This document shows positions 1 to 49,132 of a DNA stretch of 49,132 nt, piece after piece. The notes beneath the pieces were generated by a model. It saw only the letters and a list, made by a program, of their open reading frames with translations. It was not told where the DNA came from and searched no databases. Location: the NCBI GenBank assembly GCA_010014665.1, contig RZYF01000003.1, forward strand, positions 1 to 49,132, in the 5' to 3' direction. The position numbers and the translations under genes are program-made. This stretch comes from Candidatus Saccharimonadota bacterium. Lineage in GTDB: Bacteria > Patescibacteriota > Saccharimonadia > Saccharimonadales > Saccharimonadaceae. Positions within the stretch are counted from its first letter, which is position 1. Each line of letters opens with the position of its first letter.

Positions 1-1
1 C

Positions 2-304
2 AAGCATGACAGCATAGAAACTAAAAGGCAAAGTAGATGCAAGATCGGGCTTACAGCCCCGACCTTACGGTCGGGGAATTACGCGCCGCGGATTAAAAAC
101 AATATCGTAAATGAATCGAAAATTAGCAATACTATAGTAGATTGTTTAAACCGCGGAGCAGACATAATCATACTAGGTTGCACACATTATCATTGGATAA
201 AACCCCTAATTGAAAGAATTGTCGGAAATAATACAGTAGTGCTTGAGCCATCGGAGGCTATTGCACGGAGAGTTCGCGCGCTAATTGATTTACCTGTTCA
301 ATAA
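2..304 (+). CDS. murI: glutamate racemase, C-terminal part (5' end outside window)
   Basis: Manual translation of + frame 2 is open from position 2 to TAA at 302-304: ...NRGADIIILGCTHYHWIKPLIERIVGNNTVVLEPSEAIARRVRALIDLPVQ*. GCTHY is the C-terminal MurI catalytic-Cys motif. Absent from the ORF track because it is truncated. Confidence 0.85.
   Translation, partial: KHDSIETKRQSRCKIGLTAPTLRSGNYAPRIKNNIVNESKISNTIVDCLNRGADIIILGCTHYHWIKPLIERIVGNNTVVLEPSEAIARRVRALIDLPVQ
57..76. repeat. perfect GC-rich palindrome CCCCGACC-TTAC-GGTCGGGG within murI
   Basis: 8-bp perfect inverted repeat with 4-nt loop; much more GC-rich than the flanks; reading frame stays open across it. Confidence 0.8.
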
Positions 305-1562
305 ACTGTTCACCTCTATCGACATAATTCTTAAACATACCGAAACTTGCGCTAGCTGGGCTAAGTATTACAACATCACCTGGTTCCGCCCAAGAAGAAG
401 TAATATTTACAACTTCTGGCATACCGCTTTCGTGCGCTTCACGCACTTGTACACTGACTTCTTTACATAAATTTGCGATATATTCTCCAGTTTGTCCCAT
501 AGTAACGACTCGAGTATTTGTAGTCCTACACAAATTAATTAGTTCTGTATAATCAGCCCCTTTATCGTAACCTCCAAGAATAAGAATTTTTGGCTCGGAA
601 AAACTTTTTATCGCAGCGATCGCACTACCCGGTGTAGTCGCGATGCTATCATCAAAATATCGCACGCCCTGAATTTCTTTGACCAATTTAAGTCGATGTG
701 GCAAGCCTTTGAAATCATTGATACCCTTTTTAAAGACTTCCGGCTCGCGCGTGTATTCCCAAGTAGCAGAAATTGCCGCACAGGCATTTTCTATATTGTG
801 CTGCCCGACAAGGTGCAATTCCTTGGTATTACAAATCTCAATATCCTGAATAAAAAATTTATCCTTCTTGACATAGCACGCTCCGTCCTCCGCAACACCA
901 TAGCGACGAGGTGGTGTAGCTGTCGACGTAAAAGCCACTTGGTTTGATAGTTGATTTGTTGGGTGATAAAAACACACATCACCTATTACTTGATTGCTTC
1001 TAATATTCGATTTAGCTCCGACATATTCATCCATATCTGTATGAACGTCCTGATGATCGGGTTCAATCATTAGAACTACAGCAATGTGAGGGCTTTTTTT
1101 AATATCCCATAGCTGAAAGCTACTAAGCTCGAATACGACAATATCGGTCGATTTAATTATAGGAAGAACCTCGAGCGCTGGCGTACCAATATTCCCTACC
1201 AAATGAACGGTTTTGTCTGCGGCCCGCAAAATCGAAGCAATTAAACTGCACGTAGTACCTTTGCCTTTGGTACCAGTTACGCCAATTATCGACGTCGGGC
1301 ACTTAGTAAAAAATTCATTAGTAGCCGACCAAACTTGTTTTGCACCCTGTAATCGATCAGGGCGTAGACTGGCAGTCCTGACTACTAAATCATATTCCGA
1401 AAGGCTCTGAAAAGCCTGAGGGCCTAACACACACGAAACACCGTCGGGAACTCTTTCCAAATTTGAATTCTCGTCAAGCACTGTTACTTCGTCGCCTCTG
1501 GAATACCAATAATCAACACTCGCTCGGCCTTCTAATCCATAGCCCGCAATTGCTACTTTCAT
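258..1562 (-). CDS. murD: UDP-N-acetylmuramoylalanine--D-glutamate ligase
   Basis: 434 aa; VIGVTGTKGKGTT Mur ligase P-loop, NACAAISA, LILGGYDKGADY. Confidence 0.93.
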   Translation of the reverse strand: MKVAIAGYGLEGRASVDYWYSRGDEVTVLDENSNLERVPDGVSCVLGPQAFQSLSEYDLVVRTASLRPDRLQGAKQVWSATNEFFTKCPTSIIGVTGTKGKGTTCSLIASILRAADKTVHLVGNIGTPALEVLPIIKSTDIVVFELSSFQLWDIKKSPHIAVVLMIEPDHQDVHTDMDEYVGAKSNIRSNQVIGDVCFYHPTNQLSNQVAFTSTATPPRRYGVAEDGACYVKKDKFFIQDIEICNTKELHLVGQHNIENACAAISATWEYTREPEVFKKGINDFKGLPHRLKLVKEIQGVRYFDDSIATTPGSAIAAIKSFSEPKILILGGYDKGADYTELINLCRTTNTRVVTMGQTGEYIANLCKEVSVQVREAHESGMPEVVNITSSWAEPGDVVILSPASASFGMFKNYVDRGEQFIEQVNQLARELSVQ

Positions 1563-1565
1563 GTC

Positions 1566-2861
1566 TTAGCCCTCCTTTGCGATACCGAACAATGGTTCAA
1601 GTTTTGACGCCAAACCACGCACGAAAGCAATTTCGCTACTGCCGTAGGCCCCAAAAGTCCAACAAGGATCTTCGAAAAATTTCCGCGCTGATTTAATAAT
1701 AGTTTCTTTTGACACAGCGTTAATTTCCTCAGGCTGGGCCATAAAATCTTCAATTTTTCCATCGAAGAAATATCTGCCGGCATACCAGCCGTTTATACGG
1801 CCAACTGTCTGTGCACCCATCTGATGACGTCCAAGTGCGTAACTTTTTGCCGCATCAAGTTCTTTATCGTCCAACTCTCCACGCAAAATAGCTGAAATTT
1901 CTTTAACTATAATATCTACAAGCGCATCTACAGTATCGATATTTGCCTGAGCTCCAAAATCCCAAGTACTAGTATGTTCGTTAGTTGATGTATCTGAAAA
2001 CATACTATAAACAACACCTTTCTTTCGTGCTGCTCCTAATATGCGTGATCGTAAAGTACCAGTCAATATATGATTCAAAAAATCCATCGAATTATCTTCT
2101 TCGTCACTCAGGCGTCGTTTAACTACATAAGTCAATCCAAAAGTCAGATTTGGCGCATCTTTACGGCGTATCAAAAATGATGGTGCACTATGTAATTCAT
2201 CAACTTCTATTGGTAGTCGCTCTCCACTCGGTAGCTCCCAACTATTTAGGATTTCTTCTAGTTTACCGTGCTCTCTATGAAAATCACCAGCTATCACAAA
2301 TCGCAAGTTATCAGCTCGATGTGTTCGCTTATAATGCTCACGAACGTCAGTAAGTGTTATATCGGGCAAAACCGCCAAACGCTCCGGATATGTTAGTATA
2401 TCCTCACCTAGTTCCTGGGAAATCTTAGGCCAGAGCAATCTTTCTGGGATATTTAGATATCCAGTTAACTCGCTCTTTACGTTACCACGCTCGCTCTCGA
2501 ATTCTTCTTCCGTAAACAATGGTTGAGTGATTGCGGCTTGTTGCAATCCTAATATACGATCCCATTCGAATTTCGCACATTCGGCCTCATAAACCATTGA
2601 GGTATTTGACGTATATGCATTGTGATATGCGCCGTTTTTAGTAAACTCAGCTTCATATTCGTGTGAATCACGACAGCGCTTATTAGCACCGAACGCCATA
2701 TGTTCCATGATATGTGCTGTTTCGTAAATACTTCGGTCTCGAACAAATCGATTACCAGCTCGAAAATGAAACTGTGTACTCATAACCTGAGCACCTGGTA
2801 CGTCTATGATAAGTCCTCTCGCTCCGTTTTTCAAGATGAGTTCTGATACGATGTGTTTCAT
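1566..2861 (-). CDS. M16 (pitrilysin/insulinase) family metallopeptidase
   Basis: HIMEH (HxxEH inverted zinc motif) near N-terminus plus M16-like C-terminal half. Confidence 0.85.
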   Translation of the reverse strand: MKHIVSELILKNGARGLIIDVPGAQVMSTQFHFRAGNRFVRDRSIYETAHIMEHMAFGANKRCRDSHEYEAEFTKNGAYHNAYTSNTSMVYEAECAKFEWDRILGLQQAAITQPLFTEEEFESERGNVKSELTGYLNIPERLLWPKISQELGEDILTYPERLAVLPDITLTDVREHYKRTHRADNLRFVIAGDFHREHGKLEEILNSWELPSGERLPIEVDELHSAPSFLIRRKDAPNLTFGLTYVVKRRLSDEEDNSMDFLNHILTGTLRSRILGAARKKGVVYSMFSDTSTNEHTSTWDFGAQANIDTVDALVDIIVKEISAILRGELDDKELDAAKSYALGRHQMGAQTVGRINGWYAGRYFFDGKIEDFMAQPEEINAVSKETIIKSARKFFEDPCWTFGAYGSSEIAFVRGLASKLEPLFGIAKEG

Positions 2862-5486
2862 TTATCTCCTCTTGCGAGCTGCTCTGGCGCTCTTACGTTT
2901 CTTCTTAGCGGAAGCTTTTTTCTTAGCAGCTTTATCGGCTGATTGTTTTTTCTTCGTATTGAACTCATTATCTCCATGCTTAGTTGGCGCACCAACGTCA
3001 TTCACACCAGTCTCGACAGCGCTTTTAGCAGCTTCCGTAAGTTCGGACTCATATACATCATCTGTCATTTTCTTTTGATCAACAGTTTGTTTACGCACGC
3101 TAAACAAAGTACGTAAAACTTCTTGACGCAACGTACCTTGTAGACCTTCGAAAAGCTTCTGCGATTCAGAGCGATACTCTACCAATGGATCTCTCTGACC
3201 AACACTACGCCAGTGTATACCGTCACGTAAATGTTGCATATTCTCGAGATGATTCATCCAGAGTACATCTATAACTTGTAGATAAACTTCACGCTCAATC
3301 CCTCTTAGTAACTCTTCGCCAAGCTCTTTTTCTTTAATTTTATAAAGTTTTTTAGCAACTTTTTCGGCGACTTCTAGCCGTTTCTTGTCATTTTTTTCAG
3401 AACCAATTTCTAAAAGGGATTTTTCATCTATCGGCATCACAGCTAAGAAGTCATCGTTAAACTTAGGATTATTTTTCACTGATAGTAAAGTCAATTCACG
3501 AACTTTCTCGTGTAGCAAACGGCTAATTTCGCCCTCTATATCTTGGCCCTCCAAAATCTGACGACGAATTTTGTAAACAACTTTACGATGACGATTAATA
3601 ACGTTGTCATACTGAACAACATTTTTTCGAGTATCATAGCTGTATCCTTCAACACGTTTTTGTGCGTTCTCGAGAGTCCTAGATACCGCCTTGTTTTCGA
3701 TTGGCATGTCTTCGTCGACACCAAGACGATCCATCAGAGAAGCGATTTTTTCACCCTGAAAGATTCTCATGAGATCGTCTTCAGTGCTAACATAAAATTG
3801 CGACATACCTGGGTCACCCTGTCGCCCACCACGTCCACGTAACTGATTATCGATACGTCTTGCCTCATGCCGTTCGCTTCCTAAAACAACTAAACCACCC
3901 AACTCACGAGTCTCTTGAGTCAAAACTATATCAGTACCACGACCAGCAATGTTTGTAGCTAGAGTAACAGCACCTCGTTCGCCGGCTTTAGCGATTATAG
4001 AAGCTTCACGTTCGTTGTTTTTGGCATTCAAAAGTTCGTGAGGTACGCTTGCCTTTTTAAGTTCAGTCGAAATTAGCTCGTTCTTAGCAATCGAAGCTGA
4101 TCCAATAAGGACTGGTCTACCTTGCTCATAAAGTTGTTTTACATCTCCTACCAAAGATGTTATCTTGCCTTTTTCGGTTTTAAATATTTTATCCGTTTTG
4201 TCTTCACGTACCATGGGTCTATTCGGCGGAACTTGAACAACATCAAGACCATAGATCTGCTGAAACTCCTCGGCTTCGGTATACGCCGTACCGGTCATAC
4301 CAGACAATTTGTCATATATACGAAAATAATTCTGAAACGATATAGTGGCAAGAGTCATACTCTCTTGAAGAACTGGTACGAATTCCTTTGCCTCTATAGC
4401 CTGATGTAAACCTTCGTTATAACGACGACCATGCATGAGACGACCGGTGAACTCGTCAACAATTATAACTTCGTTGTCGACATTGACAACGTAGTCTTTG
4501 TCACGACGAAATAGAGTTTCAGCTCGAAGCGCTTGGTCCATATGATAAACACTCCGTACGTGATCTGGACTATATAAATTTTTAATTCCTAGCAGTCTCT
4601 CTACCAGATCAACGCCTTCATCTGTCAAAGCTACACTTTTACGCTTCTCGTCAAGTGTATAATGTTCAGGTTTCAAACTCGATGCAATTTTAGCAAATTT
4701 AATATAGTTTTCAGGGTTTTCAGCAGCCGGAGCCGATATTATAAGAGGTGTCCTAGCTTCATCAATTAAGATAGAGTCAACTTCGTCTACGATCGCAAAA
4801 TTCAGATCACGTTGTCGCAATAAATCTACATCGTTAACCATGTTATCCCGGAGATAGTCAAAACCAAATTCGTTATTTGTGCCATAAGTTATATCGGCGG
4901 CGTAAGCTTCCTTACGTGAGCAAGGTTTGAGGAGTTTCATTCGCGGATCATCATGGTCTGGATTATCGAATTTTGGGTCAAATATAAAAGACTGGTCGTT
5001 TATGATACAACCAACGCTAAGCCCTAGGAAATTATGTATCTGCCCCATCCAACCAGTGTCACGCTGGGCAAGATAGTCGTTGACTGTCACAATATGCACA
5101 CCCTTGCCGGAAAGTGCGTTCAGAAAGCTAGGCAAAGTAGCCATTAGGGTCTTACCTTCACCCGTCTTAAGTTCAGCTACGTTACCTTCATGTAGCACCA
5201 TACCGCCCATCAACTGCACGTCAAAATGTCGCATACCTAGCACACGATCAGAGGCTTCACGAACTAAGGCAAAAGTTTCTGGTAGTATATCGTCTAAAGT
5301 GGTTTTTTTGTTATCAAGTTTTTTGCGTAAAATTTCAGTCTGTTTCTTCAACTCAGCTTTCGACATCTTGTGATATTTATTTGATAGCTTGTTGATATCG
5401 ATTACACGCTTTTCAAGTCGTTTAAGAGTCCGCTTTTGCGGGTCACCAAATACTTTTATCAACGCTTTCTGTCGGCTTACTACCAT
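2862..5486 (-). CDS. secA: preprotein translocase ATPase SecA
   Basis: 874 aa; MRHFDVQLMGGMVLHEGNVAELKTGEGKT, VDEVDSILIDEARTPLIISA, TNIAGRGTDI; Lys/Arg-rich C-terminus without a zinc-binding Cys cluster. Confidence 0.97.
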   Translation of the reverse strand: MVVSRQKALIKVFGDPQKRTLKRLEKRVIDINKLSNKYHKMSKAELKKQTEILRKKLDNKKTTLDDILPETFALVREASDRVLGMRHFDVQLMGGMVLHEGNVAELKTGEGKTLMATLPSFLNALSGKGVHIVTVNDYLAQRDTGWMGQIHNFLGLSVGCIINDQSFIFDPKFDNPDHDDPRMKLLKPCSRKEAYAADITYGTNNEFGFDYLRDNMVNDVDLLRQRDLNFAIVDEVDSILIDEARTPLIISAPAAENPENYIKFAKIASSLKPEHYTLDEKRKSVALTDEGVDLVERLLGIKNLYSPDHVRSVYHMDQALRAETLFRRDKDYVVNVDNEVIIVDEFTGRLMHGRRYNEGLHQAIEAKEFVPVLQESMTLATISFQNYFRIYDKLSGMTGTAYTEAEEFQQIYGLDVVQVPPNRPMVREDKTDKIFKTEKGKITSLVGDVKQLYEQGRPVLIGSASIAKNELISTELKKASVPHELLNAKNNEREASIIAKAGERGAVTLATNIAGRGTDIVLTQETRELGGLVVLGSERHEARRIDNQLRGRGGRQGDPGMSQFYVSTEDDLMRIFQGEKIASLMDRLGVDEDMPIENKAVSRTLENAQKRVEGYSYDTRKNVVQYDNVINRHRKVVYKIRRQILEGQDIEGEISRLLHEKVRELTLLSVKNNPKFNDDFLAVMPIDEKSLLEIGSEKNDKKRLEVAEKVAKKLYKIKEKELGEELLRGIEREVYLQVIDVLWMNHLENMQHLRDGIHWRSVGQRDPLVEYRSESQKLFEGLQGTLRQEVLRTLFSVRKQTVDQKKMTDDVYESELTEAAKSAVETGVNDVGAPTKHGDNEFNTKKKQSADKAAKKKASAKKKRKSARAARKRR

Positions 5487-5615
5487 GTTTTCTTATCTCC
5501 CCTTGTTTATCAGACGCAAGTTTTCTCGTAATTACCTCATAAGATTATACTCTGTTATAGACTATTATCAAAACTATTTCGCAACAAATTTTTAATACAT
5601 CCAGAGATATTAAAC

Positions 5616-6854
5616 CTATACACTTAGTAGCTTGAAAAGCGTTGGCTCATCAATTAGTTGACTTTCACTCTTGCTTCTTGATTTATACTCCAGCTTACCT
5701 GCTTCTAAAGTTTTAGGTGATACAACAACCCTATGCGGTATACCTATCAGATCGGCGTCGGCAAACTTCTCACCTGGACGCATATCTCGATCGTCCCAAA
5801 TTGTTTCTATACCGGCTTGCTGCAGCTTGTTGTATAGCTCATTCACTTGGTTTTCAACATCACCAATCTGAACCAAATATACTCTGGCCGGCGCGATGTT
5901 ATTTGGCCAGACTAAGCCATGCTCGTCTGAAAATTTTTCAGCAATCACACCCATGACGCGAGTAATCCCTATACCATACGAACCAAGATAAGCTGGATTT
6001 TGGGTACCAGCCTGGTCGGTAAAGTACAGCCCCATTTCTTCGCTTTTCTGAGTACCAAAGTTAAATATATTCCCTACTTCGGCCGTCTTGATAGGCTCAA
6101 GATCTTTTTTGTCCAGACCTAGTTCTTCAATAGCTTCATCCAACACCTCTTCATTGACAGCAATATTCTTCCCACGATGTAGATAAATCACATCTTCTCC
6201 AGCATCACAGATCGTTTGAAATTCATGACTGAATTTGGTAAATGCCCCGCCACTTGCAAATGTCATGTAAGTATCGTCACCGATACCTAAGCGATCATAG
6301 GTTCGTTCATAGGCTTGAATAACCTTATCGTAATAGCCAGCTAAATCTTCAGTATTAGCATGAAAACTATACATATCTTTCATAATAAATTCTCGGCCTC
6401 GCATGATACCACTTTTTGCCCGTAATTCGTTACGCATTTTTGTCTGAAATTGATAAACACTAACCGGCAAATCCTTATAGCTTTGTATGTATTGTTGCAT
6501 CATTTCAATAATCGGCTCTTCATGAGTCCAGCCAAAACCTACATCGGTACCATCTTGCAGTTTTGATTTAAACCAAACGTCCACTTTTTCGTCACTCCAA
6601 CGCCCAGACTTTTCCCAAACCGCCTTGTTTTGTAAACTTGTCATGATTATCTCTTGACTATCAATTACGTTCATTTCTTCTCGAACGATCTGTTTTATCT
6701 TTTCTAGTACCCTAATACCTAAAGGTAGGTAAGCGTAAGCCCCGGCCATTTCTTTGTAGACAAAACCAGCCCGAATTAATAATTGAGCATTCAAAGCTAC
6801 CTCATCTGCCGGTGCCTCGCGTAATGTCTTCGTAAAATTATGTGAAAGTCTCAT
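5616..6854 (-). CDS. proS: prolyl-tRNA synthetase (short form)
   Basis: 412 aa class II aaRS; MRGREFIMKDMYSFH, GSYGIGITRVMGVIAE. Confidence 0.93.
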   Translation of the reverse strand: MRLSHNFTKTLREAPADEVALNAQLLIRAGFVYKEMAGAYAYLPLGIRVLEKIKQIVREEMNVIDSQEIIMTSLQNKAVWEKSGRWSDEKVDVWFKSKLQDGTDVGFGWTHEEPIIEMMQQYIQSYKDLPVSVYQFQTKMRNELRAKSGIMRGREFIMKDMYSFHANTEDLAGYYDKVIQAYERTYDRLGIGDDTYMTFASGGAFTKFSHEFQTICDAGEDVIYLHRGKNIAVNEEVLDEAIEELGLDKKDLEPIKTAEVGNIFNFGTQKSEEMGLYFTDQAGTQNPAYLGSYGIGITRVMGVIAEKFSDEHGLVWPNNIAPARVYLVQIGDVENQVNELYNKLQQAGIETIWDDRDMRPGEKFADADLIGIPHRVVVSPKTLEAGKLEYKSRSKSESQLIDEPTLFKLLSV

Positions 6855-6859
6855 GCTAA

Positions 6860-7627
6860 CTATTGTAATAGATTAAGGCCGTAAATCGGAATAATAAATA
6901 ACATTATGTAGGCAAATCCATTTTGAAAGACATGCATCATAATTGTCGGGTACACACTATCGAACTTCTCGCGAAGCAGACACATGAGAACACTAAGTAG
7001 TCCCACAACTATCGCTACATTAGCCTGACCATGCACTACCCCGAAGAACACACTAGTTAAAACCATAGATATTATCACTCCGTTATATTTTCTGAGACGT
7101 CCGTACAAATAGCCTCGAAATATCAATTCTTCAAATACCGGCGCTAGTACCACCAACAAGACAAAAGCCGCCACGTACTCATACCAATAAGATAATTCGT
7201 TAAACGACAATTCTTGTTCTTGTGCTAAATCTAGGTTAGGTATCTGGATTACCGAAAGAACTAACACTACGAGTATGGTTATTCCTATAAATAAACCTTG
7301 ATAAAAAAGCGCCCACAGTAACATCTGAAAGCGAATCGGACGTTTCAGACCTAATTTCTGTAATATCTCAACAAAAGAATTTCTCTGAATCAGTAAAGGT
7401 AAAATAGTTAAGAAAAATGCAATACTATAGATAACCACAGAAAAAGCCAGTGCACCTATGGGCGAACTTATCCAGTAGATAAAATCTTCTGGAGCAAACA
7501 AACTAACAGCATTACCGATAGCAAACATCCCAACAACAATTAACGCAAAACTAACCCACAAGAGATAGGTTAGCGTCATTGCAAACCGTTTACTTATTTT
7601 TTTTAATGGCACCTGTTTTCGAGTCAT
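6860..7627 (-). CDS. CPBP family intramembrane metalloprotease
   Basis: Polytopic; EELIFRGYLYGRLR, FGVVHGQ, HVFQNGFA. Confidence 0.85.
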   Translation of the reverse strand: MTRKQVPLKKISKRFAMTLTYLLWVSFALIVVGMFAIGNAVSLFAPEDFIYWISSPIGALAFSVVIYSIAFFLTILPLLIQRNSFVEILQKLGLKRPIRFQMLLWALFYQGLFIGITILVVLVLSVIQIPNLDLAQEQELSFNELSYWYEYVAAFVLLVVLAPVFEELIFRGYLYGRLRKYNGVIISMVLTSVFFGVVHGQANVAIVVGLLSVLMCLLREKFDSVYPTIMMHVFQNGFAYIMLFIIPIYGLNLLQ

Positions 7628-8814
7628 ACCAACTTGGTTACATCCGAGATTGTCACTAGTATAATTAGCCCAAACAGGATCAGCATACCGGTGCCATTAA
7701 TTTTTTCTTCTTGATCTTTCGAAAGTGGTTTGTTCAATATCTTACGATAAATCAAAGTCACAAACCAACGGCCACCATCAAGTCCTGGTATTGGTAATAT
7801 ATTTATAACTGCCAACGTTAATGACACTAAAGCTGTGGTCAATATCAAGCTCGAAATACCGGCTTCACGGGCCGAAGGAAATAGAATTCCTAAAAGTGCT
7901 ATAGGGCCACCAACACTATCACCAACCTTGCCTATCTCTACATTACCCTTCTCTCTAGTTTGAGAATTTAAGCTGATACTATTCACCAAACCAGTTACGA
8001 AGTTCGCAAAAGTGTCACCCAAGCTAGACAAAGTAAACGTCGTTAGCTGCCCAGTCATAACCACACCAACGATTGGCGCAGACCAACTAGATCGATAAGT
8101 CGTTGGCTTTTCCTGAAACATCATAACACCTAAATAACCTTTTTTATCTGAATTATCAGAACGTATTGCCACAGGGGTTATATTCGACTGACCATCTCTG
8201 ATAAATTCTATTTCAACAATTTTTCCGGCGTTATCCAGAGAAATCTGCGATACATCAGACGGAGATAGCACGTCTAATCCAGCAATTTTAACAACCTGAT
8301 CACCCTGTTTTAAACCAGCTTTTTGAGCTGGTAGATTAGGACCGACCTCAGCCAACTTCACAGGTATTGCATTTATAACAACGTCATTCTGAACAATAAA
8401 TTGATTCGGTATTAACTTCGGTAAGCCACTCGTAAAAGCCATGATAGAAAACAAACCTGCAGCAATCAACCAGTTCATAAGAACGCCTGCTAGTAATATC
8501 TTTGTTTTTGACCAAAAACTGACAGAACCATAATCACCCTTACTGGTCGCGGAATCATTTTCGCCTTGCAACTTAACAAAACCACCAAGTGGCAACCAGT
8601 TTAGACTGAAGAGAACATTTTTGCCTAATATACTGTTTTTGATCTTTTTACCCCAAGCAAACGGCGGAAATCCTATGCCAAATTCTTCAACCACAACGCC
8701 GTTACGTCGAGCCACGATCCCATGGCCTAGCTCATGCACTGCAACTAATACAACTAGTATGATAAGCCCGATAACGACCGATAAAGCAAAATTAAGCACT
8801 CCTAAAATATCCAC
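7624..8814 (-). CDS. rseP: site-2 protease (M50, RseP-like) with PDZ domain
   Basis: HELGH, PDZ region (AGLKQGDQVVKIAGLDV), IPGLDGGRW. Confidence 0.9.
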   Translation of the reverse strand: MDILGVLNFALSVVIGLIILVVLVAVHELGHGIVARRNGVVVEEFGIGFPPFAWGKKIKNSILGKNVLFSLNWLPLGGFVKLQGENDSATSKGDYGSVSFWSKTKILLAGVLMNWLIAAGLFSIMAFTSGLPKLIPNQFIVQNDVVINAIPVKLAEVGPNLPAQKAGLKQGDQVVKIAGLDVLSPSDVSQISLDNAGKIVEIEFIRDGQSNITPVAIRSDNSDKKGYLGVMMFQEKPTTYRSSWSAPIVGVVMTGQLTTFTLSSLGDTFANFVTGLVNSISLNSQTREKGNVEIGKVGDSVGGPIALLGILFPSAREAGISSLILTTALVSLTLAVINILPIPGLDGGRWFVTLIYRKILNKPLSKDQEEKINGTGMLILFGLIILVTISDVTKLV

Positions 8815-8817
8815 CGT

Positions 8818-9507
8818 CTAGCCTCCAAATCTTCTTGAGCGATTATTATATTCTTCTAGTATAGCAGTGACATCTTCGGGTCGCATGTCGGGCCAATATT
8901 TTTCGAGAAAAATAAATTCGCTATAAGCACTCCTCCAAAGCATAAAATTACTCAGCCGCTGTTCTCCGCTGGTTCGAACTATCAAATCACATGGTGGCAC
9001 TTCAGGATGATCTAAATATTGTGCAAATTTCTTTTCGTCGATTTCACTCGGTTTCACACCCTGTTCTAGGATCCGTTGCGTTGCCCGGACTATCTCTTGC
9101 TGGCCGCCGTAGTTAAAGCAAACAGCCAAAGTAGCCCTGTCACCTTTCGCAGAACTTGCCTCGACTTGATCGATCATTTTGAGAATATCGTCTGGTAGTT
9201 GATCTTTAATACCCAAAACAACCAGTTTATAGCCTTTTTTTTCGAGTTCTTTTAATTCTCGTGTAAAAAGCCGCCTGATTAGATTCATCACCGCCTGTAC
9301 TTCTTCTTTAGCGCGGTTCCAGTTTTCGGTAGACCAACTGTAAAACGAAATATATTTCACTCCTGCATCGGCCGTTGCATCTATAACGTCTCTTAGCGCC
9401 TCGTAACCAGCCATATGTCCTTCATATACAGGTAGGCCGTGTTGTTTTGCCCAGCGACGGTTACCGTCTAATATATAGCCAACATGAGTCGGAATTTTTC
9501 CAGACAT
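8818..9507 (-). CDS. uppS: isoprenyl transferase (undecaprenyl diphosphate synthase)
   Basis: HVGYILDGNRRWAKQHGLP, SFYSWSTENWNR, DLIVRTSGEQRLSNFMLWRSAYSEF. Confidence 0.94.
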   Translation of the reverse strand: MSGKIPTHVGYILDGNRRWAKQHGLPVYEGHMAGYEALRDVIDATADAGVKYISFYSWSTENWNRAKEEVQAVMNLIRRLFTRELKELEKKGYKLVVLGIKDQLPDDILKMIDQVEASSAKGDRATLAVCFNYGGQQEIVRATQRILEQGVKPSEIDEKKFAQYLDHPEVPPCDLIVRTSGEQRLSNFMLWRSAYSEFIFLEKYWPDMRPEDVTAILEEYNNRSRRFGG

Positions 9508-10061
9508 TAAACTGTCATCACTTCTTTTTCTTTAGCTTTGAATACTTCGTCGATCTTAGTCTGATAATCACGCATGCTATCGTCGATACCTTTTTCGATA
9601 GCTTTTACATCATCTTCAGATAGTTCTTTGGCATCTTTTTTACGCCTAGCGTCTTTGATTGCTTCCTGACGAATAGTTCGTAAAGTTATGCGACATTCTT
9701 CTACTTTATCGCTTAACTGTTTAACCATATCTCGACGGCGCTCTTCGGTTAGTGGTGGCACCGGAACACGAATAACTCGACCATCATCTGTCGGATTAAA
9801 TCCCAGCGAACTAGCGTCTCGTATAGCTGCTGCTATCGCCTGGACATGACTAGGATCAAAAGGACTGACCATAATCATCTGAGATTCAGGCACGGTAATA
9901 TTTGCGACCTGAACTAGTGGCATAGTCGCTCCATAAGCTTTTACTATTACGCTATCAAGCATATCTGGATGAGCCCGACCAGTGCGTATTTTTTTCATTT
10001 CTTCTTCAAGATGCGCTATAGCACTTTCCATTTTCTTCTCATAAGGTTTCGTGTCAAACAT
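9507..10061 (-). CDS. frr: ribosome recycling factor
   Basis: RRF family (IRTGRAHPDMLDSV, VPVPPLTEERRRDMVKQL). Start chosen at MFDTK because a GGAGGC Shine-Dalgarno precedes it; the track start is 12 codons upstream. Confidence 0.94.
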   Translation of the reverse strand: MFDTKPYEKKMESAIAHLEEEMKKIRTGRAHPDMLDSVIVKAYGATMPLVQVANITVPESQMIMVSPFDPSHVQAIAAAIRDASSLGFNPTDDGRVIRVPVPPLTEERRRDMVKQLSDKVEECRITLRTIRQEAIKDARRKKDAKELSEDDVKAIEKGIDDSMRDYQTKIDEVFKAKEKEVMTV

Positions 10062-10202
10062 AAGCCTCCTTTGTTTACGGTATTTATAGTATAGCAAATA
10101 CTAGTCTGCATTTTCTTTTACATTAATAAACACCAAGTAACGGCATATTGCCAATATGTATTATCGGCACGAAAATAATATAAAACACTGTACACTGACT
10201 CA

Positions 10203-10792
10203 CTATGGCATTGAACGTCGATGCTTCAATATATCTGCAATTAATTGTGTCATGTATGGAGTATGAGCGTCCATAAACCCGTGGCTTTGCCGATGAAGTA
10301 TCATCTTTGACCAACCAGCTCCTTGGCATTTCTCAAAATCATTTACCAAAGACTCGAAAGCATCTGCTAACAGTTCACCATAGGCCTCAAAACTACCTGT
10401 TTTTGTCATTTCTCGCATAACTGACATCGGTAAACGATTGCTTCCACGGACACCAGGCATGTTTACATAGGCTAAAGTAGTTGAGGGCATCTGTAAAGAC
10501 AGGTGAGCCATCTGTCTTTCTGTTAACGGATGTCCACCGTCGCCAAGCCAGCCTGTTTGAATTAATATTAAATTTTCTTGATTCAGGTTAAACAATGTGG
10601 CAGTCAAAACAGAACGTCCAGCTGTTCTAAATCTTTTAGTCTCACCAGAAATTATCGTAGGCTCTCCTGCGGTAGTATCTGAAAGTTCAAACTGGCTAGT
10701 AGCTGTTTCGCCTTTTTTAAACAGCGTAACAGAACCTCCGAAATTATTTTCAAAATATCGGTCTAGCCCAGGATCACTGACTGAAGTTGCTC
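10203..10792 (-). pseudogene. alpha/beta-hydrolase-like ORF, separated from its likely start by the IS30 element
   Basis: Frame is open upstream of the tracked TTG start (10607) to the IS edge: ...GATSVSDPGLDRYFENNFGGSVTLFKKGETATSQFELSDTTAGEPTIISGETKRFRTAGRSVLTATLFNLNQENLILIQTGWLGDGG...; family assignment is tentative. Confidence 0.5.
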
Positions 10793-11850
10793 CAGGTCCC
10801 TTTGAAGTAGGGCACCCTCCAAGAAAGGTGAGTGTATGAAACGGTATAGAAAAGTTAGAAAAAATAGTCGATCAAAATCTACAATAGTAGCTATGGGTCA
10901 AAAGTACGAACATCTTAGTTATGAAGATAGAGTCAAGATAGAACACTGGCGTAAGAGAAGTAAAAGCATTCGCTACATAGCTAATGAGTTGGGGCGAAGC
11001 CCTAGCACCATCAGCTATGAACTGAAGCATCTGACTGTTTCCAATGAATATGTCGCTAAGAAAGCCAGTGTCAAAGCCTACCAGAAGCGCTACTATGCAA
11101 GGACGTCAAGTAACAAAGTAGCTGGGAACAAAGTTTTGCGACAGTACGTTGATGATGGCCTAGATAAAGGTTGGTCACCTGGCGAGATAGCCGGCAGTAG
11201 TGGCTGTCCGGTTTCAAAACGGACTATCTATCGCTACGTCAACCTGTACGCACTACAGTACAAACTGTACTTTCGAGGTAAACCAAAACAGCGTAAAGCT
11301 ATGTACCGCCATGGACTGATCGGTGAGCGCAAGTGGATTGAAGAACGGATTCTGCGTGATGAGGTCGGGCACTTCGAACTAGACTTCATCGTTAGCCCAA
11401 CCAAGAGTGGTAGTAAAGCTGTATTACTGGTTACGGTTGACACACTCAGCAAACGAACGCTCATCGAGCTATTACCCAACCGAACCAAACAAGAACTTTC
11501 ACAAGCCCTAGGTCAGATGTTTGACGGCGTTGCCGTCAAAACCATCCTGACCGACAATGACATCGCCTTTACATACTGGAAACACTTCGAGCAGTTGCTT
11601 GGCGCGCCATTATACTTTACTCATCCCTACCATAGCTGGGAGAAAGGACTAGTCGAGAATACCAATAAGTGGATTCGTCACTTCATCCCAAAGACAACTA
11701 ACCTAGAGACAGTCACAAAAGAAACCATCGTTCAGGTACTGATGTACCTAAACGACCGCCCAAGACAAGTCTTGGGCTACAAAACAGCTAATGAGGTATA
11801 CTTAGAGTACTTAACAATACAGGGTTAGTGTCCTACTTCGGGGTATCCTG
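10793..11850 (+). mobile_element. IS30-family insertion sequence, about 1.06 kb
   Basis: Imperfect terminal inverted repeats: left CAGGTCCCTTTGAAGTAGGGCAC and right (rc) CAGGATACCCCGAAGTAGGACAC flank the transposase ORF. No clear target duplication seen. Confidence 0.75.
10836..11828 (+). CDS. IS30-family transposase
   Basis: 330 aa; YEHLSYEDRVKIEHWRKRSKSIRYIANELGRSPSTISYELKHL HTH, DDE-type core (HFELDFIV, LTDNDIAF, ENTNKWIRHFIPK). Confidence 0.95.
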   Translation: MKRYRKVRKNSRSKSTIVAMGQKYEHLSYEDRVKIEHWRKRSKSIRYIANELGRSPSTISYELKHLTVSNEYVAKKASVKAYQKRYYARTSSNKVAGNKVLRQYVDDGLDKGWSPGEIAGSSGCPVSKRTIYRYVNLYALQYKLYFRGKPKQRKAMYRHGLIGERKWIEERILRDEVGHFELDFIVSPTKSGSKAVLLVTVDTLSKRTLIELLPNRTKQELSQALGQMFDGVAVKTILTDNDIAFTYWKHFEQLLGAPLYFTHPYHSWEKGLVENTNKWIRHFIPKTTNLETVTKETIVQVLMYLNDRPRQVLGYKTANEVYLEYLTIQG

Positions 11851-11871
11851 TACGTTTTCATAATTAGCTAT

Positions 11872-11899
11872 ATTATACTTAATTTTGCATAAATGTCAA
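11872..11899 (-). promoter_or_regulatory. consensus sigma70-type promoter of the interrupted ORF: TTGACA-16 bp-TATAAT, 10 nt before ATG (11861-11859)
   Basis: Minus strand reads TTGACAtttatgcaaaattaagTATAATatagctaattATGaaaacgta, then the IS end. Confidence 0.75.
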
Positions 11900-11981
11900 G
11901 TGTAGTAACGCAAATCTTCGTATATTTACGTCATTTACTACATGAATTTTTATAAAATACCAGTTTGTCGATATTTTATAA

Positions 11982-12578
11982 CTACTCGCTAACACCAAGT
12001 TCAATGCGACGTATCTGGCGAATGACAATATTTTCGCCAAGCTTGCTAATATGCTGTTTGACATATTCGTCAACTGAGATATCGGGGTTTTTGATATATG
12101 GTTGCTCGAGCAAAGTCTTTTCAGCGAAATATTTCTTGATTTGCCCTTCAACTATCTTCGCAGCAATTTCGGCTGGCTTACCAGACGCTTTGGCTTCTTC
12201 AACTAGTTCAGCTTTTTTGGCTTCACGAACTTTAGCTGGGATACTGTCAGTCGAAATATATATAGGATTAGTAGCCGCTACATGCATAACAATGTCATGA
12301 ACTAGTGCCTTGAAATCATCGGTTCGTGCCACAAAATCTGTTTCACAATTCACTTCAACCATAGCTCCTATGCGACCGCTGTGTATATAAGCATCTACAA
12401 TACCTTGCAGAGCTTCGCGTTCACCACGTTTCTCTGCTTTTGTTAAACCTTTTTTGCGCATAGCTTCTAGCGCTTTGTCGAAGTCACCTTTGGCTTCGAC
12501 TAACGCTGTTTTAGCGTCAGTCAGACCGACACCAGTCAAATCTTTTAGTTTTTTAATTTCATCTATAGAAATACTCAT
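11982..12578 (-). CDS. tsf: elongation factor Ts
   Basis: IKKLKDLTGVGLTDAKTALVEAKGD, MVEVNCETDFVARTD. Confidence 0.97.
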   Translation of the reverse strand: MSISIDEIKKLKDLTGVGLTDAKTALVEAKGDFDKALEAMRKKGLTKAEKRGEREALQGIVDAYIHSGRIGAMVEVNCETDFVARTDDFKALVHDIVMHVAATNPIYISTDSIPAKVREAKKAELVEEAKASGKPAEIAAKIVEGQIKKYFAEKTLLEQPYIKNPDISVDEYVKQHISKLGENIVIRQIRRIELGVSE

Positions 12579-12655
12579 TTTGTTCTACTCCAATTATCAG
12601 TTTTACCGTTCTAAGCGTACAGCCCAGTATATTGAATTTTGTTAATAATTAACCG

Positions 12656-13393
12656 CTACTTTACTTCGCTTACTTGCTGTTTCTTCAGCTCAATCTTCTT
12701 GTCCGAAACGTTCTTACCTTCTTCGACAGCTGCCGCCATGTAATCGAGGATTAGTTTGAGGCCTTTTATGGCGTCGTCATTGCCAGGTATTACGTAATCA
12801 ATAAGACTTGGGTCAGCGTTCGTATCAACTATAGCAATTACAGGTATCCCTAGTTTATTAGCCTCGCGAACAGCGTTAACATCTTCGAGTATATCGGTCA
12901 CAAATACCGCGCCAGGCTGACCATTCAGATCTTTGATGCCATTATATTTACTGTTCAGATCATCTATCTCTTCCTGAAAACGCTGCACCTCTAGCTTGCT
13001 ATAACGATTCGCTAGCTCACCAGAGTCCATACGTCGTTCAAGTGACTTAAGATTTTTAATCTGAGCTGTCACGGTTGCGACATTTGTCAGCATACCACCC
13101 ATCCAGCGCTCGGTGACATATGATTGACCAACCGACATAGCGACTTCACGCACAATATCTTGCGCTTGTTTTTTGGTGCCGACAAACAGTACTTGTTTAC
13201 CCTTGGCTACTACTTCGGTCACAAAAGGCAGAGCTTTTTCTAGCCCATCTACAGTCTTAGTCAGATCTATAATGTGACTGTCCTGACGTTTACTATGAAT
13301 ATACGGCGCCATTTTTGGGTGCCAACGACTCGTTTTGTGTCCGAAATGAACACCAGCTTCGAGCAAAGCTTTAATATCTACCTTTACGGCCAT
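12656..13393 (-). CDS. rpsB: 30S ribosomal protein S2
   Basis: [42 protein letters not shown]. Confidence 0.97.
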
Positions 13394-13441
13394 GATATCC
13401 TTCTCCCTTCGCGTGCGCTCCTGTTAGGATATCCGCGCACG
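13394..13441 (-). promoter_or_regulatory. candidate rpsB 5' leader structure
   Basis: Hairpin CGUGCGC-GGAUA-UCCU-AAC-AGGA-GCGCACG; the leader GAUAUCC is complementary to GGAUAUC immediately before the rpsB AUG. Confidence 0.45.
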
Positions 13442-13586
13442 TTGCTTCGTTAAAATTTATTACAGATTTCATTATAACAGATGTGGTGTCACCCGTCTAT
13501 CCTTATGATAATATATTTATAGAATATTTTAAGTCGAATTATGAAGTATGTTAAAATCATATCAAGCATAAACGAAAAGAAACGTC

Positions 13587-14288
13587 ATGAACCCTCAACA
13601 ACCTCACGGCCTACAACCTGATTCACCTTTAGTTGACCCATCTACTCACAAGCCGTCAAAAAAAATTGTCATAAGCATATCTATTGGTGTAGTTATGCTC
13701 GTGATTGCCGGTATTTTACTCTATTTGTGGCTCAAACCTTCACTTACTGAGCAAAACGAATCTGACGCACAATCTTCCACTAAGCAATTAAACGATACAA
13801 ATAATGTTGGCAAAACCGACAAAATGACCGATGAAACGAAAACAACAGAAGAAAACAACGAACAGCCGGTTAGCGAAAACTGTTTAACTCCGGCGGACGC
13901 CCATGACTTTTTCGGTGTCGAAAAAGATTACATACCACAAGATGTTGTAAAATATTTTTATAGCGAAACTATTTATTTCAACGCCGACTCGAACGAATAT
14001 TCAAATCCGGATGCCGCTAGACTTCGATACGATAAAATGGCGGAATTTTACAATAAATATTCCAAAGAAGTCTTTCTGTACTATATTCAAGCCACTACTT
14101 ACGAAGACAACACGAGCTCGGAAGGACTGAAAATAGCTCAAGCACGAGCTGACCGCGCCAAACAAGAACTAACTTCACGTCAAATACCAGCTTCATATAT
14201 TGTGGTTGAACAGCCTAAGACTAGTACCTACAATGCTGAAAGTATGCGTAATGTTGTGATAACTATTAGAGGTAGTAGTGATTGCTAA
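13587..14288 (+). CDS. membrane-anchored protein with OmpA-like C-terminal domain
   Basis: N-terminal TM (IVISISIGVVMLVIAGILLYLWL), Thr/Glu linker, domain with IYFNADSNEY...ARADRAKQELTSRQIPASYIVVEQP. Confidence 0.65.
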   Translation: MNPQQPHGLQPDSPLVDPSTHKPSKKIVISISIGVVMLVIAGILLYLWLKPSLTEQNESDAQSSTKQLNDTNNVGKTDKMTDETKTTEENNEQPVSENCLTPADAHDFFGVEKDYIPQDVVKYFYSETIYFNADSNEYSNPDAARLRYDKMAEFYNKYSKEVFLYYIQATTYEDNTSSEGLKIAQARADRAKQELTSRQIPASYIVVEQPKTSTYNAESMRNVVITIRGSSDC

Positions 14289-14310
14289 AAATAATAACTA
14301 AGGAAATACA

Positions 14311-15339
14311 ATGAACCAAGACGACCAACCAACTTATACACTCCAAACACCTGCTCAAGCCGATGCTCAGCAAACAATCCCTACAACACCGGACAATTTA
14401 ACTGCGATAGCCGCCCAGCCCAGTGTCCGAGGCAAGTCACGACTCCCGATTATCGTTGCTATCATAACCGCACTAGTGCTGATAAGTGGCCTTATAGGTG
14501 GATTTCTCTGGTGGCAGTCAATAGAGCAAAAATCCCAAGATCAACAAAACGTCGCATCAGTCGTAAGCGAGTTTTTTGAAGCTTCCCGCCTAGACCAAAC
14601 CGAACGTCTCGATCAAATAATAGCTGCCGATGCCGACGAAAAATTTATCGAGAGCTATCATAAAATTGCCAAGCAAATCGGACGCGAATGCAAAGCCGAG
14701 CCGACAGACGTTTCAGTTTTATCCAGTAAACCGACTACGGCCATCATGACGACAAGCTGCATTCCTAAACAATCTTGGGAGTTTGAACTAACCAAAGACT
14801 CTGACTTATCATGGAAGATTACTGCCGTCGAAGGAACAAACTTAGTACCTGATATCAAACAAGCATTAGCTATCGACCCGTACGTAAATATAAGTATCTA
14901 CGAGGATGAAAATAAACCCAAGCCCGGGAGTTGTCTAGTACCAGACGACGCTGCGCTGTTCAATGGAACGTCACTGCCGCGCGATCCATTTCTCTATTTT
15001 TATCACGAAAATATATTGTTCGAAACAGATTCACTAAAATACTTCCCTACCGAAAAAGCCACGGACCAATTTGATGCCCTAGAGCGATTCTATCGCCTTA
15101 CAGCTCAACGTAGATATCACTTTATAATTACCCCAGAAAGCTATGCTTCACCTTACAAAGAACCTATCCTCAAACTAGCGAACGACCGTGCAGAAGCAGT
15201 CCAAGAGTCACTTCTAAAACGTGGTATACCTAGGGCACGTATAACCATAGAAAACCCAGTCGACGAAACCCGTACTGCACCTGAACAATCGCGCGGGGTA
15301 AAAGTAAATATCCAAGCTAGTCGCTCTTGTGAGCCATAG
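14311..15339 (+). CDS. membrane-anchored protein with OmpA-like C-terminal domain, tandem paralogue
   Basis: TM near residues 45-70; domain with ILFETDSLKYF...LANDRAEAVQESLLKRGIPRARITIENP, matching the upstream gene. Confidence 0.65.
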   Translation: MNQDDQPTYTLQTPAQADAQQTIPTTPDNLTAIAAQPSVRGKSRLPIIVAIITALVLISGLIGGFLWWQSIEQKSQDQQNVASVVSEFFEASRLDQTERLDQIIAADADEKFIESYHKIAKQIGRECKAEPTDVSVLSSKPTTAIMTTSCIPKQSWEFELTKDSDLSWKITAVEGTNLVPDIKQALAIDPYVNISIYEDENKPKPGSCLVPDDAALFNGTSLPRDPFLYFYHENILFETDSLKYFPTEKATDQFDALERFYRLTAQRRYHFIITPESYASPYKEPILKLANDRAEAVQESLLKRGIPRARITIENPVDETRTAPEQSRGVKVNIQASRSCEP

Positions 15340-15447
15340 AGTACTCTACGATAAATCGAACATGCTGACTAAGCATAGTAGATAACAAAATAATAACGCA
15401 AAACACTTTACTTTTTTGCCTAGAACAGATATAATCTACCTCCAGTT

Positions 15448-15777
15448 ATGAAAAAAGATATACACCCTAACGAATATCGTTTCGTCGTATTCCAAGACGA
15501 AGCTGCTGGATTTAGTTTTTTGACTCAGAGCACCGCTACTAGCAACGAGACTATCAAATGGGAAGATAGCCAGGAATATCCGCTTGTTAAAGTTCATATT
15601 TCTAGTGCTTCTCACCCTTTCTTTACTGGCGAAGAAAAGATTATCGACACCGAAGGTCGTGTCGACCGCTTCAAGGCGCGGGCAGCAGTTGCAGAACAGC
15701 GTCGTCAAGCGCTAGCCAACAAAGCCAAAAAAGCCGCTGTTGTCAAAAAGAAAAAGACCGCCAAAGCCGAAAAATAG
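15448..15777 (+). CDS. rpmE: 50S ribosomal protein L31 with basic C-terminal extension
   Basis: [30 protein letters not shown]...[18 protein letters not shown], type B-like L31. Confidence 0.92.
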
Positions 15778-15795
15778 ATTCTATTCACAAGATAT

Positions 15796-15818
15796 AAGCT
15801 CCTCAATGGAGCTTTTTT
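15796..15818 (+). terminator. Rho-independent terminator after rpmE
   Basis: AAGCTCC-TCAAT-GGAGCTT followed by TTTTA. Confidence 0.8.
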
Positions 15819-15857
15819 ATTATACCGTCATAGCAATCTGTTATAATTGTCTCTGTT

Positions 15858-16934
15858 ATGGCAGAAATCTCACTTGATCTAGAAAGCCTCAAAACAGAAA
15901 AATCCGAACTGATGGGTTTTTTGTCGCGTTCTGATGCCTTTTCAAATACCGATTATGCCAAAAAAAATCGCCGTCTCCTAGAACTTGATGAACTAATCAC
16001 CACTGGCAATCGACGAGAAGAATTACAGGACCAGATCCAACAGGCTTATGAACTTTCCGACAAGGGTGATGAACTTGCAGAACTCGCAAAAGAAGAATTA
16101 CCAGAACTTGAATCTGAGCTAGAACAGCTCAACGATAAACTTTTCGTACTACTCACTCCTAAAGACCACAACGACGAAAAAAACGTAATCGTCGAAATCC
16201 GCGCCGGTGCAGGTGGCGATGAAGCCTCGCTATTTGCCGCCGAGCTATATCGTATGTATCTACGTTGGTGTGAAACTCATAACTATAAAGTTGAGCTCAT
16301 AAGCGAAAGCGCCAACGAATCTAGTGGATACAAGGAAGTTATTTTCGGTGTTAAAGGTGACTCACCCTACGCCAAACTCAAATTCGAGTCCGGTGTCCAC
16401 CGTGTTCAGCGAGTACCTGCTACCGAATCGCAAGGCCGTATACACACTAGCACTGTGACTGTAGCGGTACTACCGGAAGCCGAGGAAACTGACATAGAAA
16501 TCCGAGACGCTGACTTACGTATAGATATCTATCGCGCTTCTGGTCACGGCGGACAAAGCGTCAATACCACCGACTCCGCAGTTCGTATTACCCACACACC
16601 AACCGGCCTCGTCGTAACTAATCAAGATGAAAAATCACAGTTAAAAAATAAGCTAAAAGCCATGAGCGTACTTCGTTCACGTCTCTTGCAAATAAAGGTT
16701 GATGAAGAAAACGCCAAGTTGTCGGCCGAACGCCGTGGGCTGATCGGCTCGGGTGACCGTAGCGAAAAAATCCGCACCTACAACTTTCCTCAAGACCGTA
16801 TCACCGACCACCGCATCGGTTATAGTCGCTCAAGCATTCCACAGGCCATGAACGGTGACATTGACGATATAATCGAAAAACTCCAATCCTACGAACGTGA
16901 GCTAAAGGCTCAAGGCGCAGCAACCAGTAAATAA
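15858..16934 (+). CDS. prfA: peptide chain release factor 1
   Basis: GHGGQ motif; PAT tripeptide in [18 protein letters not shown] (RF1 type). Confidence 0.96.
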
Positions 16935-17061
16935 GGCTTATATTTTACCTATAATACAATTCTTTGGTGCCATTAGACAATATTTTCCCTTCAATTCATC
17001 AGATTTAATTGTAATTTTCTAAAAATCTTGCAAACCTTTACAGAGGTGGGATAATAAACAC

Positions 17062-17964
17062 ATGGAATCAATAAGTAAAATACTTCATCATGCCAAAAAT
17101 AAGTTTGTAGCATTGGGTATAGAGACAGCTCAGCTAGATGCTGAAGTATTGTTAGCTCATGCTTTAGACGTCAGGCGTGAGTGGCTTGCGGCTCATCCAG
17201 AGCAAATACTCCTAGGAAATTCCCTGAAAATATATATGAGTATGGTAAAAAGACGAATAAATCGCGAGCCTGTTGCCTATATAATCGGAAAAAAAGAATT
17301 CTACGGCCGTGATTTTATAGTCACCCCCGAAGTTCTTATACCACGACCTGATACCGAAGATTTAATCGACCTGTGCCTAAAATACTCTAAGGAAACAGCT
17401 GACATACAAAACCCCTATCTGGAAAAGCTGGAAAAGGGTGAACCTTTTACAGATGAGAATAGTACGGATTGTCGGATAGTCGACGTTGGTACTGGCTCGG
17501 GATGTGTCGGTATCACCTTGAAGCTTGAAATACCCGAAGCCACCGTAGTATTGACCGATATCAGCACGGCTGCGCTTGCGATTGCTCGCAAAAACGCCGA
17601 AAACCTCGATGCGGACGTAATGATTGTTGAAAGTGACCTCTTAGATAAATACAGCAAAACCCAAAATGCAAAATCCAAAATCCACTTTGACCTCATAGTT
17701 GCTAACCTCCCCTACGTCGACAAGAGCTGGGAGGTATCCCCTGAAACTATTTATGAACCTCAGCTAGCTCTATTTGCCGAAGACGACGGACTCGTGCTTA
17801 TCAAAAAACTTATCTGTCAGTCCAAATATCTACTGAAGCCTGGCGGAATCTTGGCTTTAGAAGCCGATCCCGAGCAACACTCCAGTATAGCCAAGTACGC
17901 TAATCAATATAGGTTAAAGCAAGTAGACAACAAAGGCTACGCCCTTGTCTTTGAGCTAGAGTAG
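17062..17964 (+). CDS. prmC: release factor (glutamine-N5) methyltransferase
   Basis: VDVGTGSGCVGITL SAM motif; NLPYV in place of NPPY. Confidence 0.93.
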   Translation: MESISKILHHAKNKFVALGIETAQLDAEVLLAHALDVRREWLAAHPEQILLGNSLKIYMSMVKRRINREPVAYIIGKKEFYGRDFIVTPEVLIPRPDTEDLIDLCLKYSKETADIQNPYLEKLEKGEPFTDENSTDCRIVDVGTGSGCVGITLKLEIPEATVVLTDISTAALAIARKNAENLDADVMIVESDLLDKYSKTQNAKSKIHFDLIVANLPYVDKSWEVSPETIYEPQLALFAEDDGLVLIKKLICQSKYLLKPGGILALEADPEQHSSIAKYANQYRLKQVDNKGYALVFELE

Positions 17965-17998
17965 ATCAATTCCGCGTCGCTATAACGTCTACCATAGC

Positions 17999-19156
17999 TT
18001 AGTTCGATGACATAACCTCTAGTTCGACCCGCACAGTTGATTCTTTGCCGTCGCGTAGATAAGTCAGCTCAACTTTATCACCCGGCTTATGCTGAGCTAT
18101 CATACTAGCAAAAGGGTGTTGCCCGTCGACTTGAACCCCGTCGACCTTAGTTATGATGTCTTTATCTTTTAGTCCAGCTCTATCGGCAGGACCACCTAGC
18201 ACAACGGCATTATCCTCATTAGGACTAAACAAATAAGCTCCTTGTCGCACACTTAGACTGAGTTGTTTAGAAACCGTAGGGCTAAGTGAGATATAGCGCA
18301 CTCCAACATACGGCTTCTGAACTTTACCGGTTTCGATCAATGACGCTACCATGCCCTTAGCGTCATTTATTGGTATAGCGAAACCGATTCCCTGCGCACC
18401 AGAAGCAACAGCTGTATTGATGCCGATCACCTCTCCAGCATAGTTAACAAGTGGCCCGCCGGAATTACCAGGATTTATTGCCGCATCTGTTTGTATAAGA
18501 TTCTCTAAGGTTTCAATTTCTGCGCCAGTCTGCTCTGATGAAGCTGTAATTGGTCGACCAAGCGCCGATATAATACCAATAGTAACGGTGTTTTGGAACT
18601 GACCAAGTGCATTACCTATAGCAATAACCTTCTGGCCAACTTTTACTGACGACGAATCACCAATTTTAGCGGGCTTGAGACCTTTTGCACCTTCAATTTT
18701 CAGAAATGCCACGTCATTGACCGGATCATTACCGACATACTTAACTTCTTTAAACGATGTACCGTCAGAAGTTATAACTTCAACACTATTGGTCGAACTC
18801 GGCACTACGTGTTTGTTGGTCATAATATAACCATCACTACTTATCACTATACCCGTTCCAGCTCCTTGTTGCATTGTGCTATAACCCCAAATAGTCTGAG
18901 CTGTAGAAGCAGTTACAATCGAAACTACACTCGGACCAACTTTTGAAGCAACGTCTGATATAGCATCGCCCTCTTGAGTAACCACTTTGTCGTTATATAC
19001 AATCTGTGTATTTTGACTAAAATTTAGTAAATCCATAGCATAAGAACCCACCATACCCGCTAGTAAAGAAGCAATTATAACAATACCCGCGAATAAGTTG
19101 CGTGACACGGGCTGTTTCGTTCGGATATCAGTTGTTTTATTTGTCTCCTTGTCCAT
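17999..19156 (-). CDS. HtrA/DegP-like serine protease with PDZ domain
   Basis: N-terminal TM, TNKHVV, NDVAFLKI, TDAAINPGNSGGPLVN, C-terminal PDZ. Confidence 0.93.
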   Translation of the reverse strand: MDKETNKTTDIRTKQPVSRNLFAGIVIIASLLAGMVGSYAMDLLNFSQNTQIVYNDKVVTQEGDAISDVASKVGPSVVSIVTASTAQTIWGYSTMQQGAGTGIVISSDGYIMTNKHVVPSSTNSVEVITSDGTSFKEVKYVGNDPVNDVAFLKIEGAKGLKPAKIGDSSSVKVGQKVIAIGNALGQFQNTVTIGIISALGRPITASSEQTGAEIETLENLIQTDAAINPGNSGGPLVNYAGEVIGINTAVASGAQGIGFAIPINDAKGMVASLIETGKVQKPYVGVRYISLSPTVSKQLSLSVRQGAYLFSPNEDNAVVLGGPADRAGLKDKDIITKVDGVQVDGQHPFASMIAQHKPGDKVELTYLRDGKESTVRVELEVMSSN

Positions 19157-19176
19157 ATACCCCCCTGTAATTTATT

Positions 19177-19953
19177 CTATAAACTAGTTTGATCAAAGAA
19201 ATTAGAAACCAGTAATAAGACAATGCCGACGAGTACAAATATTGTCGGTGCAGTTAAAGCTCTATTGTCTACACGCTGTCCAGCTGATTCCCTGTATAAG
19301 CTTTGGTATATGGCTAGTGCCCAAAAGCTAAGCAATGTTACTAATAACGAGATCTGAGGGACCCTAAGCGGAGTATATGCTATCGTCCAATACCAAGTAA
19401 TCCACCCTAGCGTAGCAACAACAAATGCCCAAATAAGATTCAATAGGGTATCCTCGAACTCCTCGGCAAACATATTTATAACATGATGAGAAGCTACGAA
19501 GCCTATGACAGCTGCTATAACCACGACGACAATCTGAGGTAAAGAGTAAGCTACAGTGAAAAGTGCCCAAAGAGCAACGAACTGCATGATACCAGCCTGA
19601 GCTATTAAAGCTAGATGCTTATTTAGGGGCTTCAAAAATATCACCCATAGAGCAAATACAACACTGAAAATCAACTGTATCGAAAACCATCCACTATTTT
19701 GCCATATCAAAGTTACGATTGAGACTCCAAACATTATATCTAGCAAGTTTGATTTCAGATTCGTCCACCAGAAACGAGGTCTAACAGCAAAAATTCGCCA
19801 CTTACTCAATATCAAAGCTAGATAAGCTAAATATGGTGAATTAAAAACCAACACTAAAACCAAAACCGTAACTACAAGAGTAAGGTTAAGTACTATGTGC
19901 CCGATTTCGCCAATCTTTGATCGACGAGCTACTGAATTAATTAACTCCATCAC
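19177..19953 (-). CDS. polytopic membrane protein, unknown function
   Basis: 258 aa with many hydrophobic segments; no recognised family. Confidence 0.6.
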   Translation of the reverse strand: MMELINSVARRSKIGEIGHIVLNLTLVVTVLVLVLVFNSPYLAYLALILSKWRIFAVRPRFWWTNLKSNLLDIMFGVSIVTLIWQNSGWFSIQLIFSVVFALWVIFLKPLNKHLALIAQAGIMQFVALWALFTVAYSLPQIVVVVIAAVIGFVASHHVINMFAEEFEDTLLNLIWAFVVATLGWITWYWTIAYTPLRVPQISLLVTLLSFWALAIYQSLYRESAGQRVDNRALTAPTIFVLVGIVLLLVSNFFDQTSL

Positions 19954-21514
19954 CTAGTAGTATAACAAAATCTGCATCACTCTGCACACCAACCGGCAAC
20001 GTAGAGCCCAATGATTTTACACCCAGATTTTCCTCAAGACTAGCTAAAGTTTTCGGCATCTTGCCTAAGGTAGTGTCGTAAAGCTGTATGGCTGAGGGTG
20101 CCATATAATTCGTATCCCCTGACGACACATCAACAAAACCTGCATCTTCTAACATAGTTTGTTGACGCCCAGCAATACCTATGCGTGTTGACGCATTCAA
20201 AATTTCAATAGTAGCCGACTCTCCGAACTTGTTTTCTCCACCACTCATCTTTCTTGCAATATATTTTTGAATATCACTATAATCTTTGATACCTGCTATA
20301 GGCCGTACTATGCTTGCACCGTTCATACTACCTGTGGTTACAACAGGATGACCCTTCTCTACTAAACTAACTTGAACTATATTTTCTTGCTTCACATCTT
20401 CAGCAAGATTAACGAGTGTTTTAATCTCACCTGCCGAAAAATCACTGCGAATATTACTCCCCATCGCATCCAATATGCCACTCCAGGCAACAGGATTAGT
20501 CAATGTGCCGGCACTTAGTGCTTTATCACGAATCGCTAAAATCATAGCTTGTTGATTTTTCTCACGTACAAAATTACTCCCTTCAAAACCGTACCCTCCA
20601 CCGTCACCCCTAGCACGCACAAAGGCCAAAGCCTGCTCACCCTGAAGGGTGGACTGACCGTTAGGAAGTTTTAGCTTGGTATTATAGTCATAAATACCCC
20701 GAGGATCGTCACTACTGACCGTAACGACAACGCCACCGAGAGCAGTCGTTAGATCTCTTACGACACTGTAATTTACTTTTGTAAAATAGTGCATATCGAC
20801 TCCAAAAACTTCACCAACCTTCTCTTTAAGTAGTGAGGCGCCTTCAGATTCTCCTCCGCTCTCAACACCACAAGAATATAGAGCATTGATTTTACCGGAG
20901 AATCCAGCCAAACAAGCCCTACCGTAGTCTACCCATAAATCACGTGGCACACTGATCATTGTCACTTTTTTGTCTTCTTGATGTACCGAAATCATCATGA
21001 TACTATCTGTTAAAGCAGCCCCGGCGTGGTTAGGACCGTCCTCGGAAGTACCAAAAACAAGTATATTGGTCCAACCTTTTTCGTCTTGTTTTATCTGAGT
21101 ACCACTGCCTAGTAGGTCGAACAGATTTCCGCTAAAAACTCTGCCGCTATTTAAGATAAATTTTGTCAAAAAGTAACCTACAAAACCAAGAATAATTAGT
21201 CCAACAATAATTAGAACCACTTTTTTTTTCGGTTTTCGGTATCTTCGGGCTTTCCTCTTTGGTATCTCTTCGAGCCCAACAGCATTTAGTGAATCGTCAA
21301 TTTCAGAGCGATTTAATCGATCACCTCTTTTAGGTTGATCATAGGTTTTAGACTCAGGAGCGTTGGTAATTGAATCGTGTTTTGCAAGATCAACAGTATT
21401 AGTTGCCTGTAAACCAGGCCGTTTTGAATGATCTGTATGGAATTCATTATTATCAGCAGTTCGTCGCCTCACGACAAAACCATCTACACTATTTTTCTTT
21501 ATCTTAGGAGACAT
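19937..21514 (-). CDS. LytR-CpsA-Psr (LCP) family protein with LytR_C-like C-terminus
   Basis: TDSIMMISVHQEDKKVTMISVPRDLWVDY, GEQALAFVRAR; TM near residues 95-120. Confidence 0.92.
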   Translation of the reverse strand: MSPKIKKNSVDGFVVRRRTADNNEFHTDHSKRPGLQATNTVDLAKHDSITNAPESKTYDQPKRGDRLNRSEIDDSLNAVGLEEIPKRKARRYRKPKKKVVLIIVGLIILGFVGYFLTKFILNSGRVFSGNLFDLLGSGTQIKQDEKGWTNILVFGTSEDGPNHAGAALTDSIMMISVHQEDKKVTMISVPRDLWVDYGRACLAGFSGKINALYSCGVESGGESEGASLLKEKVGEVFGVDMHYFTKVNYSVVRDLTTALGGVVVTVSSDDPRGIYDYNTKLKLPNGQSTLQGEQALAFVRARGDGGGYGFEGSNFVREKNQQAMILAIRDKALSAGTLTNPVAWSGILDAMGSNIRSDFSAGEIKTLVNLAEDVKQENIVQVSLVEKGHPVVTTGSMNGASIVRPIAGIKDYSDIQKYIARKMSGGENKFGESATIEILNASTRIGIAGRQQTMLEDAGFVDVSSGDTNYMAPSAIQLYDTTLGKMPKTLASLEENLGVKSLGSTLPVGVQSDADFVILLGDGVN

Positions 21515-21613
21515 AACTTATGCTATTATACATGAGTTTTATGACCTACCCAATAAGGCTTTTTATCTAGATTATCTAGATTTTTAAGCCTTAGTGTTTT
21601 AGTTTAGTGTATT

Positions 21614-22228
21614 ATGGAGTACGTGAGTATACAGATAGATACATCATCCAAACAACATTTAACCGATATTCTAAACATTATTGGTTTTATATTAGCAGTC
21701 GTAATCGGCGCTTGGATGATAAATATGTTCGTCTTTCGTAGTTTTAATGTTAGTGGACCAAGTATGGAAGACACTCTACATACAAGTGATCGTCTAATCG
21801 TAAATCGATTACCTGTTACGTGGGACAGTGTCCGCGGGCGATCTTATGTACCAAATCGAGGTGACATTATTGTGTTCAGAAACCCTCAATTTGGATCGAA
21901 TGCCTTACATGACGAATATATTGTTAAACGTGTTATAGCGCTTCCTGGCGAATACGTTGAGTTGACTAACGGCAGATTCACTGTTTATAACGATTCTGAA
22001 AAAAATAATCCTATAGATGTCGACAAAGAGTACCCAGGAGCAAAATATCCCACTGAAGGTGAAGTTCACATGGAAGTACCAGAAGGTGAAGTATTCGTTG
22101 CTGGCGACAATCGCAATGGTGGGCACAGTTTCGATTCTAGAAATGGTCTTGGTACAGTGCCTTTTGCTTCAATCATCGGGCCCGTAGTAATACGTATTTA
22201 TCCTTTTGAACAAATTCGTTTATTCTAA
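21614..22228 (+). CDS. lepB: signal peptidase I
   Basis: FNVSGPSMEDTLHTSDRLIVNRL, VKRVIALPGE, VFVAGDNRNGGHSFDSRNGLGTVP. Confidence 0.93.
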   Translation: MEYVSIQIDTSSKQHLTDILNIIGFILAVVIGAWMINMFVFRSFNVSGPSMEDTLHTSDRLIVNRLPVTWDSVRGRSYVPNRGDIIVFRNPQFGSNALHDEYIVKRVIALPGEYVELTNGRFTVYNDSEKNNPIDVDKEYPGAKYPTEGEVHMEVPEGEVFVAGDNRNGGHSFDSRNGLGTVPFASIIGPVVIRIYPFEQIRLF

Positions 22229-22268
22229 AAATCGATAGTTTGTCGTTAATTAAACGGACTGGATAAAT

Positions 22269-23159
22269 TTAAAACAATAATTTCTTTAGATTATCTAAGT
22301 CTTTTTCTGACTTATAAGATATGATGATCTGACCACCTTTTGCGGTAGTTTTTTGTACTACTGGAAGAGAAAGTTTGTTGGCTAAGGCCTCAGTAAACTT
22401 TGTTTGAGTTCGTGTCGAACGTACCGCTGTGACACGTTGAGCATCTCCATCTTTTTTGTTGCCATTCTTATAGCCTATAACATACTGTTCAGCTTTCCTA
22501 ACACTCCAGTCCTCTTCTACTATGTGATCAAATAAATCTCTCTGAGCGGCTAGGTCATCGTGTAACGCCAATAATTGTCTACCGTGGCCTTCCGTGATCG
22601 TGCCTTCAGCTATAGCGTATTTTACATAATCCGGTAGCTGTAATAGACGCACGATATTACTGATTGAAGTTGATGAACGACCACCAACTCTTTTTCCGAT
22701 CTCGTCATTAGTAAGATTAAACTGATTTTTAAGTTTCAGATATGCTGTTGCCATTTCCATCGGATTAAGATCTTCGCGTTGTAAATTCTCAATCAAAGCT
22801 AGTTCGAGTTTATGTTGGCTAGTAGCGGTTCGGACTAAAGCCGGAATTTTTCTCAGACCGGCTAACCCTGCAGCTCTCCAACGACGTTCGCCGGCAATTA
22901 TCACAAATCCTTGTCGACGAGGGGCTACGACTATAGGTTGCAAAACACCAAATGTGATTATTGAATCAGCAAGCTCTTGTAATGAAACTTCATCAAATTT
23001 TCGTCTCGGCTGATCGGGGTTCGGAATAATTTCAGACAACTGTATATATCTTAGTTCAGAAATTTGACCATCGCTAGAGGCTGTCGGGTCAAATGTCTCG
23101 TCAAGCACATCGGTGGGTATTAGAGAATCAAAACCCCTACCCAAGCCTTTTTTACTCAT
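22269..23159 (-). CDS. parB: chromosome partitioning protein ParB
   Basis: PNPDQPRRKFDEVSLQELADSI, IIAGERRWRAAGLAG, ENLQREDLNPMEMA. Confidence 0.95.
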   Translation of the reverse strand: MSKKGLGRGFDSLIPTDVLDETFDPTASSDGQISELRYIQLSEIIPNPDQPRRKFDEVSLQELADSIITFGVLQPIVVAPRRQGFVIIAGERRWRAAGLAGLRKIPALVRTATSQHKLELALIENLQREDLNPMEMATAYLKLKNQFNLTNDEIGKRVGGRSSTSISNIVRLLQLPDYVKYAIAEGTITEGHGRQLLALHDDLAAQRDLFDHIVEEDWSVRKAEQYVIGYKNGNKKDGDAQRVTAVRSTRTQTKFTEALANKLSLPVVQKTTAKGGQIIISYKSEKDLDNLKKLLF

Positions 23160-23947
23160 GAAGCATCTCCTCTCGCCTGAATCATTCTTTTATTCACTTC
23201 CTCTGCCAAACTCCGGTAAGCTCTTGTGCCCTTACACCAACGATCATAAGTACCAACTGGTTCACCGTGACTAGGCGCCTCAGCAATTCGAACATTTCTA
23301 GGTATCGTAGTTTCAAACACCTTTCCTGGAAAATGCTTTTTTATTTCCTCGTAGACTTGGCCACTAAGAGTCGTCCGGCTATCAAGCATTGTTACAAGCA
23401 CGCCCAATATCTCGAGAGTTGGGTTCATACCTTTACGCACCAACTGTATAGTCTCAAGTAACTGTCCTAAACCTTCTAAAGCATAAAACTCAGCCTGTAC
23501 TGGTAATAGCACATAGTGAGCGGCAATTAGACCGTTAACGGTCAGTAGACTCAAACTAGGTGGACTATCAATAATCACATAGTCATACCCTTCTGTATCG
23601 GAGAGTGCGTCTTTAAGCCGAGTAAATCTATGTTCGGCTTTTGCCAGCTCGACTTCGGCATTGGCAAGTTGAGATGTGGCGGGAACAAGAGATAAGTTCT
23701 TGTAGTTGGTTTTTATAGATACGTCAGATATAGATGATTCACCATGTATCACATCCAGCACTGTCGCCTGTAGGTCAGTCTTATTGATACCGAGACCACT
23801 AGTGGCATTGCCTTGTGGATCAAAATCTATTAACAATACTTTCTTTTTCTTATCTTTGGCTAGGCTATATGCCAAATTAATACTTGTGGTAGTCTTACCG
23901 ACACCACCTTTTTGGTTGGTCACTGCCAGTATCACTGGACGGGACAT
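23156..23947 (-). CDS. parA: chromosome partitioning ATPase ParA/Soj
   Basis: NQKGGVGKTTTSINLAYSLA, DFDPQGNATSGLG. Confidence 0.95.
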   Translation of the reverse strand: MSRPVILAVTNQKGGVGKTTTSINLAYSLAKDKKKKVLLIDFDPQGNATSGLGINKTDLQATVLDVIHGESSISDVSIKTNYKNLSLVPATSQLANAEVELAKAEHRFTRLKDALSDTEGYDYVIIDSPPSLSLLTVNGLIAAHYVLLPVQAEFYALEGLGQLLETIQLVRKGMNPTLEILGVLVTMLDSRTTLSGQVYEEIKKHFPGKVFETTIPRNVRIAEAPSHGEPVGTYDRWCKGTRAYRSLAEEVNKRMIQARGDAS

Positions 23948-24044
23948 TTGTGTTTGTCCTCTCTTTTCATCTATAGTGCATTATAGCATGAGCGTGAAAA
24001 GATGTATATTTTCACGACTTTTCACAAACAGAGAACAATAATCC

Positions 24045-24416
24045 TTACGACAAACCTTCACGACTTTGTCGTTTTAGTAAAGATCTCGCACGCCAGCCAC
24101 GTTTTGGTGTAGTAGCATCCTTGTATTTTCTGAGTTGTTCACTTAATTTAGCTTCAATTATATCTACTGCTGCAAACATATTACTTGTCGAGTCTTGTGC
24201 GTGAAATACTTTACCCGGTACGGTAAGCTTAGCTTCGCATTCATATTTATTGCCATGGTCTCGATTAACCTCTCTCAAAATTACTTCGGCCTGTACGGTT
24301 TTTCGAGAGTGTCTTGGTAAAAATTTATCAAGTTTTCCGATCTTTTTAGTGACGTATTTTTTGATTGCCTCATCTGGAGTAAATCGTGCACTAGTTATGT
24401 CGATATGTTCGATCAT
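24045..24416 (-). CDS. hpf: ribosome hibernation-promoting factor / sigma54-modulation family
   Basis: MIEHIDITSARFTPDEAIKKYVTKKIGKLDKF...; start moved to MIEH, preceded by AAAGGAGG. Confidence 0.85.
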   Translation of the reverse strand: MIEHIDITSARFTPDEAIKKYVTKKIGKLDKFLPRHSRKTVQAEVILREVNRDHGNKYECEAKLTVPGKVFHAQDSTSNMFAAVDIIEAKLSEQLRKYKDATTPKRGWRARSLLKRQSREGLS

Positions 24417-24476
24417 ATAAGACCTCCTTTTTAAAGTACCATTCGTCATTTAAGCTATCTGGTACTATACTCTGTA

Positions 24477-25616
24477 TTATACGCTTTTTATGTCTTGTCC
24501 GATAGCTTCAGATATATTAGAAAAACCATCTTCTCTTAATAAATCTACTAGACCCCGATTTATCTCACCTATAAGTTGTGGCCCCTCAAATATAACTCCA
24601 GTCACTAGAGCCACAAGTGACGCACCAGCCTTGATTTTTTCATACGCATCCTGAGGTGTAAATACACCACCTATGCCTATTATTGTAAGCCTATCACCGT
24701 ACTTTTCATAAGTCTCCCGAATTAAACTAGTAGATATCTCGCGACATGGAGCACCACTCAAATTTCCTTTAACCGTATCGGGCAAATCGTCTAAAAGTTT
24801 AGCTTTTGTACGGTCTTTTAGTAAATTGCCTATACTAACTCCTTGTATATTGTGTTCTATGATCACGTCTAACAATAATTTAAACTCTTGCCACTTGAGA
24901 CTGATTGGCATTTTCACAAACACGGGCTTGTCTAGTTTCAAGTCATCAGTAGCCTGCAATAATTTCTTAAGTCGCTCTGGAATAATAAAAGGTTCGCCAC
25001 TATAAGTATTTGGACACGATATGTTTATTTCGTGCATACGTACGTTTGGCTCGCGCTCCATGCGCGCTAAAGTTACACAATAATCTTTTATTCCCTCAGT
25101 TTCCGAAACTACCTCTAGGTTGTTAGTCTTGGCAGCTGAAACACTAAGCGGAAAATTAATAAATAGCTTAGCCGGGTATCGAGATATTCGTTTAGCCACC
25201 TGTTCGGACCCTCGGTTAAACAAACCAGTATATACCACTAAAGATCGTGTTTTTTTCAGTCGATGGAACCAAGGACGTGGATTACCAGTACAGGGTACAG
25301 CTGTTACGGAACCAGCTGTCATCCACCCAAAACCGACCGCTCTCATCACCCCTACTGTATCGGCATTCTTATCCAAACCAGCCGAGAGACCAACTGGATT
25401 CTTAAATATAATACCGTGCAGCTCCTGTGCTAAGTATTTATCATTTTTGTATGCCCATATTTTCGGTACATCACGTACGAACGGAATACGCTGGACACCG
25501 CGCGCCATTCGAATCATTCCTTCATGCACCCTGTCTGGGGTATTCGCAAATAGTATTGGCTTCGCTAATTTGTGATAACCTAACCGCGTTAAGTGCCTGA
25601 CCTTTTTTCTGACCAT
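24477..25616 (-). CDS. pyrD: dihydroorotate dehydrogenase (class 2)
   Basis: NPVGLSAGLDKNAD, GSVTAVPCTGNPRPWFHRL, EINISCPNT, IGIGGVFTPQDAYEKIKAGASLV. Confidence 0.93.
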   Translation of the reverse strand: MVRKKVRHLTRLGYHKLAKPILFANTPDRVHEGMIRMARGVQRIPFVRDVPKIWAYKNDKYLAQELHGIIFKNPVGLSAGLDKNADTVGVMRAVGFGWMTAGSVTAVPCTGNPRPWFHRLKKTRSLVVYTGLFNRGSEQVAKRISRYPAKLFINFPLSVSAAKTNNLEVVSETEGIKDYCVTLARMEREPNVRMHEINISCPNTYSGEPFIIPERLKKLLQATDDLKLDKPVFVKMPISLKWQEFKLLLDVIIEHNIQGVSIGNLLKDRTKAKLLDDLPDTVKGNLSGAPCREISTSLIRETYEKYGDRLTIIGIGGVFTPQDAYEKIKAGASLVALVTGVIFEGPQLIGEINRGLVDLLREDGFSNISEAIGQDIKSV

Positions 25617-25618
25617 AT

Positions 25619-26866
25619 CTAAATCCTTTCTCGACCACCCATATATGGTCGTAATACTTCAGGAATTGTTAATGACCCATCTTCATTTTGATAATTTTCT
25701 ATTATAGCTACAAGAGATCTTGCCAGACTCACCGCTGTACCATTCAAAGTATGTAGTACTTCAACCTTTCCATCTTTACGACGAACACGTATATTGAGGT
25801 TTCGAGCTTGAAAATCTGTGCAGTTCGAACAGCTTGTCAATTCACGGAATTTTTTATCAACCGGAGACCAATACTCAAGATCATATTTTTTCGCAGCCGG
25901 CAGGCCTAGATCTCCCGAAGCAATATTAATGATATGGTATGGAACCCCAAGAGTTTGCCAAATCTGCTCTTCGAATTTAAGAATTTTTTCATGAATATCA
26001 CGTGATTGTTCAGGTAGACAAAAGGCGTACATCTCAAGCTTATTGAACTGATGCACGCGAAAGAGCCCACGCGTGAATTTACCATAAGTACCAGCTTCTT
26101 TTCGGTAACAAGGGCTATAACCTGCATACAATAGCGGTAAGCGGTCTTCGTCAATAATCTCATCTGCGTGATATCCAGTTAGTGGCGCTTCGGCTGTTCC
26201 GATAAGCATTAGGTTCTCATTATCAATAAAATACTCATTACTTTCAGTACTACTTTTTGGCGCAAAACCTGACCCGTAAGCAATCCTTTCGCTTACCATG
26301 TGAGGTACGGTCATAAACGTAAAGCCATTTTTCACGACAAATTCAAGCGCAAACTGATAGATTGCATTTTCAAGAAGCGCCAAATCACCCTTGAGGTAAT
26401 AAAACTTCGCTCCGGCAACTTTTGCACCTGCTTCGAAATCGACCCAGTCACGCTTTACGGCAAAATCTAGATGATCTATTGCTGTATCACGTTTATCACC
26501 CCAGGTTTTTATTTCAACGCTATCTTCCTCACCACCGATAGGAACGTCATCAAATATTATATTAGGAACAACATTCATTGCATCCGTATATTCACGCTCA
26601 GCATTCGTTAGATAGTCTTCACGCTCAGCAAGGGCAATCTTGATCTGTTTCCCTTCATCAATCAAGCTTTGTTCGGGCTTACCATCTTTCATCTTCGCGG
26701 CATTATTATTACGTTGAGTACGTAATTCATCAACACGCTGTTGTAATTCACGTCGTGCTTCATTAAGCTCGAGTAATTTTTTGATATCTACGTCTTTGTA
26801 CCCTTTTTGCAAAGCTGAGTCCTGGACACGCTCCGCATTCTCTCGAATAAAACGAATATCTAGCAT
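25619..26866 (-). CDS. serS: seryl-tRNA synthetase
   Basis: N-terminal coiled coil, TAEAPLTGYH, SPCYRKEAGTYGKFTRGLFRVHQFNKLEM. Confidence 0.96.
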   Translation of the reverse strand: MLDIRFIRENAERVQDSALQKGYKDVDIKKLLELNEARRELQQRVDELRTQRNNNAAKMKDGKPEQSLIDEGKQIKIALAEREDYLTNAEREYTDAMNVVPNIIFDDVPIGGEEDSVEIKTWGDKRDTAIDHLDFAVKRDWVDFEAGAKVAGAKFYYLKGDLALLENAIYQFALEFVVKNGFTFMTVPHMVSERIAYGSGFAPKSSTESNEYFIDNENLMLIGTAEAPLTGYHADEIIDEDRLPLLYAGYSPCYRKEAGTYGKFTRGLFRVHQFNKLEMYAFCLPEQSRDIHEKILKFEEQIWQTLGVPYHIINIASGDLGLPAAKKYDLEYWSPVDKKFRELTSCSNCTDFQARNLNIRVRRKDGKVEVLHTLNGTAVSLARSLVAIIENYQNEDGSLTIPEVLRPYMGGRERI

Positions 26867-26881
26867 GAATATAGTATACCA

Positions 26882-28246
26882 CTACTCAGTTCGCAGGGCT
26901 TCTATAGGATCTAGTTTGGCAGCTTTACGCGCTGGAAACCAACCGGCCAAAACTGCAATAATTATTAACGCAATTAGTAGTTCGACAGCTGAAAGCCATT
27001 CGAACTCAAGAAGATAATTACCTTCTCCTAAATTCAAGGTACTAGTAATCCAGGGATTTAAAAAGTATGTAGCTACCCAGGCCAAACCTACGCCTATAAC
27101 ACCACCGAAAAAGCCAATCCAAGCTGCTTCATAACGAAATAATTGAGATATCTTACGACTACGCATACCTAGCGCCTTCATGAGACCAATTTGACTAGTT
27201 CTCTCTAATACACTGATATACTGCGTATTGACAATCCCAAATACGCTAGCAACCAGAGCTAATACACCAAAACCGGTAACAATGTATTGCAATACATCTA
27301 CAAATTGAAATATTATTTGTTGCACATCCTCAGCAGTCATGGCATATATCTTGTTGTCTTTTTCTAGCCTTTGCTTGAGATCTACAGGGCTCACGCCATC
27401 TCGTGCACGAACGGTGATAGTGTAATATTTTCGATAATCATTAGTACCTTTTGTGGTATATTCTGATATTTCATATGCAGTACTGGAATCAATTACCACT
27501 GATCCATTGCCACCAGTTAGCGAGGATGAGCCATTTTCTCTAATAACCGCCCGGACTACGAACGTGACATCCTTTGTTTGACCCTGCATACGCTCTTCTA
27601 CCGCTTTAGCCCCTCCCGTCATGAAAAGTTGAGTTAGTTCTTCCTGAGAAGGTTGATTAGGCAAACTTTCTATTGTAACTATTACTTTTTTACCAATCAA
27701 CTCACTAGGCTTGAGCCCTAAAGTATCAGAGAAACCTTCTGGCAACACAATATCATTTTCGCCAATTCTCGTACCTTTTGAGGGTAGATTTCCCGCCACT
27801 ACGTCGTTTCTTATAAACGAATCATATCGCGATATGTTCATGGTATATTTCGTTTCACTACCTTCAAATCTAGTGTACTTGGCAGCTATCTGATAAAACG
27901 GCTCCACCCAATCCACGTCATTACGGTCTCGTAACGCATCTATATCTGCTTGAGTCACTAGATCGAGACCTGAACGGGCATCTCTACTATCGCTATATTC
28001 CTGTAACGGTGCGGATCCAACTCGGTTACCTTGGTTGAGCGATTTGTCTTTGAAAGCAATCAGGGTTTGTGGGTCAATGTTTGACTCTATGAGATTTTTT
28101 GAATATTCCCTAGTACCAGCCCCGGCCGCCAAACTCATCATAATCGTAAAAGATCCTACAGCAATAGCTAAACTTGTCAGAATAGTACGACCTTTTGATC
28201 GCCCGATATTTCGTCCAGCTCTATTCATAATATCTAATGTTTTCAC
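26882..28246 (-). CDS. ABC transporter permease (MacB/FtsX type)
   Basis: GRTILTSLAIAVGSFTIMMSLA; C-terminal FtsX-like region ERTSQIGLMKALGMRSRKISQLF. Confidence 0.9.
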   Translation of the reverse strand: MKTLDIMNRAGRNIGRSKGRTILTSLAIAVGSFTIMMSLAAGAGTREYSKNLIESNIDPQTLIAFKDKSLNQGNRVGSAPLQEYSDSRDARSGLDLVTQADIDALRDRNDVDWVEPFYQIAAKYTRFEGSETKYTMNISRYDSFIRNDVVAGNLPSKGTRIGENDIVLPEGFSDTLGLKPSELIGKKVIVTIESLPNQPSQEELTQLFMTGGAKAVEERMQGQTKDVTFVVRAVIRENGSSSLTGGNGSVVIDSSTAYEISEYTTKGTNDYRKYYTITVRARDGVSPVDLKQRLEKDNKIYAMTAEDVQQIIFQFVDVLQYIVTGFGVLALVASVFGIVNTQYISVLERTSQIGLMKALGMRSRKISQLFRYEAAWIGFFGGVIGVGLAWVATYFLNPWITSTLNLGEGNYLLEFEWLSAVELLIALIIIAVLAGWFPARKAAKLDPIEALRTE

Positions 28247-28980
28247 TGGATAATTCTCCTAGCTTTCGTGTTTTTTTGTGAGTACTTTGTTTTAACAGAT
28301 TTGCCCCAATCTCGCTCGCTTACAACATGACCGTCACGTAAATATATTTGTTGTTCACATTTATTAGCCAAATCAAAGTCATGGGTTACTACTACCAGGG
28401 TAGCTCCGTAATTCTTCGAATAATCAAACAATAGTTTTTCAATAACCGCCCCAGTAGCACTGTCAAGATTACCGGTTGGCTCATCAGCAAAGAGAATCTT
28501 AGGATCGTTAACGATAGCTCTAGCAATTGCTAACCGCTGTTTTTGACCACCCGATAAGTTTTTCGCTTTTTGTTTGGCTTTATCTTCGAGTTCTACTGCT
28601 CGTAGCGCTGCCATAATCTTTTCTTTACGCTGTCGATTAGGTACGTCAGCTATCTCGAGTGGCATACTAACGTTTTCGTAACACGTCTCGTTACCCTGAA
28701 CAAAAAAACTTTGGAATATAAAACTCATATCTTGAGCTCGAAACTTGTCGACTTCTTTTTTCTTAAGCATAGTAATATCACGACCGCCCATAATAACACT
28801 TCCGCTTGTCGCCGTATCTAAACCACTCATTATATGCATTAGAGTACTTTTACCACTACCACTTTTGCCGACTATCGCCAGCCTTGTGCCTTCGTCTATA
28901 CTAAAGCTAACGTCATCTAGAGCAACAAACGTATTGTCTTTTTTCCCATAAATCTTCCCAATTTGTCTAATTTCTATCAT
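28243..28980 (-). CDS. ABC transporter ATP-binding protein (MacB/LolD type)
   Basis: GKSGSGKST Walker A, LSGGQKQRLAIARA signature, ILFADEPTGNLD Walker B. Confidence 0.95.
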   Translation of the reverse strand: MIEIRQIGKIYGKKDNTFVALDDVSFSIDEGTRLAIVGKSGSGKSTLMHIMSGLDTATSGSVIMGGRDITMLKKKEVDKFRAQDMSFIFQSFFVQGNETCYENVSMPLEIADVPNRQRKEKIMAALRAVELEDKAKQKAKNLSGGQKQRLAIARAIVNDPKILFADEPTGNLDSATGAVIEKLLFDYSKNYGATLVVVTHDFDLANKCEQQIYLRDGHVVSERDWGKSVKTKYSQKNTKARRIIQ

Positions 28981-29071
28981 ATATATAGTATATAGGAACG
29001 CGTTTCATAAAAAAATAGACTTGAAACGTTTGCGTTTTCGCAGTAAAGTTATTCTAGCGGTAGAAATATCC

Positions 29072-31054
29072 ATGAAACAAATATCATCAATAAAATCTCT
29101 TATACTAAGGTCAATGCCTGTCATAGTGGCATTATCATTAGCTTTTCTGGGCATGCGTGCGTTTGCAGCCAGCACGACCACCGTTCAGGTTAGTGTTGAG
29201 CCTATGGTGGCGGACGTTTGTCTAAATATTGATGGGGTACAGTCATCCGTACCAGAAGGCATGCTAGTAGATTTAGACGGAAACTGCTACACACCAATAA
29301 CTCCTCCTCAGCCGCCCGAACCAATTGATTTATGTTCTAACCTTACGGGTATACAAGAAATCCTACCAGACGGATATTATCGGATTGACTCTGGCCAATG
29401 TTATCTGCAACCACCTCCCCCAGCTATACCGAACGATGTCTGTTTAAATATCGATGGGATACAAGCGTCTGTACCACCTGGGCATTATTTAGATACTTCC
29501 AATAACTGTTTGCCAGCCCCTAACGAAGAAGACATTTGCTTGAATATACCTGGAACCCAGGAGACAGTGCCCGAAGATATGATAATACGAAACGGTAATT
29601 GTTATACACCTGATCCTCCGACAGGGACTGCGTCCCCTGGTAATACTTCTACGGATAGCGATCAGTCTGTTATTGGCGAAGAAGAAAAATTAAAAAATGT
29701 TCCGGATGTCTTGCAACCAGCAGCAAAAGTATTAGTTGAAGCTTTGCCGAAAGAAACTGTTCAATTCTTTAAGGCTCTGCCTGAAGAAACTGCTCAAGAA
29801 ATGCCAAAATACATATTGATTTTAGCGCTTATACTTATGTTTATACCTATACTCCAAGCTATCCGTGAAACAATATTTCATAGACAAATTGCAATTATCC
29901 TAAAAAGAGAACGGAGTATCGCTGAACAAAAAGATAACTTCATTGCACTTGCCTCACATTACCTCAGAACCCCACTAACTGTTATGCGTAACGGTCTAGA
30001 AATGATGCTATCAATCAAGGAGGTGTCAGAGGAAAACACCCAAGATCTATCTAAGACGCTTTCAGGCCTCGACACAGATATCGCTCAAGTCCTTAGTAAT
30101 ATCGAACAGGATACCTCGTTGAAGAATATTAATTTACCACCAGAAGAAAAAGTACCGAGTGTTCTCTCCTCTGTCTATTTATGGACTCCAATTGTAATGT
30201 CTATCATACTTACATTTCTCGCCAACTTTTTCATTGGAGTCGTCGGTAATAAAGAAATAAGTACTAACAATAGTATGGTGCAGGTCCTTATAGTCGCCGG
30301 TTTAGTATTGGGAGTATATCTACTTGCAAGAAATATTTTCATCCAAAAGCACCTGAAAGAAAGAAGTCAACAATTAATAGAACACGAGAAGACTATCGAC
30401 GAAATTCGCAACGCCCTGATTAGTCAACAAACTGAAATTCTAAAACGTAGACTTGACGATATCAATAGAGAGAAAGCACCACTAGAACCTGCCCCGTCAT
30501 ATCATATATTTGAAGATGGCTATATGCGTTTTGTTCGCATGCTTGAAAAATTCCTGTTACTAGGCCAAATCAGGACTGGTGCTAATAGAACTGTGGAAGG
30601 AGTCAATCTACGAGACGCTGTGGAGCAAGTCCTGTTTAATTACCAGAGTGATTTAGCTACCAAAGATATCCGAGTAATCAATGCAACTTCAAACTCAAAA
30701 ATAATTCAAAATGAAGTACTTTTCAATTTTGTGTTAAATTCACTTATAGACAACGCTATAAAATTTAACAAAGAAGGTGGCATTATAACTATCTCAAACA
30801 ATACCAAGGGCCGAACAATCAAAATAGAAATCAGCGATAACGGTATTGGAATCGACAATAACAAACTTGATCAGCTATTTAAGCCCTTTTCACGAGCTAG
30901 CTCGGCTGTCGAATTCAACTACGAAGGCCTCGGGTTTAGCCTGTTCCTAAATAAACTTATCATGGAATACACGGGTGGTTCAATCGCTGCTCAAACAAAC
31001 CCAAATGGTGGCACGCGAATGATCGTAGACACTCCTGTTAAAGTAGTCGTTTAG
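29072..31054 (+). CDS. sensor histidine kinase with N-terminal Cys-paired repeats
   Basis: Signal peptide from ATG at 29072 (track uses TTG 29021); H-box ASHYLRTPLT; N-box NSLIDNAIKF; DNGIGID and GLGFSLFLNKLIMEYTGG. Confidence 0.88.
   Translation: MKQISSIKSLILRSMPVIVALSLAFLGMRAFAASTTTVQVSVEPMVADVCLNIDGVQSSVPEGMLVDLDGNCYTPITPPQPPEPIDLCSNLTGIQEILPDGYYRIDSGQCYLQPPPPAIPNDVCLNIDGIQASVPPGHYLDTSNNCLPAPNEEDICLNIPGTQETVPEDMIIRNGNCYTPDPPTGTASPGNTSTDSDQSVIGEEEKLKNVPDVLQPAAKVLVEALPKETVQFFKALPEETAQEMPKYILILALILMFIPILQAIRETIFHRQIAIILKRERSIAEQKDNFIALASHYLRTPLTVMRNGLEMMLSIKEVSEENTQDLSKTLSGLDTDIAQVLSNIEQDTSLKNINLPPEEKVPSVLSSVYLWTPIVMSIILTFLANFFIGVVGNKEISTNNSMVQVLIVAGLVLGVYLLARNIFIQKHLKERSQQLIEHEKTIDEIRNALISQQTEILKRRLDDINREKAPLEPAPSYHIFEDGYMRFVRMLEKFLLLGQIRTGANRTVEGVNLRDAVEQVLFNYQSDLATKDIRVINATSNSKIIQNEVLFNFVLNSLIDNAIKFNKEGGIITISNNTKGRTIKIEISDNGIGIDNNKLDQLFKPFSRASSAVEFNYEGLGFSLFLNKLIMEYTGGSIAAQTNPNGGTRMIVDTPVKVVV
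29213..29630 (+). repeat. four coding repeats of consensus D[VLI]CxN[IL]xGxQxx[VL]P...C in the kinase ectodomain
   Basis: DVCLNIDGVQSSVPEGMLVDLDGNC / DLCSNLTGIQEILPDGYYRIDSGQC / DVCLNIDGIQASVPPGHYLDTSNNC / DICLNIPGTQETVPEDMIIRNGNC. Confidence 0.9.
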
Positions 31055-31069
31055 AATAATGACTAGCCC

Positions 31070-31103
31070 AATAAAATATTTCTTATTAGACAAATATTTT
31101 ATT
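31070..31103. terminator. AT-rich 12-bp perfect inverted repeat between convergent genes (possible bidirectional terminator)
   Basis: AATAAAATATTT-cttattagac-AAATATTTTATT between stops at 31054 and 31108. Confidence 0.6.
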
Positions 31104-31107
31104 ATAT

Positions 31108-32331
31108 TTAATTTTTAGACGGCCTTTTGCCTATCGAATTATTCACAGGAGTATTAGCTTCACTTAATGAACTGATTTTCTGCGTATCTTTATATGAATG
31201 TTCTTTGAATTGATGTCGTAGGTTATAAATAGCCATACCTACACCTGTCACAAATGCGATTAAGCCAATTAAAACGCCCACTATTGGGACTGCAATTAAT
31301 AAACCGAGCGCAGCCGCTCCAGCCGTAGCATGAAGTATCATGTTCGAAGACCTACCTTCAAACATCCAACGGCCTAAGTAATATGAAGTTAGCGGAAATG
31401 CTGTAGTAAATATTACCGCATAGCCAACAATTAAAAGTGGTATTATTGGCGCACCTATTATTGTAAAAATAAGAACTATTAGAATCGGAATACTTAGTAA
31501 TATAGCCGCTAGTCCTACCAGAAAAACAAACCCAAGCTTAGGTAAAGATAGTGCAGTCGTCTCGCGAACATTACGCGGCACAATTAGCACCATAGCTATT
31601 GTCAAGATAACGAGGAAGAATATACCACTCGCTATATTTAATATCGAATCAGCGACTGTTGGTGTCGTCTCACGCGATATAGATTCATGACGTATAGCCT
31701 GACCAGCAACCGTACCTTTATAAATTTCTGCATCATCTTGACTCCAATATTGCACATCACCACCAACCCTCGCGCCCTCCGAAACAACAAGTTTAGTAGT
31801 CTCAACCTCAACATGACGACCAACCAAACCATTTATTTCTATTGATTCACTACCGGCTCGTATGTCACGTTGAACAACCCCGTTAATTCTAATTGAAGAC
31901 CCGGCTAATAAAGCGTCTTGTTGAATTACAGCCTTTTTATCAATAGTTAATGTATTAGCAGCTGCAGTCAAATTACCACTAGCCATACCGTTAATCGTTA
32001 TTATACTGCCCGCTACACGTATATCGCCGTCTACCTTGCCTTCAATAGTTAGGTTTCCACCAACACATATGACATCGCCGTCAATTTCTCCATATATATG
32101 TACTGTTTCTGCTGCACAATATAGATCGCCGTTTACCTTGCCTGCGACCGTAATTGTTTCACCAACCATAAACACCGCGCCATCGACAGTCTCGTTAGGG
32201 GCCACAGTAAATACACCGTTATCTGAAATAGCCACCCTACTCGAAGCTAATACTGGTACCGTCCAAGCAATTATCACAAGTCCAGCAAGAACGGTAAAAA
32301 CTGCCAATTTCGTAAACAGGGTTTTTTTCAT
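31108..32331 (-). CDS. membrane protein with bactofilin-like (polymer-forming) beta-helix domain
   Basis: Repeating VNGDLYCAAETVHIYGEIDGDVICVGGNLTIEGKVDGDIRVAGS pattern, then C-terminal TM segments. Confidence 0.75.
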   Translation of the reverse strand: MKKTLFTKLAVFTVLAGLVIIAWTVPVLASSRVAISDNGVFTVAPNETVDGAVFMVGETITVAGKVNGDLYCAAETVHIYGEIDGDVICVGGNLTIEGKVDGDIRVAGSIITINGMASGNLTAAANTLTIDKKAVIQQDALLAGSSIRINGVVQRDIRAGSESIEINGLVGRHVEVETTKLVVSEGARVGGDVQYWSQDDAEIYKGTVAGQAIRHESISRETTPTVADSILNIASGIFFLVILTIAMVLIVPRNVRETTALSLPKLGFVFLVGLAAILLSIPILIVLIFTIIGAPIIPLLIVGYAVIFTTAFPLTSYYLGRWMFEGRSSNMILHATAGAAALGLLIAVPIVGVLIGLIAFVTGVGMAIYNLRHQFKEHSYKDTQKISSLSEANTPVNNSIGKRPSKN

Positions 32332-32498
32332 GACTCCCCTCCTGGACTCATGTTGATGTCATTCAGAGAAAAACCGTAACGTTCAAGTACATCAACAACT
32401 TCTTCCTTGTCACCAACTTTGTATTCATGCGCAAGCGCAGCTAAAAACTCACCGACCGTTGCGAACAGCTGTCCGTCAAATTCGTATGCTTCTCCCAT
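32328..32498 (-). CDS. 56-aa small protein translationally coupled to the bactofilin-like gene
   Basis: Manual translation: MGEAYEFDGQLFATVGEFLAALAHEYKVGDKEEVVDVLERYGFSLNDINMSPGGES*; strong GAGGAGG SD; its TGA overlaps the downstream ATG (ATGA). Not in the ORF track. Confidence 0.7.
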   Translation of the reverse strand: MGEAYEFDGQLFATVGEFLAALAHEYKVGDKEEVVDVLERYGFSLNDINMSPGGES

Positions 32499-32664
32499 AA
32501 GCGTCCTCCTCAGATTTATGAAACAATTATAACATGCGAAAAATAACCGCTTGTCAATCGCGTGGCTACTAGAAAAATTATCAATAAATCATTTTTCTGG
32601 TTACATACTAATGTTAAATAAGTTAAGAGCGTTTTTTATCAAAATATAATAGTTGTATTTTATA

Positions 32665-33591
32665 CTACAATTTTATAAACTTGATTTGTTTACTAATTTG
32701 AGCATAGAGTTCAATTGAAGTATCAAAAAGTTCACTCGCCACCTTATCGTTTAGGACTTTGTAGCGCTGGACTAACCATATTGCATTATCCTGAATTTCA
32801 ATATCAGTTTCTGGTAACTTATAATACAACACTTCCAATACATCCGGCGTAAACACCTGTAGCGCAGTTGACTGGTCGGATCTGGCCGCATATGCGTCAT
32901 AATGCGCACCGTTTACGCCCTCAAATTGGAATCTCATATCACTTTCGTACCTAGTTGTCATGTTCGACGCACGAGCCTTCTCATTACTCCTAGCATTAAT
33001 AACTATATGCGGCAACGAGACTGGAAGCTCGAGCTTAATAACAGTATCCATTTTCCATTCTCGCCAGCGCAGCAGACCACCTTCTTTGTAACATCTAGTA
33101 AAGAACACTATTCCGATTCCGTTTATGTTTCTTGTTAGTGGAGTCGATGACCAATTTGATACATTTTTGTTAAAGCTAGGTACCGTCGTTAACTCTTTCG
33201 CACGTTTTCTATCTATTTCTCTATGAAAATGATTCAATTTCGCAAAATTACTCCATGCATAATTCATCCATATCCAGGGAATAACTTTTACAACGTACAC
33301 GGCAACAATTAGGTATAAGATTATATTAAACTCTGAGCAACTACCACTTGCGTCGTTACCACAAGAATATGACTCAAAGAAATTATATGATTCTGTCGTT
33401 GTAGGAGCGGCTTGAAATGAGCTATTCTGTAATGCAATAATAACTATAATAGCCCAACCTACTACCACGCCTAATACAGCTAGAAATACTAGTCGCAAGA
33501 GTATCATTTTTGCGCGACCTATCCAGATATATAATAAAAACAATTTAGGAAAGTTTCTTAACGGAGCATAGTCAACAGTTAGCGGACTCAT
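32665..33591 (-). CDS. membrane protein of unknown function (possibly DUF3137-like)
   Basis: Two N-terminal hydrophobic segments and a C-terminal soluble region; family tentative. Confidence 0.5.
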   Translation of the reverse strand: MSPLTVDYAPLRNFPKLFLLYIWIGRAKMILLRLVFLAVLGVVVGWAIIVIIALQNSSFQAAPTTTESYNFFESYSCGNDASGSCSEFNIILYLIVAVYVVKVIPWIWMNYAWSNFAKLNHFHREIDRKRAKELTTVPSFNKNVSNWSSTPLTRNINGIGIVFFTRCYKEGGLLRWREWKMDTVIKLELPVSLPHIVINARSNEKARASNMTTRYESDMRFQFEGVNGAHYDAYAARSDQSTALQVFTPDVLEVLYYKLPETDIEIQDNAIWLVQRYKVLNDKVASELFDTSIELYAQISKQIKFIKL

Positions 33592-33594
33592 GAA

Positions 33595-35115
33595 TTAGAG
33601 TTTTACTCCAGGATATAACACACGAGTTACCTCGTCTATCTCACGGCGCAACTGTGGAAATGGAACACCTTCACGAGCAGTAACGCCCTCAAGTGACCAG
33701 AATACCCTCTCACTATAGCCAAAACCGCAAGCAGGTGGCATCCCGTACTCAAGCGCCTCAACAAAGTCTATATCTAACATCTGGGCTTCATTATCTCCAG
33801 CATCGCGTAATGCTTGCTGTTCCATGAAACGATCGAGTTGGTCTATCGGGTCATTCAACTCCGAAAACGCCTTACACATCTCGCTACCACCAAAAACCAG
33901 GTTAAATTGCTCCGTCAAACCATTATCACCTGTTTGATTTTTTGCAAGCGGTTGCATGAACGTAGGGATGTCAACAAGAAACACTGGACCAGCTACTATT
34001 TTACGGTATGCTTTCCATAACTTATCTAGACTACGGATGCGATTGTCTTGTTTTTCTACTTCTAGCCCGTGTTCTTTGAGTTTATCTCTGATATCTTCCA
34101 TCGACGATTTAAATACGTCTATGCCGTACTGTTCTTGAAGAATTTTTACAAAACTAATACGTGGAAAATGTTCACCGTCATTACCAAAATCAACCACTTG
34201 ACCGTTTGCGAGAGTGAATCGACGAGCTCCCCAAGTCTTGTCGGCAATAAATCGTATTAACCGCTCAGTCAGTTCCATTCCCTGTTCCCAGTTAGCGTAT
34301 GCCCAATACCATTCCATGGCATTATGCTCCGGCAAATGCTCTTCTGAGTAGTTCTCGTTGCGAAATCGCGCACCAATATCAAACACCTTTTCAAAACCAG
34401 CCACTAGTAATCGTTTAAGTGGAAGCTCATGGCTAATACGTAAATAGAAATCTTGGTCAAGAGCATTCATGTGAGTCACGAATGGAGTGGCATCCGCACC
34501 GCCAGCCGTCACCTCAAGTACCGTATTATTAACTTCAAGAAAGCCCTCTTGCTCCAGAAATTCACGGGTTGCTTTCCAGAACTTACTACGCCGGATAAAA
34601 CGTTGTCGAACTTCTTCGTTAACATTCATATCAACGTAGCGACGCCGCATGCGCTCTTCTTTGTCAGTTAATTCACTCGGCATCGGACGTAAAGCTTTTG
34701 TCAATAATCGTAAGTTTTTCACACCGACAGATATTTCACCAGTCTGCGTCTTCATCACTACTCCGCTTACTTCAACGAAATCACCCGTATCAAGTAAATT
34801 AATTTCTTCAGGCATAATCAGCTCACTATTCGTACGATCTACCTCGGTAGCTGTGTCACCTTTTCGAATAAATAACTGTAAATTCTGACTTCCATCATCT
34901 TTAATAACTATAAATGCCAGTTTTCCAAATTTACGTATAGAAGTTATGCGTCCCGTTACGGTCACTTTTTGGCCTTCCAGATCAAGAAAACTCATATGAA
35001 TGGTTTCGATATCGTGGCTACGATGCGCCACGCTAGGGTAAGGATCCACGCCCAAACCGCGTAGCGCCTCAAGCTTTCGTAACCTCTCGTCTCTATAGTC
35101 TTTTAGCGTCGCCAT
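33595..35115 (-). CDS. lysS: lysyl-tRNA synthetase, class II
   Basis: RSHDIETIHMSFLDLEGQKVTVTGRI OB-fold, VARF-like FEKVFDIGARFRNE, PPACGFGYS motif 3 region. Start set at MATLK (track GTG at 35121 also possible). Confidence 0.95.
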   Translation of the reverse strand: MATLKDYRDERLRKLEALRGLGVDPYPSVAHRSHDIETIHMSFLDLEGQKVTVTGRITSIRKFGKLAFIVIKDDGSQNLQLFIRKGDTATEVDRTNSELIMPEEINLLDTGDFVEVSGVVMKTQTGEISVGVKNLRLLTKALRPMPSELTDKEERMRRRYVDMNVNEEVRQRFIRRSKFWKATREFLEQEGFLEVNNTVLEVTAGGADATPFVTHMNALDQDFYLRISHELPLKRLLVAGFEKVFDIGARFRNENYSEEHLPEHNAMEWYWAYANWEQGMELTERLIRFIADKTWGARRFTLANGQVVDFGNDGEHFPRISFVKILQEQYGIDVFKSSMEDIRDKLKEHGLEVEKQDNRIRSLDKLWKAYRKIVAGPVFLVDIPTFMQPLAKNQTGDNGLTEQFNLVFGGSEMCKAFSELNDPIDQLDRFMEQQALRDAGDNEAQMLDIDFVEALEYGMPPACGFGYSERVFWSLEGVTAREGVPFPQLRREIDEVTRVLYPGVKL

Positions 35116-35166
35116 ATTCACATAAATTATACACCAAAATTCTAGAGGCGTCGTATAATAATAAAT

Positions 35167-35898
35167 ATGAATACATTCATAGTTACCGTCGACGGATTTT
35201 CAATATCCTTTGGCAACACCCAAGTTATCGACAATCTCAGTTTCAAGGTAAAGCGTGGTGAAACATTCGGCCTGTTAGGCTCCAACGGATCAGGCAAAAC
35301 GACCATCATACGCACTCTGCTGGGTATCTACATTCCAACGGCCGGTAGCCTAACTATCGACGGCGAGCCATTTGATGTCTCGGGCGATATCAAACTCGGC
35401 TACTTGCCAGAAGAACGTGGTCTTTATAAAAAGGAAAAAGTACTAGATGTCATGATTTATTTCGGTAAGCTAAAAGGCCTAAGCGCCGACGAAGCTCGCG
35501 ACTGGTCTTTAGGATACCTTAGTAAAGTAGAGCTAGCGGACAAGGCTAATACAAAGATAGACAAATTATCTGGCGGACAGCAGCAGAAAATCCAGCTAGG
35601 CATCACAATTATGGGCAATCCCGAGCTACTAATCCTCGACGAACCAACCAAGGGTTTCGATCCTATTAACCGTCGACTTCTAATGGACATTGTTGAACAA
35701 CACCAATCGAAAGGCGCTACTGTTATTTTCATTACTCACCAGATGGAAGAAGTCGAGCGGCTATGTGATCGTATCTTACTGCTCAAAAATGGACAAGCCG
35801 CCGCCTATGGATCAGTTCAAGAGGTACGCAAAAAATTCGGTGGCAAAAATCTAGATAGTATATTTATTGAGATTTATGGAGGACGCGACGATGCATAA
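35167..35898 (+). CDS. ABC transporter ATP-binding protein (NatA-like)
   Basis: GSNGSGKTT, LSGGQQQKIQLGI, LLILDEPTKGFDP. Confidence 0.93.
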   Translation: MNTFIVTVDGFSISFGNTQVIDNLSFKVKRGETFGLLGSNGSGKTTIIRTLLGIYIPTAGSLTIDGEPFDVSGDIKLGYLPEERGLYKKEKVLDVMIYFGKLKGLSADEARDWSLGYLSKVELADKANTKIDKLSGGQQQKIQLGITIMGNPELLILDEPTKGFDPINRRLLMDIVEQHQSKGATVIFITHQMEEVERLCDRILLLKNGQAAAYGSVQEVRKKFGGKNLDSIFIEIYGGRDDA

Positions 35899-37096
35899 TC
35901 TAGGAACAGTTTTTGAATTTGAAGTAATACGAACCCTAAAAAAGAAGACTTTTTGGATTACAGCCCTATCATTTCCACTTATTATGTTCGCAGTATTCGG
36001 CATAATCCTACTATCAAACCAAGCCACAGAAGATGCAGTCAAAGACATGGAGAAACAACAATTCACAGCTTTTACTCTAGATGAATCTGGACTTATCGAT
36101 TCCAACCTAATTGCTGCGATGGATATTAAGTCGGTTGAATCCAGAGCGTTAGGTATTTCTGCCGTAGAACAAGGCAAAATAGATGCCTTTTTCTACTATC
36201 CAAAAGATTTATCTAAAGGAATAGAGATATATGGCAAGGATGTCGGTATATTCCAAAATGGGCGCTATGATACCGTAGCCAGGATAATATTAGATGAATC
36301 AGTCGGTCGTACAATCGACTCCAATACTAAAACGGCAATCAGTGGCAATACTAATGCTAAGTTTACGATTTATAAAGACGGCCAAATATATGACCCGATT
36401 AAGCAAATGATCGCTCCGGGATTATTTCTTGTTCTTTTCTACTTTCTAATCGCTATGTTTGGTAACCAAGCGGTAACAAGCACTACAGAAGAGAAAGAAA
36501 ATCGCGTTATTGAGATGCTATTGACTACAGTTCAGGCTCGCACTGTGATTATTGGAAAAATTTTCGCACTCGTCGTATTAGCAATTCTACAAGCGATCCT
36601 GTTTATAGCTCCAGTCGCAATTGGCTATGCGTTTCTTCATAACCAGCTTGCGCTACCCTCGTTAGATTTAAGTTCTATACCTTTTGACTGGGCTCGTATT
36701 AGTATGGCTACGCTAATTTTTAGCGCTAGTTTCATGTTATTTATTGGTCTTCTGGTAGCTATAGGAGCGGCCACCCCAACTGCAAAAGAAGCTAGTAGTT
36801 TTATTGGAATTGTAATGATTTTAATTTTTGGACCTCTTTATGCAGCAAGTTTATTTATTAGCTCACCCGAACAGCCTATAGTTCAGTTTATGAGCTACTT
36901 CCCACTTACCGCACCAATACCACTTTTACTTAGAAACGCCGCCGGAACCATATCTATTCCTGAAGTCATGATAGCCCTTGCTATCCTGTCATTCACAGCC
37001 GTCATTGTAATACGAATCGCCGTGCGTATATTTCGTTTTGGTGCGCTGGAGTATAGCCGAAAACTTAGCTTCCGCGAAATACTTAGCCGCAGATAA
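35891..37096 (+). CDS. ABC transporter permease (NatB-like)
   Basis: N-terminal TM, large extracytoplasmic domain, TSTTEEKENRVIEMLLTTVQARTVIIGK; ATG overlaps the upstream stop codon. Confidence 0.88.
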   Translation: MHNLGTVFEFEVIRTLKKKTFWITALSFPLIMFAVFGIILLSNQATEDAVKDMEKQQFTAFTLDESGLIDSNLIAAMDIKSVESRALGISAVEQGKIDAFFYYPKDLSKGIEIYGKDVGIFQNGRYDTVARIILDESVGRTIDSNTKTAISGNTNAKFTIYKDGQIYDPIKQMIAPGLFLVLFYFLIAMFGNQAVTSTTEEKENRVIEMLLTTVQARTVIIGKIFALVVLAILQAILFIAPVAIGYAFLHNQLALPSLDLSSIPFDWARISMATLIFSASFMLFIGLLVAIGAATPTAKEASSFIGIVMILIFGPLYAASLFISSPEQPIVQFMSYFPLTAPIPLLLRNAAGTISIPEVMIALAILSFTAVIVIRIAVRIFRFGALEYSRKLSFREILSRR

Positions 37097-37173
37097 TCAC
37101 ATATAGCAAAGAATAGCCTTTTTAGTTAAATGATATTAAATTATAAATAAATTTTCACTAACCAAACGTTAAT

Positions 37174-37626
37174 CTAGTGTACAAGTTGAATAGTGTAAGT
37201 CACTTGGCCTTTTGGTGTTTCTATAGTTACTTTGTCGCCAGCTTTTTTACCCATCAAGGCTGCACCAATCGGTGATTCATCGCTTATCTTGCCTTCTAAT
37301 GGATCGGCTTCCACCGAACCCACAACCTGATAAGTCACACTTGTACCATTTTCTAACTCAACAGTGCTACCTACGTGCACATTACCGCCTTTTTTTGGAT
37401 GGATCAGTTCAAAATTCTGCAATATATCTTCAATCTCAACAACACGACTCTCGACAATTCCCTGTTCTTCACGAGCAGCATCGTACTCAGCATTTTCGCT
37501 CAAATCACCATAGTCACGTGCGGCAGCAATTTTTTCGGCAATCTCACTACGCTGCTCTTTTAGTTCAACGAGTTCATTTTCTAGCTCTGCTTTACCCTGA
37601 GCTGTAATCTGGTATTTTTTTTTCAT
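37174..37626 (-). CDS. greA: transcription elongation factor GreA
   Basis: ITAQGKAELENELVELKEQR, AAARDYGDLSENAEYDAAREEQ, ESPIGAALMGKKAGD. Confidence 0.96.
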   Translation of the reverse strand: MKKKYQITAQGKAELENELVELKEQRSEIAEKIAAARDYGDLSENAEYDAAREEQGIVESRVVEIEDILQNFELIHPKKGGNVHVGSTVELENGTSVTYQVVGSVEADPLEGKISDESPIGAALMGKKAGDKVTIETPKGQVTYTIQLVH

Positions 37627-37848
37627 ATTAGTTTCTCCTTCTATCTGACAAATAATAAGCGCGCTCTATTTCAGCGACGCGTGGTAGTAAATAGTCTAAA
37701 TTTAATTATGCGAATCCTACCCAAACCTGCATATTGTAGATATCAGTCTAGCAGTAGAATAATCTTCAGTCAAGTCGATTATTTCAGTGGCCAAACCTAG
37801 AACGAGTCCCGCCATGTTAAGGCAAATCTCATCTGAAAAATTTAATTT

Positions 37849-38157
37849 TTAATTACCAATTTTAGCTATTTCGATTCGACTATAAGCTTGTCGATGACCA
37901 TTTTCTTTATGTACGCGTTTTTTACTCTTATAGCGAATTACGCGAATTTTTTTACCCTTAAAAAGTGGCTCAATAACATTGGCTTTGACTTTCACGTCCT
38001 TGACGAACGGCGTACCAACTATTGTCTTGCCATCGTCTATCGTGAGCAGTGCGTCAAGTTCGAGCTCTTTTGTGCCTTCCGGGAGGAGGTCCACCAGGAG
38101 GGTCTCTTTTTCAGTGACGATGTATTGTTTGCCACCGACCTTTATGACTGCTTTCAT
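37849..38157 (-). CDS. rplU: 50S ribosomal protein L21
   Basis: MKAVIKVGGKQYIVTEKETLLVD...IRVIRYKSKKRVHKENGHRQAYSRIEI. Confidence 0.94.
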   Translation of the reverse strand: MKAVIKVGGKQYIVTEKETLLVDLLPEGTKELELDALLTIDDGKTIVGTPFVKDVKVKANVIEPLFKGKKIRVIRYKSKKRVHKENGHRQAYSRIEIAKIGN

Positions 38158-38236
38158 AGTTATTCCTTATAATTTAATAGTTCAATCAGCCATTATAACA
38201 GATATCACCCTAATCTGTAAACATATATTTAACTAT

Positions 38237-38491
38237 CTATGCTCTGTCATTGAGCCATACCCATTCCGGGTCGCTACGTATATCACTTTCAACTGACTTC
38301 CAATATTCTTCAAGTTCGTTTGGATCAGGATGCTCCGTTAGTTGCCAATCATCGTCCTTTTCTGTGACGTCATCAACAATAGCATTTATAAGCTCGTCAT
38401 CTTCGTCTTGGACTGGCGAAAATACAAGTGGCGCAGACTGGAAATGGATTTCAGGCAGTTTTATATTAATTTTTGGTTTTATTTCTAACAT
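38237..38491 (-). CDS. small acidic hypothetical protein
   Basis: 84-aa ORF MLEIKPKINIKLPEIHFQSAPLVFSPVQDEDDELINA...; fits the gap, no known family. Confidence 0.4.
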   Translation of the reverse strand: MLEIKPKINIKLPEIHFQSAPLVFSPVQDEDDELINAIVDDVTEKDDDWQLTEHPDPNELEEYWKSVESDIRSDPEWVWLNDRA

Positions 38492-38522
38492 ACGTATATA
38501 TTAGCATAAGCTTGATATATTG

Positions 38523-38783
38523 TCAATATTTTGCTAATAGTTGTCTGGTTCTACCTTCGTTAATACCGTTGGTAATATTAGTAAAACCGTACTGACCAAG
38601 GATTATGCCACAAGTATTCGAGCGCTGTCCACTCAAGCAGTAAAGTATTATTGGCGTATCCTTTGAAGCACTTGTTAAAATTTTAGGTAGGATTCCGCTA
38701 GCAAATTCTGCGCCAGAAATATTTATTGCTCCGTCAACATGGCTTCTGGCGTATTCATACGGTTCACGAGTGTCAATTATTAG
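38523..38783 (-). pseudogene. rhodanese-domain remnant lacking start codon and N-terminus
   Basis: Manual minus-strand translation: LIIDTREPYEYARSHVDGAINISGAEFASGILPKILTSASKDTPIILYCLSGQRSNTCGIILGQYGFTNITNGINEGRTRQLLAKY*; active-site loop CLSGQR; in-frame TAG precedes it and no ATG/GTG/TTG. Confidence 0.65.
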
Positions 38784-38826
38784 CTATTTAATATAAAATC
38801 CTCTCTATCTCAGCGGTTGACTCTCG

Positions 38827-41691
38827 TCACTGATTACTGAGTTTTAATGTAATCGATAACTTCATATTTTCTATCGTCACCATTTCGCTATACCCGTCTT
38901 TCACACTCCCGAATTTCGTAACAAGAGTTTCATCCTTGATTATAACTAAGAAATCATCTATCGATTGCTGTAGCTCTTTATCTTCTGTGGCCAGATTTAG
39001 TTCGATACGATCGTCAATATTTAAGCCTGCATCTTTACGAGCATTCTGAACGTAGCGAATAACTTCACGTATCAAGCCTTCGCGTTTTAGCTCTGGAGTA
39101 ACAGATTCATCAATCGAGACCTCATTGCCAACCTTAACTGATTTTACATTCAATTCATCAAGTAGAATTTGTTTCCAATCAAAGGCGTTACCTAGTTTAG
39201 GTAGAGTTACACTGTTTAGTGGCTGGCGCACTTTCAAACCAGCTATAGCACGTAAACTAAGGCCTTGATTAACATAATTACGCACCTCGTCCATCTCGTT
39301 CATTACAAGCAGATTAATATTTCCAGCTGGCAACCAATCTTTTAGATGAACGGACTCTTTATCGCCCGTTAAATTATCGTGGAGCTCCTCTGCAAGAAAC
39401 GGTGTAAACGGCGCAAGTAAGTAAGATAGGCGCACTAGCACGTAATGCAATGTTCTATAAGCATCATTTTTATCGTCGTCGTCTTCACTTTTCCAGAAGC
39501 GACGGCGACTGCGACGAACATACCAGTTACTAGCATCGTCAATAAATGGTAATATCGGACGAAGCGCGCCATTTAAATCATAGGCTTCGGTTCGTTCTTC
39601 GACCTCCTTAACTAACATATGTAACCGCGAAACTACCCAAACATCGAGTGGGTTAGAAAGTTTATCAAGCGGGTCAACGAGCTTTCCACTATATTCCCAG
39701 CCATCAACTTCGGCATACATCGTAAAGAAATCGTACATATTCCATACCATCGACAATTTACGTGCCACATTCCCCACATCCTTGTCAGCCAGTGCAAAGT
39801 TCTCACCGTTAGTCAGCGGGCTTGAAAGCATTAGAAAACGGAAACTATCAGCACTAAACTTGTCCATCAGCTCTATTGGATCAGTGTAGTTTTTGAGTTT
39901 CTTGCTCATCTTTTTGCCATCGGCAGCATTAATAAAACCGGTACAAATAAGGTTTTTCCACGGCGCTTTACCGAATAGACCGACATTGACCGCTATAAGG
40001 CTATAAAACCAACCGCGGGTCTGATCGATAGCCTCAACGATAAAGTCTGCTGGATACATATCTTCAAACTTTTCCCTGTTCTCGAACGGATAATGAAATT
40101 GCGCAAACGGCATCGAGCCACTTTCGAACCAGCAATCCAGCACCTTGCCGATATGCTTCATCGTCACACCCTCGAACTCAAAAGTAACGTCCATGACCTG
40201 AGGCAAATGATAATCATCAAGTCGCCTACCAGTTAATTCTTCAAATTCATCATAACCACCGATAACTTTAACGACAGTAGTGCCGTCGTTTTTTTCACCT
40301 TTCCAAACAGGAATCGGTGTTGCCCAATAGCGATCCCGGCTTAGATTCCAGTCTGGTGCTTGTTCAATAATATTGTTGAAACGTCCAGTACGAAGATTAT
40401 CTGGTGTCCAACTAGTCTCAGCATTGGCTTCCAGCATCTCTTTTTTCTGACTCTGAATGTCCATAAACCAGCTCGGATGTGCCCGATACATCAACTTCGT
40501 GCCACAACGATGACAGTGCGGGTACTCATGACGAATGTACTCAATCTTGAGTGCCCTGCCTTCTTCAACGAGTGTCTTGGCAATTTCTTTATTTACTTCC
40601 CAGATATTTTGACCAATCCAACGACCTTCGGTATAGTTTCCGTCTGCATCAACGATAGAAAGTACCTCTATGTTGTTAGTTTTACATAGTTCGTAATCCT
40701 CTTCTCCATACGCCGGCGCTTCATGAACTAAACCAGTTCCATCTTCGAACGTAACAAAATCAGCGTGAAGTACTCTGTGCGCATTCGGGCCACGATTTTC
40801 GAACAATGGTTCATAACGTAAGCCGACCAGATCTTTACCTTTAACTTTTCCGACAATTACGTATTCGAGTGTTTGGTGTTTTTCGTTCTGCATTACTCGT
40901 GAAACTGCCTCACTTGCCACGTAAAACTTTTTCCCATCATATTCAACTAACGAATATTCGATACCTTGGTTAACTGCAACCGCCAAGTTTGCCGGTAATG
41001 TCCAAGGTGTGGTGGTCCAGGCTAACATATACTCTTCGCGGTCTTCTAGTTTAAAATACACAAAAACACTTGGGTCGGTGTCGGTCTGATAGCTATTCTC
41101 CATAGCTACTTCTGATTTCGAAATCGGTGTGGCATCTTTAGTGCAATATATTAGGACTTTTTCACCTTCGTAGATTTTGCCATCTTCGTATAGTTTTTTA
41201 AATGCCCACCAAACACTCTCCATATAAGGAGCGTCCATAGTTTTATAAGCACCCTCAAACTCTACCCAGCGGCCAATACGCTCAATCGTGTCTTCCCACT
41301 CGGTACCGGTCTTGACCATACTTGAACGGCATTCCCGTACATAATCAGCTATGCTAATTTTTGTTCCGATATCTTTTTTTGATTCAATACCAAGCTGCTT
41401 GTTCACGTAAACTTCAGCTGGCAGCCCATGACAATCCCAACCCCATGTTCGCTCAACACGCTGACCTTTCATGGTGTGAAATCGTCCCATAACATCTTTT
41501 ACTGTACTCACGAGCAAATGACCATGATGTGGCGTACCAGTTAAAAACGGCGGACCATCATAAAATACCCACCGATCATCTTCTGAACGTTGTTCAATAG
41601 ATTGATTAAATGTGTTTTCTTTTTCCCAACGTTTCGCCCAATCTTTTTCATATTCTAATGCCCTACGTCTTGTTCCTGATTTAAACTTCAT
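38827..41691 (-). CDS. ileS: isoleucyl-tRNA synthetase
   Basis: 954 aa; GPPFLTGTPHHGHLL (HIGH-like), ADGKKMSKKLKN (KMSKS), WGWDCHGLPAEV. Confidence 0.96.
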   Translation of the reverse strand: MKFKSGTRRRALEYEKDWAKRWEKENTFNQSIEQRSEDDRWVFYDGPPFLTGTPHHGHLLVSTVKDVMGRFHTMKGQRVERTWGWDCHGLPAEVYVNKQLGIESKKDIGTKISIADYVRECRSSMVKTGTEWEDTIERIGRWVEFEGAYKTMDAPYMESVWWAFKKLYEDGKIYEGEKVLIYCTKDATPISKSEVAMENSYQTDTDPSVFVYFKLEDREEYMLAWTTTPWTLPANLAVAVNQGIEYSLVEYDGKKFYVASEAVSRVMQNEKHQTLEYVIVGKVKGKDLVGLRYEPLFENRGPNAHRVLHADFVTFEDGTGLVHEAPAYGEEDYELCKTNNIEVLSIVDADGNYTEGRWIGQNIWEVNKEIAKTLVEEGRALKIEYIRHEYPHCHRCGTKLMYRAHPSWFMDIQSQKKEMLEANAETSWTPDNLRTGRFNNIIEQAPDWNLSRDRYWATPIPVWKGEKNDGTTVVKVIGGYDEFEELTGRRLDDYHLPQVMDVTFEFEGVTMKHIGKVLDCWFESGSMPFAQFHYPFENREKFEDMYPADFIVEAIDQTRGWFYSLIAVNVGLFGKAPWKNLICTGFINAADGKKMSKKLKNYTDPIELMDKFSADSFRFLMLSSPLTNGENFALADKDVGNVARKLSMVWNMYDFFTMYAEVDGWEYSGKLVDPLDKLSNPLDVWVVSRLHMLVKEVEERTEAYDLNGALRPILPFIDDASNWYVRRSRRRFWKSEDDDDKNDAYRTLHYVLVRLSYLLAPFTPFLAEELHDNLTGDKESVHLKDWLPAGNINLLVMNEMDEVRNYVNQGLSLRAIAGLKVRQPLNSVTLPKLGNAFDWKQILLDELNVKSVKVGNEVSIDESVTPELKREGLIREVIRYVQNARKDAGLNIDDRIELNLATEDKELQQSIDDFLVIIKDETLVTKFGSVKDGYSEMVTIENMKLSITLKLSNQ

Positions 41692-42512
41692 AGTCTTTTC
41701 TCCTCCCTTAGAACCATTAAACGTTCAACAATTTCATTATGTACTATACCGTTACTCAAAATAGCCCCCTCTATAGGCCGGTCATAACGCTGTTCTTTAC
41801 CGAAGATATCTGTCACCTTACCACCGGCTTCTTCGATAATAACTTTAGCAGCTGCCACGTCTACATTTTTACCTTCTGTCCCAGGAAATAAGCTAGCAAC
41901 AAATTCACCTTTAGCAACAAGCGCACAGGCGTGAGCTATACTACCAATCGTTAGGACATACATACCGGTATCAAGTGCTAGTTGATGAATTACAGGAACT
42001 GGGTCATAGCCCGCCCCTACCCACCAGTCAGCGTTAAAACGAGCTTTTGGTTCGAGGCCTAAGTTGTTGACGTGAATTTGTTTACCGTTCATAAAAGCAC
42101 CGCCCCCAACCATTGATTCATATAACTTATTACCATGAAAATCATATATAACACCTACTTCAGGTACACCGTTACGTGTTAAAGCTAGAGAAAAAACCGA
42201 TACCATTAGCCCCATAATAAACGGGTTTGTTCCATCGATCGGATCACATACCCAGACATATTCGGAATCTCGGTTATAAGATTCTTCCTCACCATACACA
42301 CCGTGATCAGGAAAGCGTTGTTTAACTCTTTCGATAACCCACCTGTTGATTTTTTCATCTGCTTCTGTAACAACTTCGACCGCATCATTTGTTGGCTTCT
42401 TGTAGTGATTTTTTATGTTTTTTTTGTAATAATATTCGCGCATAATTTCTCCAGCCTCATACGCAACAACTTTTGCAAATTCTAGATAATCCTTATTTTG
42501 TTGTTCTATCAT
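41688..42512 (-). CDS. inositol monophosphatase family protein
   Basis: VTEADEKINRWV, VYGEEE, DPIDGTNPFIMG; 4-nt overlap with ileS. Confidence 0.88.
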   Translation of the reverse strand: MIEQQNKDYLEFAKVVAYEAGEIMREYYYKKNIKNHYKKPTNDAVEVVTEADEKINRWVIERVKQRFPDHGVYGEEESYNRDSEYVWVCDPIDGTNPFIMGLMVSVFSLALTRNGVPEVGVIYDFHGNKLYESMVGGGAFMNGKQIHVNNLGLEPKARFNADWWVGAGYDPVPVIHQLALDTGMYVLTIGSIAHACALVAKGEFVASLFPGTEGKNVDVAAAKVIIEEAGGKVTDIFGKEQRYDRPIEGAILSNGIVHNEIVERLMVLREEKRL

Positions 42513-42544
42513 AATTATTTCTCCAAATTAAAATCCTTTCTTCC

Positions 42545-42695
42545 ACTAGAACCGCTTTTTTGCGGTGGTACCATCTAGTTTCCGAAAGGATTGATCCTTT
42601 ACAGCGCTTAATTGTTCGGTCTATCGTGCCGATTCCGACGAGGTCTAGTAGGGTTTACCGTTCTTCTCGTAGCTCGTGGTTGATAGCCACTCTCT
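42545..42695 (-). ncRNA. T-box riboswitch, ultrashort stem I, AUC (Ile) specifier
   Basis: RNA: GUGG-CUAUCAA-CCAC (42690-42676) with AUC in the loop (42684-42682); stem III AAAGGAU-CA-AUCCUUU; ACUAGA-UGGUACC-ACCGC-AAAAAA-GCGGU-UCUAGU (42579-42545) = T-box bulge in an antiterminator/antisequestrator fold; just upstream of the ileS operon. Confidence 0.85.
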
Positions 42696-42742
42696 ATGTT
42701 TTTACAAATAACACAATCGCTCACTTAATATTACGACAATAC

Positions 42743-43330
42743 TTACTGTTTTGCAAAATGTTGCACGACAATAATCTGTTTGCTCGAACCGTTAAACTCG
42801 AAAGCCTTGCGCGCACATAACCCCTCGGCAGTATAATCACCCAAAATGTTCTCTTTGTGCTCTTCACTAACCATCCAGCCCGCTACCACAGCGGTTGGAT
42901 CAGTAAAACCATAAGCTAGGTTTTCACCTGACTTAGAATATTGGACACCGGCTCGCTGAAAAAAGACCCAAGGCTCATCCCCGTCAGGAGTATTATGAGA
43001 CCAGTAATTTCGCTTCACCATGTCGTCAGCTTTTAAACAGGCGGATTCGGCAAGTTTGACACTATATTCCAAAAAAGGTTTTCCAACTTTTTCACGCTGA
43101 GAATTGATTAGTTTATGCAATTGGACAATATCTATATTCTTTTCGAACAAATCATCAGTAGACGAACTATGGTCACTAGAAAATTCACTTAGCGCCTGAG
43201 CATAAGTAGCTTCAATCTTCTTCTCTTTGTCAGATATCATTATCGACTGAAAAATAGTTATACCGAGCAATACGAATACAGCCGGTGCAAGTATTATCGA
43301 TAGTATTTTAGTGTTTATTGAGAAACGCAT
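42743..43330 (-). CDS. secreted/membrane-anchored CAP (SCP/PR1) domain protein
   Basis: N-terminal TM; LHKLINSQREKVGKPFLEYSVKLAESACLKADDM, YWSHNTPDGDEPWVF, GENLAYGF, EEHKENIL. Confidence 0.88.
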   Translation of the reverse strand: MRFSINTKILSIILAPAVFVLLGITIFQSIMISDKEKKIEATYAQALSEFSSDHSSSTDDLFEKNIDIVQLHKLINSQREKVGKPFLEYSVKLAESACLKADDMVKRNYWSHNTPDGDEPWVFFQRAGVQYSKSGENLAYGFTDPTAVVAGWMVSEEHKENILGDYTAEGLCARKAFEFNGSSKQIIVVQHFAKQ

Positions 43331-43339
43331 ATTAACCTC

Positions 43340-44494
43340 CTAGTTTCGTTTAGGCACATAAATTAACTGACCTTCTTGTAAACTGTCCGAAGAGCTTATT
43401 TTGTTTAATGTAGATAATTTAGACACTGACACATCATACTTGCTAGCCAGAAGTTCCAAAGTATCCCCACTTACAACGGTGTATTTAGTCCAAGCGAGTC
43501 CCGGGTTCCCTAGAGAATTTTTAGCTTCATGGTTGGCCTTATATTTCTGTTGTCGTATCCAGACAAAGAAGCCAAATATAAGCGATATTCCAAATACTAA
43601 ACTTACCAGTGCCCAAGGGGATGGCCAAACAAAATATGTTATCTCCTGACTCGTATCGTATACTAGCTGACTCTTGTCATACGTGCCGTACACACCTGCT
43701 CTCTTGTCATAGGCTATCGAAGCTTTAGCTGAAAGAAAACCTCCCCAAAACGACTTCGTCCTATCATCAAGCATCAGACTAAGCTTTGAATCACCTATCA
43801 CAGTATATTTGCCGCCCTCCTCTTTAATAATATTACCGAATATATTTGAAGTAGTAATCTTAATATCTACATCGGCAGAAACATTACCATTGTTTTTTAT
43901 TTTTATATCAAATTTTGATGACTTTGCTGATTGAACCCTATTGAATGAATCTATTTTTACTGTACGATAAATATTACCGGGCACAATTATAGCTATGCGT
44001 ACAGCCTGCGGAGTTATAGCTTGTTTCAAATTTGAAATCTGATTTTCAGTAGCTACAGGCTGTATGACTATACACCCATTATATTCACCTGCATCAATTT
44101 TTTCCGGCATAGTTACATCGAAACCTATAGTAATATCACTTCGGGCAGGTAAAATGACTCGGCTTTTTTCTAACTCAACCCAGTCTCCGACCCCATCTCG
44201 TTCAACGTTCTGCTCCTCACAAGTATATGATCCAATGTTAGTTAAAGTACCATCGACAGGATAGATTTCCACCGTCTGTTCTTTATCTGAACTATTACTT
44301 AAAAATATCCTGTCAGTTTTTACTTCCCCAGGTTCTAAGGTATACAGAAAAATAGACTGACTTCTTGGGTTATCGGAAGAAAGATTAGCCGGCCTCCCCC
44401 CTACCATCGCTGAAGCATCCGCCAAAGGATTTATGGAAATACTCGCTATCCAGAGCGCAAGTAATAGTACCAATTTAACTCCTCTTCGATTCAC
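43340..44494 (-). CDS. secreted/membrane protein with DUF916-like ectodomain, TM and C-terminal LysM
   Basis: Signal peptide, Ig-like region, TM WALVSLVFGISLIFGFFVWIRQ, then YTVVSGDTLELLASKYDVSVSKLSTLNKISSSDSLQEGQLIYVPK. Confidence 0.75.
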   Translation of the reverse strand: MNRRGVKLVLLLALWIASISINPLADASAMVGGRPANLSSDNPRSQSIFLYTLEPGEVKTDRIFLSNSSDKEQTVEIYPVDGTLTNIGSYTCEEQNVERDGVGDWVELEKSRVILPARSDITIGFDVTMPEKIDAGEYNGCIVIQPVATENQISNLKQAITPQAVRIAIIVPGNIYRTVKIDSFNRVQSAKSSKFDIKIKNNGNVSADVDIKITTSNIFGNIIKEEGGKYTVIGDSKLSLMLDDRTKSFWGGFLSAKASIAYDKRAGVYGTYDKSQLVYDTSQEITYFVWPSPWALVSLVFGISLIFGFFVWIRQQKYKANHEAKNSLGNPGLAWTKYTVVSGDTLELLASKYDVSVSKLSTLNKISSSDSLQEGQLIYVPKRN

Positions 44495-44568
44495 TACTGC
44501 TCCCTAGTTTAGCCATATAGATTCTATATTCTATCGTACATGGATACACAAAAAACCACAAGCATATT

Positions 44569-45201
44569 CTAGAGGAACAGCGCATCACCGAACCGAAAAA
44601 TGATTGATATAACGACGGCAATCCCAATTAGGAAAATTACCAAAGTATCAAACCCTTTTTCAGAAAAAGCTTTTAGACTATTTTGAGTTTTTTCAGATAA
44701 ACCTAACGTATTATATAGAGCAACATACCGCCAAAATGCAAAAGCTATGAATAACATGCCAACGTCAAGTGTTAAACACCAAGGGCACAGCACTTGGATG
44801 ACAACATAGCTGGTATAAAACATCCAAATTGCAAAAACAACTCCCAAAAATGCCCCCAATAAAGCCATATTCATAAACCACCTAGGAAAACGCACCCCTG
44901 CTAGCCCTGCTACAGCTATAGTGACCATTACCGGCAAAGTCAACATACCAAAAAAACTGTTTGGAATTCCCATAAATATGCTAGCTGAGTCACTAGACCC
45001 TACAGTAGCGCAATTTAGAACTTCACTGATACTACATGGTAAAATAGCATCTTTATTTTTAGCTAATTCTATTGCTTCAACTGACAATACTAGTGAAGCA
45101 AGTAGTGCTATCGCGGATCCAACGAGTAGTGCTACATATATTTTCTTATCTTGCTTACTAGTTTTTCCAAAATCAGATTTTGTATCAACTATCTTTGGCA
45201 T
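44569..45201 (-). CDS. vitamin K epoxide reductase (VKOR) family protein
   Basis: CSISEVLNCATVGSSDSASIFMGIPNSFFG, VLCPWCLTLDVG (CxxC); start chosen at MPKIVD. Confidence 0.88.
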   Translation of the reverse strand: MPKIVDTKSDFGKTSKQDKKIYVALLVGSAIALLASLVLSVEAIELAKNKDAILPCSISEVLNCATVGSSDSASIFMGIPNSFFGMLTLPVMVTIAVAGLAGVRFPRWFMNMALLGAFLGVVFAIWMFYTSYVVIQVLCPWCLTLDVGMLFIAFAFWRYVALYNTLGLSEKTQNSLKAFSEKGFDTLVIFLIGIAVVISIIFRFGDALFL

Positions 45202-45451
45202 AATAGTTGACCTCGTTAATAGTGGGCAATATGATACCGCGCCAGTAATTTTGTAATGTACCATCATCACCTAGAGCTATAATACTAGGAAATTCTAATA
45301 TATCGTAAGTCCGGCACAACGAAACGCCCTCTCTACTTTCAGGATCAATTTTTTCTAAGTCTCTTCCTGTTTGACGTTTGAAATCCCTTAACCAATCCTC
45401 CACTAATCTCGTATAGTCCATCTGCTCCTTGTATAATATCTTTACTTTCAT
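45185..45451 (-). CDS. thioredoxin-like protein lacking CxxC
   Basis: 88 aa; ILYKEQMDYTRLVEDWLRDF...ILEFPSIIALGDDGTLQNYWRGI, cis-Pro-like segment; overlaps the VKOR start by 17 nt. Confidence 0.6.
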   Translation of the reverse strand: MKVKILYKEQMDYTRLVEDWLRDFKRQTGRDLEKIDPESREGVSLCRTYDILEFPSIIALGDDGTLQNYWRGIILPTINEVNYYAKDS

Positions 45452-45463
45452 ATTTAACAGTAT

Positions 45464-45509
45464 AGCAAATGCGTCATCAAATGTTAGGTGAGATGACGCA
45501 TTATTTGCT
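45464..45509. terminator. long imperfect hairpin between nrdJ and the trx-like gene (possible terminator or processing site)
   Basis: AGCAAATGCGTCATC ... GATGACGCATTATTTGCT, 11-bp perfect core; no clear U-tract. Confidence 0.5.
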
Positions 45510-45525
45510 ACTTAGTCTACCAGAC

Positions 45526-48306
45526 CTAGCTACATCCAGTAGTCGAGCCACAGGTCGTGCAAACATAACAACTGCCGGAACGCTGTGTGACATTACCACA
45601 ATTACTACAGAGTGGCGATTCTGTATCGGCTACCTTTAGACTAGCTCTGGCTGTTCTATATGAAGTCTCGACGCTCTCTTGAGGCTGTAAATCAGCTGGC
45701 ATTGCTTCTGCTACCGCTAGAGGTTTGTCTTCAAGTTTTGCTTTATCGGATTCATCAAGTAAGCTGGCTTGATTATTTTCCAATTCTGCCTCTAACTCAT
45801 CCAAACTAGCTAACCCAAGCTCTAAACGATCATCAATTGATAGATATTCGATAGCGAGACGACGGAATATATAATCAATGATACTTGTAGCTGTTTTTAC
45901 GTCTGGGTCATCGGTCACACCAAACGGTGCAAAGTTTGTGTTAACCATACCGCGCACGTAAGCCCTAAATGGCACTCCATACTGTAGACCATAACTCAAC
46001 GAACGACCAAATGCGTCCATCAAGCCAGCTAGTGTTGATCCCATTTTAGCAACCGTTACAAATAGTTCACCAGGTGTACCATCTTCGAACTCACCAACAG
46101 TAACATAGCCATGGAGGTCAGAGACTCGAAACTCAATTGTTTTACTATTGCGAACTCTTGGCATATCGCGACGCTCGTTAGAACGCACGATTTTTTCTAT
46201 AACCTTAGTTTCTGGCTCTTCTTTAGCTTTTTTGTCGCTGAGAGGTTGACCAACTTTTGATCCATCGCGATAAATAGCAACCGCTTTTAACCCCATCTTC
46301 CAGCTATCCAGATGCATCTGTTCAACATCTTCAATCATAGCGCTCTCGGGCATATTTATCGTCTTTGAGATTGCTCCCGACAGAAAAGGTTGCACAGCGC
46401 CCATCATCTTAACATGCCCCATATAATGAACGGCTCGATCGCCTACCGCACACGAAAATACATCATAATCATCTTCTTTAAGATGTGGTGCTCCTGTAAT
46501 GGTACCGTGGCTATGGATGTAAGCAAGAATTTCTTCCGATTCTTTTTTTGTATAACCCAATGTCTTGAGCGCGCGTGGTATAGTCTGATTAACTATGATC
46601 ATATTACCACCGCCCACTAATGTCTTAAACTTCGTCAAGCTAAAATCTGGTTCAATACCTGTCGTGTCACAGTCCATCATAAAGCCGATAGTCCCAGTTG
46701 GAGCTAATACTGTAGCTTGCGCGTTACGTACGCCATTTTTTCTTCCTAGCTCAACAGCATCGTCCCAGACATCGGCTGCAGTATCAAGCAATTCTTCCGG
46801 CACTAAACTAGCATCAATATTCTTGATAGCTTCACGATGCTTCCTAAGAACGCGGTTCATGCCTTCTTTGTCCTTAATATAACCTCCAAATGGACCGACC
46901 CGCTTTGCTATACGAGCACTCGTAGCGTAAGCATGGCCCGTCATTATAGCAGTTAAAGTTGCAGCGTAGGCTCGACCTTCGTCGCTATCGTACGGCAAAC
47001 CTTTTGCCATCAAAAATGCCCCAAGATTGGCATAACCCATACCAAGCTGACGGAAATGACGAGTATTCTTGTCTATTAGTTCAGTTGGATACTCGCTATA
47101 ACCAACTAGTATTTCTTGTGCAAGGAAAAGTATCCCAATAGTATGTTTATATGCCTCGATGTCAAAACTACCGTCTAGGTTTAGAAATTTTAACAAATTT
47201 AAACTAGCTAAATTACAGGCAGAATTATCCAAATGCATATATTCAGAACATGGATTAGAACCATTGATCCGCCCTGCATTAGGTGTAGTATGCCAATCAT
47301 TTATAGTCGTATCAAACTGCATACCTGGGTCGGCCGATTCCCAAGCTGCCTCAGCAATTTGCCTAAACAATTTGCGAGCTTTGAGTGTTTTGTGAATTTT
47401 CTTATCCTTAACTCCTACAAGATTCCAATCAAGATTATTCTCGACAGCATGCATAAAATCGTCTGTTACACGGACTGAATTATTAGCATTTTGATATTGA
47501 ATGGAAATCATATCGCGTCCATTCAGACCCATATCAAAGCCAGCTTCCTCCAGAACTCGAGACTTACGTTCCTCGCGGGCTTTACACCAAATAAATTCCT
47601 CAATATCTGGGTGATCAATGTTCAATATAACCATTTTGGCAGCACGACGTGTTTTACCACCGCTAGCAATAGTGCCTGCGCTAGAATCGGCGCCTCTCAT
47701 AAAACTAACCGGCCCAGAAGCTTTACCGCCACTAGAACTCAATCGTTCATTACTACCACGTAAACTTGATATATTCAGCCCAGCTCCTGAACCACCTTTA
47801 AAAATCATACCTTCTTCGCGATACCAATTTAGAATACTTGGTAGGTTGTCTTCAACGTGGAGGATAAAACATGCGCTGGCCTGTTGGCTTCTATCCGGTG
47901 TGCCAATATTAAACCACACAGGGCTATTGAAAGCTGCTTTTTGGGTCGCTAATATATATTTCAGCTCAGCGTTAAATGTGTCGGCTTCTTCTTCGTCAGA
48001 AAAATAGCCTTTGTCGAAACCGTATTTCGTAATTGTATCGACTACACGATTTATCAAATGCTTTAAGCTAGTTTCTCTATGCTTTGTACTGGGTGTACCG
48101 TGAAAGTATTTTTGAGCAACAATATTTATCGCATTTTGGCTCCATTGCTCAGGAAATTCTAAACCATTCTGTTCGAATACTGTTTCATTAGTAGACGGAT
48201 TCATAATCTTCGAATCACGTTTCGTCCAATTAAGTAAATCATACGGATCCTTATCTGCCTCTGTAAAATAGCGCACTATAGCAAGCGTGGACACTGACTG
48301 TGCCAT
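45526..48306 (-). CDS. nrdJ: adenosylcobalamin-dependent (class II) ribonucleotide reductase
   Basis: 926 aa; NGSNPCSEYMHLDNSACNLASLNLLKF, APTGTIGFMMDCDTTGIEPDF, C-terminal CxxC pairs CSNCGNVTQRSGSCYVCTTCGSTTGCS. Confidence 0.94.
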   Translation of the reverse strand: MAQSVSTLAIVRYFTEADKDPYDLLNWTKRDSKIMNPSTNETVFEQNGLEFPEQWSQNAINIVAQKYFHGTPSTKHRETSLKHLINRVVDTITKYGFDKGYFSDEEEADTFNAELKYILATQKAAFNSPVWFNIGTPDRSQQASACFILHVEDNLPSILNWYREEGMIFKGGSGAGLNISSLRGSNERLSSSGGKASGPVSFMRGADSSAGTIASGGKTRRAAKMVILNIDHPDIEEFIWCKAREERKSRVLEEAGFDMGLNGRDMISIQYQNANNSVRVTDDFMHAVENNLDWNLVGVKDKKIHKTLKARKLFRQIAEAAWESADPGMQFDTTINDWHTTPNAGRINGSNPCSEYMHLDNSACNLASLNLLKFLNLDGSFDIEAYKHTIGILFLAQEILVGYSEYPTELIDKNTRHFRQLGMGYANLGAFLMAKGLPYDSDEGRAYAATLTAIMTGHAYATSARIAKRVGPFGGYIKDKEGMNRVLRKHREAIKNIDASLVPEELLDTAADVWDDAVELGRKNGVRNAQATVLAPTGTIGFMMDCDTTGIEPDFSLTKFKTLVGGGNMIIVNQTIPRALKTLGYTKKESEEILAYIHSHGTITGAPHLKEDDYDVFSCAVGDRAVHYMGHVKMMGAVQPFLSGAISKTINMPESAMIEDVEQMHLDSWKMGLKAVAIYRDGSKVGQPLSDKKAKEEPETKVIEKIVRSNERRDMPRVRNSKTIEFRVSDLHGYVTVGEFEDGTPGELFVTVAKMGSTLAGLMDAFGRSLSYGLQYGVPFRAYVRGMVNTNFAPFGVTDDPDVKTATSIIDYIFRRLAIEYLSIDDRLELGLASLDELEAELENNQASLLDESDKAKLEDKPLAVAEAMPADLQPQESVETSYRTARASLKVADTESPLCSNCGNVTQRSGSCYVCTTCGSTTGCS

Positions 48307-48397
48307 ATTATCTACCCTCCTCTTATTTAGTTGGTTTTAATATTTTTATATTAAACATTTACAAGAAATTGAGTATTTTGTATTTGAAACCTTAGAA

Positions 48398-48856
48398 CTA
48401 GGACTTCATAGATCTAGCTTCCGCTATAGCTGCCTCAAACTCGTCAAGTGAACTAAAGCCTCTATATACACTAGCGAAACGGACGTAGGCTACTTCGTTT
48501 TTACGGGCTAGCTGACCGAGCACGGCATCACCGATATATTTCGAAGGCATTTCGCTCATTCCATGCGAATGAAGTTCATCTTCTACGGCAGATACTATCT
48601 CCTCTACTTCTATGTCTGAACGCAAAAACTTTCCAACCGATCTTAGTATCGCTGCAGTTAGTTTATGCCGATCAAATAATTCGCGATCTCCATTTTTTTT
48701 GATTATCGCTAAATTGGGTCGCTCTACCCTCTCGTAGGTTGTATATCGATACCCGCAAGACAGACATTCTCGACGACGTCGAATCGAATCCCTTTCGCTA
48801 GTATCGCGAGATTCAATCACTTTACTGTCGTCATGTGTACATTTGGGGCATTTCAT
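48398..48856 (-). CDS. nrdR: transcriptional repressor NrdR
   Basis: MKCPKCTHDDSKVIESRDTSERDSIRRRRECLSCGYRYTTYER zinc ribbon, then ATP-cone. Confidence 0.97.
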   Translation of the reverse strand: MKCPKCTHDDSKVIESRDTSERDSIRRRRECLSCGYRYTTYERVERPNLAIIKKNGDRELFDRHKLTAAILRSVGKFLRSDIEVEEIVSAVEDELHSHGMSEMPSKYIGDAVLGQLARKNEVAYVRFASVYRGFSSLDEFEAAIAEARSMKS

Positions 48857-48891
48857 ACTTATAACTCCTTTTATCTTGTGTCAATGCTTCT

Positions 48892-48912
48892 CTACACCTC
48901 CCTAAGGTGTAG
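48892..48912 (-). other. nrdR 5'UTR hairpin
   Basis: RNA CUACACCU-UAGGG-AGGUGUAG, perfect 8-bp stem with 5-nt loop. Confidence 0.6.
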
Positions 48913-48922
48913 CTGAGTACTA

Positions 48923-48976
48923 CTATAAGCTCTATATATGGTGTGTGTAAAGCGTATTTTTTGCAACATATAGTGC
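48923..48976 (-). promoter_or_regulatory. nrdR-nrdJ promoter with two NrdR boxes
   Basis: -35 TTTACA (48951-48946), 17-bp spacer, -10 TTATAG (48928-48923). Box 1 GCTCTATATATGGTGT (48929-48944) and box 2 TTGCAACATATAGTGC (48961-48976) resemble ACACWATATATWGTGT; starts are 32 bp apart. Confidence 0.7.
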
Positions 48977-49094
48977 TTATGCTTTGAATATACTTATTAC
49001 AGTCTATTATATCAAATATTAGCTACTATACGACCTAACTTCCAATATCAAACGCAACCGCTAGAATAAAACATGTAATCAGGAAAGGATTAAC

Positions 49095-49132
49095 ATGAGT
49101 CATCTAACGGCTGCGGATCGGGGCAAGATTGA
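49095..49132 (+). CDS. start of probable IS30-family transposase (truncated by window end)
   Basis: ATG at 49095: MSHLTAADRGKI..., resembling IS30 N-termini; only 12 codons visible. Confidence 0.45.
   Translation, partial: MSHLTAADRGKI

Follow-up and report, generated by a model that had tools for sequence, protein, structure and literature searches.

A histidine kinase family of Saccharibacteria with a membrane hairpin between two DHp domains, proposed to act as a single-chain pseudo-dimer

The window, that is, the whole stretch of 49,132 nucleotides analysed here, lies on a contig of a 0.93 Mb genome, whose nearest relative among the named genomes of the collection is a Candidatus Saccharibacteria MAG (L021, identical to G318). 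Its forward strand carries a histidine kinase open reading frame at 29021..31054, comprising 677 codons counted from TTG 29021. The ATG at 29072 is the likelier start; it is followed by a stretch that reads like a signal peptide ending between AFA and AS. The encoded protein has the segment order ectodomain-TM1-DHp1(His)-TM2-TM3-DHp2(no His)-CA. Two divergent upstream genes at 26882..28980 on the reverse strand encode an FtsX/MacB-like permease and an ABC ATPase, and a convergent downstream gene at 31108..32331, also on the reverse strand, has a bactofilin domain (all assigned by Pfam). In the closest relatives (G001, G002 and G318), the permease/ATPase pair also lies in the vicinity of the kinase; in G027 and G253 it does not. 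The bactofilin gene accompanies the kinase in G002 and G318. Eight receiver domains were found in the genome, none of them listed on the contig of the window, and a receiver domain adjacent to the kinase occurs only for divergent members in G333 and G350. Two short members without the histidine (L199:7992-9236 and L201:7265-8623) are encoded divergently next to a pair made up of an ordinary kinase and a response regulator of the OmpR type, which they may regulate. Elsewhere in the window, a gene at 14311-15339 has a weak match to the OmpA family (E 8e-5, below the cut-off), which is unexpected in a lineage thought to be without an outer membrane.

The extracellular part at 29216..29620 (forward strand) reads as four repeats of ~27 amino acids, each with two cysteines in the pattern C.N..G.Q..P.....N/GC, and no Pfam family matched the window copy of this repeat. 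Similar repeats (C.N..G.Q..P....NC, ~50% identity) recur at L008:1501-1818 in a frame that has no kinase core, so that the repeat resembles a mobile module of surface proteins. The whole ectodomain comprises ~210 residues in the window kinase and is far larger in its relatives, so that the absence of an extracellular sensor domain, by which BceS-type kinases are defined, does not apply here.

Three hydrophobic segments are supported by hydropathy, charge pattern and AlphaFold2 (AF2) modelling, all on the forward strand: TM1 at 29807..29863, running from outside to inside; TM2 at 30176..30244, running from inside to outside (YLWTPIVMSIILTFLANFFIGVV, with W-x-P at its start); and TM3 at 30278..30328, running back from outside to inside and continuing into the first helix of DHp2. 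Over the best 19 residues of each, the mean Kyte-Doolittle hydropathy reaches 2.32, 2.34 and 2.29, respectively, and the loop between TM2 and TM3 has 11 residues. Lys and Arg together number 2.6 per 10 residues behind TM1, 2.2 ahead of TM2 and 3.0 behind TM3, against 1.0 within the TM2-TM3 loop, a distribution that fits a cytoplasmic location of DHp1, DHp2 and CA and an outward location of the hairpin loop. AlphaFold renders TM2 as a separate helix and TM3 as unbroken into the next cytoplasmic helix. The first-pass annotation had placed a membrane hairpin between the H-box and the ATPase domain, with the histidine codon near 29957, and had named two observations that would speak against it, namely homologues without the insertion and models in which the segments do not span the membrane. 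Neither was encountered: the coordinates hold, hydropathy, charge and models agree that the segments are membrane-spanning, and the hairpin is kept in 44 distinct members. TM2 and TM3 are hydrophobic in 44/44 of these, and the proline at the start of TM2 is retained in all but two (42/44). Chance hydrophobic stretches are ruled out as an explanation of the hairpin by this conservation together with the models, and an assembly or frameshift artefact is ruled out by recurrence of the layout in 44 distinct members.

The segment in front of the hairpin, DHp1 (29903..30130, forward strand), is a HisKA helical hairpin according to Pfam, hhalign and AF2, with the phospho-acceptor His313 (codon 29957-29959, in SHYLRTPL, at the place given in the annotation) followed by Tyr at position H+1. 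When the whole protein is scanned, Pfam HisKA matches aa 303-348 with 26.7 bits, just below the cut-off of 26.9; DHp1 alone scores 30.9 bits, above it. Comparison by hhalign with a canonical profile of ordinary DHp domains, drawn from Patescibacteria and from other loci, gives a probability of 99.3% (E 7e-21), and AF2 places the two DHp1 helices up to model residue 91 and from 97 to 122. Between the hairpin and CA lies DHp2 (30329..30586, forward strand), a second DHp with Glu472 (codon 30434-30436) at the place equivalent to the histidine. It matches the same canonical profile with 95.8% probability and E 8e-9 over 71 columns that include both helices, and neither the reversed alignment nor any of 200 column shuffles that preserve the heptad pattern came anywhere near the real score (0/200). 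The profiles of DHp1 and DHp2 also match one another (E ~3e-4; 0/200 shuffles). A sequence search of the PDB aligns the DHp2-CA stretch colinearly with the DHp-CA region of HK853 and of WalK/YycG-type kinases.

Among ten members tested, Pfam HisKA matches DHp1 in eight, of which two exceed the curated cut-off. Only in L025 does it match DHp2, there covering the whole model below the cut-off. The halves of L025 scanned singly each contain HisKA a few bits under the curated cut-off, and the whole protein exceeds the cut-off with its best stretch within DHp2. The histidine column of DHp2 holds other residues outside the window kinase, and no histidine in any member read. From these profile comparisons, it is well supported that the chain carries two DHps and that the one next to CA is without the acceptor histidine. 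The annotation had described a coiled coil and a second DHp-like tail after the hairpin; the DHp-like character stands, but the two parts are one complete second DHp that has lost its histidine. A coiled coil only, as a candidate for this region, is ruled out by the profile match as measured against the heptad-preserving shuffles.

The CA domain (30593..31051, forward strand) is identified by Pfam as HATPase_c at aa 569-673 (E 7e-19), so that the hairpin does lie between HisKA and HATPase_c when the domain boundaries proposed for checking are drawn. Its N box (30752-30778), G1 box (30836-30856), F box (30878-30898) and G2 box (30923-30943), located from the sequence, are intact in the window kinase, as is the His-x-x-x-Thr-Pro motif of DHp1.

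Searches with the window protein, and then with a TM1-to-DHp2 profile that excludes CA, retrieved 44 distinct members that share the layout TM1-DHp-TM2-TM3-DHp2-CA after removal of duplicates and alignment. Full-length matches are present in 25/392 genomes of the class sample (Saccharibacteria) and in 27/392 of the order sample, and all seven genomes available for one family are positive with up to four copies each; outside the class but within the phylum, G430, G530 and G550 are positive. A wide gap in E-values separates the members from ordinary kinases, which match the DHp1 columns only. A scan of genome contigs with patterns of close relatives returned full-length relatives only in Saccharibacteria/Patescibacteria records, and no relative was found on viral contigs. 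A tree built quickly from the CA domains only, with the hairpin columns left out, contains some long branches; one of its branches divides the 42 members from the 41 ordinary kinases (SH-aLRT 97), a split that fits a single origin of the architecture.

Spacing within the family is strict where helices are expected to be continuous. The distance from TM1 to the histidine is 34 amino acids without any length change in all members measurable in full, and that from TM3 to the histidine-equivalent point of DHp2 is 36-37 amino acids across members, whereas the distance from the histidine to TM2 ranges from 61 to 94. The two constant lengths fit continuous helices in which phase would be important. 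The architecture is a variant within histidine kinases, for which the segment order, the hydrophobicity of the hairpin, the homology of the tandem DHps, the absence of the second histidine and the fixed spacing are established.

Many members carry huge surface regions, with open reading frames of up to 6,781 codons. In L203 and L177 (G148:C2 near 22015-22803), the family core lies at the C-terminal end of a 6,781-codon open frame, and in other relatives, frames of 1,400-3,500 codons have fn3 or Ig-like domains, so that very large surface proteins end in a kinase core. Scans of the N-terminal parts of four large relatives detected fn3 domains in two and an Ig-like domain in one. At L200:496-2043, a member frame begins after DHp1 beside an integrase-like (DDE) frame, and this member looks to have been cut by an insertion element.

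Structure models were obtained with AF2 for single chains of the window protein (pLDDT 85.8, pTM 0.74) and of L025, which is ~25% identical to it (pLDDT 84.1, pTM 0.71), from an alignment of three full-length rows, the rest being CA parts; both models are confident. Packing was read from the aligned ranges and rmsd of structure alignments. HK853 chains align from model residue 57 (HK853 residue 244) to the end of CA, with His260 falling on model residue 73, which is His313; for most of these chains, 220-228 residues are aligned at an rmsd of 3.6-4.5 in both models. Chains of WalK/VicK, CusS, KinB and DivL likewise align from the first helix of DHp1, whereas ZraS, CpxA and ShkA chains align from the first helix of DHp2 instead. 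The latter group is known in part for trans phosphorylation. For HK853, phosphorylation occurs in cis according to the title of PDB 3dge. Because the group aligned on DHp1 thus includes a cis kinase and the group aligned on DHp2 is partly trans, the single chain seems to accommodate an arrangement of the trans type. The alignments suggest that the single CA would sit against the histidine helix of DHp1 of the same chain, as in crystal structures of ordinary kinases, and the simplest reading of the models is one four-helix bundle built from DHp1 and DHp2, with the CA carried by DHp2 poised at the DHp1 histidine. A coupling analysis (49 sequences, Neff 47) gave signals between DHp1 helix 1 and DHp2 helix 2 near the expected register, but without statistical power, with a weak intra-hairpin positive control and a null that breaks relatedness as well as pairing, so that they do not count towards the pairing. 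The unusual phosphotransfer geometry that the first-pass annotation had proposed is unneeded, since both DHps and CA are cytoplasmic, DHp2 stands where a DHp canonically precedes CA, and CA is modelled at the histidine helix of DHp1.

We propose that the protein is a single-chain pseudo-dimer in which DHp1 would supply the histidine and DHp2 would carry the catalytic domain, a reading that we hold to be moderately probable; the intramolecular pairing of DHp1 with DHp2 predicted by the models seems to us about equally probable. A DHp would have been duplicated and then split between two membrane-anchored units of one chain: unit 1, TM1-DHp1, with the sole phospho-acceptor histidine, and unit 2, TM2-TM3-DHp2-CA, which has the layout of a whole two-TM kinase (BceS, for instance) but has lost its own histidine. 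The two DHps would lie side by side in the four-helix bundle, and CA on DHp2 would phosphorylate His313 of DHp1 within the same molecule, the equivalent of trans phosphorylation in a homodimer. A change in the ectodomain could be transmitted through the continuous TM1-DHp1 helix, shifting the histidine helix relative to the hairpin-anchored DHp2-CA half, and the phosphate would then be passed to some response regulator. The broader proposal, on which we judge the chances to be evenly balanced, is that this is a natural single-chain kinase in which the protomers of a homodimer have become unequal halves, one with the phospho-histidine only and the other with the catalytic domain only, linked by the hairpin. 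We infer autophosphorylation, monomeric action and ligand sensing of the window kinase.

The same domains of two chains could instead stack as two homodimer bundles, one of DHp1 and DHp1' and the other of DHp2 and DHp2', such that DHp2 would only dimerise and CA would reach over to DHp1, a division of tasks as between CheA P3 (dimerisation) and P1 (histidine). Both DHps do retain DHp-like helices, the DHps of ordinary kinases form homodimers, and the AF2 runs on one chain gave such bundles no chance to compete. Yet both models set the only CA on DHp1 helix 1, within the same chain and in the geometry of ordinary kinases, and the histidine and its counterpart stand approximately equidistant from the membrane (34 and 36 amino acids), which fits side-by-side packing; we regard stacked homodimers as doubtful. 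A sensory role of the hairpin, which the annotation had also considered, would make it chiefly an intramembrane sensor that, as in BceS, reads what state a partner transporter is in, and the duplication of the DHp would be secondary. The TM2-TM3-DHp2-CA half aligns with whole BceS chains (283 residues at rmsd 6.6 and 287 residues at rmsd 11.7 in the two models), and an FtsX-type ABC transporter adjoins the gene in the closest relatives; against this, the transporter is not near the gene in G027 and G253, the adjoining permease (MacB-like, 454 aa) is not identified as BceB, and the larger and variable part of the protein is the ectodomain. The hairpin by itself is no evidence of sensing, and we find a chiefly sensory role very improbable.

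A different question is whether the protein is mainly an autokinase at all. DHp1 might serve some other kinase or regulator as a module for phosphotransfer or as a phosphatase, or the whole protein might act through allosteric contact, like pseudokinases such as DivL. Such a role would suit the four members in which the histidine is replaced by N, F, S or Y (L176/L110, L180, L199 and L201), the four others in which G1 is damaged and the histidine kept (L106, L178, L179 and L203), and the position of L199 and L201 beside a regulator/kinase pair. With four members lacking the histidine and at least four with damaged CA boxes, not every member is able to act alone as a kinase. In many kinases an acidic residue at H+1 serves as proton acceptor; this position is Tyr in 36/42 members, His in four and Asn in two, and is never acidic. 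In WalK, the Glu after the histidine is the first proton acceptor, although the reaction is believed to require an additional base (PMC11371814). By analogy, Tyr at H+1 may make the phosphorylation reaction slower. However, Gln or Asn at H+1 is common in ordinary kinases of these genomes too (29/47, with Glu also found and Tyr rare), and the window kinase retains all four ATPase boxes and its His-x-x-x-Thr-Pro motif, so that a role other than autokinase appears to us improbable for it.

Textbook two-component signalling is based on a symmetric DHp homodimer. If the single-chain pseudo-dimer is correct, with the histidine and the catalytic domain on unequal DHps of one chain, the family would offer a direct test of whether transmembrane signalling needs dimerisation and a natural single-chain system for the study of cis versus trans phosphorylation. 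Saccharibacteria are small, and many live attached to other bacteria. The giant adhesin-like receptors of such epibiotic bacteria could then signal singly, without receptor dimerisation, and we speculate that a kinase core on very large surface proteins may sense contact with the partner cell.

No description of a hairpin between DHp and CA, of a tandem DHp or of pseudo-dimer kinases was found in the open-access papers searched. With HisKA kinases such as HK853 and WalK/VicK, the window kinase shares a HisKA DHp with histidine, a HATPase_c domain with N, G1, F and G2 boxes, and the modelled geometry of DHp1 helix 1 and CA. It differs from them in the Tyr after the histidine and in the hairpin and histidine-less second DHp inserted where these kinases have one DHp joined directly to CA. 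In CheA, too, the phospho-acceptor histidine lies apart in the chain from the domain that adjoins the kinase domain, but CheA is soluble and its P1 is an HPt domain, whereas both parts of the window kinase are of DHp type with a membrane hairpin between them. DivL has a single DHp with an acceptor Tyr, Tyr550, aligned on His313; the window kinase keeps the histidine, so that a replacement of the DivL type does not apply to it. The DivL structure (PDB 4q20) aligns over DHp1 helix 1 and CA. BceS (PDB 8g3a) has the same succession of two TM helices, a short outer loop and then DHp-CA, but unlike BceS, the window kinase has an ectodomain-TM1-DHp1 unit fused in front and no histidine in the DHp next to CA. 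The nearest precedent for the proposed monomeric kinase is the LOV kinase EL346, a monomer in its active form, whose own chain occupies the face by which a DHp usually dimerises (PMC10359499). EL346 is soluble and of the HWE/HisKA2 type, with LOV covering the DHp, whereas the window kinase is membrane-bound, has HisKA and HATPase_c by Pfam, and would have its DHp covered by a degenerate second DHp.
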